A stretch of DNA of 64,000 nucleotides, from the NCBI GenBank assembly GCA_902776305.1, contig CACYPS010000020.1, forward strand, positions 18,129-82,128, given 5' to 3'. Source of the DNA: an uncultured Lachnospiraceae bacterium. GTDB lineage: Bacteria; Bacillota; Clostridia; Lachnospirales; Lachnospiraceae. Shown one piece after another: positions 1 to 64,000 of this stretch (the stretch's first letter is position 1; the number at the start of each line of letters is the position of its first letter). A program made the position numbers and the translations under genes. The notes below the pieces were generated by a model that saw only the letters and a list, made by a program, of their open reading frames with translations, ran no database searches and was not told the origin of the DNA.

Positions 1-1390
1 CGAGGCACTAAAGAAATTGTATCATGGGTATGAATTACCCGATGGCGGCTTGACGCTTGGCCTGGACGAACTGTCCAAAAGGAAATTAGATCCGGATCAT
101 ATGTACGAAGATTTGAAGCAACAGTCCGGTATTGCTGCAGAAATAATCAGTGCTGCAAAAGAAAATCTTGAAGCAAAATTGCTGGGAAAAGATCAGACAA
201 CATATCGGGCGGACGATCGTCCGGATTTACTTCAGGAAACTGACCCGGATGTAGATAAAATAAGGGTAGATAACAATACCGGAGAAATTCTGGAGCGGGT
301 TAAGACTGCATTTGTCGGAAAAAATGCCGAGGAATGCTTGTCTGAACTGACCGGAGACGAGTACGAAAAGTATTTTAACGACGATAGCGTAGATAAGGTA
401 GAAATCCCGAAAGAACTTTATAACTCGATAAAAGACAAAGTAGCCGATAAACTTAGCAAACTGAGCGAGGATCTTTCCAGAGCTGAAAACGATTCGGATA
501 CCCAGGAAGCAGAAGCAATAAAAAAGGAAATCATTCAATACAAAACGATTGATTCAAAGACGGAGAAGAGTAATACGACATCGGAAGAAGCAATATTTGC
601 CAGACTGCAGCCGCGCAGATATATCAGCAGGATGTCAGGGATAGATGCTGTTATAGAGGCAAATGCAGAGGCAGTGGGACCCGCGCTGTATGATGCAGGT
701 ATTGCATTTGCTCAATCTCTGACTGAAAATATTCCTGAAATCATGGATGGTAATGTTACCGCACAGGAAGCCTTTCTGGATGTGATATCAAATACAGCGG
801 AAGCAGGTTTCGATACATATACAACAGTTTTTGTAGACTCATTGACACATGCTGAAATGGCACCATCAAGCCGTACGTTAATAAAAACCATCTCTGTTCC
901 TGAGATTCCGGGCATAGACACCAATTGGGGAATTGACACATATAATTCCATAATGAGTTGTGCGAAAGGTGAAATCAGCGTGTCTGAGCTGTCGTATAAC
1001 ATGTCTGAATTAGCAGTTCATATAGATGATATAAAGCACATAGCTGAAGTATCTTCGACAGTTGGCTCTTTTGTTGGTGCCGGCGTAGGAGCTGTCCTTC
1101 CGGGTGTGAACAGTACTACAGGGGCCGCTGTCGGTGCGACTGTCGGATACGGAGTAGGTGTCGCCGGTGGCATAGTAGTTTATACGGTTGCCGCAGAGGC
1201 GCACGCTGCCGCAGTTCAAATCGGTTCCGAAAAAGCAGGTATTCTTGCGGAGCAGGCCAAAAATGCTGCTGATAGCACGATCCGGTTAATTAAGGAAAAT
1301 GCACCTGACAAGGTGGACGCTGCGTTGCAGGCGGTCAATGATTATGCGTCCAAGTTTAAGTTGCCGTTTAGGGTGGCGCTTCCGGCTTGA
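1..1390 (+). CDS. Uncharacterised glycine-zipper protein, 5' end outside window
   Basis: The reading frame is open to the left edge of the window (codons from base 2), so this is the C-terminal part of a longer protein; the TTG at 17 is not a credible start. The visible 460 or so residues are acidic and helix-rich up to about residue 190. Near residues 350-390 there is a strongly glycine/alanine-rich hydrophobic stretch with GxxxG spacing (GAGVGAVLPG, GAAVGATVGYGVG), typical of glycine-zipper segments that insert into or pack in membranes. No enzymatic motif is visible. The C-terminus is short and basic. It could be an effector/toxin-like or phage-related structural protein, but I do not recognise the family. 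Confidence 0.6.
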   Translation, partial: EALKKLYHGYELPDGGLTLGLDELSKRKLDPDHMYEDLKQQSGIAAEIISAAKENLEAKLLGKDQTTYRADDRPDLLQETDPDVDKIRVDNNTGEILERVKTAFVGKNAEECLSELTGDEYEKYFNDDSVDKVEIPKELYNSIKDKVADKLSKLSEDLSRAENDSDTQEAEAIKKEIIQYKTIDSKTEKSNTTSEEAIFARLQPRRYISRMSGIDAVIEANAEAVGPALYDAGIAFAQSLTENIPEIMDGNVTAQEAFLDVISNTAEAGFDTYTTVFVDSLTHAEMAPSSRTLIKTISVPEIPGIDTNWGIDTYNSIMSCAKGEISVSELSYNMSELAVHIDDIKHIAEVSSTVGSFVGAGVGAVLPGVNSTTGAAVGATVGYGVGVAGGIVVYTVAAEAHAAAVQIGSEKAGILAEQAKNAADSTIRLIKENAPDKVDAALQAVNDYASKFKLPFRVALPA

Positions 1391-1446
1391 GTAAAGAAGA
1401 TCTGACGATTATGATCAATGCGGCACAGCCGTGTATCAACCAGAAA

Positions 1447-1469
1447 GGGAGTCGCATCATGCGACTCCC
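1447..1469 (-). terminator. Perfect hairpin between convergent genes
   Basis: An 11-bp perfect inverted repeat (GGGAGTCGCAT / ATGCGACTCCC) with a 1-nt loop lies between the end of the first gene and the end of darT. On the minus strand it is followed by TTTCT, so it most likely ends the darTG transcript. It may act in both directions. Confidence 0.6.
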
Positions 1470-1496
1470 TCTCAATCGGAGAGCATTTCATATTAT

Positions 1497-2531
1497 CTAT
1501 ATTATTGCAGCTGGAGATAAATGTTGTGTCATATAGCATATCAATTTATTTTCTACCCATATTTTTACAAATATTGACCTAGCACCTGTTGGGACATCAA
1601 CATTTGGAATTGTATAAAATGTAGGACTCTCATAATCCATGTCAAAATCCCGTTTCCCTGCAATTATCTTTGTATTATCTTGCAAGAGCCAACTAATTTG
1701 TATCTGTGCTTTCAATTTTCTAAGATGTTCACCATCTTTTTTCTCTTTCATTGCATATTCAGTTTTGGCTCTTGTTCCCATTAAAGTAATAAAGATATCT
1801 TTGCCATTAAATATACAATCTTCTATTGCAAGTCCATTTTTGTAAAACATGTCTCCATGCTTTATGATTGCAATTTTATTTTTATATTTTAGATATGCAT
1901 CTTTTGAACGTTCTCTTAATAAGTTCAAAAGTGTTTTTTTCTCAGATTCACTTCGACACACTATATTTGTCAGACAACTATCAATATCAAGTTTTTCTGG
2001 TATAAGTATTTCCGCATGTCTATACCGTTTCTCAAGATCAGGATTTGACATTTTTCCATTAGAATAAATCATTTTGAAATTAAGCTTTGAGAATTCTTCT
2101 ATAGTGCTAAATCTTGGAGAACCATATCCGGCTTGCCCCATCTCAGAAAACACTATACCCTCTATCGACTCTAACATATGACATAGGTCAAAGACAAAAA
2201 AAACCGGAACAGGAACATTTGCGTTATTCTTTTGATGATATTGTAAATCAGGATGTTTAAATCCCTCATTTCTATATTGGGTTGGGGTTAAAGGTCTAAA
2301 ATAAAGTCTGACAAAATTCACAGCATCCCCTGTATTTTGTATTACATTTGTATTGGCATTATCATTTACCATTACCTTCTCTTCAATTGCTAGCGTACGA
2401 CTAAATAACATATGTCTCTCAATAATTGTCAGAGCATTCTCAATATCGGTATAATGGTACGCGAATCGGGGCCACCACTGATTCTTACAATTTCGGTCAC
2501 AGTTATCCTCTATAATCTCTTTAAAAGTCAT
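1497..2531 (-). CDS. darT: DarT-like DNA ADP-ribosyltransferase toxin
   Basis: This 344-residue protein looks like a DUF4433/DarT toxin, a family that uses NAD+ to ADP-ribosylate bases in single-stranded DNA and blocks replication of host or phage. Seen here: HYT at residues 26-28 in the NAD-binding region, LLFSR-like MLFSR at 41-45, LYFRPLTP at 76-83, and RHAEIL at 171-176, where E174 matches the expected catalytic glutamate. The ART domain fills about residues 20-200. The remaining 140 residues are an extension beyond the usual size of about 210 residues. It starts 3 nt after the darG stop with AGGAGG upstream, so the two are co-translated. The base composition is clearly more AT-rich than the flanks. 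Whether it modifies thymidine or guanosine cannot be told by eye. Confidence 0.85.
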   Translation of the reverse strand: MTFKEIIEDNCDRNCKNQWWPRFAYHYTDIENALTIIERHMLFSRTLAIEEKVMVNDNANTNVIQNTGDAVNFVRLYFRPLTPTQYRNEGFKHPDLQYHQKNNANVPVPVFFVFDLCHMLESIEGIVFSEMGQAGYGSPRFSTIEEFSKLNFKMIYSNGKMSNPDLEKRYRHAEILIPEKLDIDSCLTNIVCRSESEKKTLLNLLRERSKDAYLKYKNKIAIIKHGDMFYKNGLAIEDCIFNGKDIFITLMGTRAKTEYAMKEKKDGEHLRKLKAQIQISWLLQDNTKIIAGKRDFDMDYESPTFYTIPNVDVPTGARSIFVKIWVENKLICYMTQHLSPAAII

Positions 2532-2534
2532 TTG

Positions 2535-3389
2535 TCAACCTCCTCTGTAGATGTATTTCCTCCTCTTTGCATCATTCAGTTGAAAGCCCATATTCATTCT
2601 CATCTCTTCATTCTGCAACTTCACTTTAGATAAATATCCCATGAAGAATAATAATTCAAAAAACAAATTTCTATCTATAAATAATCTATCCTCTGAAAAG
2701 ACACGTTCCTCCTTAACATAATCCCATATAGTCTGCATGCCTGATTCTAAGATACATATTGATTCCACTCCATTTTCTGCTGAGATCTCAACACCTTTGT
2801 CTATAATCCAATTAACAGACCAGTTATGATTTCGATAATTTAATTGAATTTTCTTCATTAGAGAAGCATTCATCAAATCTATCATCAATCCTTCAAAGCT
2901 AAAATCTTTTGCATTCGACATCTGATACTCGTTGGTTTTTTCATTCTTTTTTAAGTAATTTACATATATGTATATATCTATCGGCAACGAAAAAAGATAC
3001 TTCTCCATCAATTGCTTTACATCTTCCCAATCTAATCCACCATTTCCACATCCAAGTTTTGGAAATGCAATTGAATCAATGTTATAGTCTGCATAATGCT
3101 CACAAAACTCTTGTAATCCCTTTTCGATGTATTCTATCTTTGATTTTCCTCTCCAGTCCTCTTTCGTTGGAAAATTTAGTATCCATCTATCTTCTCCGTA
3201 CCATAACATCAACTTACCTATAGTAAGTTTTTTATTTCTGCAGGCTTCTTTATAGAGTCGAAACATTTCTGGATATCTATCTTTGTATTCCTTTGCAATC
3301 CCTTTACCCATCACACCTACGGTGTTTACTGTATTAACAACAACTTGTGCCGGGCTATTAAATATATCTCCTTCAATATACCTAATCAT
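2535..3389 (-). CDS. darG: DarG-like macrodomain antitoxin
   Basis: The N-terminal half (residues 1-150) is a macrodomain: it begins MIRYIEGDIF and has the NTVNTVGVMGKGIA phosphate/ribose-binding loop and a GCGNGGLDW segment. In DarTG systems this domain removes ADP-ribose from DNA, while the C-terminal part binds and inhibits DarT. Here the C-terminal 130 residues (about 155-284) fit that second role but show no further motif. I place the start at the ATG at 3389 rather than at 3401: GGAGG lies just before 3389, and that ATG overlaps the stop of a 33-codon upstream frame as ATGA. The antitoxin is encoded before the toxin, which secures antitoxin synthesis first. Confidence 0.85.
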   Translation of the reverse strand: MIRYIEGDIFNSPAQVVVNTVNTVGVMGKGIAKEYKDRYPEMFRLYKEACRNKKLTIGKLMLWYGEDRWILNFPTKEDWRGKSKIEYIEKGLQEFCEHYADYNIDSIAFPKLGCGNGGLDWEDVKQLMEKYLFSLPIDIYIYVNYLKKNEKTNEYQMSNAKDFSFEGLMIDLMNASLMKKIQLNYRNHNWSVNWIIDKGVEISAENGVESICILESGMQTIWDYVKEERVFSEDRLFIDRNLFFELLFFMGYLSKVKLQNEEMRMNMGFQLNDAKRRKYIYRGG

Positions 3390-3654
3390 TTTTTCCTCCA
3401 TTTTTCATCTATAAATTCGCGTAATAGTTCATGTATCTCCGCCCTTTCAGCATATTCCACCGCTGAAATAATCAGTTTTTTATACATCCTTATACCCTGC
3501 AATTTATTCTGCAAATTCTTCTGTGTTGACAGTAATCATTCCGATCGCGCTGCTCCCACTATCCTTGAAATACCATATTTTTCACCAGATACCTCATAGA
3601 ACTTCTATCCAACAACTGCAGCATACTATATATCTGACGTTGCTCATCCTTCAT
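3386..3654 (-). pseudogene. Two mini-frames upstream of darG, possible gene remnant
   Basis: Two short frames precede darG on the same strand. One (3559-3654) encodes 31 residues starting MKDEQRQIYSML. The other (3386-3487) encodes 33 residues starting MYKKLIISAVEYAER and ends in an ATGA overlap with the darG start, behind an AGGG-type ribosome site. They could be a leader peptide that couples translation of darG, or the disrupted remains of one small regulator gene. No homology is recognised. Confidence 0.35.
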
Positions 3655-4456
3655 TTAGTTTGCTTTTCCATCTCATGTCGGCAGAACCGATATGACCATT
3701 GACAACAACTTCTCGATTTAAAGCACACTAAACCACAGTATATATTATGTTTTTCTTTATCAAAGACGATAGCTCTATTATACACTATTCATAATAGCCC
3801 CTGTATATAAGGATACTTGATAATTAACGCCACAGGATCACCCTAACACTAATGGTTGTATGATACTTATACTTACAGTTTCTTTATTTCGTCCAACAAC
3901 AGAGGATAAGATGTAAAAGTTTGCTTCTTGCATCTTTATTAATCATAAGTGTCTCATATTCTTAGAAATCCAAGCTGATAAGTAATGACCTTTGTTAAGA
4001 GGATACATAATAAGAATCATTACAAACTTATTCTATTATAACCGAAAGCATCGTCAAAGGGCTTTAGGATTTCAGTTTCCGTCATTAACCACTCTGATAT
4101 ACGTGGATTCTGGGATTACTCCCATTACCGACAGGTCAATGGTCCGCCGTGAGCTCTACCGTCTAAAAGTGTGGAGTACAGAAGCAATAACATAGATTGA
4201 TAATAGATAACTTGAACCCTGCAGATTCTAAAACTCTTTCCAGACGCCACCGGTGTTAATCATTACGTACTGTTGTTGAAGGCACAATTCGGCTTACAAC
4301 GGCTTGGCTACCCGCTATCATAACGGATAGCAGGTTCAAGACTACGAAGTACCGTCGTAAGCGACTCGGCCTTAACACTGCCAGAACGCTGTGATACCTC
4401 AAGAAACTTTTATTAATCATACCCTTCATAAATCAGGTAGCGTTTTATTTCTCCTA
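3655..4456. other. AT-rich non-coding stretch
   Basis: About 800 bases without a convincing gene. The left part is AT-rich and contains many stops in all frames. The part from about 3990 to 4400 is less AT-rich and has an open frame of 67 codons (3992-4195) without a ribosome binding site or recognisable product. It may be the eroded remnant of a transferred element between darTG and the mcrBC relic. Confidence 0.4.
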
Positions 4457-5402
4457 TCATTCTCCAAAATATTCGCGCACAAACCCCTTCAACTGTTCTT
4501 CAATCTCCCCGAACTCCCTGTTCAAGTCTAACGTCCTCACACTGATCCTATTGCCGCTCATCCTGTACTCATTATCCGGCTGAATCTCCTCATCTGTCCT
4601 CGCATAAAGGAGCATACCTGAGACCTCATGTTCCGTCTCTCTAAGTTCCGCGTCCTTATTCTTGACATACGTGAAGATTTGGTACAAATTGGCTGAATGA
4701 ACTGTCCTGACATTGTACTGTGCCTGCATGGTGTGACTATAATACTTTGCATCGATAATTAAGACGCGGTTTCCTTGCGTTAGCATAATATCACTCTGCA
4801 TAACCGGGAGAAATGTCCCGACCCCATCATCCAAAGCCCAGGGAATCTGCGCTGCTGCCGCTCTCACCTGAGGTCACTCGGCAATATAATATTCAAGGAT
4901 AAACTTTTCAAAAAGCCGGCACATCCTCTGTTCATCGATTAAAGAAGTCAGCCTGTATTCCCCTGTATCAGTCGTCATCAGCATTCCTTCCAGAACAAGC
5001 TGGCACAGGCTGATCAGCATCCTGTATGTATTATTATTTCTCTGGAAAAGGATACTGCCCCAGGAGATTGAATGCGGATCGATCGTATCCACACTCGAAA
5101 AGAACAACATCTCCTTCTTTAGCTCTGTTCTGTATTTCTCTTTTACATTCGCATGAACAAGAAGGATCATCGACGTCGTCTTGAGAATCTGATTCAGCAG
5201 ATTATTCTCCGACAGCTCATCATACTCGCAGGTAATGAGCCGCTTTCTGGCAAACCGGTGCAAAGTTCTCCGCATTCACATCCCAATTATCCTGAAAGTT
5301 TTGAACTGCGACCCATTTATACCTTTCATTGCTCCACACATAGTCAGAAAAGTCCTTCTTATACTGAACCAGTATCTCCTGTAAACGATTTTTATCAAAC
5401 AT
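4457..5402 (-). pseudogene. mcrC: Collapsed mcrBC restriction locus
   Basis: McrBC is a GTP-driven restriction system that cuts modified DNA. This locus is a relic. It starts (5402) with about 50 residues that look like the N-terminus of an McrB-type protein (MFDKNRLQEIL, then KWVAVQNFQDNWDVN). It then changes frame near 5270 into the middle of McrC (CEYDELSENNLLNQILKTT). The McrC frame continues to 4457 but is cut by an in-frame TGA at 4874-4876. After the TGA the nuclease core follows, with MQSDIML and LIIDAKYY (PD-(D/E)xK signature). Most of mcrB, including all GTPase motifs, and the start of mcrC are missing. A single internal deletion plus one nonsense mutation explains what is seen. Confidence 0.8.
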
Positions 5403-5601
5403 AGCTTCCGGCCCCCATCCGGTCATCAATAAAATCTTTCGTCACTTATTCTATCACAAAAACAAGACCCCATATCGACGACTTATGTCGCTTCAACGCA
5501 TAAAAGATTTGTTATTCAGATACTCCTTAATTTTAAACACAACATATCTTATACTATAAGGGATATGATTTAACCAACATTATAGGAAGGAGACTCTGCA
5601 T

Positions 5602-7047
5602 ATGTGGAAGATTAATGATGGCCTGTATATTGGCACTGATGGCTGCAAGAACGGCTGGATTACCTGCATCCTGGATCACGGTGAACTCCGCATGGAACAC
5701 CATGACTCAATTGAGGCGCTGATAAATTCATATCCAGAGTTTGATGCATTCTTAATCGATATGGCGGTTGGCCTTAGAACAAGCGCGGATCAGCTAAGAC
5801 CGGATGATCTTGCGAGGAAGGAATTAGGGACTCGCTCAGCCACAGTATTCCCGATTCCCTGCCGACAGGCTGTATACGCTGCCACTGAGGAAGAACAAAA
5901 GAATGCAAATATCCATGTCTTTGGAAAAAGCCTCGCAAAGCAGAGTATCGCCATCATCCCGAAAATACGGGAACTGGACGAATTCTTAAGCAGCCATCCT
6001 CAGTACAAGAACAGGATACTTGAGAGCCACCCGGAGCTTGCATTTGCCAGATTAAAAGGTTCTGTCGTATTGACCAGAAAAAAAGAATATTCCGGATTTT
6101 GTGAAAGGGAAAATATCCTGCAGAAATATCTGCCGCGAAAGTCTCTTTACGGTATGTGGGACAAGGCAAAAGAATTAGGATGCAATCCGGACGACCTGAT
6201 GGACGCTGCTTGCCTTGCTGTTACGGCATGTCTGACGGCGCACGGCATGTGTGAGATCATTCCGGAGAAGCCGGAACAGGACGATACAGGTTTATATATG
6301 CAGCTGACAGTACCGAAAACAACTGTCAGTCTTCCTTCAAGCGGGCAGAAAGTTGCCGTCGTGACCGGCGGTGCAAAGGGCATCGGAAAATGCATTGCAG
6401 AAGAATTCCGTAAACAAGACGTAAGAGTTTATGTGATAGATAAGATACCGGGAGATCACTACGTTGGTGATATTTCTGACAAAACTGTTCTGGAAAGCTT
6501 TACTGAAAAAGTAATCAGCGAGTCAGGAGGCATTGATTACCTCATCAATAATGCTCTTCCCCTGATGAAAGGTATTGATAATTGCAGTTATGAAGAGTTT
6601 CAGTATGCACTGGCGGTCGGTGTCACGGCACCATTTTATCTGTCGAAGCTGTTCGCACCGTATTTTCGCAAAGAAGCCTGTATCGTTAATATCTCATCGT
6701 CGCGCGACCGGATGAGCCAGCCTCAGACGGAAAGCTACACGGCAGCAAAAGGTGGGATTGCCGCACTGACACACGCAATGGCTGCAAGCTTTGCCGGAAA
6801 GGTGCGGGTGAATTCCATTTCGCCGGGATGGATCGATACTGATTACAGGCTCTACGAAGGTCCGGATGCTCTTCAGCAGCCGGCCGGCAGAGTCGGAAAC
6901 CCGATGGACATTGCCAACATGGTACTGTTCTTATGCTCCGAAAAAGCCGGATTCATTACGGGAGAGAACATATGCATTGACGGAGGGATGACAAAATTGA
7001 TGATTTACCATGAGGATCATGGATGGACTTATAAGCCGGAGAAATAA
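5602..7047 (+). CDS. Fusion of DUF429 domain and short-chain dehydrogenase
   Basis: One uninterrupted 481-codon frame carries two domains. Residues 1-235 are DUF429, a predicted RNase H-fold family (IGTDGCKNGW near the start, FLIDMAVGL with the second acidic residue, ESHPELAF, and a late DDLMDAA acidic motif). Residues 250-481 are a classical NAD(P)-dependent short-chain dehydrogenase: TGGAKGIGK nucleotide loop, NNAL, a serine run before SYTAAKGG (catalytic Tyr and Lys), SPGWIDTD and a C-terminal ICIDGGM. Both halves keep their key residues, so both may be active. The start is supported by AAGGAG upstream. It is flanked by the mcrBC relic and the restriction locus. The DUF429 role is unknown, and the substrate of the dehydrogenase half cannot be inferred. 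Confidence 0.85.
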   Translation: MWKINDGLYIGTDGCKNGWITCILDHGELRMEHHDSIEALINSYPEFDAFLIDMAVGLRTSADQLRPDDLARKELGTRSATVFPIPCRQAVYAATEEEQKNANIHVFGKSLAKQSIAIIPKIRELDEFLSSHPQYKNRILESHPELAFARLKGSVVLTRKKEYSGFCERENILQKYLPRKSLYGMWDKAKELGCNPDDLMDAACLAVTACLTAHGMCEIIPEKPEQDDTGLYMQLTVPKTTVSLPSSGQKVAVVTGGAKGIGKCIAEEFRKQDVRVYVIDKIPGDHYVGDISDKTVLESFTEKVISESGGIDYLINNALPLMKGIDNCSYEEFQYALAVGVTAPFYLSKLFAPYFRKEACIVNISSSRDRMSQPQTESYTAAKGGIAALTHAMAASFAGKVRVNSISPGWIDTDYRLYEGPDALQQPAGRVGNPMDIANMVLFLCSEKAGFITGENICIDGGMTKLMIYHEDHGWTYKPEK

Positions 7048-7048
7048 C

Positions 7049-7187
7049 TGAAAATGCGTAGGACTGTTATGGAGATGTTCCAGTCCAGAAATATATGGCA
7101 TTCGTATGAGCTTTTCTATCTCGTGGTTTATCACGAATTTTCACATGATAACCACGAGATAAACTTCAGCAACTGTCCTACATTTTC
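7049..7187. repeat. Nested inverted repeats, about 140 bp
   Basis: The outer arms (near 7049-7063 and 7173-7187) pair imperfectly around GTAGGAC / GTCCTAC. The inner arms are a perfect 12-bp inverted repeat, TATCTCGTGGTT at 7117-7128 and AACCACGAGATA at 7150-7161. No T-run follows, so a terminator role is not obvious. The symmetry and size suit a small non-autonomous element or a structured RNA downstream of the DUF429-SDR gene. Confidence 0.45.
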
Positions 7188-7326
7188 ATGCACGGCCTGC
7201 ATTATTACTACACTTTCTCTTCGATGCACACTTTCATGATACTGATTTATAAATCACGGGCGTGACACGTCCCTTCAAGCACTTTTTTACCGCATCTACC
7301 TCTTCAGGAAAATGAGTGTCCCTGCT

Positions 7327-7539
7327 TTAGAATTGTGCTGAACACCGACGGCATACATCCGCCGCCTTCCGAACCTGCTCTCTGTCTGTACGTATGACCA
7401 TGTACTCAGAAAATCCGGGTAATCCCATCGACACATGTTCATTTCTATAAACCATGCCACTTTCGACATTCTTCTTGCCCGAGAGATGAAAGCTTCTCAC
7501 ACCTGTTTGCTTATGAATGGATTTGACGAGGAAGCACAC
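7327..7539 (-). other. Short frame next to the silent hsdS cassette, unassigned
   Basis: A 70-codon frame immediately follows the stop of the silent hsdS cassette on the same strand. Its C-terminal part (GLPGFSEYMVIRTDRE) looks protein-like, but no start site with a ribosome binding sequence is visible and no family is recognised. It may be a remnant of a gene once located behind a longer hsdS. Confidence 0.25.
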
Positions 7540-7563
7540 TTTAGAAGTCTTCTATAGTTTCAA

Positions 7564-7588
7564 ACTTACGCTGATGAAGGGTGATAAG
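7564..7588 (-). repeat. Inversion-type repeat B, copy 1 (silent cassette)
   Basis: A 25-bp sequence encoding the LITLHQRK boundary, with core CATCAGCGTAAG. It is identical over 25 bases to the copy at 11423-11447 but lies in inverted orientation. Confidence 0.85.
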
Positions 7589-8066
7589 GTTGTCGATATC
7601 TGAAAAAACGTGTGCTATCTCAGATTGTTCGGCTTCTTCCGGCATTAATAATGGAATGGAATTTATCATGTCTGTGGTTAAGGTAAGCATTGTAGAACCA
7701 TATGCATTCATAGATAAATGATCTATTACGTTGGCTGTTTGAAGCTGAGCATTCACATACGAAGCAACTATTCCCGGTTTAAAGCGGACACGAATACAAT
7801 CGGATCCTTGAACCCAGTTATTCTGTGTTTTTCCTATAATTGCGTGCCTTCCTATGGCTCCTTTTCTACCAAAGACTATATCATTTTCTTGAATTATATG
7901 GTCACTAAGACGCTTTGCAGTGCTTTCAGAAACATAATCCAAATCGTTTTCCTGAATACACCCAGTCCCAATGTTTTTCACATTGATAACTGGAATCCCA
8001 GATGCTGTGTATTCCTTTGCGCTAAGTTGTGTACCAAACGGGCCAGTCTTCGTGTCTGCGATATCT

Positions 8067-8088
8067 CCCAACTTACGCTGTTCCCAAG
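8067..8088 (-). repeat. Inversion-type repeat A, copy 1 (silent cassette)
   Basis: The sequence encodes WEQRKLG, with core GGAACAGCGTAAG. It is identical over 22 bases, in inverted orientation, to the copy at 10929-10950 in the expressed hsdS. Confidence 0.85.
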
Positions 8089-8319
8089 AATAAGTCTTTC
8101 AACGTGACTATATCAATGTTTTATGGAATTAGTCCATGTCTTATGATATGCTGAAAAAGATTTCTTTATAATTTAAGCACAGATGCAACTATTAAGCTTC
8201 ACTCAAGCTCACGCAAAACAATACAATTACCCTTTGCCGTAGGTTTTGTTCTGTACTTATTGTATGATATGTTTTATATATCAAAGATTATTCTTAACAA
8301 TAAATGGGAGAACCTTTCT

Positions 8320-10875
8320 ATGAACAAACAGCAGTTAGCGTCAAAAATTTGGGAATCCGCAAACAAAATGCGCTCTAAAATAGAAGCAAATGAGTACAAG
8401 GATTATATCCTTGGCTTCATCTTTTATAAATTCCTTTCTGACAAGGAAGTAAAGTATCTCAAAGAACTCGGATATACCGATGAAGATATCGACACAGTGA
8501 CCGAGGATGACGAGGAAATCGTAGAAAATGTCCAGAAAAACATCGGTTATTTTATCTCCTACGACAACCTTTTTTCCACATGGCTTGAAATGGGAAGCGA
8601 TTTTAATGTAGCTAATGTCCGTGATGCCTTATCTGCTTTCAGCCGTCTGATTAATCCCTCGCACAAAAAAGTGTTCGGCGGTGTATTTGATACCTTACAG
8701 ACTGGACTATCCAAACTGGGAGACAGTTCCAATTCTCAGACGAAATCCATAAGCGATTTGTTATACCTTATAAAGGATATCCCCATGGACGGCAGGCAGG
8801 ATTACGATGTTCTTGGTTTTATTTACGAATACTTAATTTCCAACTTTGCTGCCAACGCTGGTAAAAAAGCCGGTGAGTTCTATACCCCCCACGAAGTCGC
8901 CCTGTTAATGTCCGAAATCGTAGCAGATCACTTAAAGGACAGGTCGGAAATCAAAATCTACGACCCGACTTCTGGATCTGGATCTCTTCTAATTAATATT
9001 GGTAAAGCTGTCGCCAAACACATGGGTGACAGCGATCGTATAAAGTATTATGCGCAAGAATTAAAGGAGAACACCTATAACCTCACCCGCATGAACCTTG
9101 TCATGAGAGGCATCCTGCCGGATAATATTGTTACCAGAAATGGCGACACATTGGAGGAAGACTGGCCATACTTTGAAGAAAGTGACCCAATCGGCACCTA
9201 TGAACCATTATATGTAGACGCCGTGGTCTCGAATCCTCCCTACTCCCAAGCCTGGAACCCTTCAGATAAGGAAGCAGATCCCCGCTATGCCCGTTTCGGT
9301 CTCGCTCCAAAGAGTAAGGCGGATTACGCCTTTCTTCTTCACGACCTATTCCATATTAAGAGCAACGGTATTATGACAATCGTGCTTCCCCACGGCGTAC
9401 TTTTCCGTGGCGGCGAAGAAGGTGAAATACGAAAGAACCTGATCGAAAATAACCATATTGATGCCATAATCGGACTTCCTGCAAATATTTTCTTCGGAAC
9501 CGGTATCCCCACCATTATTATGGTTTTAAAGCAAAAACGGGAAAATACAAATGTGCTTATTGTCGATGCGTCTAAAGGTTTCGAAAAAGTCGGAAAAAAC
9601 AACAGGCTACGGGCATCAGATATCAAGAGAATCACAGATATTGTAACTAAGAGATTATCCGTAGACGGTTTCTCCCGTGTCATCACGCGGGATGAAATAC
9701 GTTCAAATGATTACAACCTGAATATCCCCCGCTATGTCGATTCTTCCGAAAAACCGGAAAGCTGGGATATCTACTCTTCCATGTTCGGCGGTATCCCTGC
9801 AAATGAAATCTCTGCTTTCGATGCATACTGGGAAGCTTTTCCGAGACTCAAGGAAGCACTGTTTAGCTTTGATAACAGTTCTTATGCAAGACTAAAAATC
9901 TCTGATATAAAGAACACCGTTACGGTACACCCGGATGTAACTGAATTTATCCGGCATTATACATCTGCATTTGACGGATTCGACAGTTATCTGAGTCAGG
10001 AACTGATGCAGGCCATAAACGGAGTGAACATTTCCAAAGAGGAGGCTGTCCTTAGCGATGACATTTTCAGAAGGTTACATAATATCCCTCTTGTCGATGC
10101 ATATGAAGCCTATCAGATACTGGACAATAACTGGTACAGAATTGCGATTGACCTTGAAATCATTCAAACCGAGGGATTTGCTTCTGTTAAACAGGTAGAT
10201 CCAAATATGGTTATAAAGAAAAAAAATGGCAAGGATCAGGAAGTGCAGGACGGCTGGATTGGCCATGTGCTGCCATTTGAACTAGTGCAAACTGAGATTC
10301 TCTCAGATGATTTAACCGCCCTGAAAAAAGATGAAGACCGTCTTACAGAAATAATATCATCCTATGAAGAAGCTCTGGAGGAACTTCCTGACGAGGAAAA
10401 AGACAAAGATTTTGTAAATGATGATAAAACTGCTTTCGTATGGGCAGAAGTAAAAAAATCCATCAAAGCAAAAGATCTCGAATCGGACGTTTTAGCCATT
10501 CTGAAAAAGGTATATGCTAAAAATGAGGAAGAAAAGAAGCTTAAAAAGCAGATAAAAGACAAATCTACTGCATTGCATATAGCTACAAAAACAGCAATAG
10601 AGGAGCTGTCTGATGATGACGCAATGAAACTTCTGCATATTAAATGGATAGATCCTCTCGTAAATGGTCTTTCCGTTCTCCCTGAAAGCATTATTGCCAA
10701 CTTTTCTACAAGACTCGAAAAACTGGCTGCAAAATATGACACTACCCTCTCAGAAGTAGAGGAACAGATTTCGCAGACAGAGAAAGAACTTTCTGACATG
10801 ATGAGTATGCTGACAGGCAATGATTTCGACATGCAGGGCATAGAAATGCTCAAAACGATGCTTGGAGGTGCGTGA
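8320..10875 (+). CDS. hsdM: Type I restriction-modification methyltransferase subunit
   Basis: HsdM transfers a methyl group from SAM to adenine in the site chosen by HsdS. The frame is open from 8260, but I place the start at ATG 8320, where HsdM-type sequence (MNKQQLASKIW) begins behind GGGAG. The 851 residues contain the N-terminal helical domain, the SAM-binding motif DPTSGSGS at 215-222, and NPPYS at 305-309, the catalytic motif of adenine-N6 methyltransferases. The region from about 500 to 851 is an extra helical and coiled segment, which makes the protein much longer than the usual 500 or so residues; this long form may be a separate subfamily. The stop lies 1 nt before the hsdS start. 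Confidence 0.93.
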   Translation: MNKQQLASKIWESANKMRSKIEANEYKDYILGFIFYKFLSDKEVKYLKELGYTDEDIDTVTEDDEEIVENVQKNIGYFISYDNLFSTWLEMGSDFNVANVRDALSAFSRLINPSHKKVFGGVFDTLQTGLSKLGDSSNSQTKSISDLLYLIKDIPMDGRQDYDVLGFIYEYLISNFAANAGKKAGEFYTPHEVALLMSEIVADHLKDRSEIKIYDPTSGSGSLLINIGKAVAKHMGDSDRIKYYAQELKENTYNLTRMNLVMRGILPDNIVTRNGDTLEEDWPYFEESDPIGTYEPLYVDAVVSNPPYSQAWNPSDKEADPRYARFGLAPKSKADYAFLLHDLFHIKSNGIMTIVLPHGVLFRGGEEGEIRKNLIENNHIDAIIGLPANIFFGTGIPTIIMVLKQKRENTNVLIVDASKGFEKVGKNNRLRASDIKRITDIVTKRLSVDGFSRVITRDEIRSNDYNLNIPRYVDSSEKPESWDIYSSMFGGIPANEISAFDAYWEAFPRLKEALFSFDNSSYARLKISDIKNTVTVHPDVTEFIRHYTSAFDGFDSYLSQELMQAINGVNISKEEAVLSDDIFRRLHNIPLVDAYEAYQILDNNWYRIAIDLEIIQTEGFASVKQVDPNMVIKKKNGKDQEVQDGWIGHVLPFELVQTEILSDDLTALKKDEDRLTEIISSYEEALEELPDEEKDKDFVNDDKTAFVWAEVKKSIKAKDLESDVLAILKKVYAKNEEEKKLKKQIKDKSTALHIATKTAIEELSDDDAMKLLHIKWIDPLVNGLSVLPESIIANFSTRLEKLAAKYDTTLSEVEEQISQTEKELSDMMSMLTGNDFDMQGIEMLKTMLGGA

Positions 10876-10876
10876 G

Positions 10877-12154
10877 ATGGGGAATAATAGTCATAAACCT
10901 GCTATCCGCTTCCAGGGATTTACTGATGCTTGGGAACAGCGTAAGTTGGGTGAGCTTGTTAAAATTGGTGACATAGACCATAGAATGCCGGCTACCACTG
11001 ATGATGGTGTTCCATATTTAATGACTGGTGATTTTTGCGGGGTGAATGAATTAAATTTCGACGGGGTTAAGCATGTCTCAAGAGAAGATTATGATATACT
11101 TTCCCGAAAAATAAAACCTGAATTAGGCGATATACTTTTTGCTCGATATGCGTCTGTAGGTGCTGTCAGATATGTTGATTTTACGAGGGATTTCTTAATC
11201 TCTTACTCATGTGCAATTATAAAAAAAGGAGAGAAAATAGATTCCAAATTTCTATATCATTTTCTTTCAAGTGATATTGCTCAGAAGCAAATTCAACTGG
11301 AAATAAATACTGGTTCTCAAGCAAATATAGGCATAGATTCAATGAAAAATAATATCTTCGTATTTATGCCGTCAAAAGCGGAGCAGATAAAAATATCTAA
11401 ATATCTGAGCGACATGGATACCCTTATCACCCTTCATCAGCGTAAGTATGAAAAGCTAATAACTGTAAAAAAATCCATGCTCGAAAAAATGTTTCCTCGT
11501 GATGGTTCCAATTATCCCGAAATACGTTTTATCGGTTTCACTGACCCTTGGGAACAGCGTAAGCTATCAGATGTGTTTGAGTTTTTACAGAATAACACTC
11601 TGTCAAGAGCCGAATTGAATTCTGAAAGAGGAGCTGCAAAGAATATCCACTATGGAGATGTCCTTATTAAGTTTGGTGAATACCTTGATGTTTCCGACGC
11701 AGAACTTCCATTCATTCAAGATCAGAATATCGTCAATAAGTTTAAAGGATCCTTATTACAGGATGGCGATGTCATAATGTCGGATACGGCTGAGGATGTA
11801 ACTGTGGGAAAATGCACTGAAATCGACGGATTACAGGGATTTCCAACAATTTCAGGGCTTCATACAATTCCTCTACGTCCCAAAAACGAGTTTGGAACTG
11901 GCTTCCTCGGGTACTATATGAATTCCGGATCATATCATGATCAACTTCTCCCGCTTATGCAAGGAATCAAAGTAACATCTGTATCTAAAAGTGCTATCAA
12001 GGATACGGATATTTCTTTCCCATCGGACATTGCTGAACAAGCTGCTATTGGGCGATGTTTCATTCAACTCGACAACCTTATCACCCTTCATCATCTTAAG
12101 CTTGAAAAGCTGAAAAATATTAAACAATCCCTGCTTCAGAATATGTTTGTTTAG
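10877..12154 (+). CDS. hsdS: Type I restriction-modification specificity subunit
   Basis: HsdS recognises the bipartite DNA target through two target-recognition domains. The start is ATG 10877 with GGAGGTG seven bases upstream. Two half-repeats are seen: IRFQGFTDAWEQRKLGE - domain 1 - ITLHQRKYEKL, then IRFIGFTDPWEQRKLSD - domain 2 - ITLHHLKLEKL. The DNA behind the WEQRK and HQRK motifs is nearly identical between the halves and to the inverted silent cassette upstream, which supports recombination. The last boundary copy has diverged (HHLK instead of HQRK), so it may be inactive as a crossover site. The protein is 425 residues, a normal length, and the frame is intact. Confidence 0.93.
   Translation: MGNNSHKPAIRFQGFTDAWEQRKLGELVKIGDIDHRMPATTDDGVPYLMTGDFCGVNELNFDGVKHVSREDYDILSRKIKPELGDILFARYASVGAVRYVDFTRDFLISYSCAIIKKGEKIDSKFLYHFLSSDIAQKQIQLEINTGSQANIGIDSMKNNIFVFMPSKAEQIKISKYLSDMDTLITLHQRKYEKLITVKKSMLEKMFPRDGSNYPEIRFIGFTDPWEQRKLSDVFEFLQNNTLSRAELNSERGAAKNIHYGDVLIKFGEYLDVSDAELPFIQDQNIVNKFKGSLLQDGDVIMSDTAEDVTVGKCTEIDGLQGFPTISGLHTIPLRPKNEFGTGFLGYYMNSGSYHDQLLPLMQGIKVTSVSKSAIKDTDISFPSDIAEQAAIGRCFIQLDNLITLHHLKLEKLKNIKQSLLQNMFV
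10929..10950 (+). repeat. Inversion-type repeat A, copy 2
   Basis: First WEQRKLG boundary of the expressed hsdS, in direct orientation. It matches copy 1 at 8067-8088 over 22 bases in opposite orientation. Confidence 0.85.
11423..11447 (+). repeat. Inversion-type repeat B, copy 2
   Basis: Boundary after recognition domain 1 (LITLHQRK), identical over 25 bases to the inverted copy at 7564-7588. Confidence 0.85.
11547..11563 (+). repeat. Inversion-type repeat A, copy 3
   Basis: Second WEQRK boundary in hsdS. The 17 bases CTTGGGAACAGCGTAAG are identical to copies 1 and 2; the sequence diverges directly after. Confidence 0.85.
12077..12100 (+). repeat. Inversion-type repeat B, diverged copy 3
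   Basis: Boundary after recognition domain 2. It keeps CTTATCACCCTTCATC, but the core reads ATCTTAAG instead of AGCGTAAG, so recombination here may be impaired. Confidence 0.7.
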
Positions 12155-12168
12155 GAGGACGCACTAAA

Positions 12169-12822
12169 ATGGCTAATATCATTCTTTTTCACGGTACTCC
12201 GAACAAGATTGTGACACCAACTTTTGGTCTTGGAGAGGACAGACACGATTACGGGCGAGGTTTTTACCTTACAGAAGACTTTAATCTTGCGAAAGAATGG
12301 GCCGTCTGCCGACCGGACAAATCAAACGGCTGGGTTCATACATACATCTTAGATATGAGCGATCTTAAAGTCTTAGATTTTCAGCAATTAGATGTTCTGG
12401 TATGGCTGGCAGAACTAATGAAACATAGAGCAGCTGCAGACTCCAAAAGATACAGGCTGCTCTCTGCAAGATTTATTGATAAATACGGAATCGACACATC
12501 CGAATACGATGTTATAAAAGGATGGCGTGCAAATGCATCTTATTTCTATATTGCTAAAGAATTTGTAAAAGATAACATTGATATCGAAATACTGGAAGAA
12601 CTGCTGTCCTTGGGCGGACTCGGAATACAATACTGCTTGAAGTCTGAACTGGCATTTTCCAAGTTGAAAGAAATCCGTGAAGGACTTGCATCAGTAGAAT
12701 ATGAAGAATTCAATGAAAAATACAACGAGAGAGATAATGTTGCGCGGAGAAAAATGAAGGAACTCATAGACTCCGATGCAAATAAGGTAACAAATGTTTT
12801 CAGCACGCTACTGGAGAGGTAA
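12169..12822 (+). CDS. DUF3990 protein, predicted ADP-ribosyltransferase-fold toxin
   Basis: A 217-residue DUF3990 protein. The family is placed in the ADP-ribosyltransferase fold. Seen here: HGT at residues 8-10, YGRGFYLT at 28-35 (the second ART motif), YDVIKGWRANASYF at 113-126 and GIQYCLKSE at 152-160, which would correspond to the ARTT loop with its catalytic glutamine/glutamate region. It begins 14 nt after hsdS behind AGGAGG. It heads a three-gene cassette with a small protein and an NADAR protein inserted between hsdS and hsdR. Known: NADAR proteins can hydrolyse ADP-ribose from nucleic acid. Inferred: this protein is the transferase that NADAR counteracts. Target unknown. Confidence 0.75.
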   Translation: MANIILFHGTPNKIVTPTFGLGEDRHDYGRGFYLTEDFNLAKEWAVCRPDKSNGWVHTYILDMSDLKVLDFQQLDVLVWLAELMKHRAAADSKRYRLLSARFIDKYGIDTSEYDVIKGWRANASYFYIAKEFVKDNIDIEILEELLSLGGLGIQYCLKSELAFSKLKEIREGLASVEYEEFNEKYNERDNVARRKMKELIDSDANKVTNVFSTLLER

Positions 12823-12827
12823 TCTGA

Positions 12828-13244
12828 ATGGCTGCATATCCTGAAGTTTATTTAGACGAGGTAGTTGAGAACCAGGGAAAGTTATTTGATTATGTCGCAT
12901 ACTCCTTCCCTGATAGCGACACCGTAGATTTTATAAATGCATATATGTCCAGTAAGACAAGAAAACATATTGATGACGGACAGGCTTATGTTAATACAAT
13001 GGATGCAGGACAGCTTTGGGACTATTTTTCTAAAAATGAGCACTATTTTTTGAAACCCGGAAAGGCAATGGATGGCTTTATGCCGGACTGGATAGGCGAA
13101 TTTTACGCTTATTATCAATGGTTCTATAATATTCCCAGTTCCGAAGTTATAAAGAAAATCCCGGTCACTTTCCTGATGAAGGCATATTACGGACTTCATG
13201 ACCTGGAGCTTGACCTGGCAGTAAAGAAAGTGGGGAAACAATAA
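12828..13244 (+). CDS. Small partner protein of the DUF3990/NADAR cassette
   Basis: A 138-residue protein starting 5 nt after the DUF3990 stop, with GGAGAGG upstream. It appears two-part. Residues 1-65 form a helical segment (YLDEVVENQGKLFDYV, DTVDFINAYM) resembling small proteins that accompany DUF3990. Residues 75-138 are aromatic-rich (DWIGEFYAYYQWFYNIPS, then KKIPVTFLMKAYYGLHDLEL). No catalytic motif is visible. Its stop overlaps the NADAR start as TAATG, so both are translationally coupled. Position and size suit an antitoxin or adaptor, which is inference only. Confidence 0.65.
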   Translation: MAAYPEVYLDEVVENQGKLFDYVAYSFPDSDTVDFINAYMSSKTRKHIDDGQAYVNTMDAGQLWDYFSKNEHYFLKPGKAMDGFMPDWIGEFYAYYQWFYNIPSSEVIKKIPVTFLMKAYYGLHDLELDLAVKKVGKQ

Positions 13245-13717
13245 TGAACGTAGTATGTTTTCATAACCCCGACGAGGAAAATGGCTATCTGAGCAACTGG
13301 TATCCATCAGAGTTTTCATTTGGAAATATATCCTTTTCTTCCATGGAACAGTATATGATGTATCGAAAAGCGATTTGCTTCCATGATAAACGAATTGCCC
13401 GGGAGATATTAAATACTGCAGATGTTGCTGCCATTAAAAAGTTAGGACGTCTTGTATCCGATTATGATGAGAACGTATGGAACGGAATGCGACAAATAAT
13501 CGTGTATGAAGGACTTCTGGCAAAATTTTCTCAAAACGAAGCATTGCGGAAGGAACTGTTAAAAACAAACGGCTCAATTCTGGCAGAATGTGCCGTCAAA
13601 GATCTTATTTGGGGAATCGGACTGTCTATGCATGACCCAAACCGCTTTGACAGGAGTAAATGGAAGGGACAGAATCTGCTTGGTTATGCTCTCATGTTAA
13701 CAAGGGAAAAAGTTTAA
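13244..13717 (+). CDS. NADAR (YbiA-like) domain protein, predicted ADP-ribosyl hydrolase
   Basis: A 157-residue NADAR/YbiA domain protein. Seen: NPDEENGYLSNWYP at 8-21, SSMEQYMMYRKA at 32-43 with the family glutamate, LIWGIGLSMHDP near 120-132 and KGQNLLGYALM near the end. Members of this family act in riboflavin-intermediate disposal (YbiA type), and some have been reported to remove ADP-ribose from guanine in DNA as partners of DarT1-like toxins. Here the partner is a DUF3990 protein in the same operon, so an antitoxin role is the natural reading. The TAATG overlap with the preceding gene supports co-expression. Confidence 0.8.
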   Translation: MNVVCFHNPDEENGYLSNWYPSEFSFGNISFSSMEQYMMYRKAICFHDKRIAREILNTADVAAIKKLGRLVSDYDENVWNGMRQIIVYEGLLAKFSQNEALRKELLKTNGSILAECAVKDLIWGIGLSMHDPNRFDRSKWKGQNLLGYALMLTREKV

Positions 13718-13743
13718 ATGCTAAACTTCTATCTGAGATAGTC

Positions 13744-13773
13744 GGTCAGATGTCCATGTATGGACACCTGACC
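13744..13773 (+). promoter_or_regulatory. Hairpin directly before the hsdR ribosome binding site
   Basis: GGTCAG-a-TGTCCAT / ATGGACA-c-CTGACC forms a stem of about 13 bp with a short loop, right next to the GGGGGG ribosome site of hsdR. No T-run follows. It could be an mRNA processing site or an attenuating/stabilising structure that sets HsdR levels apart from the upstream genes. Confidence 0.6.
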
Positions 13774-13786
13774 GGGGGGACAAATT

Positions 13787-16700
13787 ATGATATTCAATAA
13801 GGAAGCTGATTTCGAGCAGGCTTTAATCGATTTACTCAAGACAAAAGGCTGGGAAGACAAGGTTCTTAAGAACTACACGGAAGCTGAACTGCTCCGCAAC
13901 TGGGCAGAGATACTCTTCGAGAATAATCGAGGAATCGACAGACTGAATGATTATCCACTGACTGACGGGGAAATGCAACAGATCATCGAACAAATAAATA
14001 TCTTGAGAACACCTCTTCGTCTGAATGGCTTTATTAATGGCGGTAGTGTTGCCATAACCCGTGATAATCCGGACGATACTGCCCATTTTGGCAAGGAAGT
14101 CTCCCTGAAAATCTATGAGCGCAGGGAAATAGCCGCCGGTCAAAGCCGCTATCAGATTGCTCAGCAGCCGAAATTCCCGACGAAATCTAAAATCATGAAT
14201 GACCGCAGAGGAGACCTGATGCTCCTGATTAACGGAATGCCGGTCATACATATCGAATTGAAAAAGAGCGGGGTCCCTGTTTCACAGGCTGCAAACCAGA
14301 TTGAAAAATATGCTGAGGAAGGGATCTTTACCGGTCTTTTTGCGCTGGTCCAGATATTTGTCGCCATGAATCCGGATGAAACAAAGTACTTTGCCAATCC
14401 CGGACCGGAAGGCAGGTTTAATCCTGATTTTTATTTTCATTGGGCAGATTTTAATAATGAGCCGATTAATGACTGGAAAAAAATCGGCTCTACCCTACTT
14501 TCCATTCCTATGGCACACCAGCTAATCGGTTTTTATACGGTTGCGGATGATTCCGACGGAATACTTAAGGTAATGCGCAGCTATCAGTATTATGCAGCCA
14601 ACGCAATCTCCGATAAAGTATCAAAAACGAAATGGGGACAGAACAATCAACTTGGCGGATTCATCTGGCATACGACCGGTTCCGGTAAGACAATGACTTC
14701 TTTTAAGTCAGCACAGCTCATAGCAACATCCAAAGATGCTGACAAAGTGGTTTTCCTGATGGATCGGATCGAACTGGGAACCCAATCCCTGAAAGAATAC
14801 CGAAATTTCGCCGGTGCCGGTCTTTCTGAACAGCAGAAAGCTAACACCGTTCAGGAAACGGAAGACACGCACGTCCTGATTGGGAAATTAAAGAGCACGG
14901 ATCCGGCTGATACGCTGATTGTTACCTCCATACAGAAAATGAGTAATATCAGCGAGGAAAATGAAAGCTTAAAGTCTGCCGACCTTGAAGTCATGAACGC
15001 GAAGAGGCTGGTTTTCATTGTCGATGAAGCTCACCGGTCAACATTCGGTGACATGCTCCTGACCATAAAGAAAACCTTCCCGAAGGCAATCTTTTTCGGT
15101 TTTACAGGTACCCCGATTCAGGATGAGAATCAGAAAAAGATGAATACTACTTCAACGGTGTTCGGAAATGAGCTGCACCGCTACAGCATTGCGGACGGTA
15201 TCCGGGACAAAAATGTGCTCGGGTTTGACCCTTATAAAGTTCTGACCTATAAAGATCAGGATATTCGTCAGGTTGTAGCACTGGAAAAAGCGAAGTCGAA
15301 GTCAGTTCAGGAAGCCTTGTCCGATCCGGCAAAGAAAAAGATCTTTCTGGAATACATGCAAAATGTCCCGATGGCAGGAACTGTTACCGGGGACGGAAAC
15401 TATGAAAAAGGAATCGAAGACTATCTGCCCATGATTCAGTACCGCTCGGAAACTCATCAGTCCATGGTGGTTGAAGACATCCTGCAGAACTGGCTGATAC
15501 TATCACAGGGTGGCAAGTTTCATGCTATATTCGCAACGAGCAGTATACCTGAAGCTATAGAGTATTATCACCGCTTTAAAAATTCAGCCCCAAATCTTAA
15601 AGTAACTGCCCTCTTTGATCCGAGCATTGATAATAATGGCGGTGCAAAGTTCAAGGAAGACGGACTTCTCGAGCTGATCTCGGATTACAACCTGAGATAC
15701 GGACAGGATTATAAGGCAGCTTCATTTGCAAAAATGAAAAAGGATATTGCCGCCAGACTGGCCCATAAAAAGCCGTATGAGCGGATTGAGTATGAACCAA
15801 ACAATGAAATTGACCTGTTAATCGTCGTGGATCAAATGCTGACCGGCTTTGATTCCAAATGGATTAATACTCTCTACATGGATAAAATTCTGAGATACGA
15901 GAATATTATCCAAGCATTCTCTCGTACGAACAGGCTTTTTGGACCGGACAAACCATTCGGAACAATCAAGTATTATAGGAAGCCTCACACGATGGAAAAA
16001 TACATCGAGGCCGCCGTTAAGCTGTACTCCGGAGACAGACCGTTCGGCTTATTTGCCCAGAAGCTCCATAAGAATCTTTCAAACATGAATTCCCTTTTTG
16101 AAGATATCCGGGATGTCTTTGAACAGGCGGGCGTTGCAAACTTCGAGAAAATACCGCCGGAAATTACGGAGCGTAAGAAGTTTGCTAATCTGTTTCGACA
16201 ATTCAATGATTATTTGGAAGCGGCAAAAGTACAAGGATTTACGTGGAAGCAGGTAGAATACTCCATTCCCGATGAAGCATCCGGTGTGACACATGATATC
16301 ACGATGCTTCTTGATGAGACCACTTATCTTGTCCTTGTAAAGCGTTATAAGGAATTGTTCGCTCCCGGCCCCTCTGCAGGCAATGATGATATACCTTATG
16401 ACATTGAAGGATATATTACAACGATTGACACGGACAAAATTGATTCCGATTACATGAACTCCCGCTTTGTAAAGTACCTGAAATTACTTCATACACAGGG
16501 AATTGATGCGGAAGAACTCTCAAAGGCGGAGGATGAGCTGCACAAAACATTTGCCACACTCTCTCAAGAGGAACAGAAATTCGCTAATATCTTCCTGCAT
16601 GATATTCAGAGTGGGGATGTTACTGTGACTCCCGGCAAAACCTTCAAAGAATATGTACTTGAGTATGTTTCAAAGGCTAAAGATGACCAGATTCACCGGC

Positions 16701-16957
16701 TTGCTGCTTATGCGTTAGGACTCAATGAAACAATGTTGCGAAATCTTATGGCTCAGCACATCACAGAAGATAATATCAATGAGTTCGGCAGATTTGATGC
16801 TCTAAAAGCAACCGTTGATAAGGCACGTGCCAAAGCATACTTTGAAGCGGTTACGGGATTAAAGCTACCCCTTCCAAAGGTTAATATCAGGGTCGATCGA
16901 CTTCTGCGAGACTTCATCCTTAAGGGCGGGTATGACATAGAAATGCCGAATAGATGA
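13787..16957 (+). CDS. hsdR: Type I restriction endonuclease/translocase subunit
   Basis: HsdR is the ATP-driven translocase and nuclease of the type I complex. The 1056 residues hold the nuclease core at the N-terminus (D143 in RRGDLML and E157-x-K159 in IHIELKK), Walker A TGSGKT at 297-302, DEAH at 413-416, FTGTPI soon after, and late helicase motifs (DQMLTGFDSKW, QAFSRTNRLF). The C-terminal 250 residues are the helical region that docks on the methyltransferase. Length and motifs are intact. It is separated from the NADAR gene by 69 nt containing a strong hairpin, and is followed by a terminator at 16981. Confidence 0.95.
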   Translation: MIFNKEADFEQALIDLLKTKGWEDKVLKNYTEAELLRNWAEILFENNRGIDRLNDYPLTDGEMQQIIEQINILRTPLRLNGFINGGSVAITRDNPDDTAHFGKEVSLKIYERREIAAGQSRYQIAQQPKFPTKSKIMNDRRGDLMLLINGMPVIHIELKKSGVPVSQAANQIEKYAEEGIFTGLFALVQIFVAMNPDETKYFANPGPEGRFNPDFYFHWADFNNEPINDWKKIGSTLLSIPMAHQLIGFYTVADDSDGILKVMRSYQYYAANAISDKVSKTKWGQNNQLGGFIWHTTGSGKTMTSFKSAQLIATSKDADKVVFLMDRIELGTQSLKEYRNFAGAGLSEQQKANTVQETEDTHVLIGKLKSTDPADTLIVTSIQKMSNISEENESLKSADLEVMNAKRLVFIVDEAHRSTFGDMLLTIKKTFPKAIFFGFTGTPIQDENQKKMNTTSTVFGNELHRYSIADGIRDKNVLGFDPYKVLTYKDQDIRQVVALEKAKSKSVQEALSDPAKKKIFLEYMQNVPMAGTVTGDGNYEKGIEDYLPMIQYRSETHQSMVVEDILQNWLILSQGGKFHAIFATSSIPEAIEYYHRFKNSAPNLKVTALFDPSIDNNGGAKFKEDGLLELISDYNLRYGQDYKAASFAKMKKDIAARLAHKKPYERIEYEPNNEIDLLIVVDQMLTGFDSKWINTLYMDKILRYENIIQAFSRTNRLFGPDKPFGTIKYYRKPHTMEKYIEAAVKLYSGDRPFGLFAQKLHKNLSNMNSLFEDIRDVFEQAGVANFEKIPPEITERKKFANLFRQFNDYLEAAKVQGFTWKQVEYSIPDEASGVTHDITMLLDETTYLVLVKRYKELFAPGPSAGNDDIPYDIEGYITTIDTDKIDSDYMNSRFVKYLKLLHTQGIDAEELSKAEDELHKTFATLSQEEQKFANIFLHDIQSGDVTVTPGKTFKEYVLEYVSKAKDDQIHRLAAYALGLNETMLRNLMAQHITEDNINEFGRFDALKATVDKARAKAYFEAVTGLKLPLPKVNIRVDRLLRDFILKGGYDIEMPNR

Positions 16958-16980
16958 TTCTACTCACAGCGTAAGTAATA

Positions 16981-17016
16981 GAGAGTCAGGATAATTCCTG
17001 GCTCTCTTGTTTTTCT
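16981..17016 (+). terminator. Terminator of the hsd operon
   Basis: Ten-base stem GAGAGTCAGG / CCTGGCTCTC (one G-T pair) with a 6-nt loop, followed by TTGTTTTTCTT. Just upstream (16967-16975) lies another CAGCGTAAG core. Confidence 0.85.
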
Positions 17017-17095
17017 TAAAAACAGGTTTATCTTTTTTTGGCTGAAGACAGCTCAAATATTGAATATCGCACCGAGTAAATTTTATCGAAAGCCC

Positions 17096-17117
17096 GTCAC
17101 CCCCTCATCAGCGTGAG
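17096..17117 (+). repeat. Inversion-type repeat B, copy 4 (left of recombinase)
   Basis: Contains TCATCAGCGTGAG in direct orientation, 26 bases before the recombinase start. In one frame it still reads PHQRE, so it is a relic of an hsdS boundary. Confidence 0.7.
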
Positions 17118-17142
17118 CGTATATTATTAACAGGAGGACATT

Positions 17143-18072
17143 TTGTTAGACCAAGCGAAAAATACTGATTTATTTTGCGATTACTACTCTCAATGGGTAA
17201 GCGTTTACAAAGAAGGTGCAATTCGTAAAGTTACGTTGGACAAGTACCTTATGACACAATCGTGGCTCAAAAAATTAATTCCTGAAGTAAAGTTATGCGA
17301 TATGAATCGTATAACATATCAACAGCTTCTAAATGACTATGCGAAAGATCATGAACGACAGACTACAATGGATTTCCATCATCAAATCAAAGGGGCAATA
17401 TTAGATGCCGTTGATGAAGGACTTATAGACAGAGATCCGACGAGAAAAGTAATTATCAAAGGAAAACAGCCAAAGGATAAGAAAATAAAATATCTGAATC
17501 AATTCGAGTTACATACGCTCCTTATCAGTTTGGATCTTGGAAAAGAGGTCAATTGGGACTGGTTTATTCTATTGGTTGCAAAAACCGGAATGAGATTCTC
17601 CGAAGCTTTAGCCCTTACACCAAAAGATTTTGATTTTTCACATCAGTCTTTATCTATTAGCAAAACATGGGACTATAAAGGCGATGGCGGATTCCTTCCA
17701 ACTAAAAACAAGTCTTCAGTTCGTAAAATTCAGATAGACTGGCAGACCGTTGTGCAATTCTCGGAACTCATTAAAGGTCTTCCGGAGGATAAGCCAATAT
17801 TTGTAAAAAAGGACAAAGTTTATAATTCAACCGTGAACGATATTCTGGAAAGACATTGCAAAAAAGCGAATATCCCTATTATTTCGGTTCATGGATTGAG
17901 ACATACACATGCTTCTCTGCTTCTTTTCGCCGGTGTGTCTATCGGAAGTGTTGCGAGGAGACTCGGTCATGCGAGCATGACAACAACACAGAAAACATAT
18001 CTTCATATTATTCATGAATTAGAGAACCAGGATGTAGATTTGGTAATGCGGTCTTTATCAAGTCTTAGTTGA
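17143..18072 (+). CDS. Tyrosine recombinase linked to hsdS inversion
   Basis: A 309-residue tyrosine recombinase. It has an N-terminal SAM-like DNA-binding domain (about 1-100) and a catalytic domain with R151 (TGMRFSEAL), a lysine near 190, H250-x-x-R253 (HGLRHTH), H276 (LGHASMTT) and the nucleophile Y286. The start is TTG at 17143 behind AGGAGG. It lies just after the hsdR terminator, and inverted repeats of the hsdS boundary type flank it (17096 and 18103). Known: recombinases of this kind switch type I specificity genes in several Firmicutes. Inferred: this enzyme acts on the CAGCGTAAG-type sites in this locus, and possibly flips its own gene. Confidence 0.9.
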   Translation: MLDQAKNTDLFCDYYSQWVSVYKEGAIRKVTLDKYLMTQSWLKKLIPEVKLCDMNRITYQQLLNDYAKDHERQTTMDFHHQIKGAILDAVDEGLIDRDPTRKVIIKGKQPKDKKIKYLNQFELHTLLISLDLGKEVNWDWFILLVAKTGMRFSEALALTPKDFDFSHQSLSISKTWDYKGDGGFLPTKNKSSVRKIQIDWQTVVQFSELIKGLPEDKPIFVKKDKVYNSTVNDILERHCKKANIPIISVHGLRHTHASLLLFAGVSIGSVARRLGHASMTTTQKTYLHIIHELENQDVDLVMRSLSSLS

Positions 18073-18102
18073 GACGGATAGCTATCACACTTACATTATA
18101 AA

Positions 18103-18123
18103 CTCACGCTGATGAAGGGTGAT
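18103..18123 (-). repeat. Inversion-type repeat B, copy 5 (right of recombinase)
   Basis: Reads ATCACCCTTCATCAGCGTGAG on the minus strand, with an adjacent remnant frame ITLHQREF. It is inverted relative to copy 4 and shares TCATCAGCGTGAG with it, so the recombinase gene sits between inverted sites. Confidence 0.8.
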
Positions 18124-18190
18124 ATTAACGCATGTACGGCTCAGCGAAAAATGCTCATCAACAATTATTTGAAATATAAATCCAGAGACA

Positions 18191-18234
18191 GAAAAAGCAT
18201 CGAGCCGCTGATGAACACAGTAGCCCGATGCTTA
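18191..18234 (-). terminator. Terminator of the aldo/keto reductase operon
   Basis: On the minus strand AAGCATCG pairs with CGATGCTT around a structured loop and is followed by TTTTTC. It lies 70-110 nt past the stop of the reductase gene. Confidence 0.75.
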
Positions 18235-18301
18235 TTTTCATTAGTAGCAGTCTTCTCCTACAAACCGCCCTTGTACCTTCATAACTTGTCTTCTCTTGTC
18301 A

Positions 18302-19435
18302 TTAACCAAGCTTTTCAGAAAATGTAGCCAGCACCTCCGATATCTTAATCTGCTGCGGGCAGACCTGCTCACAGCTGCGGCACCCAAGACATGCCTGTGG
18401 GCGCTTGTCCTCCGGCAGTGCGCCTAGGGCCATCGGTGCGATGAATCCGCCGCCGGTGTAGGTGTGCTCGTTGTACAGTGAAATCAGGTGAGGAATGTCC
18501 AGTCCCTGAGGACAGTGGCTGACGCAGTAATGGCAGGCCGTGCACGGTACCGTGCCGACGGACAGCATCTTGTCGGCGATGCTCATCAGCGCCTTCATCT
18601 CGGCATCGTTCAGTTTCTTTTCGTCTGCGAAGGTAACCAGGTTCTTTTCCAGCTGCTCCTCGTTGGACATGCCGGAGAGAATCATGGTCACGGAAGGGAT
18701 GCTCTGCAGGAAACGGAACGCCCAGGCCGGGATCTCCTCCTCCGGACGCAGGGCTTTCAGTTCGGCTTCATATGCCGGATCAAGCTTCGCCAGCTTGCCG
18801 CCGCGCAGAGGCTCCATGACCCAAACCGGAATGTTCTGCTGATCAAGCAGCTCTACCTTTTCTTTTCCGTTCTGGAAAGTCCAATCCAGATAGTTCAGCT
18901 GCAGCTGGCAGAATTCCATATCCTTGCCATACGCATCCAAAAAGCGCTGAAGTACGGGCATGCTTCCATGACATGAAAATCCAAGGTGTCTGATTCTGCC
19001 GTTCTGCTTCTGCTTCATCAGGTAACTGTATATTCCATATTTCTCATCGTTCAGATAAGCGTCGATATTCATCTCGCACACATTGTGAAAGAGATAAAAA
19101 TCAAAATACTCCACGCCCAGCTTCTTAAGCTGCTGCTCGAAGATCTCTTCCACCTTGTCCCAATTGGAAGGATCGTAGCCGGGAAACTTCGTCGCAATGT
19201 AGAAACTGTCTCTCGGATATTTGGACAGAGCTTTTCCCATGACAAGTTCTGAATTTTCTCCGTGATATCCCCATGCCGTATCGTAGTAGTTAATGCCATT
19301 TTTCATAGCGGTTTCCACCATTCGAAGTGCGGCATCTTCGTCTATTCTTCCGTCATCCCCATCAATGACAGGCAAGCGCATAGCGCCAAATCCAAGTGCG
19401 GATAATTTCATTCCTTGAAAGTCTCTGTAGATCAT
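18302..19435 (-). CDS. Aldo/keto reductase with C-terminal 4Fe-4S domain
   Basis: A 377-residue protein of the ferredoxin-type aldo/keto reductase group. The TIM-barrel domain (1-280) shows GFGAMRLP near the start, NYYDTAWGYHG with the catalytic Asp/Tyr, and HLGFSCHGS. The C-terminal part carries two cysteine clusters, CTACHYCVSHCP and CLGCRSCEQVCP, which bind two 4Fe-4S clusters and would let ferredoxin-type electrons replace NADPH. Substrate not known. The start at 19435 is supported by AGGAGG. It begins 13 nt after the 73-residue gene upstream, and the two form an operon with its own terminator at 18191. Confidence 0.92.
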   Translation of the reverse strand: MIYRDFQGMKLSALGFGAMRLPVIDGDDGRIDEDAALRMVETAMKNGINYYDTAWGYHGENSELVMGKALSKYPRDSFYIATKFPGYDPSNWDKVEEIFEQQLKKLGVEYFDFYLFHNVCEMNIDAYLNDEKYGIYSYLMKQKQNGRIRHLGFSCHGSMPVLQRFLDAYGKDMEFCQLQLNYLDWTFQNGKEKVELLDQQNIPVWVMEPLRGGKLAKLDPAYEAELKALRPEEEIPAWAFRFLQSIPSVTMILSGMSNEEQLEKNLVTFADEKKLNDAEMKALMSIADKMLSVGTVPCTACHYCVSHCPQGLDIPHLISLYNEHTYTGGGFIAPMALGALPEDKRPQACLGCRSCEQVCPQQIKISEVLATFSEKLG

Positions 19436-19448
19436 AGTATGCCTCCTC

Positions 19449-19670
19449 TTATTTCATTCGTTTTTCCTGTGCATGAATCAGGTAGTCTATGCAGTCAACT
19501 CTACGTTGGCTCTTGTGCATTTCGTCAATAAGCTCACAGCGCTGCATTTTCATCTGATGCAGCATCTCCTTATAGCTGCCTTTTTCAAAAAGGGTACAGA
19601 TAAGTTCGCTTGCTTTTTCGCTGCACCCGGCATCTGAGAGCCCCTGCATCAGCTGTTCTGCATCTGTCAT
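19449..19670 (-). CDS. Small helical protein upstream of aldo/keto reductase
   Basis: A 73-residue, predicted all-helical protein (MTDAEQLMQGLSDAGC). The remainder is rich in charged and heptad-like residues, with three cysteines. It starts with a good ATG and ends 13 nt before the aldo/keto reductase start, so both share a transcript. Small proteins of this look commonly accompany this reductase type. I cannot give it a function. Confidence 0.65.
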   Translation of the reverse strand: MTDAEQLMQGLSDAGCSEKASELICTLFEKGSYKEMLHQMKMQRCELIDEMHKSQRRVDCIDYLIHAQEKRMK

Positions 19671-19805
19671 TTAAAATATTTCCTCCACCTTCGCATATTC
19701 TGGCAATTCCATTATAGCGGCTTGATTTTATCCTCGCAAATGGTGATAACGAATATCATGATATTCCATTTCGGAATAATCTGCCCGATTAGAGCTGCTA
19801 CCTAT

Positions 19806-19853
19806 AGAAAAAAGCGGCAAGACCGCACCTATATGGTGACGGCCTTGCCGCTT
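19806..19853 (-). terminator. Terminator of enolase
   Basis: On the minus strand AAGCGGCAAGGCCG pairs with CGGTCTTGCCGCTT across a short loop and runs into TTTTTTC. It is located 32 nt after the enolase stop. Confidence 0.9.
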
Positions 19854-19884
19854 AATTTCGGGTAATAAGGAGACTCCGATATTA

Positions 19885-21210
<1,326 letters not shown>

Positions 21211-21270
21211 TTACGAGGATACTCCCGGAAGGTGCAGGGATTTCCGGGAGGACCTCATATGATTTATTCG

Positions 21271-21306
21271 GTTAGAAGTATCTAACTATTGTTAGTTTAC
21301 GCTAAC
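21271..21306 (-). promoter_or_regulatory. Double GTTAG-N6-CTAAC operator-like motif upstream of enolase
   Basis: Two inverted repeats of the same form, GTTAG-aagtat-CTAAC (21271-21286) and GTTAG-tttacg-CTAAC (21291-21306), lie side by side. Their 20-bp spacing places them on nearly the same DNA face. The same motif occurs at 47534-47549. The half-site resembles that of DtxR-family metalloregulators, but the spacer is different. Confidence 0.6.
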
Positions 21307-21385
21307 TGCTTTCACTTGTCAACTGTTTTACTTCTGAAAACTATTGAAAAATCTCGAGGGCAGGTCCAAATTTCGGTCTATGGTC

Positions 21386-23428
21386 CTATCTATTCATCAA
21401 CGCAATCACACGCTCAAAATCATATTCTCGAATCACCTCAACCCCTTCAGGATACGGGCCGGACTTGTCTGTAATAATTACCTCAGCCTCATCCGGACTC
21501 TGAACGACTTCCTCTGCCATCATCTCAAAGAAGGTATACTGATTGATTATATCCGTCAGATTGAAATAATCCGTCAAAAACTTCATAGACGTAGTGCCGG
21601 CGACGGCCGCATTGCTGTCCCGCGCCAGGTTCAGCCACACAAAATCGTTTTTAATCAGATCGATTCCGAACAAATAAGCAAATCGGCTGTCACAGTTCAC
21701 GGTAAACGAGCTTTGGACTGTTTTGGGCTCAAAGATCTGCCCGGACTGCATTTTATCCCTCAACATAAAACCGGCCTTGCACAGACATGTCTTAAAAGAG
21801 CCCCAGGAGAAGACATTGTCGCAGAAAATAAGATACAGAATCCTCGGATTCGTCTTTCTGAATTTTTCGATATTGATATCAAAATACTCGGAACCGCCGT
21901 TATACCCGGACGTCTCATCGCCCGAGAAAAAAATCGAGTCAGGCTTCCGCCCGGCCATTGTTCGCCAGGAGAATTCTGTCTGTCTTCCCTTAGAATCAAT
22001 TCCGAATACGGAAAGGTCTATATCATTTACTTTTTCCCAATATGTAAACGCCCGTATTATTTTTGCATTTTCGATGTGTATTCTTGAACCCTTCGGCAGC
22101 ACTCCGAATCCGCCCTGAGAAGTATTTTCCTGAATAGGCAGAGCGTAGTTTGCCATGTCAGGGTCAATATACACTTTTCCCAGGCGTCCTTTTAAAGCCG
22201 ACTTCAAGTATTCTTTCAGGGTACTTGTCAATCTGTCCCTATGCTCAGCACTGATAATTGAACGCCTCTGACTGCATTCTTCCTCCGTTTCGGTGTGAAC
22301 GCGCAACCGATTGTACTTGGTGAATTTAAAAGTCCTGGCTTCTGCATCAAACCGGTATTGGCCATACTGTATCAGGAGCTGAATAAGAACGATTAGATTT
22401 CTGCTATCCAGACATTCTATAACGCAGTCCAAATCTTCATCGCTGCTGCATCTGCTGATCAGGTAATTCAGATTTCTTAAGACCGCTCCGGACCCTTTCC
22501 GCTTTTTCAGGCACGAAGCAGCCTTTCGGACATCGCCCGAAGCCATCGCTTTTTCAAATGCAGCATACGCGGACAGATTCTCTTTCCCGCGCATAACATT
22601 GACAAATGCTTTTGCCTGCTCGGTCTTCGCCCGAAAATGAATGTGATGCAGCAATCCGTTCCATACGTGCTTCTTCTCACAGCAGTTTTCGATATCGCAT
22701 TTTCCCGGTACCGCAAGCAGGTCGATAACGGATGTTATGAACACTCTGTCTCTGTTCTTTAGATTCAGTTTTCTGATATTTTTATTATCATAGGACCGAT
22801 AGTTCAGCTCTTCGACGATTTTGATCACATCGGACATTTTCAGATGCGCTGCGAGGCTGATATTGCGAAGGTCCAGCAGTAAACGCACAGCGGTATTCTT
22901 AGATGCAATCTTCGAGGGCAGATAGTTATAGTCTGTTATGTATTGGCAGACCAGACTGTATTGCAGCTCGCTTAACGGACGCGTTCCGGCAAGAAGGTCT
23001 GAAACGGTCTGTTCAAGCTTCTTTTCCGCGTCGGCTTCCGTCAATATCGAAAACTCTTTAATTGTTATGTTCTCTTTAAAGGCGGTTCTTTCAAAATTCT
23101 CTTCAAATATTGAGTGTCCGGCTTCTGAAAAATCCCCCATTCCGTACGTTATGAAATAATGAAGCAACTGATCGAAAGCAAGCTGTTCTTCTGTGAGAGC
23201 GCGCACGCTTTCCGGGAAGCCTCTGTAGAACGGTTCGGGAACGTCTTCTCCAAGTTGTTCGGACACATAGGATATCATATCCGTTTCAGCCAGTTTCTCC
23301 CCTGAAACAATGCGGATTCCGAACAGGTTTGCCAGTGAAAATACAACTTCGAACGCATTTTTCTCATCACCGGTTTCCGAGACCAATATATGTTTTTGGA
23401 ACAAATAGTCTTTAAAAAGCTCTTTCAT
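21386..23428 (-). CDS. Large TerD-like domain protein of the Ro/TROVE locus
   Basis: About 680 residues. The N-terminal 400 residues are helical and unassigned. The C-terminal part (from about 430) resembles the TerD fold: LPKGSRIHIE, RAFTYWEKVNDIDLSVFGID, SGDETSGYNGGSEYFDI, RILYLIFCDN, in the order expected for calcium-binding TerD-type stress proteins. I prefer ATG 23428 as start because GAGGG lies at the right distance, rather than the GTG at 23437. It follows the TROVE/vWA gene on the same strand, separated by a 90-nt hairpin RNA candidate. Known: TerD, vWA and RNA-handling proteins recur together in bacterial stress/conflict operons. Inferred: it works with the TROVE protein. Confidence 0.7.
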   Translation of the reverse strand: MKELFKDYLFQKHILVSETGDEKNAFEVVFSLANLFGIRIVSGEKLAETDMISYVSEQLGEDVPEPFYRGFPESVRALTEEQLAFDQLLHYFITYGMGDFSEAGHSIFEENFERTAFKENITIKEFSILTEADAEKKLEQTVSDLLAGTRPLSELQYSLVCQYITDYNYLPSKIASKNTAVRLLLDLRNISLAAHLKMSDVIKIVEELNYRSYDNKNIRKLNLKNRDRVFITSVIDLLAVPGKCDIENCCEKKHVWNGLLHHIHFRAKTEQAKAFVNVMRGKENLSAYAAFEKAMASGDVRKAASCLKKRKGSGAVLRNLNYLISRCSSDEDLDCVIECLDSRNLIVLIQLLIQYGQYRFDAEARTFKFTKYNRLRVHTETEEECSQRRSIISAEHRDRLTSTLKEYLKSALKGRLGKVYIDPDMANYALPIQENTSQGGFGVLPKGSRIHIENAKIIRAFTYWEKVNDIDLSVFGIDSKGRQTEFSWRTMAGRKPDSIFFSGDETSGYNGGSEYFDINIEKFRKTNPRILYLIFCDNVFSWGSFKTCLCKAGFMLRDKMQSGQIFEPKTVQSSFTVNCDSRFAYLFGIDLIKNDFVWLNLARDSNAAVAGTTSMKFLTDYFNLTDIINQYTFFEMMAEEVVQSPDEAEVIITDKSGPYPEGVEVIREYDFERVIALMNR

Positions 23429-23470
23429 GTTGCCCACCCTCTAATCTGTTATGTCAGCAATAAAAGTGAA

Positions 23471-23560
23471 AAACCACTGAGGCGATATCGTCAAATTGGA
23501 ATCAACATGACCCGGAGGTCTGTTTGAGAGAAGTAAATTTGACTAGCTGCCCAGTGGTTT
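23471..23560 (-). ncRNA. Candidate hairpin RNA (Y-RNA-like) between TROVE and TerD-like genes
   Basis: On the minus strand an outer stem (AAACCACTG / CAGTGGTTT) and an inner stem (AGTCAAATT / AATTTGAC) are separated by an internal loop and close a loop of about 35 nt. TTTTTCACTTTTATT follows the 3' end. A long two-part stem with an internal bulge, encoded beside a Ro protein, is the arrangement known for Y RNAs. It could instead simply be the terminator of the TROVE gene. Confidence 0.5.
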
Positions 23561-23639
23561 CATTCATTATTATATCACTTTGTGATACTGTTTTCTATAT
23601 GTTTAGATTTTTCTGGTGTGAGACTGCTTTGATGGCATC

Positions 23640-25109
23640 TCAGGCAACAGTGATAGCCGCATATCTGTCGGAACCTATGATCTTTTCCATCGCCTCCACA
23701 GGATTTAATCCTACACACTGCATGACCTGACGGAACACAGCTGCAGACTGACCGCTAACCAGCTGTACGCCGACACGGTTCTTGTCCGCATGGAACACAT
23801 CGTGGCGGCTTGCCACATTCCAGAAGATGATGTTCGGGATCCGATAACCGCGCTTACGGAATCGTCTCGCCATCTTCTCATAGAAGGTCCAGTCCTTATC
23901 ACCGCAGTAGTCGATCTCCATGTCGGAGATAACAATCAGGGACTTCGGCATATCTTCCTGTGCCACATGGTTCTTCACGGCGATCTCCAGCACGTGGCTG
24001 AATGCGGCCTGAAGATTCGTGTTGTTCGCCCAGTCTCTCATGTTGATACTACGGATCTTCTGCGCCAGAGTCTCACCCTTCAGCATCTGGATTCGGGATG
24101 TTCCGGAAAATGACATGAACATGTTATGGTACGGTCCGGTATTTCTTTCTGCGAAGTACACCGCCAGGCCGACAGATGTTGCCATCGGTCTTCCGTACAT
24201 GGAACCGGAGGTATCTGCAATGACCAAAGCATTGGTTCCTGCCTCTACGTAATCCGGCAGCTGACGCCACTGGGCTTCCAGTACGTCATCTTCCTTGACT
24301 CGGATTCCACTCCAGCTCATTTCCATGACCTTTTCAACAATGTCGTACGGAAACAGCGCTGCAGAGTGGATTGTCTCCGTGCCACTTGCCGCCTCACGGA
24401 CGAACTCGCCAAAACGGTCCGCATCATGCTTCATGAATGCATTTCTGTAGATCATCATGGCTCTGGAAGGAACCGCAGAGTAGCGGATCTCATCCCAGCG
24501 TCCCGCGGACATGAGTGCTTCCACCACGCCGATCTGCTTACGCATAGCGCGGACGAGGCGCTTGAACTCATATACTGAGTAACCTAATCTCTGTGCCGTC
24601 AGGATACCGAGCTTTCTGGTGTTCCGAGATGATGCATCTGCCGTCTTGATCCACTTTGCGAGCAGGGAGATTGCATTTCCCGCCTGCAGATTCTGACGGT
24701 CTTCCTCGAACTGTCTCTTCATCGCAGCCCACATCTCGTCCTCCATCGGAGTACCGATCAGGCAGTACAGGTCGTCGTAACGGCCGTATACACCGATCAG
24801 ATCCAGGTTCGGACGCAGCGCTTCCGGATGGTACTCTGCCATGAATTGCAGGATCGTACGGAAGGTCTGTCTTTCACCCAGTCCGCCTCTGACGTCTCGC
24901 GCGTAGAAGGCAGTCTTGGTCGCAAAAAGCGGATCTAACTTAAAGGCCTCGGAAAAAAGACGGGTAATCCGCTCCTTATCCGCGCTGCGGAGTGAACCGG
25001 CCGTTCCGAAGAAGTCCAGTCTTGCATCGCCTGTGGTGTTTAACGCCACGGCTCCGTTTTCGGTTCTTGTAAATGCAGCGTTCTTTATGGCTGCTTCAGC
25101 GAAATTCAT
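23640..25109 (-). CDS. TROVE/DUF2828 RNA-binding protein with von Willebrand A domain (Ro60-like)
   Basis: A 489-residue protein with the layout of Ro60/Rsr-type proteins: an N-terminal helical-repeat TROVE-like ring (1-285; ARDVRGGLGERQTFR at 70-84, LIGVYGRYDDLY) and a vWA domain (292-489) with the intact MIDAS metal site D299-T-S301-G-S303, a downstream NNTNLQAAF threonine and ISDMEID. Ro proteins bind misfolded RNAs and small Y RNAs and pass RNA to nucleases under stress. The sequence fits DUF2828 within this superfamily. Its 5' leader contains tandem tRNA-like RNA elements (25136-25595). The ribosome site is AAAGGAGG. Confidence 0.85.
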   Translation of the reverse strand: MNFAEAAIKNAAFTRTENGAVALNTTGDARLDFFGTAGSLRSADKERITRLFSEAFKLDPLFATKTAFYARDVRGGLGERQTFRTILQFMAEYHPEALRPNLDLIGVYGRYDDLYCLIGTPMEDEMWAAMKRQFEEDRQNLQAGNAISLLAKWIKTADASSRNTRKLGILTAQRLGYSVYEFKRLVRAMRKQIGVVEALMSAGRWDEIRYSAVPSRAMMIYRNAFMKHDADRFGEFVREAASGTETIHSAALFPYDIVEKVMEMSWSGIRVKEDDVLEAQWRQLPDYVEAGTNALVIADTSGSMYGRPMATSVGLAVYFAERNTGPYHNMFMSFSGTSRIQMLKGETLAQKIRSINMRDWANNTNLQAAFSHVLEIAVKNHVAQEDMPKSLIVISDMEIDYCGDKDWTFYEKMARRFRKRGYRIPNIIFWNVASRHDVFHADKNRVGVQLVSGQSAAVFRQVMQCVGLNPVEAMEKIIGSDRYAAITVA

Positions 25110-25135
25110 TGTCTTTTCCTCCTTTCCTTAAGTAG

Positions 25136-25235
25136 GCGCACTTGCTGCGTCATAATGGTATCCTCTTGAGGATTTCCTTAAGTTGGCGCACTTGCTGCGC
25201 CATATTGGTACCCTCTTGAGGGCTTCCGCTGTTAA
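25136..25235 (-). repeat. Two 50-bp leader repeats with paired hairpins
   Basis: Two tandem 50-bp units lie just before the TROVE start. Each holds a CCTC-aaga-GAGG type hairpin and a second hairpin GCGCA-gcaag-TGCGC, then CTTAAGGA. Both contain CAGCAA in the loop of the second hairpin, the box also found in the four RNA elements upstream. They would lie in the mRNA leader and are candidate protein-binding sites for autoregulation. Confidence 0.65.
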
Positions 25236-25241
25236 TAGTCA

Positions 25242-25318
25242 TGACCCTGTAAACTAAGGATTCGAACCTCTCATCAGATTATGAGTCTGTTTCTCCAATA
25301 AGTTTGCTGTAAGGGTCA
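25242..25318 (-). ncRNA. tRNA-like element with CAU anticodon-type loop
   Basis: A 77-nt minus-strand element with a 7-bp acceptor-like stem TGACCCT / AGGGTCA, an anticodon-like arm CAGA-CTCATAA-TCTG (CAU in the expected position), and a T-loop TTCGAAT closed by AGG / CCT. AAACT / AGTTT adds a second stem below the acceptor. The D-arm is poor, and extra bases between the T-arm and the acceptor depart from a normal tRNA. It carries the ACAGCAA box. It is more likely a tRNA mimic than a functional tRNA. Confidence 0.65.
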
Positions 25319-25326
25319 CATATTCA

Positions 25327-25392
25327 GGACACATTTTCATTCAAGGCCAATTAGCCTATAAGTCCCCAAGACTTGCTTGCTGTCAGTGTCCC
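25327..25392 (-). ncRNA. Small structured RNA element (tRNA-like array)
   Basis: A 66-nt element closed by GGACAC / GTGTCC, with an internal arm AAGTC-ttggg-GACTT and a second arm AGGC / GCCT, and the GACAGCAAGC box after the 5' stem strand. It has the same architecture as the neighbouring elements but without a canonical T-loop. Confidence 0.5.
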
Positions 25393-25400
25393 GTTCTTCA

Positions 25401-25479
25401 GGATGCATTAATTCATTAAATTCCATGGTTAACAGTCATGTGCTTTCTTGAATAGGCAATATTTTGCTGTAGGCATCCC
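25401..25479 (-). ncRNA. Small structured RNA element (tRNA-like array)
   Basis: A 79-nt element closed by GGATGC / GCATCC, with internal hairpins around CATG-N9-CATG and AATT-taatg-AATT, and the TACAGCAAAA box after the 5' stem strand. The arms are weak; its recognition relies on the shared box, the closing stem and the tandem position. Confidence 0.45.
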
Positions 25480-25483
25480 ACAG

Positions 25484-25595
25484 GGCGGTGGGTTGGATTC
25501 GAACCAACTACACCTGCGTGATAGCAGATTGCTGTTACAATCCCGGGCAGGATTCCTTTTTTTCTCAGTGCTCTGCCTATTGAGCTACCACCGCC
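25484..25595 (-). ncRNA. tRNA-like RNA with insertion, first element of the array
   Basis: A 112-nt minus-strand element with an acceptor stem GGCGGTGG / CCACCGCC, D-arm GCTC-N8-GAGC, T-arm GTTGG-TTCGAAT-CCAAC, and an arm ATCTGC / GCAGGT in the anticodon position. About 40 extra nucleotides, including the hairpin AATCC / GGATT and the box AACAGCAA, sit between the D-arm and the anticodon arm. No CCA is encoded. The intact acceptor, D and T arms show true tRNA mimicry, while the insertion rules out an ordinary tRNA. Bacterial Y RNAs of the YrlA type also carry tRNA-like modules. Confidence 0.75.
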
Positions 25596-25687
25596 AAATT
25601 ATTTTGTCCATCCTCACTGTAGCACGGAATAAGTACTGTGTCATTTAACTTGCAGTATAAAGCAGGGCTTTTGCGGTTGTGACAGCC

Positions 25688-25737
25688 ACAAAAAGCGAGC
25701 CCCGCAAGTCATCCTCGATGGCTTGTGGGGCTCGCTT
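25688..25737 (-). terminator. Strong terminator behind the tandem peptide genes
   Basis: On the minus strand AAGCGAGCCCC pairs with GGGGCTCGCTT around further pairing CAAG / CTTG, followed by TTTTTG. It ends the peptide-gene transcript and isolates it from the tRNA-like array. Confidence 0.9.
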
Positions 25738-25807
25738 GTCTATATTCATACTTATATATTTCTTGCTGTTTCTTATGCTTTTTTTCCTGCATTCGCCGGG
25801 CTTGCGC

Positions 25808-25909
25808 TTACGCGTTGGCGCCGACTGCCTCCATTGTATAGCTGGAAACTACGTTTGCTGCAAGAAGTCCAAGGCTTGCTACACCGATAAGAGCTACGAT
25901 CATTGTCAT
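25808..25909 (-). CDS. 33-residue hydrophobic peptide, copy 2
   Basis: A start with GGAGG six bases upstream opens a 33-codon frame beginning MTMIVALIGVASLGLL and ending EAVGANA. Residues 3-20 form one hydrophobic membrane-type segment; the C-terminus is small and polar. It is identical to copy 1 except for Ser in place of Thr at position 12. Conservation of the coding part and ribosome site between the two copies argues for real translation. Function unknown: a small membrane peptide, a toxin-like peptide or a secreted signal are all possible. Confidence 0.7.
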   Translation of the reverse strand: MTMIVALIGVASLGLLAANVVSSYTMEAVGANA

Positions 25910-26052
25910 TTTTTTGTCCTCCATCTTAACTTTCTTTTTTATATTTCAATTTTCTGTGATTGTCTTCAATAGTTTACTCAAACTTCCCACTCCATTCCTA
26001 CATTACAGTCGATATCATTAAAAATGCAATCGGAGCGGCGTCGTCGAGCGGC

Positions 26053-26100
26053 CGGTACTTTAAAAATTCGAGCTTCAGCGATGAATTTTTATTAGTACCG
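26053..26100. repeat. Long perfect-arm palindrome between peptide genes
   Basis: CGGTACT and TAAAAATTC on the left pair with GAATTTTTA and AGTACCG on the right, around an 18-nt loop. A second small hairpin GGAAATC-ttc-GATTTCC follows near 26136. No T-run; probably an intergenic repeat element inserted between the duplicated peptide genes. Confidence 0.6.
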
Positions 26101-26203
26101 CTGCCAGCGAGACCGAGCGAAATAAGTGAGATAGGAAATCTTCGATTTCCGTGATCGAACTTATGCTGTGCAGCGTCCCGACGATGGTTCGTCAGGCCCG
26201 CAC

Positions 26204-26305
26204 TTATGCGTTGGCGCCGACTGCCTCCATTGTATAGCTGGAAACTACGTTTGCTGCAAGAAGTCCAAGGGTTGCTACACCGATAAGAGCTACGATCATT
26301 GTCAT
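26204..26305 (-). CDS. 33-residue hydrophobic peptide, copy 1
   Basis: This 33-codon frame begins MTMIVALIGVATLGLL and has AAGGA six bases before the ATG. It is the upstream member of a tandem pair; the two copies share about 125 bp of near-identical DNA including the ribosome site region. One membrane-type segment is visible. It has a leader with a strong hairpin (26356-26395), and the pair ends at the terminator at 25688. No known family is recognised. Confidence 0.7.
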   Translation of the reverse strand: MTMIVALIGVATLGLLAANVVSSYTMEAVGANA

Positions 26306-26355
26306 TTTTTTATCCTTCTTTCTATATTCATTTTCGTTCTGTTTTATTATTGCTT

Positions 26356-26395
26356 GATAATCCCCGGTATTTTGTTTACCGGTAATGCGATTATC
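26356..26395 (-). promoter_or_regulatory. Leader hairpin of the peptide genes
   Basis: GATAATC / GATTATC outer arms enclose a perfect CCGGTA / TACCGG inner stem, 50-90 nt before the start of peptide copy 1. It is probably a structured mRNA leader. The rest of 26306-26705 shows no gene. Confidence 0.5.
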
Positions 26396-26705
26396 TGTGT
26401 CTATATACGGCCTCCCTGACAGCGGGGCTAATCATTTTTAAAATTTTTTACAGAAGGTTTTTGCAGAAGAAAAAAGAAGAGGGCTTTCAAAGTAGACAAG
26501 GCGTGCAGGATCGGCAGGGACCGGCAGACTTTTCTGACAGCTCGATGTCCGGGCTTCCGTGCTCGGTTCATTGCAGACAGTGTGAATTTATAGTATCATA
26601 AAAAGTAATTCAAAGAGGAGAACGGGATGCGCAGGGATTCGTTGTGGAATTATGTCAGCTATCACAGATCCGAATCCTGCGCCGACTCTCGCGAGCGAGA
26701 CTTGA

Positions 26706-27332
26706 AATGTAGGGAGAACAGGTCTGGACCTTTCCGAGCGATACCTTGCCTGGTATGTTGCACAGCCCGTACCTGAGAACATAAGCCGCTCGCAGGCCGG
26801 CGAAGGTCTCCACCTGTACGACGAAAATCCCAACAACATCTTCCTGTACGGCGGAAAAGGAAAGTGCGCCGGTACCCTCTTTGCCCAGGGCATCGGGCCT
26901 GTTTCTGAGAGCGAGTATCCTTATCGGGGGCTCGAGGGAAATCTTGCCATACCCGGCGGGCTTGTGGCCCCGGATGGCACGACGAAGGATGCGAACGGTG
27001 GTGACTGGGGAATTGTCGATGAAAATGGCCTGCACACAGGCTACTTTTATCTCTCGTACTACGACACCAGCATTGGCGTTCTCGAGAGCTTTGACTTTGA
27101 TCTGTGCGAAAACCATGACCAGAAGAATGCATTGCAGCTGGATTATATGCCCGCATCTTCGGATGACTGGTCGCAAAAAAGTAATACCCCTATTTGGTGC
27201 GCGAACGTCTTCACTCTTGATAAGGACATGCGCATCGATGAGGTTGCAACGCGTTTCTCGATGAATGAAGACGTGCCGTTAACAGGGTTCACGGTCATCT
27301 TCGACATCTACCGGCAGAGAGAACCACGATGA
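26706..27332 (+). pseudogene. Fragment of a C1 (papain-like) peptidase with lectin-like insert
   Basis: The frame opens after a TGA at 26703 with no start codon and reads LDLSERYLAWY, then GEGLHLYDENPN, SESEYPYRGLEG, and later GYFYLSYYDTSI. These segments match secreted papain-family peptidases of Clostridia that carry a lectin-like insert. The N-terminal part with the catalytic Cys is absent, and the catalytic His and KNSWG region between SEYPYRG and GYFYLSYYD is missing. The C-terminus is also short. This is a decayed gene with terminal and internal deletions. Confidence 0.75.
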
Positions 27333-27418
27333 CAGGAGCTGACGCCTGAGAAGATCAATATGTTAATATAGGCTGTCTCATGAATAGGTAATATTCAGAA
27401 GACAGCCTTCGCATAAAG

Positions 27419-27452
27419 AAGGGGTTGTCACTTATGCGACAGCCCCCTTTTC
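27419..27452 (+). terminator. Hairpin terminator before the TSUP fusion gene
   Basis: AAGGGGTTGTC pairs with GACAGCCCCCTT across an 8-nt loop and is followed by TTTTCGTC. A second hairpin, AGGCTGTCT / AGACAGCCT, lies just before it (27370-27408). Confidence 0.75.
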
Positions 27453-27561
27453 GTCATTTGGCAACTGATTAGTGTCCAAAATAAGGTATAATCAAATACA
27501 GACGTGTGAACATCATCAACCTATCAGATGAAGCGAAATTGGAAGGGGAAGAGTATACTCA

Positions 27562-29067
27562 ATGGAATGGTTTTGGTATATCATTGCATCTATAGGTGCG
27601 GGAATCGGAACGGGGCTTGCCGGATTGTCGGCAGCAACGGTAATGGTGCCGATCCTGATCGTCCTGTGTCCGTCTTTCTCAGGCGAAACGGGAGCATATC
27701 AGGCAACAGCGATTGCACTTGCATCGGATATTCTCGGTTCAGCAGTTACGACCTATACTTATGCAAAGAATAGAAATATTGATTTAAAGCGCGGGTGGAT
27801 TATGCTCACCTGCATTCTCACTATGTGCACGGTCGGCAGCTATGTGGCTTTTCTCGCCGGAAATGTGGTACTCGGAAGTTTCACGTTGTTTCTCACATTT
27901 TTCATTGGTATTCGCTTTTTGGTCAAGCCGGATACAAGCCGGAAAGAACAGGCTCTGAAAGGAGAGAAACTTGACGGGAAGGGGATAGCTATCTCCCTGT
28001 TCTTCGGCCTTACCATCGGTTTCGGCACCGGCTTTGTCGGAACGGGCGGCGGAATGATGATGCTTGTGGTTTTTACGGCTTTTCTCGGAATGGAACTCAA
28101 GACTGCTGTGGGTACAAGCACCTTTATTATGACCTTCACGGCGCTGATCGCCTCTGTCAGCCATATTCTGATCCATCCGGCCATATTACTTGAGAAATGG
28201 CACGTGATGGTCTTGTGCATTGCGGTCGCTACTGTTTCTTCTCTTGTATCAGCCCGTTTTGCCAATCGGGTGAACAATCGAACTGTAGGACTTGTTACAG
28301 GAACAGTCCTGACTTTCCTCGGCGGATCTATGCTCCTTCTTAATTTCTGGCCGCAGATTTCAGTTTTTCCGTTACCTGTGCAGACGCTGAAATGCTTTGG
28401 GCGGCTGCTCCTGTATATCATTCCATGTGTTATGATCCTGCTTCCGATTCGATTTCTGACAAAAGTTCCATCCTACGTGTTTCGGAAGCTTCTGCACGTC
28501 GTTGCATTCACCTGTTTCACCATAATGATGCTGGCGGCAGAATGCTGGCAGTCTGCCGCACTGACTTCTGTACTGATTGCGGTGCTGATTTATCCGCTGC
28601 TGTCTCTTTTCGAGCAGGAGAACTGGTACGGAAAACTGTTTGTCGAAAAGTCGACCGGAGAAATTAAGCGAAGCCTTCTCATGCTGTTTTTTATGTTTGC
28701 CGCAGTGATCTGTGTGTCGTGGGGATTATTTCATAATCCGCATGCCGCAACAACTTCTATTTTGATGTGGGGCGTGGGTGATGCAGCGGCTGCTTTAGTC
28801 GGTATACCTTTTGGAAAACATAAGGTGAATATCGGACCGATGAGCGGAAAAAAATCGTGGGAGGGATCGTACGCAATGTTCCTCATTTCGACACTGGTGG
28901 GTCTTGGGGTTCTATGGCTGCACTTCGGATACTCAGCGGATAAGTCTTTGCTCTGTGCGCTGACGATGGCTGCCGCAGGAACCGTTACCGAAATGATTTC
29001 TCCCAGTGAGTGGGATACGGTTACGGTTCCCGTGACAATGCTTATCATCGCGCTCATTATTTACTAA
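27562..29067 (+). CDS. TSUP (TauE/SafE) permease fused to polyprenol/diacylglycerol kinase-like domain
   Basis: A 501-residue integral membrane protein. Residues 1-255 are a TSUP/DUF81 permease (GAGIGTGLAGLSAATVMVP, then GFGTGFVGTGGGMMM), the family that exports sulfite, taurine-derived or other organosulfur anions. Residues 270-501 resemble the SEC59/DGK1/phytol kinase group: RKLLHVVAF, then GVGDAAAALVGIPFGKHK and KKSWEGSYAMF, the CTP/lipid-binding signature, followed by more membrane segments. I infer a transporter coupled to phosphorylation of a lipid alcohol or similar substrate. It is a single gene, convergent with sbcC with only 6 nt between the stops. Confidence 0.8.
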   Translation: MEWFWYIIASIGAGIGTGLAGLSAATVMVPILIVLCPSFSGETGAYQATAIALASDILGSAVTTYTYAKNRNIDLKRGWIMLTCILTMCTVGSYVAFLAGNVVLGSFTLFLTFFIGIRFLVKPDTSRKEQALKGEKLDGKGIAISLFFGLTIGFGTGFVGTGGGMMMLVVFTAFLGMELKTAVGTSTFIMTFTALIASVSHILIHPAILLEKWHVMVLCIAVATVSSLVSARFANRVNNRTVGLVTGTVLTFLGGSMLLLNFWPQISVFPLPVQTLKCFGRLLLYIIPCVMILLPIRFLTKVPSYVFRKLLHVVAFTCFTIMMLAAECWQSAALTSVLIAVLIYPLLSLFEQENWYGKLFVEKSTGEIKRSLLMLFFMFAAVICVSWGLFHNPHAATTSILMWGVGDAAAALVGIPFGKHKVNIGPMSGKKSWEGSYAMFLISTLVGLGVLWLHFGYSADKSLLCALTMAAAGTVTEMISPSEWDTVTVPVTMLIIALIIY

Positions 29068-29073
29068 AATGTC

Positions 29074-32000
29074 TCACACCACGATCTCCACCTTACTCCC
29101 GCCGGTCTTTTCCTTGGTCACCACAATCTGCTTCTCTATCTTCTCCTTCAGCTCCGCCACATGCGAGATGATTCCCACCAGGCGATTATTCTCCGACAGA
29201 CTCATGAGTGTCGTTATTGCCTGCCTGAGCGATTCCTCGTCGAGAGATCCGAACCCCTCGTCCACGAACATAGTGTCAAGCCGGATCCCGCCCGCGGAGG
29301 ACTGTATCTCATCCGAAAGACCGAGCGCCAGAGAAAGCGATGCCTTGAAAGATTCACCGCCGGAGAGTGTTCTGACACTGCGCTCCGTTCCGTTGTAGTG
29401 ATCAAGGACGTCCAGCTCCAGACCGCTTTGAGCCTGATTGCTCTCCGCCGTCTTCCGCCGTTTCAGCTCATATTGGTTTCCTGACATGGCAAGAAATCTT
29501 CTGTTTGCCCGCGCAATGATCCGGTCAAAATACGTGGTCTGGACATAGGTCTCCAGCATGATTTTCTCTTTCCCTGTCAATCGTCCGTTTGCCGTATCGG
29601 AGAGAGCCTTGACCCATTGATATCGGGATTCCAGTTTCGTAAGCTCAGCCGATCCTTCTTTGATATGCTTCAATATCTCGGAATTGTTGCTCAGACGGGA
29701 AAATACCTGCTTCGCCCTCTCTTCGTCGCGGCTAGCGCGCGCATCGAGTTCCTTTTTCTCTGCAAGAAGCTTTTCCCTCTCGACAACTTTCTTTTCGGCG
29801 ATCTGCTTCTTCAGCTGGTCGATTCGAGCCTTTCTCCCGGCCAGATCCGTCCTGCCGGCGTCGTAGAGATCCTTAGTATCCTTGATGGCCTTCTCAAAGT
29901 CTCCCTTCTGTTTCTCATCTTTCGCCTGCTGTTCCCGGGCTTCCCGCTCACTGGCATAGACAAGATCCCCGGAGTAAGTGTCGATTTCTGTCTGTCTGCT
30001 ATTCTGCTCTTTGGAAAGGTTTTCAACGAGCTCACTCTGTTCCGCAAGCTCCTGCTCCCTCTCCTTAAGATCATCCTCGGCTTTGGGAATCTGTTCGTCG
30101 AGATCTTTCCTTCTTTTCAGTCGTTCGTCTTCTTTGCTAATATCCTCCACTATCTTCGAAAGCGTCCGGCTCTCATCTTCCATCTCATCCTTCGTTTTTG
30201 TGATGATCTGCGCCAGAGCTGCCAGATCTTCTTCGGACAATGACAGGTGATCCCGCATCTGGGCAAGCTGTCCGTCAAGACGGCTCACATCCTCTTTCAG
30301 GGTGTCATATTCTTTTTGGGCGTTCTCGAGCTTTGCTTTTATAGCGTCCCGCTCTGCCGACATTTTGTTTCTTGTTTTCTCCGCTGCCTGCCGGTTCTCG
30401 TAAGTCAGTTTTTCGGTAAGCTCTCTGAGCTGCTTTTCCAGACTTTCTTTCTCGGCACCGACAGTTGCGGTTTCTTTTTCTAAACGCTGGAAGGCTTCCC
30501 GGCTCTCGGTCAGCTTTTTCTTTAAATCAGGCAGCTTTTTCTCGAGTTCTTTTTTCCGGAAAATGCGCTTCTCCTCCTCCTCAAGCTGCCTGTTAGTGCT
30601 AATAATGGCTTTGCCGGTCTCATTTTTTAATTCGGAAACTTTCGCATCCGCATCTTCAAATGTACATTCCCCAAGCAGTTCCTCAATCCGCTCGCTTGCA
30701 TCTTTCTGCTTCGCTTCTTTTGCAATTTTCAGATCCCCCGCTCTCCTGCTCGCCGACTCTTCATCTTGTTTATCCTTTTTGGCTATCTTCTCAGCCTTTT
30801 CCAAAGCCGCTTCCGTAGGCGCTTCGGGGGATTTTCCGGCCGGCATCGGATGCTCGATAGAACCGCAGACCGGGCACGGTACGCCGGGACGGAGCGTCTC
30901 CGCCAGTATGCCCGCCTGCTCATCCAGAAAGGCACGGTGCAGATGCTGATATTTGCCCTGACTGAGCTCTGCCTTTGCTGCCGCTGCCTCATACTTCGCT
31001 TTCGCATCATCATACTGAACGCACAGTTCTTTATATTCGGCCAGTACATCCTGCAGCTTTTCAATGTCCTTTTCCTGCTTCCGTTGCTTATTCAAAATAC
31101 CGGTCAATTTTTCCCGGTTCACTTCAGCATCCGCAAGTTCCCCGAGCTCTTTTTCACATTTTGAATAGTCTTTCTCCAGGGCGTCGCACTTTTCTTTTTC
31201 CTGCTCTTTGGAAGAGTCAGCTTTCAAAAGAGCACTGCATTTATCCTTAAAAGCCTGACGCTTGGTTTCAAGATTCGTGTATTCCGGCAGCTCTGCTTCA
31301 ATCTGCGCAATCTGTTTCTGAAGTGTTTCAGCTTCTGCCTGGCTTTCCTGCGCTTTTTTGAGCGCTTCCTTTGACAAAGCAAGGCTCTTTTCTTTCTTAC
31401 ATCTATCCCCGGAAAGCTTCTCATAGGATGTCAGCTGTTTATAGCGCTTATCTAATTCACCTAACCTGTTTTCTGCCTCTTTTTTCTGCCCTTCCAGACG
31501 CTCCTTCAGCTCTCCTGCATTTTCCAGAGTATTCCTCTCCCTGCGTTTATCCTCGAGCGATTTTCGAGCGGTGGTCACGGCGTCATTTGCTTTCTCTTTT
31601 TTCTTCTCCTCGTCGGAAAGCTTCCTTGCGCCTTCCGCCTGATCCTTCCGAAGCTCTTCTCTCTTTGCATATTTCGGGAATTGTGACCTGCGTGCGGTAA
31701 TCTCCTCCGCCAGACGGTCTATGTCAGGCTGTCGTTTTCCGGCAAGCTCCCATGCCTCCTTCTGCTTTGCGACTTCAGTTTCTTTTTCGGCATATTCCGA
31801 TTTCTGCGTTTGCAGATCTTTATTCAGATTTTCAAGCTGCTCCGCGAGTTGCAATTCTCCCTGAATACTTCCCAGTCTGGACTTGGTTTCACTGATACGA
31901 TTCTTAAGCGTCTCCTGTGTATCCTCATCTTCAAGAATCATTTCACTCAGAAGACTAATTACCTCATCTGTGGGCAGCTGCCCCTCTCCGGCCTTTGTTG

Positions 32001-32673
32001 CTTTAGAAAATGCAGCACTTCTCTCATCGCATTTGATACCGCTCAGATATTGTTTTATGCTTCTCTTCCTGTCGGCACAGTCGCGGTCGAGATCGCCGGC
32101 CGCCTTTTTGAGCTTCTCCTGAAAGATCTGGTAATACTTCGTCTCGAATATTTGCCGGAATATTGCCTGACGTTCCTTCGTTCCCGCAAGGAGGAGCTTC
32201 AGGAAATCGCCCTGTGCGATCATGGCGATCTGGGTGAACTGACTGCGGTCGATTCCCAGGATCTCCTTTATTTTGTCCCTGACCTCATTGTTTTTGGTCA
32301 CCACCTTACCGCCCGGGAGCGTCAGTTCCACTCCTGCCTTCTGGGTGGTAAAACCCTCTCCTTTTAATCGGGGACGCATATATTCGGGATTGCGCCGCAC
32401 CGTATATTCCTTATTCCTGTACAAAAATGTCAGGCGGACCTCCGTGGGCGTCTCCGGAGCGGCATATTGGGACCGGAACATCCCGGAATCGCGCGTCTCC
32501 CCGCTGGCTTCCCCGTAGAGGGCGTAGGTGATGCCGTCAAATATCGTCGTCTTCCCCGCTCCGGTATCGCCGGTAATGAGGTAAATTCCGCTTGTGCCTA
32601 ATTTGTCAAAATCCACCACGGTACGGCCTGCATATGGGCCGAATGCAGACATTTCCAATCTTATAGGTCTCAT
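29074..32673 (-). CDS. sbcC: Exonuclease SbcCD, ATPase subunit
   Basis: SbcC is an SMC-like ATPase that works with SbcD to open hairpins and degrade blocked DNA ends. Seen in the 1199 residues: FGPYAGRTVVDF and the Walker A GDTGAGKTTIFD near the N-terminus, long coiled-coil arms, the zinc-hook CPVCG near residue 597, and at the C-terminus the ABC signature LSGGESFKASL and Walker B FVDEGFGSLD. The start overlaps the sbcD stop as ATGA. It is the last gene of a seven-gene operon that begins with membrane zinc-ribbon proteins at 36505. Confidence 0.97.
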   Translation of the reverse strand: MRPIRLEMSAFGPYAGRTVVDFDKLGTSGIYLITGDTGAGKTTIFDGITYALYGEASGETRDSGMFRSQYAAPETPTEVRLTFLYRNKEYTVRRNPEYMRPRLKGEGFTTQKAGVELTLPGGKVVTKNNEVRDKIKEILGIDRSQFTQIAMIAQGDFLKLLLAGTKERQAIFRQIFETKYYQIFQEKLKKAAGDLDRDCADRKRSIKQYLSGIKCDERSAAFSKATKAGEGQLPTDEVISLLSEMILEDEDTQETLKNRISETKSRLGSIQGELQLAEQLENLNKDLQTQKSEYAEKETEVAKQKEAWELAGKRQPDIDRLAEEITARRSQFPKYAKREELRKDQAEGARKLSDEEKKKEKANDAVTTARKSLEDKRRERNTLENAGELKERLEGQKKEAENRLGELDKRYKQLTSYEKLSGDRCKKEKSLALSKEALKKAQESQAEAETLQKQIAQIEAELPEYTNLETKRQAFKDKCSALLKADSSKEQEKEKCDALEKDYSKCEKELGELADAEVNREKLTGILNKQRKQEKDIEKLQDVLAEYKELCVQYDDAKAKYEAAAAKAELSQGKYQHLHRAFLDEQAGILAETLRPGVPCPVCGSIEHPMPAGKSPEAPTEAALEKAEKIAKKDKQDEESASRRAGDLKIAKEAKQKDASERIEELLGECTFEDADAKVSELKNETGKAIISTNRQLEEEEKRIFRKKELEKKLPDLKKKLTESREAFQRLEKETATVGAEKESLEKQLRELTEKLTYENRQAAEKTRNKMSAERDAIKAKLENAQKEYDTLKEDVSRLDGQLAQMRDHLSLSEEDLAALAQIITKTKDEMEDESRTLSKIVEDISKEDERLKRRKDLDEQIPKAEDDLKEREQELAEQSELVENLSKEQNSRQTEIDTYSGDLVYASEREAREQQAKDEKQKGDFEKAIKDTKDLYDAGRTDLAGRKARIDQLKKQIAEKKVVEREKLLAEKKELDARASRDEERAKQVFSRLSNNSEILKHIKEGSAELTKLESRYQWVKALSDTANGRLTGKEKIMLETYVQTTYFDRIIARANRRFLAMSGNQYELKRRKTAESNQAQSGLELDVLDHYNGTERSVRTLSGGESFKASLSLALGLSDEIQSSAGGIRLDTMFVDEGFGSLDEESLRQAITTLMSLSENNRLVGIISHVAELKEKIEKQIVVTKEKTGGSKVEIVV

Positions 32674-33806
32674 ATTTTTTCCTCCCAGATGCTCTCCATG
32701 ATCTCTCGGGCAAAATCCTTCTGTTCGTCACTCATGGGCCGCCCGTTCTGATCCTCGTAGAATTCCCCGAAAAGGACAAGCGGTGATTTGCGGTCAACAT
32801 CTTCCAGATCGGTCAGTATCCCCGCGGATCTGGTGCGGCTGTTGTTGTAATCCAGGCACATCAGATTGGGGTAGATGAGCCGCAGCTTCCCGATCGCGTC
32901 GGGAATATCCTCTTCATCGGTGAGAGTGATGTGCATATAGTCATCCGTGTCGGTCCCCTCATAATTCGGGCGGAATGTCAATTCCTCATAGGTACCTTCG
33001 ATCTCCCTCATGCCCCTCAGCGGATGCAGCGGGACAGTTCTGACAGAGAAATTTTCTTTGTCTTCTATGTCAATCACGGTTACCGACTTTTCATGTTTTG
33101 CTTCGGAGAAGGAGTATTTTAAGGGCGTCCCGCAGTAGCGGATGCGCTCGGACCCTATGTTCTGGGGACCGTGAATATGCCCGAGAGCCACATAGTCGAA
33201 GCCCTCAAAAACAGCCGCATCTATATTGTCGGTTCCTCCCACGGAGATTTCCTCTGAGTCTGAACGGGTTGCTCCTGTGACAAATTGGTGCGTGACGAGA
33301 ATATTCCTCTCGGATCTGTCAATATGAAATGCGTCGACCGCAACGCGAAGCGCGTCATTATAGCTGTCGATCTTCTCATCCGGAAAAGCCCTGCGCACGT
33401 GGGCCGGCTTAACGAATGGGAGCAGGTAGACGTTGACCGGCCCGTGCTCGTCTGTCAGTACGGTCGGTTCTATCTCCCCGTTGTACACCGGTGACATATG
33501 GATTCCCGCGGAGGAAATCAGGCGGGATGCAAATGCCAGGCGCTCCGGCGAGTCATGATTTCCGCTGATCAGAAAGACCTGCAGATTGCGCCGGGACAGC
33601 CGGACGAGAAACTCATCCAGCATTTCCACCGCTTCGGTAGAAGGGACGCTCTTGTCATAGATGTCTCCGGCGATGAGCACGGCATCCGGAGATTCGCTGT
33701 CGATCACCTTGAGGATTTCCTGCAGGATGTACTCCTGGTCTTCCGATAAGTTGTAATCAAAGACACGTTTTCCGAGATGAAGATCGGATAGATGTATAAA
33801 TTTCAT
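32670..33806 (-). CDS. sbcD: Exonuclease SbcCD, nuclease subunit
   Basis: A 378-residue Mre11-type metallophosphoesterase. It has the metal-binding motifs HLSDLHLG, AGDIYDKS, SGNHDSPERL, VTHQFV and LGHIHGPQ, in order, and a C-terminal capping region. It starts 18 nt after the stop of the small membrane protein gene upstream, with AGAGG as ribosome site, so it belongs to the same transcript. The ATGA overlap with sbcC gives equal expression of both subunits. Confidence 0.97.
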   Translation of the reverse strand: MKFIHLSDLHLGKRVFDYNLSEDQEYILQEILKVIDSESPDAVLIAGDIYDKSVPSTEAVEMLDEFLVRLSRRNLQVFLISGNHDSPERLAFASRLISSAGIHMSPVYNGEIEPTVLTDEHGPVNVYLLPFVKPAHVRRAFPDEKIDSYNDALRVAVDAFHIDRSERNILVTHQFVTGATRSDSEEISVGGTDNIDAAVFEGFDYVALGHIHGPQNIGSERIRYCGTPLKYSFSEAKHEKSVTVIDIEDKENFSVRTVPLHPLRGMREIEGTYEELTFRPNYEGTDTDDYMHITLTDEEDIPDAIGKLRLIYPNLMCLDYNNSRTRSAGILTDLEDVDRKSPLVLFGEFYEDQNGRPMSDEQKDFAREIMESIWEEKI

Positions 33807-33824
33807 GGCTTTTACCTCTTTCTC

Positions 33825-34244
33825 TCACGGTGCATTCCGGATGACCTCATCGACCTCATCCGCCGTGTAAGCATAATCCCCGAGTCTGTTCCTCACGGTC
33901 TCCATTCTCAAGGCATTTGATTCGCTCATACGGTCATCCCCCTTTTCCGCATACACTCTGGACATAAATGCGGCGTGCGCATATTCCGCCACATTATAAA
34001 TATCTTCCATACCGGCCTGTGGTTCAAAATTGTACATTCTCTTGACGTAATAAGTATTCATGACCTCGCCATAGGATTTGTGCCTCAGCTCATACTCAAA
34101 CACGCTCCGTTCTGTCTCTATAGGATCCTCCTTCTCACGATTTGCGTATTTGAAGGAACCCACCATATTTATCGTTAAAGCCAAAAAGACAAGACATGCG
34201 ACCACAATCAGAATATCCAGAATCACTTTCAGCATTTTATTCAT
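33825..34244 (-). CDS. Small membrane-anchored protein (operon gene 5)
   Basis: A 139-residue protein with one N-terminal membrane helix (LDILIVVACLVFLALTIN) followed by a soluble helical region (YGEVMNTYYVKRMYNFEP, YNVAEYAHAAFMSRVYAEKG). It resembles gene 2 of the same operon in layout and in the DYYKLGEYAELLFLKEVYKRAG / IYNVAEYAHAAFM pattern, so the two are likely paralogues. It overlaps the preceding gene by 8 nt and lies 18 nt before sbcD. Function unknown; probably exposes a helical domain on one side of the membrane. Confidence 0.7.
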   Translation of the reverse strand: MNKMLKVILDILIVVACLVFLALTINMVGSFKYANREKEDPIETERSVFEYELRHKSYGEVMNTYYVKRMYNFEPQAGMEDIYNVAEYAHAAFMSRVYAEKGDDRMSESNALRMETVRNRLGDYAYTADEVDEVIRNAP

Positions 34245-34989
34245 GTCGTAATATCCCCTCCAGTATTACCGCTTTCTGCGCCTCCGACTTCGAAAGAAAC
34301 TCCTCCAGCTCACGATCATCCATGGAAAAGTAGGTTCTCATAGCCGCTCTCAGTTCCGCGTCCATGTCGTCCATATAGGCATGGTACTTTTCGCTCTTCT
34401 TCCTGTTTCTCTGTACTTCCAACACTTCGTAGAACCCGTCCACATACATACAGAAATTTCGGATATCGGTATCCAGCCCGTCAAAATAATCCGGATCGGT
34501 AGATCGCAAAATAATCTCCTCCATAAGCTGGATACATTCATAATATTCCTGTGCAACATAACTCACACTGACAAGGTGGTCCGTTTTGTCGCGTGCGATA
34601 TTATTAAGGTCGTGAGCATACATAAAACTCACAAACTCTGTGTATTCTCCGCGCTTTAAGAACTCCTCTGCTTCCGATACATATTCGTCGACATGTCTCT
34701 CTGCATCCCGTCGATTGACCTCCCTCGGATCGGGGTCTACATAATTCAGAGAAGTAACTATAGTCATAATGATGCAGCCGATAATCAGGACAATCAGAAT
34801 CGCGGCTCTTGTTGCCAACCCTCTTGTGCTTTGGGCAGAACGGATGACCTCATTTCGAGTCTTTTTGTAGTCCTTTTTGAACCGCTTCATATTCTTCTGA
34901 TGCTGCACCGCATACGAATTCTCCGCACCGCAGTAGGGACACCTCAGTTCCTCCGGCCCGATTTCGTGCAGGCATTTTTTACATCTCAT
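34237..34989 (-). CDS. Zinc-ribbon membrane protein (operon gene 4)
   Basis: About 250 residues. The frame is open further upstream, but the start is placed at the ATG that overlaps the stop of the previous gene as ATGA, which also puts the zinc ribbon (CKKCLHEIGPEELRCPYCG) at the N-terminus. A basic linker precedes one membrane helix near 65-90 (AAILIVLIIGCIIMTIVT), then about 150 residues of helical soluble domain (ECIQLMEEIILRSTDPDYF, ELEEFLSKSEAQKAVILEG). It is paralogous to operon gene 1, whose C-terminus ends in the same kind of EAYLEEVLLHD motif. The ribbon is probably cytoplasmic. Confidence 0.72.
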   Translation of the reverse strand: MRCKKCLHEIGPEELRCPYCGAENSYAVQHQKNMKRFKKDYKKTRNEVIRSAQSTRGLATRAAILIVLIIGCIIMTIVTSLNYVDPDPREVNRRDAERHVDEYVSEAEEFLKRGEYTEFVSFMYAHDLNNIARDKTDHLVSVSYVAQEYYECIQLMEEIILRSTDPDYFDGLDTDIRNFCMYVDGFYEVLEVQRNRKKSEKYHAYMDDMDAELRAAMRTYFSMDDRELEEFLSKSEAQKAVILEGILRHE

Positions 34990-35348
34990 TTTGTCGAATC
35001 CTCCTGCTGCATCGTTACTCCCTGATTGAGCAAAAACTCCTCTTTCCGGCGATCCGCCCTGCTTTTCTCGATGCTGCCGGTTATCCACATGATGGCAAAT
35101 AAAAGCAACGCAATCACAACAGCCGACACAAGAACGTATCGAGCCACCGTCCCCAAACCCTTTTTCAGTGCTTTGTCACCGTCATTCTTATGTCCCTCCA
35201 GGTCCTTGCGGATCTCTTCCAGCTGACCCATATACTCTTCTTCTTCGGCAGGTGCATATCCCGCATCGCAATACGGACACCGAATCAGTGACACATCAAA
35301 TTCTGCTCCGCAGTTCGGACAGATGACCATTTTCCCGGTGTTTTCCAT
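34986..35348 (-). CDS. Short zinc-ribbon membrane protein (operon gene 3)
   Basis: About 120 residues from the ATG at 35348 (GGAG upstream). It has an N-terminal zinc ribbon CPNCGAEFDVSLIRCPYC, an acidic linker, a basic segment and one membrane helix (YVLVSAVVIALLLFAIMWI), ending in a charged tail. It lacks the large soluble domain of genes 1 and 4. It begins 7 nt after the stop of gene 2 and overlaps gene 4 as ATGA. Confidence 0.7.
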   Translation of the reverse strand: MENTGKMVICPNCGAEFDVSLIRCPYCDAGYAPAEEEEYMGQLEEIRKDLEGHKNDGDKALKKGLGTVARYVLVSAVVIALLLFAIMWITGSIEKSRADRRKEEFLLNQGVTMQQEDSTK

Positions 35349-35355
35349 TTTCTCC

Positions 35356-35772
35356 TCACTCCTTAACAGCATTTGCCACACTAAGGTCAATCTTATCAAG
35401 CAGGGCTCCATACTCCGGCATTTCCCTGCGGATCTCGGAAATCCTGTCTTCACAGGCTTCCGCTGAATCTGCATTTCCGGCCCTTTTGTATACCTCCTTC
35501 AAAAACAGAAGCTCAGCATACTCACCCAGTTTATAATAATCAGCATCTGTGTCTGCAACTTCCGCACCTCCGCGAATCGGGCGTGAAAGAGCCGCCACGG
35601 TTCCGTAATTTTCCCATTCCAGATATTTCCTGATCGTATCCGGACGAATCGTATCCTGCTCTACATACTCATATACCAGCTCACCCATCGCACCGGGCAG
35701 CGAAACGGCAAACACTGTCGCCAAAATGATATTTACTATGATTGAAATACTGAGGATCGTTTTTTTAGTCAT
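35356..35772 (-). CDS. Small membrane-anchored protein (operon gene 2)
   Basis: The start is placed at ATG 35772 (MTKKTILSISIIVNIIL), which overlaps the end of gene 1 by 8 nt; the longer upstream frame would be a shadow inside gene 1. About 138 residues: one N-terminal membrane helix or uncleaved signal, then a soluble helical region. It is a likely paralogue of gene 5. Together with gene 1 it forms a zinc-ribbon protein plus anchored partner pair, repeated by genes 4 and 5. Confidence 0.7.
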   Translation of the reverse strand: MTKKTILSISIIVNIILATVFAVSLPGAMGELVYEYVEQDTIRPDTIRKYLEWENYGTVAALSRPIRGGAEVADTDADYYKLGEYAELLFLKEVYKRAGNADSAEACEDRISEIRREMPEYGALLDKIDLSVANAVKE

Positions 35773-36505
35773 GCAGCAAAACCTCCTCCAGATACGCTTC
35801 CTGCTTATTAGACGATGAGGCGAAATATTCGTCACGCCCGGCCTCATCCAGTCCCAGATATACTTCCATTATGGTATCAGCCTTTGCTTTCATATCATAG
35901 ATGTAATCCTTGTAGGGGTCTTCATCGATTTTCGAAAGGTTGTGCTCAAATTGAAAATTAAAATACCATATCGCGCTGCGGCAGGATCGAATATCCGACT
36001 CCGGCCTGTACCATTTAGCGTCCGGTCCGAACATCGTTACTTCTTCCACCGCCGAAACCAGTGAAGAGTACTCTTTTGCCATATCACACAGCAGATTCAG
36101 ATCATCATACGGCGGTTCCCATTCCGCTATGTTGTGATATTCCTCAAATGCCGAAAACCCGGCATAATCCCCCGCATCCAGATAATCCTGAATTGCGGCG
36201 GAATACGTTTCGTATTTCTTTACGGATTCTCTCTGTGCCGCACTCTCGCGGAAATAAAAAGCATTTTCCTCCACATATAGCAGAACGCCGTCGGCAATCA
36301 GCAGCACTACCAGGATTATTGCGCTGATCACGATAGGAATATTCTCCGAAAGGATCTCTCTGACTTTTTTCTTCGTCTTTGCACTATCCCTTTTGTAGTA
36401 CTCCATATCTGCCCGATAGCCGGCGTTTTCTTTAATTACCCGGCCGCAATACGGACATACTTTGTCGGTCAGCCTGACGTCAGCACCGCAATTGATACAT
36501 TTCAT
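35765..36505 (-). CDS. Zinc-ribbon membrane protein (operon gene 1)
   Basis: A 246-residue protein. The N-terminal zinc ribbon CINCGADVRLTDKVCPYCG (residues 3-21) precedes a basic segment, one membrane helix (IPIVISAIILVVLLIADGVLL, about 55-75) and a C-terminal helical domain of about 150 residues (DLNLLCDMAKEYSSLVSAVEE). The ribosome site AAGGAG lies within the end of a truncated HAD gene just upstream. It starts a tightly overlapping set of five such genes followed by sbcDC. I infer a membrane complex, perhaps sensing or tethering, of unknown purpose. Confidence 0.75.
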   Translation of the reverse strand: MKCINCGADVRLTDKVCPYCGRVIKENAGYRADMEYYKRDSAKTKKKVREILSENIPIVISAIILVVLLIADGVLLYVEENAFYFRESAAQRESVKKYETYSAAIQDYLDAGDYAGFSAFEEYHNIAEWEPPYDDLNLLCDMAKEYSSLVSAVEEVTMFGPDAKWYRPESDIRSCRSAIWYFNFQFEHNLSKIDEDPYKDYIYDMKAKADTIMEVYLGLDEAGRDEYFASSSNKQEAYLEEVLLHD

Positions 36506-36508
36506 CGT

Positions 36509-36670
36509 CTAAATCTCCTTCGCCGCATTCTTTGTCCCATGCACTTGTTTCCGGACGGCTTCATTGTGTAATCGCTGTATCGCGGCTCTTGTTTTGGGCA
36601 TCAGATCGGCCCCTTTTTCCGCGAGCGTTCCGTCGATATCTGCTGCAAATACGGATATTTTTTTAATCAT
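36509..36670 (-). pseudogene. Truncated HAD-family hydrolase (N-terminal 53 residues)
   Basis: The frame starts MIKKISVFAADIDGTLAEKG, which is motif I of Cof-type HAD phosphatases with both catalytic aspartates, then PKTRAAIQRLH. It ends after 53 codons, whereas intact members have about 260. The stop lies 3 nt before the start of the zinc-ribbon operon, so a deletion joined this fragment to the operon. Confidence 0.7.
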
Positions 36671-36784
36671 ATGAATCTCTCCCTTGTCAGAATGCCTCGA
36701 TTAACGGAATGGTAGTGGTCGCATCATAGTAAGAATCGTCTCTGTTATTTTATCATGAATGTGCTCTGCTTTAGTATAAGATTT

Positions 36785-36807
36785 CAAGAACGCCTCGGCG
36801 TTCTTTG
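36785..36807. repeat. Intergenic palindrome AAGAACGCC-type, copy 1
   Basis: Perfect palindrome built on AAGAACGCC / GGCGTTCTT. Related copies are at 40149 (diverged), 52320 and 62266. The surrounding 36671-37092 has no gene. Confidence 0.7.
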
Positions 36808-37011
36808 CGCGATGAAGAATCCTATGACATAAAAAAGTTCTTTACAAACCTTACTTGCTTCTTAATAATTAAATCAGTTAGTTTGCGCGCTCGGCCACTG
36901 CCGGCGGCAAGAAATGTATGTCTATGTGGCTGTCCGAAATGCTTCAACGTATAAATAAGTGAGAGCTGCATAGTGATCATTCTTCATCGCGAGATTGTAC
37001 TCACGATGAAG

Positions 37012-37070
37012 CAAATTTCACTTCGCGCGCGTATCATAGACTCACGTCAAGAATATTGCGTGATGAAGAA
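37012..37070. repeat. Intergenic repeat GCG..ACTCACG type
   Basis: Shares TTGCGC/TTCGCGC, GACTCACGTCA and GAATATTGCG or GAATTCTGCG words with regions at 40118, 41253, 47700 and 62430. Inverted ATTCTTCATC words flank it (36982 and 37065). Confidence 0.5.
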
Positions 37071-37092
37071 TAATACAGGAGGTAACAAGAAT

Positions 37093-38076
37093 ATGTTTAA
37101 GAAGACAGCAATATTTGCTGCAGCAGTCATGGCACTTACAATGTTCGCAACAGGATGCGGAGCAGGTGCAAAGAGTTCAATCGCGATGGATATGGCAGAC
37201 GAAAAGAAGGCAGCCATCGAGTTCAGCAATGCCAAAGAAGATGATTTTGTACAAGGCGGATACATCCGTGTCGATGAGGGCGAAGGGGTCGAGGTCGTCA
37301 GTGACCTCAATGATGATGGCAAAATCCTCATAGGTTTCATCGCAGTGGAGGAAGATCAGAGTATCGATAAACTTCCCGACAGGGACAATACAAAGTACGA
37401 GATGATGATTTCAGGAAAGGCAACGCAGGGCGCAACACTCGATCCCGGCGATTATGACCTGAAAATAACTGTTCAAAGCAAAGCCAGCGGTAACGTCACT
37501 CTGAATGTAAAGCCCGTCAACGGCATAGCAGGCATGGAAGGCGTGAATGATTCAGACGATACAGATATCTCGGTGGCAGAAGAGGCAGCCGAAGGTGCAG
37601 ATACTTCGGTGACAGAAGAAGCTGCCGAAGGCGGACACACGAACTGGACGCAGGCGTCAACAGCCCGGGAAGCTTGTGAAGGTGCAGGTCTTGATTCCCT
37701 TGCAGACCTGAACGGAACGAAGATAACACTGGGTGTTCTCGGCGAGATGGGTGACATCACATACAGATATATGGACGGAGTGGTACAGACATTCTGCCCT
37801 GCAGCGGCGGTCGAGATGAGCTTTATTAAAGGCAGGATTCCTTCCGGCACTGATGGGGATGTTTCTCTGGATAACACGCCCTATAAGTACGAGTGGACAC
37901 AGGACGTGGACGGTCAGGAAGTGAAGTGCTTCGGAAACCGTGACGGAGAAGCGACCAAGACGATCTGGTCTGCAGGTGATTACAACTATGCGGTCGTTGC
38001 ATACGGCGCAGGCGGGGATGATGACTTCGGACTGTGCGCAGAAGATGTGGCGACTATGGTGAATGCGGTCAAATAA
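37093..38076 (+). CDS. Secreted lipoprotein, uncharacterised
   Basis: The frame is open from 36973, but ATG 37093 behind GGAGG gives a clear lipoprotein signal: MFKKTAIFAAAVMALTMFATGC, where the Cys is the lipidated residue. The mature protein is acidic. It has a first domain (about 45-160) with KITVQSKASGNVTLNV at its end, an acidic linker with a repeated EEAAEG.D.SV unit, and a second domain (about 210-327) with TYRYMDGVVQTFCP and KYEWTQDVDGQEVKCFG. It is attached to the outer face of the membrane. No known family is recognised. A strong terminator follows. Confidence 0.8.
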   Translation: MFKKTAIFAAAVMALTMFATGCGAGAKSSIAMDMADEKKAAIEFSNAKEDDFVQGGYIRVDEGEGVEVVSDLNDDGKILIGFIAVEEDQSIDKLPDRDNTKYEMMISGKATQGATLDPGDYDLKITVQSKASGNVTLNVKPVNGIAGMEGVNDSDDTDISVAEEAAEGADTSVTEEAAEGGHTNWTQASTAREACEGAGLDSLADLNGTKITLGVLGEMGDITYRYMDGVVQTFCPAAAVEMSFIKGRIPSGTDGDVSLDNTPYKYEWTQDVDGQEVKCFGNRDGEATKTIWSAGDYNYAVVAYGAGGDDDFGLCAEDVATMVNAVK

Positions 38077-38096
38077 GCGGGATTCGTCCCGACGAA

Positions 38097-38128
38097 GGAG
38101 CCGGGCGAAATGCGCCCGGCTCCGTTTT
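38097..38128 (+). terminator. Terminator of the lipoprotein gene
   Basis: GGAGCCGGGCG-aaat-(G)CGCCCGGCTCC perfect stem followed by GTTTTAA. It sits 20 nt after the stop and also faces the end of the SpoIIE pseudogene. Confidence 0.92.
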
Positions 38129-38147
38129 AATGATTAATAAATTTCTG

Positions 38148-39051
38148 TTATTTTCCCTTATATTCCACACAGAGCATAGTCATATCATCGAACTGTCTGG
38201 CCTCCCCTGTAAAGGAGTTCACGTCCTCCCTCATTCCCTGAAGGACGCCTTCGGGATCCCGATCCGCGTGGCTGTTCAACGCCGATTCCATCCGCTCCAG
38301 TCCGTAGAACTCCCCGTCTGCATTGTTCGCTTCCGGAATTCCGTCCGTGTAGACAAAAACAGCATCCCCGGGCATCATCTGAATCTCATAATCCTTATAT
38401 CTGGCATACTCCATCGCACCAAGGACGATTCCATGCTTGTCCTTCAGCTTTCGGAAGACACCGTCCCTTCCCCGTATGAAAGGATACTCATGTCCTGCAT
38501 TGGAGCAGGTCATCACCCCGGTATTCAGATCCAGAATACCCAGCCACACAGTAACAAACATTTCAGAATTGTTCTTACAGATCTGGTCATTCACCGAATA
38601 CAGGATCTCGCTGGGACTTCCCCCCTGCTGAGCCCGATAGTTGAGGAGGATCTTTGTCGACATCATGAACAGCGCCGCAGGGACGCCTTTATCCGAGACA
38701 TCCGCGATCAGCACTGCAAGATGGTCTTCATCGATCAGCAGGAAATCATAAAAATCTCCTCCGACTTCCTTTGCCGGGGTCATACTGGCATACAGGTCGA
38801 AATCTCCGCGATCCGGAAATGCAGGAAAAACACTTGGCAGCATGGATGACTTCAGGGGAGAAGTTACTCGCACAGGCCTTCGAGGCCCGCTCGAGAGAAG
38901 AATAATACTCATTATCCACGCGCTGGCAGAAGACATAGTAGCTGATCAACGTCAGACCCAGTGCAACGGCAAGGATGCTGCCGATTACCAGTGCATTCAG
39001 TTTCAGCTGTATAGAACATCTCCGCGGCTTTCGTTTCATTTCCTGATTCAT
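38148..39051 (-). pseudogene. Truncated PP2C (SpoIIE/RsbU-type) sensor phosphatase
   Basis: The N-terminal frame (39051 leftward) reads MNQEMKRKPRRCSIQLKLNAL and one membrane helix, then a start of an extracellular domain (YYVFCQRVDNEYY), and loses its frame near 38870. The phosphatase domain continues in another frame to 38148 with SMLPSVFPAFPDR, KEVGGDFYDF, IADVSDKGVPAALFM, NAGHEYPF, YTDGIPEAN and FDDMTML, so its metal-binding aspartates are intact. The usual sensor, second membrane helix and HAMP segment are missing. An internal deletion that also shifted the frame explains this. The phosphatase domain alone could still be made from an internal start, but no good ribosome site is seen. Confidence 0.75.
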
Positions 39052-39116
39052 TCCTGTTTACTTCTTTCTGCTGAAAATAGCAACAATCTTCTCAAAGAAC
39101 GTCTGATAGGTCACCA

Positions 39117-39162
39117 AGTATCATTCTTCCCACTCGAGCAGGCTCGGTGTCAGAATGATACT
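39117..39162. repeat. Inverted repeat AGTATCATTCT
   Basis: AGTATCATTCT and AGAATGATACT form a perfect 11-bp stem around 24 nt. It lies between the phosphatase pseudogene and the methyltransferase. The rest of 39052-39330 shows no gene. Confidence 0.6.
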
Positions 39163-39330
39163 TTCGGCACTGTAATTATATAATTATATCATTCTATCTC
39201 CTGTCTGAGCAAGGGAAGCGACGAGCGTTCTCAGACGCATTTCCAAACCGCACAATTTCTCATTACACAAAGAAAAACCGGAGGGTTCTGCTCTGTTTGG
39301 AGAAGAACCGCTTAATCAGTTTTGTTAGGC

Positions 39331-40092
39331 TCATTTTATTCCCGTGATCCTGAACATCGGCGTAGAAGCATAATTCGTCTTTTCCTCCGCTGTCCACACC
39401 TCTTTCCAGATATCTTCACAGATATCCACATGTCCGTACCCGGTTTCCAACATTTTATCCCTGTCCCAGTATGGTCTGTGCTTCTTTGACATGGGAAGAC
39501 TCCTCGCAATATCCTCCATGACCTCGAAATTCGGTACCAGGTTAAAATCTCTCAGAGCCTCTCTCGCCACCTCGTCTCTGTCACGGTCATATTCCATCCT
39601 GGCATCATCATCGAACAGATATCTGTACCAGTTGGCGTCAAATATCACGACTCTCCCGCCGGGCTTCAAAACTCTGAGCCACTCCGCATAACATATGCAC
39701 GGATCCGGCAGATTCCACGTCAGATTCCTGCTCACGATAACGTCAAATGTCGCGTCCGCAAAATCCAACGCATCCGCATTCATCAGGTGGAACCGTATCC
39801 TGTCAGAATACTCCGATGCATTTTTCTTCGCCTCCGCAAGCATCCCGGCCGTGCAATCCACGGCATCCGGAGAGTACCCGGCCTGGGCAAGCAATATGGC
39901 CATAAATCCGGGCCCGGTCCCAATATCCAGGACTCTCATCTCCTCCTTCGGCTTATCCGGAAACTGGCTCTCCATGGAGGAAAGCCATCGCTCACACATT
40001 CCCCAACCGAGTTCCTCCCGATTGAGTTCCGAGTAGCTTGCGGCTCTCGCCGTCCAGTAATTTATGATACTCCTCAAGATTTCTTCAGACAT
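39331..40092 (-). CDS. Class I SAM-dependent methyltransferase
   Basis: About 253 residues. The start is set at ATG 40092 (MSEEILRSIINYW) because AAGGAG lies just upstream. SAM-binding motif I is RVLDIGTGPGFMAILLAQAG, followed by DAVDCTAGMLAEA, MNADALDFADATFDVIVSRNLTW and the post-core WLRVLKPGGRVVIFD. It is the last gene on the strand behind the five-gene ABC importer and is separated from it by repeat-filled DNA of about 160 nt. Such methyltransferases are often neighbours of nickel/peptide-type importers in Clostridia; whether it modifies an imported ligand or a metallophore is not known. Confidence 0.85.
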   Translation of the reverse strand: MSEEILRSIINYWTARAASYSELNREELGWGMCERWLSSMESQFPDKPKEEMRVLDIGTGPGFMAILLAQAGYSPDAVDCTAGMLAEAKKNASEYSDRIRFHLMNADALDFADATFDVIVSRNLTWNLPDPCICYAEWLRVLKPGGRVVIFDANWYRYLFDDDARMEYDRDRDEVAREALRDFNLVPNFEVMEDIARSLPMSKKHRPYWDRDKMLETGYGHVDICEDIWKEVWTAEEKTNYASTPMFRITGIK

Positions 40093-40117
40093 GTATTGCT
40101 CCTTTACTTTTCCAACT

Positions 40118-40258
40118 TGCGTCACAAGAATTCTGCGTCAGAGAACCCGGAACGCCTCGACGTTCCTGCCGAGCCGCGCATAGTGCGAAGCACCTTCCTT
40201 ATTGCGCGGCTATGATTAGTGCGAAGCTCCTTCCTTAATGCGCGGCTGCGGTCAAAGA
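40118..40258. repeat. Intergenic repeat cluster
   Basis: Contains GAATTCTGCGTCAGAGA, a diverged AACGCC..GACGTT palindrome, and two copies of GTGCGAAGC(A/T)CCTTCCTTA(A/T)TGCGCGGCT. The same words, in the same order, occur at 62266-62502. Confidence 0.7.
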
Positions 40259-41196
40259 CCCTGCTCCCTCGCACTCATAATCAGCTGCTTTGTATATTCG
40301 TCCTTCGGATTTCTTATGACCTCCGAAGTCTTACCTTCCTCAACAATGCGCCCGTCTTTCATGACCATGATCCGATCACACATTGCATACACGAGAGCTA
40401 TGTCGTGAGATACAACAATCGATGAAAATGACCGAATCTCTCTCAACCGTCCAAATATCCTGACGATTTGCGCCTGGGCTGTCACATCCAGCGCGCTGGT
40501 CATCTCATCACAAAGGATGATCTCCGCTCCGCTGTAGAGCGCCCGCACGATAGACATTCTTTGACACTGGCCTCCGGACAGCTCCCTCGGCCTCTTTTTC
40601 AGAAGGCTTTCATCCAGAAGAGTTTCTCTCAGTAATTCACGGAGCTCTGCGGATGTACCCGGCTTCTCGTTGCTTTTTGTCAGAATCCCGGTTCCTTCCG
40701 GCAATTCACGGAGCTTTGCGGATGTATCCGGCTTCTCGTTGCTTTTTGTCAGAATCTCGGTTCGTTCCGGCAATTCACGGAGCTCTGCGGATGTACCCGG
40801 CTTTCCGCTGTTTTCTGTCAGGGTTCCGGCATTTCTCCCGGAATCAGATTTCGGATTCCGGCTATTTTTCCTCCGGACCTCCTCCATCTGGTCGCCCATA
40901 TGAAGCCTCGGGTCGAACGAGCCGTACGCATCCTGAAAGATCATCTGCAGAAATTGCCCGGCATACCCGGCTTTTCGATGCTGATACTCGTCTCCCCGGT
41001 AAGTCAAAACTCCCGAATCGGGTCTTTCAAGTCCGGCGATCAGCCTCAGCAAAGTGCTTTTCCCGGAACCGCTCTCTCCCACAATCCCGAGAAACTCCTT
41101 CTCTTTCAGATAAAAGGAGATGTCCCGCAAGGCGTCTGTCTCCCGCGCTCTATTCTTATATCTTTTCGTGAGATTTTTTCCTTCTAATAGGAACAT
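40252..41196 (-). CDS. Peptide/nickel-type ABC importer ATPase 2 (DppF-like) with internal tandem repeats
   Basis: An importer ATPase with Walker A GESGSGKSTLLRL, Q-loop QMIFQDAYGSFDPR, signature LSGGQCQRMSI, Walker B IILCDEMTSALD and the switch histidine VVSHDIA. The family normally has a short helical stretch between Q-loop and signature. Here about 80 extra residues are made of a 23-residue unit (GTSAELRELPERTEILTKSN type) repeated nearly three times. All ATPase motifs stay in frame. Start: 41196 (MFLLEGKNLTKRYK) or upstream GTG/ATG at 41220/41214. It is the last gene of the importer set. Confidence 0.88.
   Translation of the reverse strand: MFLLEGKNLTKRYKNRARETDALRDISFYLKEKEFLGIVGESGSGKSTLLRLIAGLERPDSGVLTYRGDEYQHRKAGYAGQFLQMIFQDAYGSFDPRLHMGDQMEEVRRKNSRNPKSDSGRNAGTLTENSGKPGTSAELRELPERTEILTKSNEKPDTSAKLRELPEGTGILTKSNEKPGTSAELRELLRETLLDESLLKKRPRELSGGQCQRMSIVRALYSGAEIILCDEMTSALDVTAQAQIVRIFGRLREIRSFSSIVVSHDIALVYAMCDRIMVMKDGRIVEEGKTSEVIRNPKDEYTKQLIMSAREQGL
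40639..40822 (-). repeat. 69-bp in-frame tandem repeat inside the ABC ATPase
   Basis: Words ACGGAGCTCTGCGGATGTA recur at 40639, 40708 and 40777, an exact 69-bp period (23 codons), with the third unit partial. Units differ by a few bases. Because 69 is a multiple of three, copy number change leaves the frame intact. Confidence 0.9.
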
Positions 41197-41252
41197 GAGA
41201 TTTTTACCGCCCATTTTCACTCTATCAACATACCTGCGTCAGAGATAAGCTC

Positions 41253-41310
41253 CATTTTGCGCATTCATCATAGACTCTCGTCACGAGAATTCTGCGTCAG
41301 AGACTAAAAA
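41253..41310. repeat. Intergenic repeat overlapping the end of the first ABC ATPase gene
   Basis: TTTTGCGCATTCATC, GACTCTCGTCACGAGAATTCTG and CGTCAGAGACTAAAAATATC occur here and almost identically at 62430-62502. The last part encodes the C-terminus of the ATPase. Confidence 0.7.
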
Positions 41311-42088
41311 TATCACCGATCAGCCTCTTCGTGTAATCATCCGTCGGATTACACATCACCTTCTCTGTATCCCCGCTCTCCACGATCCTGCCGCGCTTCA
41401 TGATTGCTATGCTGTCTGCCATGATATTTGCAAGACCCAGGTTATGTGTCACCATCAAGATGCTGGTTCCGCGCTCCTTATTGAGCCTGATAAATTCATC
41501 TTTGACAAGGTTGGCAGTCATCACGTCAAGCGCACTCGTCGGCTCATCGCACAGCAGTATGGAGGGTTCAAGCAGCATGACCGCAGCGATGGCTACCCTC
41601 TGATTCATACCGCCGCTCAGCTCGTAGGGTCTGCTCCCGAGCAGACTTCCCGGGCTGTCGAGTCCCATCCGTGCAAATGCCTTCTCCACCTCACTTCTCA
41701 CATACCGAGTATCATGACTTGCCAGCATTTCCCGGATCTGCGGTTCGTACTTTCGGATTGGATTGAAGGATCCTGCCGGATTCTGCGGAATATAACCGAT
41801 TGTTCTTCCGAGCAGCTTACGTCTTTCCTTAAAGGAGAGGCGGGAGATTTCATTTTCCCATACTTCTATGCTCCCCTCCCGAACCTGCAGGTCCTCCCAT
41901 CCTGTGATCGCTCTTATGACGGAGGTCTTGCCGCTGCCGCTCTCCCCCACTATGCATAAGATCTGCCCCTTTTCCAAAGAGAGGCTGATACCTTGAAGGA
42001 CAGCGGTATCTTCGCCGTAACCGGCAGTTAGGTCTGTTATGCGCAGGGCATGTTTATTCATTTTAGATCCGTACTGATTATCTTCCAT
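41297..42088 (-). CDS. Peptide/nickel-type ABC importer ATPase 1 (DppD-like)
   Basis: A 263-residue ATPase: Walker A GESGSGKTSVIRA, Q-loop GYIPQNPAGSFNPI, signature LSGGMNQRVAI, Walker B ILLCDEPTSALD and VTHNLG. It lacks the C-terminal oligopeptide-binding extension of longer homologues. A shorter start at MNKHALRITDL is possible. It follows the permease gene by about 85 nt containing a repeat, and precedes ATPase 2, as usual for this importer type. Confidence 0.9.
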   Translation of the reverse strand: MEDNQYGSKMNKHALRITDLTAGYGEDTAVLQGISLSLEKGQILCIVGESGSGKTSVIRAITGWEDLQVREGSIEVWENEISRLSFKERRKLLGRTIGYIPQNPAGSFNPIRKYEPQIREMLASHDTRYVRSEVEKAFARMGLDSPGSLLGSRPYELSGGMNQRVAIAAVMLLEPSILLCDEPTSALDVMTANLVKDEFIRLNKERGTSILMVTHNLGLANIMADSIAIMKRGRIVESGDTEKVMCNPTDDYTKRLIGDIFSL

Positions 42089-42172
42089 AAAGTTCAGCTG
42101 CCTTCACCCCTTCAAGATGAGGCTTTTATTCTTCATCGCGAGATTATACTCACGAAGAGAAATAAAAACACA

Positions 42173-42985
42173 TCACACGTTCCTGTACTCCATCACCGCA
42201 TCCCCGAGATAATTGAAAAGCGTGATCGTCAATATCGTCGCGAGAGCCGGAAACAGAACTGTCCACGGAGCAATCTGGATATAAGCCCTGCCCTCGCTGA
42301 TCATCGACCCCCATTCCGCTGTCGGGGGGATAGCTCCGAGCCCCAGAAAGGAAAGTCCGGAAAGACCGATCATGGTGGTACCGATCTGAGTGAGTGCATT
42401 TGTCAATACCGGAGCGAGTATGTTGGGCAGAATGTGCCTGAACATAATGTAAATTCCGCCCTTGCCCGCAAGAATGGAAGTCATAATATACGGCTCATTT
42501 CTGATTGAAATAGTGTGGCTTCTCGCAAGTCTCGCAAATGCCACCCACATCGTTATCCCGAGTGCTACCATCGCACCCGCCATGCCACCTCCCAGGATTC
42601 CGGCGACTGCAATCGCTACTACCATCTGGGGGAACGACAGGAATATATCCGCGATTCTCATGAAAATGCGTTCAAATATCCCTCCGTAGAATCCGCACAA
42701 AATCCCTATAAATGTACCGATTCCAAATGAGATCGCCACCAGGAAGAAGGTGGCCGCTATCGTCGTCCTTCCGCCGAAAAGCACACGCGAGAACACACAT
42801 CGACCCAGATTATCGGTGCCGAACGGGTACTCGCGGCAGGGAGCAAGCCGGATTAAAGTTGCATTTGTCCGATAGGGGTCATTCGGAGCAATCTTCCCGG
42901 CAAGAATCACCGCTGCAAGGAGGAGGAATACAAATGCGGCTGCTATATATATTTGCATTCTTAATCTCTGTTTTTTTCTACTCAT
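42173..42985 (-). CDS. Peptide/nickel-type ABC importer permease 2 (DppC-like)
   Basis: About 270 residues with an N-terminal membrane helix, then the DppC-type extracytoplasmic motif NDPYRTNATLIRLAP and HPFGTDNLGRCVFSR-like YPFGTDNLGRCVFSR, and further membrane segments. The cytoplasmic EAA loop (VAFARLARSHTISIRNEPYI and following) contacts the ATPases. I place the start at MSRKKQRLRM (42985). It lies 45 nt after permease 1. Confidence 0.9.
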   Translation of the reverse strand: MSRKKQRLRMQIYIAAAFVFLLLAAVILAGKIAPNDPYRTNATLIRLAPCREYPFGTDNLGRCVFSRVLFGGRTTIAATFFLVAISFGIGTFIGILCGFYGGIFERIFMRIADIFLSFPQMVVAIAVAGILGGGMAGAMVALGITMWVAFARLARSHTISIRNEPYIMTSILAGKGGIYIMFRHILPNILAPVLTNALTQIGTTMIGLSGLSFLGLGAIPPTAEWGSMISEGRAYIQIAPWTVLFPALATILTITLFNYLGDAVMEYRNV

Positions 42986-43030
42986 ATACACAATCATTCA
43001 AATGGAGAGCCATTTTCAATTCGGCACATC

Positions 43031-43975
43031 TCATACGCGAGGATCCAGCACATGATAACTCACATCCGTCAGTTGATTGAGCACGATATAAATCGTTCCC
43101 ATTATGATGACAAATCCCATTATCACCGGATAATCCCTGCTGTTTATGGAGTCCATGACCAGTTTCCCGAGCCCCGGCCACCTGAATATCGTCTCGATGA
43201 CAACGCTGCCTCCCATGAGCGTACCGACTTGCAGACCCACGATCGTCAAAATATGACCGAGCGAATTTCTGATAATATTGACAGCCACGTACCGCTCCTT
43301 AACGCCCCGCATTCTCATACCTGTCACATAATCCTCATTCAACTGGTCGATGAACTCGGAGCGCATTTGCCGGATGAACCGACCGCTCATCGGGATCGAG
43401 AGGGACAGGACCGGTAGGATCAGGCTTGTCGGACTTCCGTCCGCGATGACAGGAAAGAGTCTGAAGTGTATGCATAGGACATACATGAGAAGCACGGAAA
43501 TGAGAAAATTCGGCATGGAATTTCCGATGAATGAAAGCACCCTCACGATATGATCCGACACTCTGCCCTTCCGGAAAGCGGACCATATGGCAAGAGGGTA
43601 AGAGACAAGAAGGGACAAAATAAGGCTTGCCGTTGAAAGTATCAGAGTCTTATGCAGACCGGCGGCAAGCTTCGGCGCGACAGGCATATCGTCTTTAAAG
43701 GAGATTCCGAAATCCCCCCGAATAATCCCAAAAAGCCATTCCCCGTATCTTACGAGGAATGGCCGCATGAGCCCGAGCCTTGCCCTTTCCGCTTCCAGTA
43801 CTTCCTTTGTAATCGCCGTTCCCTGAGAGGTGAGCCTCTTTTCGGCGGGATCACCGGGAGCGATATACATCAAAGCAAATACCAGAAGACTCAAAATGAT
43901 TAAGAGCAAGACCGTTTCGGCAATTTTTTTGAATACAGTAGTTATTAAAAATTTGGTATCTCCAGGCTGTTTCAT
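43031..43975 (-). CDS. Peptide/nickel-type ABC importer permease 1 (DppB-like)
   Basis: A 314-residue DppB-type permease with about six membrane helices. Seen: the N-terminal helix LLLIILSLLVFALMYIAPGDPAE and the EAA loop ending in DYVTGMRMRGVKERYV, followed by ETIFRWPGLGKLVMDSI. The start overlaps the stop of the substrate-binding protein gene as ATGA. Together with permease 2 it forms the membrane channel. Confidence 0.92.
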   Translation of the reverse strand: MKQPGDTKFLITTVFKKIAETVLLLIILSLLVFALMYIAPGDPAEKRLTSQGTAITKEVLEAERARLGLMRPFLVRYGEWLFGIIRGDFGISFKDDMPVAPKLAAGLHKTLILSTASLILSLLVSYPLAIWSAFRKGRVSDHIVRVLSFIGNSMPNFLISVLLMYVLCIHFRLFPVIADGSPTSLILPVLSLSIPMSGRFIRQMRSEFIDQLNEDYVTGMRMRGVKERYVAVNIIRNSLGHILTIVGLQVGTLMGGSVVIETIFRWPGLGKLVMDSINSRDYPVIMGFVIIMGTIYIVLNQLTDVSYHVLDPRV

Positions 43976-45573
43976 CCAATATCCGTCTCCGCATCAATCC
44001 CGTAGAAATCAAACGGAATATTCTCCGCGAACCCCGTCATTCCCTTCTTCAGGACCGTGGTATGGTTGAAGAGACCGACATAGCCAAATGCATTATCGTC
44101 TATCGCGATCTGCACGATTTCATTTGCAAGCTCGGCCCTCTTATCTTCATCGACTTCAAATCTCAGCTTCTCTATCAGTTCCTGACAATGGTCATCGTCA
44201 AATCCGCCGCAGTCATAGTAAGCCCCCTCCGCGAGCGTCGAATCAATAAAGTACAGCGGGTCGCCGGCCTTATCCGCAATCATGCAGTAGAGCGCCAGAT
44301 CAAAATCACCTGTAGCAATATATGTCGCATCCGGGTCCTCATAGGACGTAATCGTGGAATCGACTCCGATATCTCTCAGCTGCTCCTGAATCAAGAGCGC
44401 GAGTGTATCGAGAGATCTCGCAGGATAGTATGTGATACTGATGACGAGCTTTTCGCCGTCTTTTTCATAGAAGCCGTCTTTCGAAAGTGTGTAGCCGTCC
44501 TCTTCAAACAGCTTTTTCGCTTTCTCCGTATCAACCGCGGGAACGGTGACCTGGCCGTAATCGGCATTTGTGCTGAACGGACCTACCGCTGCCGAAACTG
44601 TGCCGGAGAGATAACCGGCTATCTTATCCTTGTCTACTGTCAGATTGATGGCTTCCCTGACAGCATCGTCCAATCTGTTTTCATTCAGGATATAGAACTG
44701 CAGCCGCGCACCCGGAATGGAGACGACATCGTACTTATCGGGTTCCTTATTGTAAATCTCAAGAGCTGCAGATGAGACGCTGTTATAGCAATCGATCTCT
44801 CCGCTCTGCATTGCAAGCAGCTTGGGATCATCTTCCTGCATATAGTAAAAGACCGCACCGTCAAGTTTGACATCACCGCCCCAGTAGGCGTCATTCTTCT
44901 TGACTGTCACGTCCCCTTCCGGAACAAATGTATCGAGAACAAACGGACCTGTACACACAGGATCCTTATCGAAATCTTTTGTGCTGTCAAGGTCAATCAT
45001 GCCAAGTTCCGGACTTGCCAGATCATTTTTCAGAGTTGGATAAATCTCCGGAGTTGTGATGGTAATCGTCTTGTCATCGACCACTTCCATTGTAAATCCG
45101 CCAAGGTAAGCGAACCTTTCGTTGACTTCCGCCACTCTTTCAAGATTCCTTACCACCATCTCGGCAGTCAGCGGATTCCCGTTGGAGAACGCTGCGCCGT
45201 CCTGCAGAGTGATTGTCCATGTTTTTCCGTCTACTGTAGCTTCACTTGCAAGGCAGGGGACGACCTCGAAGTCCTCATCCATCTTAAAGAGGGCTTCCGA
45301 GATTCCGTATATGGAGGTGTACCAGCCGTAATACTCCTTATGCACATCGAGGCTGGGATAGGCAAATGAAGCCGCTGTCCTCAGTATCTTCCCGTCCTTT
45401 TGGGCAGTAGCATCTCCTGTTGCAGCATCTCCGGCTGCAGCATCTGTATTTGTACCCGTGCTTGCGGTCTGCTCATTGGCATTCGTGTCTGGAGTCTGGC
45501 TCTGTCCGCCGCAGGCGGTAAGACCGAGCACTAAAGAGGCGGCGAGAAGGATTCCTAACATTTTCTTTCTCAT
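43972..45573 (-). CDS. Substrate-binding lipoprotein of ABC importer (SBP family 5)
   Basis: A 533-residue extracellular solute-binding protein. It has a lipoprotein signal MRKKMLGILLAASLVLGLTAC, then a low-complexity Ala/Thr linker, then the family-5 fold (GISEALFKMDEDFEVVPCLA, ITLQDGAAFSNGNPLTAEMV, REAINLTVDKDKIAGYL). Families of this kind bind peptides, nickel or nickel-ligand complexes; the ligand cannot be read from sequence. AGGAGG precedes the start. Its leader contains duplicated 82-bp units (45613-45805), which may regulate the importer operon. Confidence 0.92.
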   Translation of the reverse strand: MRKKMLGILLAASLVLGLTACGGQSQTPDTNANEQTASTGTNTDAAAGDAATGDATAQKDGKILRTAASFAYPSLDVHKEYYGWYTSIYGISEALFKMDEDFEVVPCLASEATVDGKTWTITLQDGAAFSNGNPLTAEMVVRNLERVAEVNERFAYLGGFTMEVVDDKTITITTPEIYPTLKNDLASPELGMIDLDSTKDFDKDPVCTGPFVLDTFVPEGDVTVKKNDAYWGGDVKLDGAVFYYMQEDDPKLLAMQSGEIDCYNSVSSAALEIYNKEPDKYDVVSIPGARLQFYILNENRLDDAVREAINLTVDKDKIAGYLSGTVSAAVGPFSTNADYGQVTVPAVDTEKAKKLFEEDGYTLSKDGFYEKDGEKLVISITYYPARSLDTLALLIQEQLRDIGVDSTITSYEDPDATYIATGDFDLALYCMIADKAGDPLYFIDSTLAEGAYYDCGGFDDDHCQELIEKLRFEVDEDKRAELANEIVQIAIDDNAFGYVGLFNHTTVLKKGMTGFAENIPFDFYGIDAETDIG

Positions 45574-45612
45574 GATAATACTCCTCCTATAATTGAAACA
45601 TGGAACCCACGG

Positions 45613-45805
45613 CCTGTAGAGGCGGGGTATCCTACACTAAATCCTATCGGGAGATTGGCATCTGCCACCGAGACTGTTCTGTTGCCCATTAATTTTTTAG
45701 AGGCAGGAGCATCTCACACTAAATCCTATCGGGAGATTGACACCTGCCACCGAGACTGTTCTGTTGCCCATTAGTTTTTTAGAGGCAGGGGCATCTCACA
45801 CTTAG
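45613..45805 (-). promoter_or_regulatory. Duplicated 82-bp structured leader of the ABC importer operon
   Basis: An 82-bp unit occurs twice plus a partial third copy. Each full unit on the minus strand can fold with GGCAGG / CCTGCC outer and ATCTC / GAGAT inner pairs, and contains the conserved word ACAGTCTCGGTGGCAG. The location 40-230 nt before the start of the binding-protein gene fits a cis-acting RNA or repeated operator. A palindrome CCCCCCGGGGGG lies further upstream (near 45846). Confidence 0.6.
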
Positions 45806-45893
45806 GATATACAGATTATATCAGGCAGAAGATGGAGTTTTAAGCCCCCCGGGGGGTTGTGGAAACCGATACGGCAAGCAATTGAACAAAGCA

Positions 45894-45929
45894 AGAGGAG
45901 TTGCCGGCACTAAATGCGACAACTCCTCT
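45894..45929 (-). terminator. Terminator of the DUF2325-flavodoxin operon
   Basis: On the minus strand AGAGGAGTTG pairs with CAACTCCTCT around a 16-nt loop and is followed by TTGCTTTGTT. Confidence 0.75.
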
Positions 45930-45960
45930 CATCATCCGCTGCTTGCTCGAGCGCTCTCTA

Positions 45961-46065
45961 CTATTCATTTCTTGTTTCATCGGCCATATCCAGCAGCCTT
46001 CGTTTCACTTTGGAAAGCACGAGGGCTGTTGTAAATACAGCTGCAGTAATACATATATCGCTCAT
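45961..46065 (-). CDS. Small membrane protein, 34 residues
   Basis: The frame begins MSDICITAAVFTTALVLSKV and continues with a basic, then acidic tail. AGGAAAGG lies 10 nt before the ATG. One membrane segment (residues 4-19) is predicted. It follows the flavodoxin gene by 22 nt, before the operon terminator, so it is probably co-transcribed with it. Not recognised. Confidence 0.5.
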   Translation of the reverse strand: MSDICITAAVFTTALVLSKVKRRLLDMADETRNE

Positions 46066-46087
46066 AGCAAATCTATCCTTTCCTATT

Positions 46088-46510
46088 TTAGGCCAACGCC
46101 GCACCAAGCGCTTTGCACAGTTCCGTTTCCTCGTCTCCGGGTGCATCATTGGCTGTCACGCTGTCCGTCACCAGTTCAGCGCCGGCTGCCCGGCATCTGT
46201 CTTCCCAGTCGCGCATCCACTGTCCGTCGCCCCAACCGTAGGATCCGAACAGGGCGATCTTTTTTCCGGAGAGCGCCGCCTCTACATCAGTGAACATCGG
46301 GTCAAATTCACTTTCCTCCAGCACCTCATCACCCATAGCAGGGCATCCGAACGCAATTGCGTCATACGCGCTTACCTGGTCAGCAGAAAAATCAGCTGCC
46401 TGTATGAAAGATACTTCAGCGCCTTTGTCTTTTGCTCCTTCTTCTACAGCATAAGCCATCGCTTCCGTATTTCCGGTTCCGCTCCAATAAACAACTGCTA
46501 CTTTACTCAT
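46088..46510 (-). CDS. Flavodoxin
   Basis: About 140 residues from ATG 46510 (MSKVAVVYWSGTGNTEAMA), a clear FMN phosphate-binding loop SGTGNTE, then FGCPAMGDE and FGSYGWGDGQW, the other FMN contacts. Flavodoxins replace ferredoxin as electron carriers when iron is scarce. The start overlaps the end of the DUF3793 gene by 8 nt. Position behind DUF2325 and DUF3793 is a recurring arrangement in Clostridia. Confidence 0.95.
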   Translation of the reverse strand: MSKVAVVYWSGTGNTEAMAYAVEEGAKDKGAEVSFIQAADFSADQVSAYDAIAFGCPAMGDEVLEESEFDPMFTDVEAALSGKKIALFGSYGWGDGQWMRDWEDRCRAAGAELVTDSVTANDAPGDEETELCKALGAALA

Positions 46511-47111
46511 AACTATTCTTTCCTTTCTTTTCGTTATAATAATCCCGCCCGCCGCAATTCCTGGTTCGAACTGCCAGCTGAGCGAGGGATTTTCCGCGTG
46601 ATAGTTCCCTGCGATATAGCGCTGTGCATTTTCTGAATTTACTGAACGTCTTCTCTGCTTCCTCTTCATTGCCGTAGGCTTTCCAACAGCCGGTACATTT
46701 TACGCCACGCCTTGAGTCCTCCATAAAACTCCGCACGTCTTCCGGAGGATATCCGAGAAAAAGGCCGACCTCATGCGGAAATTCCGCATCCTCTTCCATA
46801 TGCCGAATCAGTTGAACCAAACAGTTCCCCGTACTGCCGCAGCAATACCCTTTGGACTCCAGAATTCTCCTCGCCTCGGGAGAACCCAGATCCCGCTCTA
46901 AATGATCCGGTCTGTAAATATATACCAGAGCATCTTTATCTGTTCTCCGGAGCATCACAACGCAAAGCCCCTTATCCCGTAATTGCCGATTCAGCTGCCG
47001 CAGCTCATCGCGGATATCCTGCCCCGGCTCCACCTTCACAGGAAACATACTCCCGGTTTTCAGTCCGGCCAGAGTCGGCGAACAATGGTCTATCAATACT
47101 TGCTCCGGCAT
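46503..47111 (-). CDS. DUF3793 family protein
   Basis: A 202-residue DUF3793 protein: an early HCSPTLAGLKTGSMF, VVMLRRTDKDALVYIYRP, YCCGSTGNCLVQLIRHM, and FPHEVGLFLGYPPEDVRSF with GVKCTGCWKAYG. The conserved cysteines and the redox/iron neighbourhood suggest a role linked to iron or flavodoxin-based electron flow, but no activity is established that I know of. Translationally coupled with flavodoxin. Confidence 0.85.
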   Translation of the reverse strand: MPEQVLIDHCSPTLAGLKTGSMFPVKVEPGQDIRDELRQLNRQLRDKGLCVVMLRRTDKDALVYIYRPDHLERDLGSPEARRILESKGYCCGSTGNCLVQLIRHMEEDAEFPHEVGLFLGYPPEDVRSFMEDSRRGVKCTGCWKAYGNEEEAEKTFSKFRKCTALYRRELSRGKSLAQLAVRTRNCGGRDYYNEKKGKNSYE

Positions 47112-47202
47112 AAGTCAAACCTCCTTTAAGACCGCTGAACAACCCGTAATCGACTTTTAGCGTCTTAATCATCAGATCCTTTACACAGAAAATGTCTTCA
47201 TT

Positions 47203-47493
47203 TTAGGCTGTGAAACTGCATGCATGCTCGTTCAAAATCGCTTCAAGCGAATTCATAGAACTGGTGTGAGACCTTACAATCTTCGTATCCCCGCATACCC
47301 CGGTCAGGGCACAGCGAAGCATTTTGTGGGAGATTGTGTGCGTGAACACAATCAGAAGATCCGGCGTCCCAATCCTGTTTTTCATGTCCGCGCAGGGCTT
47401 GCAGAAAACTTTGGCTTTGCATCCGTATTTCCGACAGACATTTGAATACTGTCTCTCCATACACTCATTTCCACCGAGAATCACTACGCTCAT
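47203..47493 (-). CDS. DUF2325 domain protein
   Basis: A 96-residue protein starting MSVVILGGNECMERQYSNVCRK-like and containing KVFCKPCADMKNRIGTPDLL and VFTHTISHKMLRCA, the typical DUF2325 layout (a small alpha/beta domain). It is the first gene of the operon with DUF3793 and flavodoxin. About 40-55 nt upstream lies a GTTAG-N6-CTAAC inverted repeat shared with the enolase upstream region. The family has no settled function. Confidence 0.85.
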   Translation of the reverse strand: MSVVILGGNECMERQYSNVCRKYGCKAKVFCKPCADMKNRIGTPDLLIVFTHTISHKMLRCALTGVCGDTKIVRSHTSSMNSLEAILNEHACSFTA

Positions 47494-47533
47494 TGCGCAC
47501 CTCCGATCATAAGCATTTATCAGACGTTTTTAG

Positions 47534-47549
47534 GTTAGTTATTTCTAAC
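47534..47549 (-). promoter_or_regulatory. GTTAG-N6-CTAAC operator-like motif upstream of DUF2325 operon
   Basis: GTTAG-ttattt-CTAAC, extended by one G/C pair on each side to GGTTAG / CTAACC. Same arms and spacer length as the two motifs at 21271-21306. A half-similar GTTATGACTAAC occurs at 47643. Confidence 0.6.
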
Positions 47550-47773
47550 CATCGATTTTAAGAAATGCCTCACCTTTGTGAGGCTAACGAATACATTCCA
47601 AGTCTCGCACGCAAAACATAAACAGCTTTGTTTCACATGTTTGTTATGACTAACACTATACAGTTTCCGACTTGCTTTGTCAAGTACGAATCCCTTGCAT
47701 CTCAAGCGTCACGAATATTGCGCAATGAAGAATAGATATTATTGCGATAATATCACCAATTATCTGCATTTTT

Positions 47774-47831
47774 ATTGCAATAATCAGCCAATAAACGTAC
47801 TTATATCATGTTGACGGCTGATTATTGTGCG
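47774..47831. promoter_or_regulatory. Inverted repeat upstream of the AAA ATPase gene
   Basis: ATAATCAGCC (47780-47789) and GGCTGATTAT (47816-47825) are perfect arms, with imperfect extensions ATTGCA / TGTGCGAT outside. It lies 70-120 nt before the ATPase start and could be an operator or part of the promoter region. The remaining 47550-47773 contains only repeat words and no gene. Confidence 0.5.
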
Positions 47832-47899
47832 ATGTATTATTATATAAAAGAAAACCCGTTTGCTGTGAGTGTTGTTTTCAGAAAGGATTAATTGCTGAT

Positions 47900-49336
47900 A
47901 TGATAGGAAGAGAAAAAGAATCGTCCGAACTGGTAGAACTATATAACCGTAAAAACGCAGAACTTGTTGCGATTTACGGAAGACGCCGTGTTGGAAAGAC
48001 CTATCTTGTCGACGAAACATTTAAAGGGCGGATTACATTCCGGCATGCCGGATTATCTCCGGCGGAATTCTCCTGGCAACCCACAGAGCGTCCAATGAAG
48101 AAACAGCTTCAGGCGTTTTATTATTCGCTGGTCACACAAGGTATGAAGAAAGACCATTGTCCGGAAGACTGGCTTGAAGCTTTCTTTATGCTTGAAATGC
48201 ATCTTCAAAATACAGATGACGGAGCAAGGCAGATTATTTTTTTTGATGAGCTGCCCTGGATGGATACGCCCAAATCGGGGTTTATCACAGGCTTTGAAGC
48301 GTTTTGGAACGGATGGGCATGCCATCGGAATGTGATGGTGATTGTTGCCGGAAGCGCCACATCTTGGATCCAGGATAAACTGATCAATAATCATGGAGGT
48401 TTATACGGACGTGTAACTTATGAGATCAAACTTGAGCCGTTTACATTAAGGGAATGCGAGCTACTTTTTATGGAACGGGGCGTTCGTCTTTCAAGGTATG
48501 ATATCGTTCAAAGCCATATGATATTTGGCGGCATCCCATATTATCTGAATTATTTCCAGCGGGGGAAGAGTCTTGCCCAGATCGTGGACGAGATGTTCTT
48601 TCAAAAAGGGGCAAAGCTTGCCATGGAGTATGAACGGCTGTTTTCCTCAGTTTTTACGAATCCTGAAATGATGATGACTATCGTCAAAGTACTGGCCGCA
48701 AGAAGTAAAGGCTTTACAAGAAAGGAGCTTTCCGAAAAAGCAGGCTTTTCGGAAGGGGGCACTTTGACTAAAGCATTGAATGCCCTGAGTGCGAGTGATT
48801 TTATAATAAAATACATTCCCTTCGGGTGTGGAAAAAGAGAGGCACATTACAAGCTGACAGATCCATTCTGTATCTTCTATCTTCGGTTCGTTGACAATTA
48901 TGATTCCCTGCCGGACACCTTTTGGCAGCAGAACGTGACATCCCAAAGGATTAATGTTTGGCGCGGATATTCGTTTGAAAATGTGTGCTTTGGCCACATA
49001 GGCCAAATTAAACAAGCGTTGGGAATCAGCGGCGTGTCAACGACTCATTCCGCATGGACAAAGATGACGGACGAGGAAGGCGGCACACAGATTGATCTGA
49101 TCATCTCAAGAAAAGACAATGTGGTCAACATGTGTGAAATTAAGTTTTACAGCAGGCTGTTCGCCGTTGATAAGAATTATGATCTGCTGCTACGGCACCG
49201 GCGCTCTCTTCTTGGTGAAGAAATTCCCCAAAAAAGTATTGTTCACTCTACCTTAATAACAACCTACGGCATAAAAAATAATGAGTACAGATGGGCATTC
49301 GATAACGTAGTCACAATGGATGATTTGTTTTTATAA
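47900..49336 (+). CDS. AAA ATPase with DUF234-type C-terminal domain
   Basis: About 478 residues from ATG 47900 (MIGREKESSELVELY). It is an archaeal-type ATPase family member: Walker A YGRRRVGKTYLV, Walker B IIFFDELPWMD, sensor IVAGSATSW, a winged-helix segment (GFTRKELSEKAGFSEGGTL), and the C-terminal PD-(D/E)xK-like DUF234 region with QIDLIISRKDNVVNMCEIKFY. Such proteins are common orphans in gut bacteria and are thought to act in DNA or toxin-related processes, but function is unproven. Single gene with a separate upstream region. Confidence 0.88.
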   Translation: MIGREKESSELVELYNRKNAELVAIYGRRRVGKTYLVDETFKGRITFRHAGLSPAEFSWQPTERPMKKQLQAFYYSLVTQGMKKDHCPEDWLEAFFMLEMHLQNTDDGARQIIFFDELPWMDTPKSGFITGFEAFWNGWACHRNVMVIVAGSATSWIQDKLINNHGGLYGRVTYEIKLEPFTLRECELLFMERGVRLSRYDIVQSHMIFGGIPYYLNYFQRGKSLAQIVDEMFFQKGAKLAMEYERLFSSVFTNPEMMMTIVKVLAARSKGFTRKELSEKAGFSEGGTLTKALNALSASDFIIKYIPFGCGKREAHYKLTDPFCIFYLRFVDNYDSLPDTFWQQNVTSQRINVWRGYSFENVCFGHIGQIKQALGISGVSTTHSAWTKMTDEEGGTQIDLIISRKDNVVNMCEIKFYSRLFAVDKNYDLLLRHRRSLLGEEIPQKSIVHSTLITTYGIKNNEYRWAFDNVVTMDDLFL

Positions 49337-49375
49337 AGGGAATAAAACATGACCAATTGAGAGGTGATTTCAATA

Positions 49376-50122
49376 ATGGCACTATATGCAATCGGTGATC
49401 TTCACCTGCATTTTCAATCAGTACTAAAAGCACCCGGCCAACTTCATGGCCGGGTGTGGAAAAATCATGAGGAGAAATTCCGAAAAAACTGCAATAAACT
49501 TGTGACGTCAGATGACACGCTGGTCCTGGTGGGAGACCACAGCTGGGGGAAGAATCTTTCGGAATGTGAGTTGGATCTGCAATACATCAGGGATTTGCCG
49601 GGTAAGAAAATCCTCACAAGAGGCAACCACGATATGTTCTGGGATGCGAAGAAGACTACGCAGCTGAATAAACTATTCCAACCGGAATTGACATTTCTTC
49701 AGGACAATTATGAGCCCTATCAGGATTATGCGTTGGTCGGGACAAAGGGATTTACGTTCGAAGGGCCATTTTACCTTGACCGCCGAGGCCGTATTGTGGG
49801 CTGGGATGAGCAGGCAGAAGAACACGCAAAAAAGCTGGTGCAGCGTGAACTGCAGCGCCTGAGAAAATCCTTTGAACTCGCGAAGTCGGACGGCTACCGC
49901 AAGTATATCATGTTCCTGCACTACCCGCCGACCAATATTCTGGAAGACAGAAGCGGTTTTACCGACATGGCGGAGGAATATGGCGCGGAACAGGTAATCT
50001 ATGCGCATTGTCACGGGGAGAGCCGGTTTAACGACAGCATACGCGGAGAATACAGAGGTAGAGTCTATCATCTGGTATCGGGAGATTACCTGCGGTGGAA
50101 ACCGATGAAGCTACTGGACTAA
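49376..50122 (+). CDS. Metallophosphoesterase
   Basis: About 248 residues, started at ATG 49376 (MALYAIGDLHLHF) behind GAGAGGTGA. It carries the metallophosphoesterase metal-binding motifs GDLHLH, VGDHSWG (replacing the usual GD), TRGNHDMFW, FLHYPP and YAHCHGESRF. It is probably a soluble phosphodiesterase or phosphatase with unknown substrate. It follows the AAA ATPase gene by 39 nt. Confidence 0.92.
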   Translation: MALYAIGDLHLHFQSVLKAPGQLHGRVWKNHEEKFRKNCNKLVTSDDTLVLVGDHSWGKNLSECELDLQYIRDLPGKKILTRGNHDMFWDAKKTTQLNKLFQPELTFLQDNYEPYQDYALVGTKGFTFEGPFYLDRRGRIVGWDEQAEEHAKKLVQRELQRLRKSFELAKSDGYRKYIMFLHYPPTNILEDRSGFTDMAEEYGAEQVIYAHCHGESRFNDSIRGEYRGRVYHLVSGDYLRWKPMKLLD

Positions 50123-50142
50123 GTACCTTTTTCGGGTTCTAA

Positions 50143-50814
50143 TCACCACACAAACGGAATCACTTTATACCTGACACGCTTCCTGTATTCGGCATATCCC
50201 TCCAAACCGTTTTCCAGCACCTGTTCCTCGTTGCGAATGCGCTTTGCGATAATCGGGATATACAGCAACATAATGACAAAGGAGATGACAGATCCCAGCA
50301 CCAGCGGCATCGCAAGGAACAGGATCAACGTACTCATATACATCGGATGCCGGACGATCCCATAGAGTCCGGTATCGATGACTTTCTGGTTTTCCTGCAC
50401 TTCAACTGTACGGGAAAGCCAGACATTTTCCCGCAGCACCTCGGCATAAAGCACATAGCCTGCCAGAAAAAGAAGAGCTGCTGCATACGATACCCAAAGA
50501 GGAAGCCGGATCCAGCCAAATCGGAAGTTCAGACCCGCAACAATAAACGAAGCCAGAAACATCAGCCCGCTCAGAGCTATGACGGCCTTCTGCTCCGCCT
50601 GCTCCTCCTTGACATTCAGTCTCTTCCGCAGCAGTTCCGGGCTTTTCTTCATCATGATAAGCCCGGCAATGAACATAGGTACAAAAAGGATGCCCATCAA
50701 GAGCCATCCCTGCGGATATGCGAATGTGCCTGCCGGAAGAAACAGGAGCAGACCAACAAGAATGAGCCCGCTCAGGAATTTTGTAATTGCTTTTACAAAT
50801 AGTTTGGAATCCAT
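50143..50814 (-). CDS. Isoprenylcysteine carboxylmethyltransferase-family membrane protein
   Basis: A 223-residue membrane protein with about five membrane helices. The C-terminal region has GLYGIVRHPMYMSTLILFLAMPL and EEQVLENGLEGYAEYRKRVRYK, the SAM-binding signature of the ICMT/PEMT-like family. Bacterial members methylate small molecules or lipids of unknown identity. Converges with the phosphoesterase gene. Confidence 0.88.
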   Translation of the reverse strand: MDSKLFVKAITKFLSGLILVGLLLFLPAGTFAYPQGWLLMGILFVPMFIAGLIMMKKSPELLRKRLNVKEEQAEQKAVIALSGLMFLASFIVAGLNFRFGWIRLPLWVSYAAALLFLAGYVLYAEVLRENVWLSRTVEVQENQKVIDTGLYGIVRHPMYMSTLILFLAMPLVLGSVISFVIMLLYIPIIAKRIRNEEQVLENGLEGYAEYRKRVRYKVIPFVW

Positions 50815-50844
50815 CTACATTATTACCTTCCGGACAACTTTTTA

Positions 50845-51879
50845 TTATTTCTGTTCGCGCAGCTGCTTTCTCATGTTATCAAGCTCCTTTTGCAGATGCT
50901 GAATTCTATCTTCGAGCAGTTCATTCTTATCCTGAAGCTGCTCATTCTTATCCTGAAGCTGCTCATTCTTATCCTGAAGCTGCTCATTCTTATCCTGAAG
51001 CTGCTCATTCTTATCCTGAAGCTGCTCATTACTTCTCTTCAGCTCATCAATCATATAATCTACTGTATTTCGATCCAGTTCCGCAAGCGCCTCTGAAAAA
51101 ATCCCCATAACATCCTCCGTGTTCTGACAGATCTCGTAAATATGCCTGTAAATATCCCTACATGCATCCAGTTCCGTGGATATATCTTCATTTTGATGTT
51201 TCTTGCGGAAGATGTCAAGTGGGATGAAGATGTAGTTATGCAGCAGTTCCATGGAAAGGCCGGTATCTGATTTCTGAGAGAATCGATGTATATATTGATC
51301 AGGGAATCTGTAGAAGAGACTTGGACTTTTTTCGATGAGTACAATCGTGTAGACAGGATGGATAGCGTGATAACTGAACTTATGACCGGGTTCCTCAGCT
51401 GACCTTTTGGCGGCATCGCGCCTCGCCCTGGCGTACTGGCGAAGTGTGAGATCAGATGCATAGCAAGCAGCCCGTTCACCCGGGAAGTCATAGCCAATCT
51501 TCTGGACCTCAAGATTGATGATTGAACCATCCAGCAGTTCTACAACGATATCCATAATTACAAGTGATTTTACATCTCCAAGAGCAAAAGAGCTAGTCTC
51601 AAGTACATGAAATGATGCAATTTCCATGCCAAGGATACAGCTGAGCATGCTCTGCAACCGATCAGGATATAACTCCGGGTTCATCACGGATCGAAAGAAA
51701 CTGTCATAAAGTATCTTGACTCCTTTCTCTCCGGTACATATATCCAAGAATTCTTTCTGCGCTTCCTCTGAAAGTGCCTCAAATCGGGCATTCAGTGCAG
51801 GATCGGAACGAATTTCAAGAAGAATCTGTTCTCGTGAGCGGATCATTGAAAAATACTGACATAATTTAGACTGAGCCAT
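50845..51879 (-). CDS. Rpn-family PD-(D/E)XK nuclease/putative transposase with heptad minisatellite
   Basis: A 344-residue member of the recombination-promoting nuclease (Rpn) family. Residues 1-255 are the nuclease domain: LYDSFFRSVMNPELYPDRL, then MDIVVELLDGSIINLEVQKIG, where D, E and the x-Q/K form the active-site pattern, followed by RAACYASDLTLRQYA and YTIVLIEKSP. The C-terminus is a coiled coil encoded by five identical NEQLQDK heptads. Known: Rpn proteins raise recA-independent recombination and some act in phage defence. A second, broken copy with other heptads lies at 55519-55912. Confidence 0.88.
   Translation of the reverse strand: MAQSKLCQYFSMIRSREQILLEIRSDPALNARFEALSEEAQKEFLDICTGEKGVKILYDSFFRSVMNPELYPDRLQSMLSCILGMEIASFHVLETSSFALGDVKSLVIMDIVVELLDGSIINLEVQKIGYDFPGERAACYASDLTLRQYARARRDAAKRSAEEPGHKFSYHAIHPVYTIVLIEKSPSLFYRFPDQYIHRFSQKSDTGLSMELLHNYIFIPLDIFRKKHQNEDISTELDACRDIYRHIYEICQNTEDVMGIFSEALAELDRNTVDYMIDELKRSNEQLQDKNEQLQDKNEQLQDKNEQLQDKNEQLQDKNELLEDRIQHLQKELDNMRKQLREQK
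50926..51030 (-). repeat. 21-bp minisatellite encoding NEQLQDK heptads
   Basis: Five tandem 21-bp units, almost perfectly identical, inside the Rpn gene. The unit length is exactly one coiled-coil heptad, so gain or loss of units would change coil length in frame. Confidence 0.95.
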
Positions 51880-52125
51880 GGTGCCTCCTTAAGAAATGAA
51901 AAATAGAAATGAATGATTGGATTGGATAATAGAAATGAATAGTAAAACGCCAAGAAGGGCATCTGAAATGTACTTTACATTTCGTGAAAATACTATAGCA
52001 AAGAATCCATCGGAAATTCAATCATCAATTAAATAAAATAAAGAAAGACCACATCCTTAGAATTTGGAAATCCCACGATATCGTAAATTGTTCTTACAAA
52101 TAGGATACCTTCTGAGAATGTGAAT

Positions 52126-52220
52126 TATCTTATCGGAACCGCTTCACGAACCCGATAATCAAAATGCGGCCGATAAATCGGCCTTTTATCGAAAGTTGCT
52201 GTGCAACTTCCGATAAGATA
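52126..52220. repeat. Multi-arm inverted repeat element, 95 bp
   Basis: Closing arms TATCTTATCGGAA / TTCCGATAAGATA (13 bp, perfect) enclose two more perfect hairpins, GGCCGAT-aa-ATCGGCC (52168-52183) and AAGTTGC-tgt-GCAACTT. It lies in the 547-nt intergenic space between the Rpn and the primase-helicase genes. It looks like a small mobile palindromic element or a structured RNA. Nothing else is seen in 51880-52426 except the palindrome at 52320. Confidence 0.65.
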
Positions 52221-52319
52221 TAATATGAAAACCAACGATTCAAAGAAGGCATAATAAAAGCCTCCAGCGGATCGCAGACGTGTGCAGTGGAAGGTACCTT
52301 GGCGCCGCGCACGTCGCGG

Positions 52320-52341
52320 CAAGAACGCCGAAGCGTTCTTG
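52320..52341. repeat. Intergenic palindrome AAGAACGCC-type, copy 2
   Basis: CAAGAACGC-cgaa-GCGTTCTTG: same arms as the copies at 36785 and 62266 with a slightly different centre. Confidence 0.75.
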
Positions 52342-52426
52342 AAAGTCCCCAAGAGATGAATTGTTGAAATGTAAATCTCCAAAAGTGATAAGAAACGCTG
52401 TCACAATAATTATCCGGGAGGAAAAC

Positions 52427-55390
52427 ATGCGTATCGATGAGCACAACTTGGATTCTCTTCGCAAGTTTATTCGAGAATTGCAACAGGAAAATAATACTCT
52501 AAAAGCTCTTCTCTCAGAACATAATATTCCTTACGAAGAGCAAAATGTATTAGAAGAAAATCCCGTCCCGGATGAGTATGATGAGGATCAGGGCGCCCGC
52601 ATTATTCCATTTGACTATACAAAAGAAAATGCGAAAGTGTTCTATAGCTATTTCTGGGGCCGCACAGATGTTTATGCAAAGCGAGGAAAAAAGGGTGGGT
52701 ATTTTCCGCAATGCTCAGGGTGGTATAATAATCCTTTATGCCCTAAAAAAACAAATCCAAAGACTTTTTGTGATGAAGACTGCACATATAAGGCGTGGCG
52801 GCCTTTAGAACTGTGGATGATTCAGCAGCATTTGGCAGGTAAGAAAGACGATTATACAGATGTATTAGGAGTATATCCTCTTTTCCCTGACAATACCTGT
52901 CGCTTTCTTGTCTTTGATTTTGACAATCATGAAAAAGACGCTTATAAGAATGACGATGCCAATACCGATGACCTATGGAAAAGCGAAGTAGATGCTCTGC
53001 GAAAGATTTGTGAGATAAACCACATTGATGCTTTAGTTGAAAGATCCAGATCCGGCAGAGGCGCACATCTTTGGATCTTCTTTAAGGCCCCTGTGCAGGC
53101 CGCTCTGGCAAGAGCATTTGGATTCGCTCTTCTTGACCGGGGGGCATCATCCATCAATCTTCCCTCTTTCAAATATTATGATCGTATGTATCCGTCTCAG
53201 GATGTTCTCAGTAAACTGGGGAATCTTGTTGCGCTTCCTCTACAGGGACAGGCGCTGAAACAGGGAAACAGTGCCTTTATTGACACTTCATGGAATGCAT
53301 ACCCGGATCAGTGGCAGAAGCTTCGTTCTGTTCGTAAATTATCAGAAGAAGAAGTGATAAACTATTTGCAACAATGGAGCGCTGACGCATCTTTGCAACG
53401 GTCAGGAACTATCTACGCAAAGGATAATCATCAAGTGCGTCCATGGAAAAAAGATGAAATATTACATTCGGAGGATGTCATAGGCGAAGCACTTCACATT
53501 GTTCTGGATAATGGCGTATTTGTAGATACCCTGAATCTTCTCCCGCGCCTACAGAATCAGATCAAAGGCCTTGCCACAATTGATAACCCTGAGTTCTTCA
53601 AAAACAGGGCAGCCGGGCGATCCAACTACTATAATCTACGGACAATATCCACATGGAGTGAAACAAATGGTTATATCAGAGTGCCACTTGGACTGCTGGA
53701 AACCATCCATGATAAAGCAACGGCGAGTGGCATCACAGTTGATATTTCCGACAAAAGATGTCACGGGACTCCGATTCGTGTCAGATTCAAAGGGGAATTG
53801 CGCCAGCAGCAGGAATATGCCGCAGCAAAGTTGGAAAAGTTTGAGAACGGCGTATTAAACGCCCCGACAGCCTTTGGAAAAACGGTTCTTGCAGCCTATA
53901 TGGTTTCACAGAGAAAGGTCAATACACTAGTACTGCTTGAAAGCACAGATCTTCTTCCGCAGTGGATTAACGAATTTGAACATTTTCTGGATATCGATGA
54001 AGCGCCACCTGTTTACTATACACCTACAGGAAGAGTAAAGACCCGAGACAGTGTGATCGGAACATTAAAAGCCGGTCAGGACAAAACGACCGGCATCATT
54101 GATTTTGCCCTGATTGGATCCGCTTATCATAAAGGAAAATTCTTTTCAAATATCGATTCCTACGGAATGGTTCTTGTCGATGAATGTCACCATATCGCCT
54201 CCTCTCAAGGCCAGGCATTAATGCAGAGGATTCGCGCAAAATATGTTTACGGTCTGTCCGCTACGCCGAACCGGAGTGATCGACTTGATGAGATCATAAC
54301 TATGTTGCTCGGACCGGTCAGGCATAAATACACTGCAAAAGAGCAGGCAGATGAGCAAGGGCTCGAGCGATTTGTGATCCCCAGATTCACAAGAGTGGTC
54401 AACATCACCGGAGAACCGTTAGATATTCATAAAGCGGACGAGCTGATTTCATCGAATGAAAACAGAAATAATCAAATAGTCCAAGATACAATCCAGGTGA
54501 TTTCAAATGGACGCACGCCTGTAATCCTCACGAAGTTAAAGAAGCATGCGGAAGCTTTAAAACAACAATTAGAAGGTTGCGCTGACTCTGTATTTCTGAT
54601 TTATGGCGGTCAAAGTGAAAAGCAGAATCAGGAAATAAAAGATAATATGCTGTCACTACCACGTGGAAAAACCATGATCTTGATAGCAACGGGACAGAAG
54701 ATAGGCGAAGGTTTTAACTTTCCGCGGCTTGATACATTGATGTTAGCTGCGCCAATCAAATTTGAAGGAAGGCTGACTCAATATGTCGGCAGGTTAAATA
54801 GAGTTTATGACGGGAAGCACGATGTAATGGTCTATGATTATGTTGATACTCACATTGGATTTTTCGATCGTCAGTATAAAAACAGATTAAATTCTTATCG
54901 CAAACTTGGTTACAAGATTTTATCGACACCAATCGAAGAAAAGCAACAGGCAAATGTAATTTATGACCGACGGGATTACATGGAGGTATTCGAACGAGAC
55001 TTGATAGAGGCAAACCGGGAGATTGTGATTGCAAGCCCTGGTATACAGAGAACTAAAGTGGAACGCCTCATTCGGTTAGTGAAGCCTCGTCAGGAAGCGG
55101 GAGTATCCGTAACGGTAATTACCGTGAGCCCTGAATACCAGGGATTCGAAGACACGATAGAAATACACATACTGATGGAAGAAATGAAAAGAAATGGTAT
55201 CATGGTGAGGACAACGGACGAAGATTCAGAGCATTATGCGGTCATTGACCGGAGACTCGTCTGGCATGGAGGAATGAATCTTCTTGGAAAAGCCGATGCT
55301 TGGGATAATCTGATCCGAGTGGAGAGTGTGCAGGCGGCAGCTGAATTGTTGGAAATGTCAGACGCTACTATTAACACTCCATCAGAATAA
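52427..55390 (+). CDS. TOTE-type primase-helicase with PLD-like C-terminus
   Basis: 987 residues from ATG 52427 (GGGAGG upstream). Domains in order: a short N-terminal coiled coil (MRIDEHNLDSLRKFIREL), a Cys4 cluster (C96, C105, C115, C119), an archaeo-eukaryotic primase domain with the FDFD metal-binding motif at 163-166 and H214 in RGAHLW, a superfamily 2 helicase with Walker A APTAFGKTV near 480-487 and DECH at 585-588, LSATPNR, GRLNRVYDG, and a C-terminal PLD-like domain with HYAVIDRRLVWHGG near 937-950, in which the usual lysine is replaced. The primase type matches that of TOTE conflict systems. It stands alone here without visible partner genes. A defence role is inferred. Confidence 0.85.
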   Translation: MRIDEHNLDSLRKFIRELQQENNTLKALLSEHNIPYEEQNVLEENPVPDEYDEDQGARIIPFDYTKENAKVFYSYFWGRTDVYAKRGKKGGYFPQCSGWYNNPLCPKKTNPKTFCDEDCTYKAWRPLELWMIQQHLAGKKDDYTDVLGVYPLFPDNTCRFLVFDFDNHEKDAYKNDDANTDDLWKSEVDALRKICEINHIDALVERSRSGRGAHLWIFFKAPVQAALARAFGFALLDRGASSINLPSFKYYDRMYPSQDVLSKLGNLVALPLQGQALKQGNSAFIDTSWNAYPDQWQKLRSVRKLSEEEVINYLQQWSADASLQRSGTIYAKDNHQVRPWKKDEILHSEDVIGEALHIVLDNGVFVDTLNLLPRLQNQIKGLATIDNPEFFKNRAAGRSNYYNLRTISTWSETNGYIRVPLGLLETIHDKATASGITVDISDKRCHGTPIRVRFKGELRQQQEYAAAKLEKFENGVLNAPTAFGKTVLAAYMVSQRKVNTLVLLESTDLLPQWINEFEHFLDIDEAPPVYYTPTGRVKTRDSVIGTLKAGQDKTTGIIDFALIGSAYHKGKFFSNIDSYGMVLVDECHHIASSQGQALMQRIRAKYVYGLSATPNRSDRLDEIITMLLGPVRHKYTAKEQADEQGLERFVIPRFTRVVNITGEPLDIHKADELISSNENRNNQIVQDTIQVISNGRTPVILTKLKKHAEALKQQLEGCADSVFLIYGGQSEKQNQEIKDNMLSLPRGKTMILIATGQKIGEGFNFPRLDTLMLAAPIKFEGRLTQYVGRLNRVYDGKHDVMVYDYVDTHIGFFDRQYKNRLNSYRKLGYKILSTPIEEKQQANVIYDRRDYMEVFERDLIEANREIVIASPGIQRTKVERLIRLVKPRQEAGVSVTVITVSPEYQGFEDTIEIHILMEEMKRNGIMVRTTDEDSEHYAVIDRRLVWHGGMNLLGKADAWDNLIRVESVQAAAELLEMSDATINTPSE

Positions 55391-55518
55391 AACTTACTGA
55401 AATACCCGATATATTTTAAACCGAGGGATGCCTTTGGCACCCTCGGTCTGTCTCTACCGTCCTTAACTTATGTCCGGACTATAGCGGACATTTTTTATTG
55501 TTACGCTTGTTCGTGCAG

Positions 55519-55912
55519 CTACTTCCTCATGCTATCAAGTTCTTCCTGTCGCTGCGTAATTTGGTCTTGGAGCTGCTCCATCTCAGCTTGAAGCCGCTCC
55601 TTCTCACCTTGAAGCCGCTCATTCTCAACTTGGAGCTGCTCATTCTCAACTTGGAGCTGCTCATTCTCAACTTGGAGCTGCTCATTACTTCTCTTCAACT
55701 TATCAATCATATAATCCACTGTATTTCGATCCAGTTCCGCAAGCGCCTCTGAAAAAATCCCCATAACATCCTCCGTGTTCTGACAGATCTCGTAAATATG
55801 CCTGTAAATATCCCTATAAGGAACGTGAGCCATGCATCCAGTTCCGTGGATATATCTCCATTTTGATGTTTCTTCAGGAAGATGTCAAGTGAGATGAAAA
55901 ACCTCAATTTTA
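55519..55912 (-). pseudogene. Remnant of a second Rpn nuclease gene
   Basis: The C-terminal third of an Rpn gene almost identical to residues 205-300 of the copy at 50845-51879: SLDIFLKKHQNGDISTELDA, then after a frame change near 55833 RDIYRHIYEICQNTEDVMGIF. The coil is built of NEQLQVE heptads (three units of 21 bp) and diverged heptads. The nuclease domain is missing. Confidence 0.85.
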
Positions 55913-56350
55913 GAGTTTTTTCTCCATCCTGACACAGGTAAAATTTCCCCACTCCACAATAACCGGCTCTCCCGCTGAAAAACCAAGCCTCTCATAGAAT
56001 CCGACCGCCACGTCTCTGGCCTCAATCCGTATGCAAGTGTATCCCAGTTCCCGGATCCACTCTTCTGCTGCCTCAATAGTCATACGGCCAAGTCCTCTTC
56101 CCCGATAATCCGGAAGCACGACCACGCGTCCGATCATGACCGTAAACTTATCGAGTTCATAGAACCTCGCAGTTGCAACGGGAAAATCGCCATCGAGGAT
56201 CACAATGTATTTCGTATCCGGGCCGTCATGCTCATCGAACTCCTCCCTGAGCGTGATGTTATGCTGTCTTGCCATCCCCTGAATGCGCACATAATAAGCG
56301 CCTGTCTGCTGCCAAAGTTCGGTAGCTCTCATTACCTGAAACGGTTCCAT
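55910..56350 (-). CDS. GNAT-family N-acetyltransferase
   Basis: A 146-residue GNAT enzyme. Seen: IGRVVVLPDYRGRGLGRMTIEAAEEW, with the acetyl-CoA pyrophosphate loop RGRGLG, and GFYERLGF near the C-terminus. It transfers an acetyl group from acetyl-CoA to an unknown amine. It lies between two remnants of Rpn genes on the same strand, which suggests insertion or recombination at this locus. Confidence 0.92.
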   Translation of the reverse strand: MEPFQVMRATELWQQTGAYYVRIQGMARQHNITLREEFDEHDGPDTKYIVILDGDFPVATARFYELDKFTVMIGRVVVLPDYRGRGLGRMTIEAAEEWIRELGYTCIRIEARDVAVGFYERLGFSAGEPVIVEWGNFTCVRMEKKL

Positions 56351-56386
56351 ACATCCCCCTCTTGTGTTTTAACAGATTTGATGAAC

Positions 56387-56480
56387 TTCCCTCTCCATAC
56401 GTCCAATTCTGCGGACATAATTTATTTTGATATTTCTTTTGGAGAGTGTCAAGAGGAATGGAAATTACAAAGTTTGACGG
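56387..56480 (-). pseudogene. Short remnant of an Rpn-type gene
   Basis: Reads NFVISIPLDTLQKKYQN, corresponding to YIFIPLDIFRKKHQN of the intact Rpn gene, for about 25 codons before losing similarity. No start or ribosome site. Confidence 0.5.
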
Positions 56481-56563
56481 AGCAAACCCCAAGTGATATA
56501 CTTATTATGTAACATTGTTTGTATCTATATATTGTCATCATACATGACGACACAGGAGGTTAT

Positions 56564-57352
56564 ATGGATCTTAAGTTAAAAGATAAAGTTGTTCTCATCA
56601 CCGGCTCAACAGGTGGTATCGGAACCGCTCTGACACACGCGTTTGCAGCAGAGGGATGCAAACTTGCAATTACATCCACCAGACAGGCAAAACTGGACAA
56701 ACTTGTCCCGACAATTGATATCGCCGAGGATCATCTTTTCACACAGGTAGTTGACGTGCGCAATGAAGATGAGGTAAAGGCTATGGTCGACAAGACTGTA
56801 GAACACTACGGCCGTCTCGATGTTCTTGTAAATAATGCTGGCTTTGAAGGCACTATTCTTCCTCTGACAATGCAGACAAGAGAGAACTTCATGGCTGTAT
56901 ATGACATTAACGTATTCGGAGCTATCTATGCAATGAAATATGCGGCTCAGATCCTTGCTGCACAGGGTGACGGATCTATCGTAGTTATTGCTTCCGGAGC
57001 AAGTTTCCAGGGATCTCCGGGAATGACACCGTACATTTCCTCAAAACATGCAGTCGCAGGTATCGCTAAGTCACTTGCACTCGAACTGGCTACAACAGGC
57101 GTCAACGTCAACTGTGTGTGCCCGGGTCCGGTAGATACCGAGATGATGAGAGATATCGAGTCCAAGGCTCTCGGTGATTCTGTCAAGACTGAGGACGCTG
57201 TAAAGCAGTTCGCAGCAGGCACTCCGAACGGACGCTATGCGAAAGCAGAAGAGGTAGCTGCTCTTTCCGTATTCCTTGCATCTCCGCTTGTACGCCATAT
57301 TACAGGCGATCTTGTAAACATCGACGGCGGTGTCGCTGCAAACGGAAGATAA
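56564..57352 (+). CDS. Short-chain dehydrogenase/reductase
   Basis: 262 residues from ATG 56564 behind AGGAGG. Classical SDR: TGSTGGIGTA cofactor loop near 12-21, NNAGF, catalytic Ser in ASGASF, YISSK (Tyr and Lys), CPGPVDTEMM and a C-terminal VNIDGGV. Asp/Arg after the second strand (ITSTRQ) suggests it may prefer NADP, which is uncertain. Substrate unknown; the size and motifs fit 3-oxoacyl, polyol or hydroxysteroid dehydrogenases equally. Strong terminator downstream. Confidence 0.92.
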   Translation: MDLKLKDKVVLITGSTGGIGTALTHAFAAEGCKLAITSTRQAKLDKLVPTIDIAEDHLFTQVVDVRNEDEVKAMVDKTVEHYGRLDVLVNNAGFEGTILPLTMQTRENFMAVYDINVFGAIYAMKYAAQILAAQGDGSIVVIASGASFQGSPGMTPYISSKHAVAGIAKSLALELATTGVNVNCVCPGPVDTEMMRDIESKALGDSVKTEDAVKQFAAGTPNGRYAKAEEVAALSVFLASPLVRHITGDLVNIDGGVAANGR

Positions 57353-57412
57353 AAATCCATTTGATGAATCGCACTTGGATAATCGACTGTGTGATTCAGA
57401 TTTTGTCAAAAA

Positions 57413-57456
57413 ATGCGCCGGATCCCATTATTTCGAATCCGGCGCATATTCTTTGC
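57413..57456 (+). terminator. Terminator of the SDR gene
   Basis: ATGCGCCGGAT / ATCCGGCGCAT, an 11-bp perfect stem with a 13-nt loop, followed by ATTCTTTG. It faces the pseudogene on the other strand and may serve both. Confidence 0.85.
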
Positions 57457-57479
57457 CTAAAATAGCTATTTCTTTATCG

Positions 57480-57787
57480 TCATTCAATACTCTTCCTCGC
57501 CACCACAATCGGCTGATAAAAACCTGTTTCCTCCGGGAACTTCCAAACCACTTCGCTGCAGCCGTATTTAAGCAGCAGGTTCGTCAGCTCCTCTCTGCGG
57601 GTGGCGCGGTATTCGCAGCCAAACTTGCTGATCTGCAGACTATCCTGGTCATCGATAATATACTGGGTCAGCTGATAAAAAGGTGCGTTACCAAATGCAA
57701 TAATCCCTCTTGCCCAAAGCCGGCTATTTTCCGCCTATTGTAACTCTCCCACACAAAGCTGATTCCGCAATCGCTCAGAAATATCAT
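57480..57787 (-). pseudogene. Frameshifted C-terminal part of a SAM methyltransferase
   Basis: The first frame starts with an ATG overlapping the stop of the DUF1801 gene (ATGA) and reads SFVWESYNRRKIAGFGQ. The similarity then continues in another frame as IIAFGNAPFYQLTQYI and ends FYQPIVVARKSIE. These are neighbouring motifs of one methyltransferase type, so a frameshift near 57710 separates them. The N-terminal SAM-binding part is missing. Confidence 0.6.
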
Positions 57788-58206
57788 GCATGATTCCCGG
57801 TCTCAAGACACCATTCTGCTATCTCCGCAATCAGTTCCAGTGGAATCTTATCGGAATACGGAATCTGAATCGATCCCTTACTGTACTTTAAACCAGCCTG
57901 ATCCAGCTTTTCGGAAAAATGATCCACTGCCTCCGGTCCGGGATACAGACCGATATGTTTTTTCTGCGCAGCAAAATGAATGATGTTGTGGCCTTTCCAA
58001 TATGTCGGCATTGACCAGGATATTTTCTCTGTAGTGTCAGGTAACTTACTGATGAGAACCTGCCGCACATTTTGAAGCTGACTTCGGATCTCTTCGTCCT
58101 GCGCAGCTATGTAATCATCAACTGTTTCCGGTGCTTTTCCGCAATAATGGCTTTGTTGCGCCTTCTTGAAGGAGCGTCCGCACTTTGGGCATTTCCACAT
58201 TTTCAT
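57784..58206 (-). CDS. DUF1801 domain protein with N-terminal zinc ribbon
   Basis: A 140-residue protein. The first 22 residues hold CPKCGRSFKKAQQSHYC, a zinc-binding motif. Residues 28-140 are DUF1801 (YIAAQDEEIRSQLQNVRQVL, KISWSMPTYWKGHNIIHFAA, GLYPGPEAVDHF, IQIPYSDKIPLELI), the YdhG/frataxin-like fold. Members have been proposed as iron chaperones or to be linked to resistance; not settled. A frameshifted methyltransferase fragment overlaps its stop. Confidence 0.88.
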   Translation of the reverse strand: MKMWKCPKCGRSFKKAQQSHYCGKAPETVDDYIAAQDEEIRSQLQNVRQVLISKLPDTTEKISWSMPTYWKGHNIIHFAAQKKHIGLYPGPEAVDHFSEKLDQAGLKYSKGSIQIPYSDKIPLELIAEIAEWCLETGNHA

Positions 58207-58279
58207 AAATCCCTTTCACGTGTTTTATATCATCTATTAAGTTAATAGCTCAGACAGTGTCTGACTTTCCTGGTTTTTC

Positions 58280-58600
58280 TCACTTCTCCACCGGCTCTAA
58301 ATACTGCACAACCTTTCCGGTCCTATTCGCATACTCGATTTCCGATCGAGTGCTGGAACCAATATAGCCTCCGACATTTATCACAAAGATCTCATCTGCC
58401 ATATCAATTTTTCTCTTATGCATGTCATCCAGCATCTCCTTTGTCCCCTCGGTCCAGACCTCGCTATCACCGGAATGACCAAAGAGCCCCACGCTGATAA
58501 CAATGTTGCCCTCCAGCGTCAGATGCTTTTGGGCTTCCATGAATGCATCCTTAAATCGCGTGCTTCCGCAGAGTGTAATGACTTTATACTTACCGACCAT
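58280..58600 (-). CDS. Nucleoside 2-deoxyribosyltransferase-like protein
   Basis: A 106-residue protein beginning YKVITLCGSTRFKDAF, with ADEIFVINVGGYIGSSTRSEIEYA near the end, the pattern of the small nucleoside 2-deoxyribosyltransferase/DUF4406 group that binds nucleotides and cleaves N-glycosidic bonds. It is shorter than true NDT enzymes. It follows the DUF503 gene by 17 nt on the same strand. Specific substrate unknown. Confidence 0.75.
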   Translation of the reverse strand: MVGKYKVITLCGSTRFKDAFMEAQKHLTLEGNIVISVGLFGHSGDSEVWTEGTKEMLDDMHKRKIDMADEIFVINVGGYIGSSTRSEIEYANRTGKVVQYLEPVEK

Positions 58601-58617
58601 TTTAACTACTCCTGTTA

Positions 58618-58899
58618 TCAGCGAATCTCACGTTCTTCATCGATAATTTCCGCCTCACAGTTTTCCTCTACGAACCGTGAAATCTTATCCATCAGGCTGT
58701 CTGCCTGAGCGTTATGCGGAACGATGGCGGCAACACCGACCACGATAATCTGATGCGTATCCTGCTCATCGATTTCAGCTGCAGAGACATGAAAGCGGCT
58801 CTGCAGCTTCCCTATTATGCTTTTTACGATCATTCTTTTTTCTTTCAGACTATGGACCCAGGGGGCATGCAGCCTGAATGTAATAGCAGCAATTTTCAT
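58618..58899 (-). CDS. DUF503 (YlxP-like) protein
   Basis: A 93-residue DUF503 protein: HAPWVHSLKEKRMIVKSIIGKL at the N-terminus and NAQADSLMDKISRFVE later. The family is usually found beside ribosome maturation genes (rbfA), but here it is beside a deoxyribosyltransferase-like gene. Function unknown. Confidence 0.9.
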   Translation of the reverse strand: MKIAAITFRLHAPWVHSLKEKRMIVKSIIGKLQSRFHVSAAEIDEQDTHQIIVVGVAAIVPHNAQADSLMDKISRFVEENCEAEIIDEEREIR

Positions 58900-58991
58900 G
58901 ATTTTTACGGATATCGGACCGTTTTCCCGGTTTCTTTGATATGTTTAATCTCTGACTACTTGTTTCTTCATCATTCCAAACACGGACTCGA

Positions 58992-59345
58992 TTATTTCAG
59001 CTTTGCAATCCATTCCTCTTCTTTGAAACCGGTCAGAACAAATCCATCACCAACCACCAGCGGCCGTTTCACCAGCATACCATCTGTTGCCAGAAGCGCG
59101 AGTTGCTCATCCTCACTCATCTCTGGAAGCTTTTTCGAGAGACCCATTTCCCGATAAGGAACTCCGCTCGTATTAAAGAAACGCTTCAGAGGCAGACCAC
59201 TTACGGTATAGTATTTTTTCAGCGTTTCCTCGTCCGGATGATTCGATTTGATGTCAATAACTTCATGCTCAATTCCGTTCTCTTCCAACCATTTCAGGGC
59301 TTTCCTGCAGGTGGAGCACCTGCTGTAGCAATACACTTTAATCAT
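58992..59345 (-). CDS. Arsenate reductase/Spx-family protein
   Basis: About 117 residues from ATG 59345 (MIKVYCYSRCSTCRKALKWL). The Spx/ArsC thioredoxin-like fold carries CSTC near residue 10, then GLPLKRFFNTSGVPYREM and LLATDGMLVKRPLVVGDGFVLTGF, typical of the YffB/ArsC-like group rather than of true Spx. Likely redox or glutathione/thiol-linked function. It follows the glutaredoxin-like gene. Confidence 0.9.
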   Translation of the reverse strand: MIKVYCYSRCSTCRKALKWLEENGIEHEVIDIKSNHPDEETLKKYYTVSGLPLKRFFNTSGVPYREMGLSKKLPEMSEDEQLALLATDGMLVKRPLVVGDGFVLTGFKEEEWIAKLK

Positions 59346-59410
59346 TTCATATATTCCTTTCTCTGATGATTGTTTTGTTCTATGACTGCTCATCATACTC
59401 CCGAAAAAAC

Positions 59411-59647
59411 TCATGCCGGGTGTTCTTCCAGCCATTTTATAATATCGAGACTCTCATAAAGCGGCTTCCCGTCAATAAACAGGCAGGGCACCTGACGTTT
59501 TCCTCCAACTGAAATCAAAGTCTTCTCTGCTTCCGCGTCCTGACGTATATCTTTATAGATGATATCGGTCCTGCCGGTGGAGTCAATATACTTCATCACG
59601 CGCTGGCAGTATGGGCAGGTATCAAATTTGTAGAGTTCTAAAGTCAT
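59411..59647 (-). CDS. Glutaredoxin-like protein
   Basis: A 78-residue protein with the redox motif CPYC at residues 11-14 (FDTCPYCQRV), RQVPCLFIDGKPLYES with the cis-proline, and a C-terminal helix. Probably reduces a small disulfide or thiol target. Followed by the arsenate reductase-like gene 65 nt downstream of its stop. Confidence 0.92.
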   Translation of the reverse strand: MTLELYKFDTCPYCQRVMKYIDSTGRTDIIYKDIRQDAEAEKTLISVGGKRQVPCLFIDGKPLYESLDIIKWLEEHPA

Positions 59648-59745
59648 CGCAAAAACCTCCTTGTTTTATAAAAAAGAACAATGCTATACAGATTCCGTCT
59701 ATTACCTTAACAGGTTTCGGGAATATTCTACTCGCCTCTTTTACT

Positions 59746-61176
59746 TTACAGCATCGTCTTACTGATCAAAGCCGCATTATTACTGCCGCTCCGATTATCA
59801 CTGGGGGTTTTCCCCACTGTAACCATGTACCTCTGATCGCCTCCGTAAGTAATCTTATAATGCTTACCGGCTTCCGTAATTTCAAATCCAAGACTCTGAA
59901 GTTCCTGCCTCATGGCACCGGTCAGATTTTTGTATCCCTTGAATAAAGCCTTGATTCTTTGTTTCCGCTCATCGCTCAAATGATAGTAGGGGTTATTTTC
60001 CAAAATATCCTCCAGAACATCTGCCTTTCTGGTCGCTTTTTCTGTAGCAGACAAAGCCTCATCTAATGTTCCGAGTACCATGTCGCGGATTTCACCCTGA
60101 TAGAATTCCTCCTCATCACCAAAATATAAGATCGGAGCGGCATCTGATTCGGCATACTTGGCGCGTAGCCCCTGATTTTCATACTGCAGGGCTTCATTTG
60201 CCTTTGTCAGCTCAGCGACCTTTTCCTGCAGTTCCCTGAGATCCTCATCAAAGGTTTCATACACCTTGTCAACTTCATCCTCCGCCGCCTGTCTGGCATG
60301 TTCTGCACTCATGCGGATGGAAACCTGGCGCTCCAACTGTTCATTAAGTACGGCTCCATACACACCCTGCCATGTAAATAGCCGGTCTATCCTCTGAGAA
60401 ATGCCATACTGAATCACACTGCGAATCACCTTTTCCAGACGCACCTCCGGATTTCCTGTGGCGCTTCTAAAACAGAAGCTCTTCTTCCCGACTGTTTCTG
60501 AGAGATATTTAATGCGTACGTTGCCGAATGGATTGTTGGATTTTACATAACGCGTTCGGATCTCGGAACACTGATTACGAGAATCCTCCACCAGTACATG
60601 TGCGGCCCCCTTTAATCGGGATGCAAGCCAGGTAATACTTAAGGGATCTGTATCCTCTTCTGTTTTTGAGACAAGGACCACCGGCAGTCTGTATTGCTTC
60701 TTTTCCTCAAAAATATTTCGCAACATGTCTATATTATCGTCCGTGATGCTTATGGGAGTTCGTAATACCGGAAGATTCCGGTCATCCTGAAGAAATTCAT
60801 GTGCTATAAGCAGTGATATAAAATGCGGCGTCGAAAAGACCGCGTCCATGACCAGCGCTTCTTCGCTGTATGTACGGTCCAGTCGGATAGCAACACGTCT
60901 TTTTTCAAAATTTACCACGAAATCCGAATCCCATGCCACACCATCATCACTGATTTTCTCATGACGAACGGCTAATATGTTTTTTTCGGGATATTCGATA
61001 AATTGCAGCCAGAGACTGTCGTTCCCGTAACGGGCTGTACGCTCACCATGCCAATCGATTCCGGTGACTCTGTTTTCAGCATATTTGCTTGTCTCATTCC
61101 ATTCTAATACCAGCCGGATGAAATCCTCCGGGGTGACGGATTCTTTGATTTCGAGAATTGTTGAGAACAGAAGCAT
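59746..61176 (-). CDS. Uncharacterised protein with coiled coil and HicA-like C-terminus
   Basis: A 476-residue protein of unknown family. Residues 1-275 form an alpha/beta region without known catalytic motifs (SDDGVAWDSDFVVNFE, HFISLLIAHEFLQDDRNLP). Residues 285-345 are a coiled coil (AEDEVDKVYETFDEDLREL, ELTKANEALQYENQG). The region 350-415 is acidic and helical. The last 60 residues (LQSLGFEITEAGKHYKI, RYMVTVGKTPSD) resemble the small double-stranded RNA-binding-like HicA fold. The layout suggests a nucleic-acid-related or defence protein, which is inference. Confidence 0.65.
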   Translation of the reverse strand: MLLFSTILEIKESVTPEDFIRLVLEWNETSKYAENRVTGIDWHGERTARYGNDSLWLQFIEYPEKNILAVRHEKISDDGVAWDSDFVVNFEKRRVAIRLDRTYSEEALVMDAVFSTPHFISLLIAHEFLQDDRNLPVLRTPISITDDNIDMLRNIFEEKKQYRLPVVLVSKTEEDTDPLSITWLASRLKGAAHVLVEDSRNQCSEIRTRYVKSNNPFGNVRIKYLSETVGKKSFCFRSATGNPEVRLEKVIRSVIQYGISQRIDRLFTWQGVYGAVLNEQLERQVSIRMSAEHARQAAEDEVDKVYETFDEDLRELQEKVAELTKANEALQYENQGLRAKYAESDAAPILYFGDEEEFYQGEIRDMVLGTLDEALSATEKATRKADVLEDILENNPYYHLSDERKQRIKALFKGYKNLTGAMRQELQSLGFEITEAGKHYKITYGGDQRYMVTVGKTPSDNRSGSNNAALISKTML

Positions 61177-61207
61177 TTGTAATCCCTCTTTTCGTCCGAT
61201 TATTTCA

Positions 61208-61753
61208 CTATAACAGCATCCCGACCAGCATCGCCATAGCCACCGACTCGGTTATCAGCGGAACCATAGCCGCATAGAAAGCCTTCATCTCCTCCATCCG
61301 GTAATACGCCACATACAAGACCATGCTGATCAGAAAAGCAATGGCAATCACGATGCAGATCGCAAAAAACTTTCCCTCTGAAAGGTACCCGGCTGCATTC
61401 AACCTGTTTATCACCGTCAGCTCCAGCACAGTCCACCCAACGATCAGGATAAGCTCTGTGGTCACGATCCTGCGAAAAACCAACCGAGTGACCAGAAGCA
61501 AGCCTATATATAATACAATCCCACCCAAGACGATTACGCTTGAATCGATCTTCGGTTTCGTTACTGCCGGAATGTGCGTCATGCTAATGAAAATGCCGGC
61601 TAATCCAAGTACCGCCGTAATCATCAGTAAGATACCGTTCACTCCGCCTACTCTGCTTACAATAACGTTCGGACGGAAGCCGCGGTACCACCAGATGAGA
61701 TAGAAAATGCAGCACAGGATAAGCAGCATCTGTCCGATCATGACTCTGCGCAT
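61208..61753 (-). CDS. Six-helix membrane protein
   Basis: About 181 residues from ATG 61753 (MRRVMIGQMLLILCC; AAGGAGA upstream). Six predicted membrane helices and short loops, ending VAMAMLVGMLL. No conserved motif is recognised. It lies next to the uncharacterised coiled-coil gene on the same strand but has its own ribosome site. Confidence 0.7.
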   Translation of the reverse strand: MRRVMIGQMLLILCCIFYLIWWYRGFRPNVIVSRVGGVNGILLMITAVLGLAGIFISMTHIPAVTKPKIDSSVIVLGGIVLYIGLLLVTRLVFRRIVTTELILIVGWTVLELTVINRLNAAGYLSEGKFFAICIVIAIAFLISMVLYVAYYRMEEMKAFYAAMVPLITESVAMAMLVGMLL

Positions 61754-62005
61754 AAGTGTATCTCCTTCATGTTTGAGACGGGTAAATGAATCACTATTTC
61801 TATTATACAAGAAAAACGCATAAATCCAAAGTGAAGTCATCTATATGCATTTCCTGAATTTATACACTACATACAGAAACTGACACCGATCTTTCTCTAT
61901 TGGGAAGAATGATACCTGGGGAGTTTAATCACAGTATCAATACTCGGTCACTTGCTCTATAATTAAGAAGGATCCAAGAAAAGACCACCAATGAAAGGAA
62001 CTCAC

Positions 62006-62254
62006 ATGCCCACACCCTTCATCAAAATAGATCTCCACGGCCTCCGACAAGAGGAAGCCATCAAAGTCATCGACAAAGCCCTCGCCTCTGCAGGCCCGGC
62101 AACCTATCAGCTTCAGCTGGTCCACGGCTTCAACCGCGGCACCAGCCTCCGGTCCATGATTTACGACATGTACCGGTACGAGCCCAAGGTAAAACGAATC
62201 ATTCCCGGCGATAATCCGGGGATTACGGTGTTGGTTTTGAAAGAGCTTTATTGA
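62006..62254 (+). CDS. Small Smr-domain protein
   Basis: About 82 residues from ATG 62006 (AAAGGA just upstream). It contains the Smr signatures IDLHGLRQEEAIKVID and LQLVHGFNRGTSLRSMI. Smr domains are nucleases or RNA-cleaving domains, for example in MutS2. Here the domain stands alone, and stand-alone Smr proteins are common in Clostridia. Its target is not known. Confidence 0.9.
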   Translation: MPTPFIKIDLHGLRQEEAIKVIDKALASAGPATYQLQLVHGFNRGTSLRSMIYDMYRYEPKVKRIIPGDNPGITVLVLKELY

Positions 62255-62265
62255 TTTAAAATTAT

Positions 62266-62502
62266 CAAGAACGCCTCGGCGTTCTTGCCGCGCCGCGCAT
62301 GGTGCGAAGCACCTTCCTTAATGCGCGGCTGCGATCCGCCGTGCCTAAGCATGCGTAACAATACTCCAGTGGAGCATTGTGTAGCTGAGGCTTTTAATCT
62401 CTGACGCGGGCTTGTATCCCATGTCAGAGACAAGTATCGTTTTGCGCATTCATCTCACGTCTTAAGTCACGAGAATTCTGCGTCAGAGAATTAAAAATAT
62501 CC
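62266..62502. repeat. Intergenic repeat cluster with palindrome copy 3
   Basis: Holds the perfect palindrome CAAGAACGCCTCGGCGTTCTTG (62266-62287 region), the stem CCGCGCA / TGCGCGG around GTGCGAAGCACCTTCCTTA, and TTTTGCGCATTCATC with GAATTCTGCGTCAGAGA. The same modules recur at 40118 and 41253. The whole 62255-62800 stretch has no gene. Confidence 0.75.
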
Positions 62503-62806
62503 CTCGTACTCCGCCGATATATCTGTGTTATGCACGTTTTATCCCTTGAAAAACCGTCATTTTCAGCCAAAATCGAGCTCGAAACGTCATTTTTCAGGGG
62601 TCCGAAATTATTCAATTTTCAGGCGTCTTGCGAGACGAATAAATTTCCGTCGACTTTTTCGCCAAATTAGCCAAAATCTACGCATTCAATTTATCTAATT
62701 CGCACAAAACAATTTCTCCAAAAATCGAAAAGAGCCGAGAATCACTCAAATATTACAGAATCGTAACAGAATTTGAAAAAACTCTTTTCTTTTTGAAACC
62801 CGGTGT

Positions 62807-62812
62807 TATAAT
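62807..62812 (+). promoter_or_regulatory. Possible -10 box of the 3D-domain gene
   Basis: TATAAT, a perfect -10 hexamer, 115 nt upstream of the start. The -35 region is weak. The leader can form a stem GCGTATGT / ACATACGC (62832-62871). Confidence 0.45.
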
Positions 62813-62927
62813 CTGCCGTCGAAAGAACACATGCGTATGTTAACGGTTGCGCAGCAGGCGTGTTACATACGCAGCGATCCGACACTTGCAGGTTTCTGCA
62901 AAACTTTTTACACGAGGAGAAATTGAT

Positions 62928-63788
62928 ATGTTTGTTAGAAAAATGGCAGGTATGCTGCTTGCGTCATCTATGTTCGTCGCCGTTTCGGTAAGTCCTGTAT
63001 ATGCCGACGCGACTGAGAAGACCGCAGTAAATGACCTGGAAAAATATGTAGCTGAGTATGATTTGGATTCGGAGGATCACAAAGAGATAGATAGTACGGA
63101 TTCATTAACAGAGAAAATTTCGGACGAAGCGCCCGATCTCGATGAGGGACGCGAAGCAGCCAATGAGGCGGCTGAGGCGGCTGAGGAAGCTGCCGACGAA
63201 GCTCAGGGCTATGCTGATGAAACAGAAGGTGAAGAAATCGAGGAAGCTGCAGAGGCTGCAGTAGAAGATGCAGAAAATGCCAGAGCTGCGGCAGATCTCG
63301 CCGAAGGTGCAAATGACGGCAAGACAATAGATATGGCCGTTGAAATCGCCGAAGCAGCCAAAGAAGAGGCTGAGGAAAATGCAAAGAAAGCTGAAGAGGG
63401 AGCCGAAAAGGAAGCTGAGGAAGCTCGGAAGGCCGCAGAGGCCGAAGCAGCTGCCAGAGAGGCTGAAGCCATCGCTTCTGCTGAGTATCTCGGAAACTTT
63501 ACTCTTACAGCGTATTGCAACTGCGCAAGCTGCTGCGGTACAGCCGGAAATGCTACAGCCAGCGGCGTAATGCCGACATCAGGGCATACAGTCGCTATGG
63601 GCGGTATTGATTTTGGCACAAAGCTCCTCATCAACGGTAAAGTTTATACTGTTGAGGATCGCGGAACGCCGTACGGCCATGTGGATATCTTCTTTGATTC
63701 ACATGCGGAGGCTCTGCAGTTCGGTATGAGCAGTGCAGACGTTTATCTGAGACTGCTAAGGAACTGCATGCGGGAATACATCGTTTAG
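62928..63788 (+). CDS. Secreted 3D-domain protein with alanine/glutamate-rich coiled region
   Basis: 286 residues from ATG 62928 (GAGGAG upstream). An N-terminal signal peptide (MFVRKMAGMLLASSMFVAV..VYA) is followed by an acidic Ala/Glu-rich coiled region up to residue 185. The C-terminal 3D domain (about 188-270) has TAYCNCASCCG, then TASGVMPTSGHTVAM, and VEDRGTPYGHVDIFFD with the three conserved aspartates, as in cell-wall lytic transglycosylases of the MltA/YabE-type 3D group. It probably acts outside the membrane on peptidoglycan. Confidence 0.9.
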   Translation: MFVRKMAGMLLASSMFVAVSVSPVYADATEKTAVNDLEKYVAEYDLDSEDHKEIDSTDSLTEKISDEAPDLDEGREAANEAAEAAEEAADEAQGYADETEGEEIEEAAEAAVEDAENARAAADLAEGANDGKTIDMAVEIAEAAKEEAEENAKKAEEGAEKEAEEARKAAEAEAAAREAEAIASAEYLGNFTLTAYCNCASCCGTAGNATASGVMPTSGHTVAMGGIDFGTKLLINGKVYTVEDRGTPYGHVDIFFDSHAEALQFGMSSADVYLRLLRNCMREYIV

Positions 63789-63795
63789 TAAAGAC

Positions 63796-63831
63796 GCTGT
63801 CATGTCACCAAGCTGACGTGGCAGCTTTTTT
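63796..63831 (+). terminator. Terminator of the 3D-domain gene
   Basis: GCTGTCATGTCA pairs with TGACGTGGCAGC around a 6-nt loop and runs into TTTTTT. Confidence 0.9.
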
Positions 63832-63901
63832 CATATCATGGGAAACTTCATTCCTGCTTGTATATTTAAAAACCTGCTGATATCATGTATTCGGAGGGTT
63901 T

Positions 63902-63987
63902 AAGTTTGAAAGTAAACTTTCAAACTTGTGATTATGCCGGGGCGCCCCCAGCTTTCCTCCATTGTTTCTAAAACTCATGCCCCGGCA
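63902..63987. repeat. Two hairpins at the right window edge
   Basis: AAGTTTGAAAG / CTTTCAAACTT (63902-63927, perfect) and TGCCGGGGC / GCCCCGGCA (63935-63987). They may belong to the leader or terminator of a gene outside the window. Confidence 0.5.
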
Positions 63988-64000
63988 CAAACGATGATGA

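What the first reader, a model, noticed from the sequence alone, without database searches (positions are those of the whole stretch)
25136..25595. Tandem array of tRNA-like and CAGCAA-box small RNAs in the leader of a Ro/TROVE gene
Six units in 460 nt share a CAGCAA box (minus strand; at 25529, 25464, 25377, 25304, 25192 and 25142 on the plus-strand scale). Four have their own closing stem (GGCGGTGG/CCACCGCC, GGATGC/GCATCC, GGACAC/GTGTCC, TGACCCT/AGGGTCA). Two have clear T-loops TTCGAAT, and one has a CAU anticodon-type loop. The first has intact acceptor, D and T arms but 40 extra nucleotides. Bacterial Y RNAs of YrlA type carry one tRNA-like module; an array of several different modules ahead of a TROVE-vWA protein has, to my knowledge, not been described. 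It could be a multi-RNA Ro particle, a decoy for tRNA-targeting nucleases, or a source of tRNA fragments.
Basis: partly seen in the sequence, partly recalled or inferred. Interest (0 to 1): 0.92.

Follow-up and report, generated by a model that had tools for sequence, protein, structure and literature searches.

The report
Arrayed tRNA-like RNAs beside Ro protein
Next to a bacterial gene for a Ro60-like RNA-binding protein lie four small tRNA-resembling RNAs that share one structural tag, and the same tag sits beside the same gene family in many bacteria and phages, so they look like a new, multi-copy branch of the little-understood 'Y RNAs'.

Summary
The array is real but has four units, not six. 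Units A-D share an element: 7-bp stem, 2 nt, ACAGCAA, with G after the stem's 3' strand. The last two 'CAGCAA boxes' belong to a 50-nt tandem repeat at the ribosome-binding site. The gene is not Pfam TROVE but DUF2828+DUF7788, with a Ro60-like predicted fold. Beside 69 loci of this family, 126 of 229 ACAGCA[AG] boxes carry the element, against 1 of 82 antisense and 2 of 96 scrambled boxes. At the thresholds used, three RNA models hit 14 of 145 related genomes, all among the 19 with the gene. Elements also sit in phage tRNA clusters (FelixO1, Listeria and Bacillus phages). One relative's unit (box ACAGCAT) matches YrlA at E 2.8e-7, below Rfam's cut-off; other permuted-looking units do not. Window unit A is an ordinary-order tRNA body carrying the element as a closed hairpin instead of an anticodon arm, the inverse of YrlA's layout. 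I read these as Y-RNA-like ligands of a DUF2828 Ro protein, in arrays and several circular permutations. Binding and expression here are inferred; function is open. 8 of 23 phage/plasmid and 12 of 46 bacterial loci lack a strict element.

The parts
25484..25594 (-). Unit A: tRNA body in ordinary order (acceptor GCGGTGG/CCACCGC, D arm, T arm GTTGG-TTCGAAT-CCAAC) with the shared element in place of the anticodon arm
   Evidence: Rfam tRNA 44.5 bits; 17 units of this form, window included; 14 aligned: 13 of 23 pairs with both-side changes, 99.1% of cells paired vs 86.0 shuffled (hairpin and acceptor were picked by pairing)
25529..25555 (-). Element of unit A in closed-hairpin form: 3' strand GAATCCT, G, loop CCC, 5' strand GGGATTG, TA, ACAGCAA (6 of 7 paired here; 7/7 in 14 of the 17)
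25399..25479 (-). Unit B: GGGATGC-CT-ACAGCAA ... ASL-like hairpin CATGACTGTTAACCATG ... GCATCCT-G
   Evidence: model R2 29.8 bits, one of only two R2 hits in the window (E <= 10) and in the whole own genome (E <= 0.5)
25325..25392 (-). Unit C: GGGACAC-TG-ACAGCAA ... GTGTCCT-G
   Evidence: model R2 30.6 bits
25240..25319 (-). Unit D: GTGACCC-TT-ACAGCAA ... ASL-like hairpin CAGACTCATAATCTG, T arm with GGTTCGAATCC ... GGGTCAT-G
   Evidence: model R3 87.8 bits (the window is a training row)
25226..25232 (-). ACAGCGG just upstream of the repeat; in several relatives the same word directly precedes the ribosome-binding site at about -24 of the gene. Possible autoregulatory site (hypothesis)
25123..25221 (-).
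   Evidence: TRF, 2 copies, 91%; single copy in relative L010
23640..25109 (-). Ro60-like protein, 489 aa, DUF2828 + DUF7788 (vWA, DTSGSM)
   Evidence: Pfam; phrog_850 RNA-binding protein; model pLDDT 88; only Ro/TROVE structures at E <= 0.001

Best explanation
Units A-D are Y-RNA-like small RNAs, the cognate RNAs of the adjacent DUF2828 Ro60-fold protein. The shared element (7-bp stem, two unpaired nt, ACAGCAA, G after the 3' strand) is the protein-binding handle. The rest of each RNA is a variable module: a tRNA body (A), an anticodon-arm hairpin (B), an anticodon arm plus T arm (D), or a plain loop. In YrlA-like units elsewhere in the family the handle is at the RNA ends and the tRNA module is permuted and closed at the acceptor. 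In unit A the acceptor ends are open and the handle is a closed hairpin, so A and the YrlA type look like circular permutations of one architecture. The protein could thus carry a set of different RNAs that mimic tRNA pieces. The most likely role is surveillance, repair or shielding of tRNA, as suggested by RtcB, RNA-ligase and tRNA-cluster neighbours in phages. Shown: sequence and structure conservation, covariation, genomic association, Ro-like predicted fold. Inferred: binding, processing into separate RNAs, and the role.
For: Fixed-register stem in 96 of 143 ACAGCAA boxes vs 3.4% of controls; G after the 3' strand in 99 of 107 paired units (107 = these 96 plus 11 with ACAGCA not followed by A). 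The 99 have 39 distinct stem sequences (paired by selection, so the number of stems is the evidence, not the pairing). Strict test over 69 loci: 126 of 229 boxes on the sense strand, 1 of 82 antisense, 2 of 96 scrambled boxes. Covariation in helices not used to find the boxes' stems, such as the ASL-like stem and T stem. FelixO1 whole genome: 29 ACAGCAA, only 4 elements, all in the tRNA cluster after the DUF2828 gene. R2 hits in 9 of 145 genomes, R3 in 7, R1 at >= 50 bits in 8, always within the 19 that have the protein. In the own genome R2 finds only units B and C. One relative's unit (L013, box ACAGCAT) matches Rfam YrlA at E 2.8e-7, and YrlA is a permuted tRNA. Fold: only Ro60/TROVE structures at E <= 0.001. 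RtcB overlaps the gene in L071 and lies 1.3 kb downstream in Listeria phage LMTA-94; an RNA ligase lies just upstream in three jumbo phages.
Against: No binding or expression data for this organism. 12 of 46 bacterial leaders and 8 of 23 phage/plasmid loci lack a strict element, including relatives with 87-88% identical protein (L026, L027, L029, L032). Only 4 of 9 held-out phage loci had it, and the three jumbo phages with the RNA ligase are among the misses. 5 of the 19 genomes with the protein got no hit from any model at the thresholds used. No unit reaches Rfam's YrlA gathering score; the permuted-looking units of L072, L074 and L080 give no YrlA match at E <= 0.1; the YrlA basal consensus lacks ACAGCAA. 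In the D-type alignment the closing stem never varies. R1-R3 were trained on some of the genomes they hit. The predicted fold of unit D alone is not a clean tRNA-like form.
Confidence: 0.77

Rival explanations
1. Decoys: the units imitate tRNA anticodon arms and T arms to absorb anticodon nucleases or tRNA-modifying enzymes, and the Ro protein stabilises or delivers them.
For: Hairpins with an anticodon-loop frame and a variable triplet: 12 matched (11 B units, one C-type unit; triplets GTT, TTT, GGT, CTT, CGT, TCT) and, by eye, 14 of 16 D units (CAT, ACT, GTA, GTT, TAT, CCA, AAT) (the search pattern itself required the loop to end AA in B). Units sit in phage tRNA clusters, and RNA repair genes are neighbours in some phages.
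Against: Many units, and all A-type units, lack an anticodon arm. Salmonella YrlA was reported not to be cut by the nuclease studied there (PMC7790460, passages), although those authors also propose it as a competitive inhibitor. I identified no nuclease at this locus.
Confidence: 0.3
2. Cis-regulatory leader: the structures control transcription or translation of the DUF2828 gene, for example by protein binding at the ACAGCGG/RBS site.
For: In the window and many bacterial relatives the array is directly upstream; ACAGCGG precedes the ribosome-binding site in several relatives; tiny overlapping ORFs lie in the window leader.
Against: In FelixO1, LeBron, Lolly9, S-CoN_Ph12 and PX29 the units lie downstream of the gene, some between tRNA genes. 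Units are closed modules with many different stems. Autoregulation could coexist with the main reading.
Confidence: 0.12
3. Unit A is a genuine tRNA gene with an intron, and the other units are decayed tRNAs of a phage-type tRNA array.
For: ARAGORN, when introns are allowed, makes 12 intron-tRNA calls in 11 of 32 upstream regions. Aeromonas phage PX29 has one annotated as a tRNA-Leu in two pieces.
Against: The called anticodons differ in all 11 distinct calls (GAG, ACA, TAA, GAA, TTT, GAT, TCG, ACC, ATA, AAA, TAT; the twelfth is a duplicate locus). CCA directly follows none of 17 A-type units. The 'intron' carries the same stem plus ACAGCAA as the non-tRNA units. Decay would not keep compensatory pairs.
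Confidence: 0.05

Closest known systems
YrlA bacterial Y RNA (Rfam RF02553), rsr-yrlA-rtcBA operons
   Same: Small RNAs beside a Ro60-type gene; terminal stem; tRNA-like module (permuted in YrlA and, by eye, in several units here); RtcB in some loci
   Different: No YrlA match at the window; best relative unit 45.7 bits < 69. YrlA basal consensus has no ACAGCAA. Here arrays of up to 9 elements (L023), plain, linear and permuted modules, and an inverse permutation (unit A)
Ro60 / TROVE proteins (X. laevis Ro, Thermus phage phiLo Ro60)
   Same: Predicted fold aligned over most of the chain (TM 0.53-0.56, E 8.9e-7 to 2.1e-6); vWA with DxSGS
   Different: No PF05731 match; 11-16% identity; Pfam DUF2828 + DUF7788
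Listeria phage CKA15 abundant noncoding RNAs (PMC12282133; passages and section 8 seen)
   Same: Same gene family (CKA15_055). The authors report three highly transcribed noncoding regions within 2 kb upstream and suggest they may be Y RNAs. My three elements lie at 25385-25543 of OR088597, after a TTGACA-type promoter-like sequence
   Different: Only one region's coordinates were in what I read (26,236-26,727), and it holds none of my elements, so identity with the other two is not shown. No motif or structure is given in the passages I saw
Phage tRNA clusters
   Same: Elements are interleaved with tRNA genes in FelixO1 and vB_BcoS-136 and lie next to them in Listeria phages
   Different: The elements are not listed as tRNAs in these records; one A-type unit is annotated as a two-piece tRNA in PX29

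Membership tests
Bacterial Y RNA, YrlA type (RF02553) | Encoded beside a Ro60 orthologue | tested here: met
   The DUF2828 gene, predicted Ro60 fold, starts 130 nt after unit D
Bacterial Y RNA, YrlA type (RF02553) | Score at or above the Rfam gathering cut-off | tested here: not met
   No RF02553 match at the window; best relative unit 45.7 < 69 bits; the single own-genome RF02553 hit at E <= 0.001 spans two tRNAs on another contig
Bacterial Y RNA, YrlA type (RF02553) | tRNA-like module in permuted order on a basal stem | tested here: not met
   Window unit A is in ordinary order with the element inside. Permuted-looking modules exist in relatives L013, L072, L074, L080 (by eye), of which only L013 matches YrlA at E <= 0.1
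Bacterial Y RNA, YrlA type (RF02553) | Bound by the Ro protein | not testable with these tools
   Needs pull-down or binding assay
Ro60 / TROVE protein | PF05731 TROVE domain | tested here: not met
Ro60 / TROVE protein | Ro60 fold with vWA carrying DxSGS | tested here: met
   D299, S301, G302, S303 invariant in 22 sequences; predicted model, not solved
tRNA | Acceptor, D and T arms | tested here: met
   Unit A
tRNA | Anticodon arm with consistent anticodon | tested here: not met
   Replaced by the element; ARAGORN finds no tRNA in the window; called anticodons differ between relatives

The most novel reading that the evidence does not exclude
DUF2828 Ro proteins, widespread in phages (681 of 50,697 phage records), use one RNA handle to collect a repertoire of tRNA-mimicking Y RNAs. 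The same RNP is built from circularly permuted genes: YrlA-like (closed acceptor, open handle) and its inverse, a tRNA whose anticodon arm is the Ro handle. The variable anticodon-like triplets would make the array a set of tRNA decoys or repair guides in phage-host conflict.
Probability: 0.35. Interest if true: 0.9.

Novelty: new variant of a known kind. Interest (0 to 1): 0.74.

Why it matters
It gives a defined sequence-structure handle for a large phage-borne Ro family whose RNA partners I did not find described in motif terms in the searches named under Tried and rejected. It offers an explanation for unannotated RNA-like sequences inside phage tRNA clusters and for at least one phage 'intron tRNA'. 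It also suggests that Y RNAs occur in opposite circular permutations. This makes the open question of what bacterial and phage Ro particles do to tRNAs directly testable with short RNAs.

Tried and rejected
Considered and rejected. (1) Six units: two are a coding-like 50-nt repeat. (2) Classical TROVE: PF05731 absent. 15 ACAGCA[AG] boxes on both strands of 9 PF05731 loci gave 0 elements (the loci are about 3.1-3.4 kb each, so far flanks were not seen). (3) The 683-aa gene 21386-23437 as partner: tblastn found it only in own-genome stretches among the loci held (many are short). (4) A PADLOC defence hit for the DUF2828 protein: none. (5) R1 as a genome-wide detector: it also scores ordinary tRNAs near 45 bits (144 of 145 genomes at E <= 0.001), so only hits of 50 bits or more were used. 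(6) A first stem test with free spacing was too permissive (422 of 920 random positions) and was replaced by the fixed-register test. (7) Fnu1 (L078) has a long stem but fails the G rule and is counted as a miss. L082 also counts as a miss though R2 finds a unit there at E 0.0018.

Selection and dropped rows. Leaders shorter than 150 nt (L003, L006, L028, L056, L058) and nine duplicate loci were dropped; near-duplicates such as L026/L027/L029/L032 and L054/L055 were kept. The 9 held-out phage loci were fetched after the element was defined; the scan allowed the 3' strand from 25 nt instead of 30 and added the G rule. A2 uses 14 of the 17 A-type units (L012 and two of three L057 units left out). 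A3 uses 16 D-type units (74-92 nt only). A4 uses 32 units (75 nt or shorter, at most 2 per stem, GTGACCC type left out). Units and A4 were chosen because their stems pair, so 273 of 273 and 100% paired are by construction. In one search, one of the 13 closed ACAGCAA rows (L026) and three variant rows (L029, L032 twice) are not in tRNA bodies; the 17 A-type units are the other 12 plus 5 with ACAGCAG or GCAGCAA. L071's two strict elements have ACAGCAG boxes (no ACAGCAA in its flanks).

Papers. Passages seen: PMC12282133 (plus its section 8), PMC7824862, PMC13148394, PMC7790460, PMC11472068, PMC8394870, PMC7765460, PMC9569102, PMC4726728, PMC11277228. Sim et al. 2020 and Chen et al. 2014 (RNA 20:1715) are not held; Wang et al. 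2018 was not looked up. What I say of them is recalled or quoted by the papers above. Chen 2014 is recalled to report Y RNAs near Ro60 in bacteria and phages, so some mycobacteriophage units may already be listed there. 'Not found in print' rests on searches only.

Full report
WHAT IS THERE. On the minus strand, 130 nt upstream of a 489-aa gene (23640-25109), four closed RNA-like units lie in tandem: A 25594-25484, B 25479-25399, C 25392-25325, D 25319-25240. A is an Rfam tRNA match with a long middle (44.5 bits). B, C and D reach no Rfam family (gathering scores; E <= 5). Folded alone they beat shuffles only modestly (z -1.4 to -2.6). One relative has a single copy.

THE ELEMENT. In relatives the box is ACAGCAA, and a 7-bp stem ends exactly two nucleotides before it. 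In 59 loci (46 bacterial leaders, 13 phage or plasmid), 96 of 143 ACAGCAA boxes have a 7/7 paired 3' strand at that one register; shifted positions give 165 of 4895; registers 0, 1, 3, 4 and 5 give 15, 61, 23, 11 and 5 of 143 (register 1 is probably high because many stems extend by one pair). ACAGCA not followed by A gives 11 of 80. The base after the 3' strand is G in 99 of the 107 paired units. Those 99 come from 42 loci and have 39 distinct stems; they were selected for pairing, so the point is that so many different stems occupy one register. A strict test on 69 loci found elements at 126 of 229 ACAGCA[AG] boxes (109 open, 17 closed), against 1 of 82 on the antisense strand of the whole loci and 2 of 96 scrambled boxes. 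A word count over 34 diverse loci puts ACAGCAA in 29 flanks (6.9 expected), with the T-loop word GGTTCGA in 22 (4.4 expected).

TWO TOPOLOGIES. Most units are open: the stem closes the RNA. A second form is a closed hairpin, 3'strand-GNNN-5'strand-NN-ACAGCAA: 13 of the same 143 boxes, control 29 of 3146; 12 of the 13 are in tRNA bodies. With ACAGCAG/GCAGCAA variants there are 17 such tRNA bodies, the window included, with an acceptor stem scoring 6-7 of 7 and a 5-bp T stem (best placement chosen). In 14 of them 99.1% of 322 cells pair (86.0 shuffled; at most 51.9% when slid), and 13 of 23 pairs change on both sides, among them 3 of 5 T-stem pairs. In 16 D units the closing stem does not vary, but 3 of 4 ASL-like and 2 of 4 T-stem pairs change on both sides. 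By eye, open units include plain loops, linear tRNA cores (L072:1910, L081:2364, L023:1001), and permuted tRNAs with T arm, closed acceptor, D arm (FelixO1 L074:6433, L072:2105 and 2497, L080:1768, L013:1201). Of the four loci with permuted units scanned, only L013 (box ACAGCAT) matches YrlA: 45.7 bits, E 2.8e-7, below the cut-off of 69. The YrlA consensus printed is such a permuted tRNA, and a structural paper says Y RNA superposes on tRNA with a circular permutation (PMC11472068, passages). The A form is therefore the inverse permutation of the YrlA layout. That is my inference from secondary structure.

THE PROTEIN. Pfam gives DUF2828 and DUF7788 and no TROVE; PHROG 850 'RNA-binding protein'. 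The AlphaFold2 model (pLDDT 88) matches only Ro60/TROVE structures at E <= 0.001, four of them, TM 0.53-0.56 by query or target length 0.52-0.56. The family is in 681 of 50,697 phage records and 4 of 72,556 plasmid records, and in 19 of 145 related genomes, own included, but in only 4 of 299 drawn across the phylum by the Pfam model.

ASSOCIATION. R2 (general open unit, E <= 0.001) hits 9 of 145 genomes, R3 (unit D, E <= 1e-5) 7, and R1 (unit A, 50 bits or more) 8; together 14 genomes, all inside the 19 with the protein; 5 of the 19 get no model hit. Five of the nine R2 genomes and several of the others supplied training sequences; G005, G012, G034 and G041 (R2) and G034, G057, G074 and G088 (R1) did not. 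In G012 and G034 the RNA and the gene are on different contigs. The own genome gives only units B and C with R2, plus a second D-type unit at a contig edge with R3. In FelixO1, 4 of 29 ACAGCAA are elements, all in the tRNA cluster behind the gene. Of 9 phage loci fetched after the rule was set, 4 have elements: Campylobacter PC14, Enterococcus EfV12, Mycobacterium Lolly9, and Aeromonas PX29, where the unit is the annotated two-piece tRNA-Leu 2.5 kb downstream of the gene. Jumbo phages GAP32, BF and fENko, Lak-B4 and PG-2021_22 have none. Over all, 8 of 23 phage/plasmid and 12 of 46 bacterial loci have none. In distant DUF2828 genomes, G296 and G322 have elements upstream and G236 does not.

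MECHANISM. I take the element as the Ro-binding handle and the variable parts as effector or mimic modules. Support is genomic and structural only. RtcB overlaps the gene in L071 and lies 1.3 kb downstream in LMTA-94; an RNA ligase directly precedes it in GAP32 and, with one small gene between, in BF and fENko, though those three lack the element. Published context: YrlA tethers Rsr to PNPase and carries tRNA-type modifications (PMC8394870, passages). Listeria phage CKA15 strongly transcribes three noncoding regions upstream of its family member, which its authors suggest may be Y RNAs (PMC12282133). My three CKA15 elements lie just after a strong promoter-like sequence, but the one region whose coordinates I saw does not contain them. 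B and D hairpins keep an anticodon-loop-like frame with varying triplets; the 12 matched hairpins all have U before the final AA (AA was required by the pattern). That leaves the decoy reading open.

VERDICT. A new, arrayed, differently tagged branch of Y-RNA-like RNAs tied to DUF2828 Ro proteins, with an inverse-permuted tRNA form. Binding, expression here and function are not shown.

Noticed in passing
window 25106-25221 (-); L010: Two tandem tiny ORFs (MAQQVRQLKEILKRIPL, MTQQVRLLKERRKRQ; read by eye) with ATGA overlaps run into the DUF2828 start; one copy in a relative. Possible translational coupling or leader peptide.
   Followed up: partly
L025, L030, L031, L035, L036, L038, L053 at about -24 of the gene: ACAGCGG directly before the ribosome-binding site (AAAGGAGG or AAAGGGGG), a candidate autoregulatory site related to the box.
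   Followed up: no
L108:7913-8029 (Aeromonas phage PX29): GenBank 'tRNA-Leu' in two pieces is an A-type unit (R1 67 bits); a second tRNA-like unit with a variant box lies at 7779-7894 (43.5 bits).
   Followed up: partly
window 21386-23437 (-): 683-aa protein related to the RING_SCO0854 family (102 bits, far below its cut-off of 600) and phrog_33734; not found beside DUF2828 in other loci held.
   Followed up: partly
L118:1-330 (G000:C85): A second D-type unit of the own genome at a contig edge, with tRNA-like sequence next to it (by eye) and no DUF2828 match beyond chance on the 3.5 kb taken.
   Followed up: partly
L031, L026, L045, L052 and window near 25650: A TTRAATGACA-like word upstream of the array or gene, perhaps a promoter part (seen by eye).
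   Followed up: no
L083 (Listeria phage CKA15), record positions 26,236-26,727: A region with the phage's highest RNA read counts by the paper holds no ACAGCAA box, so it is a different RNA from the elements described here.
   Followed up: no
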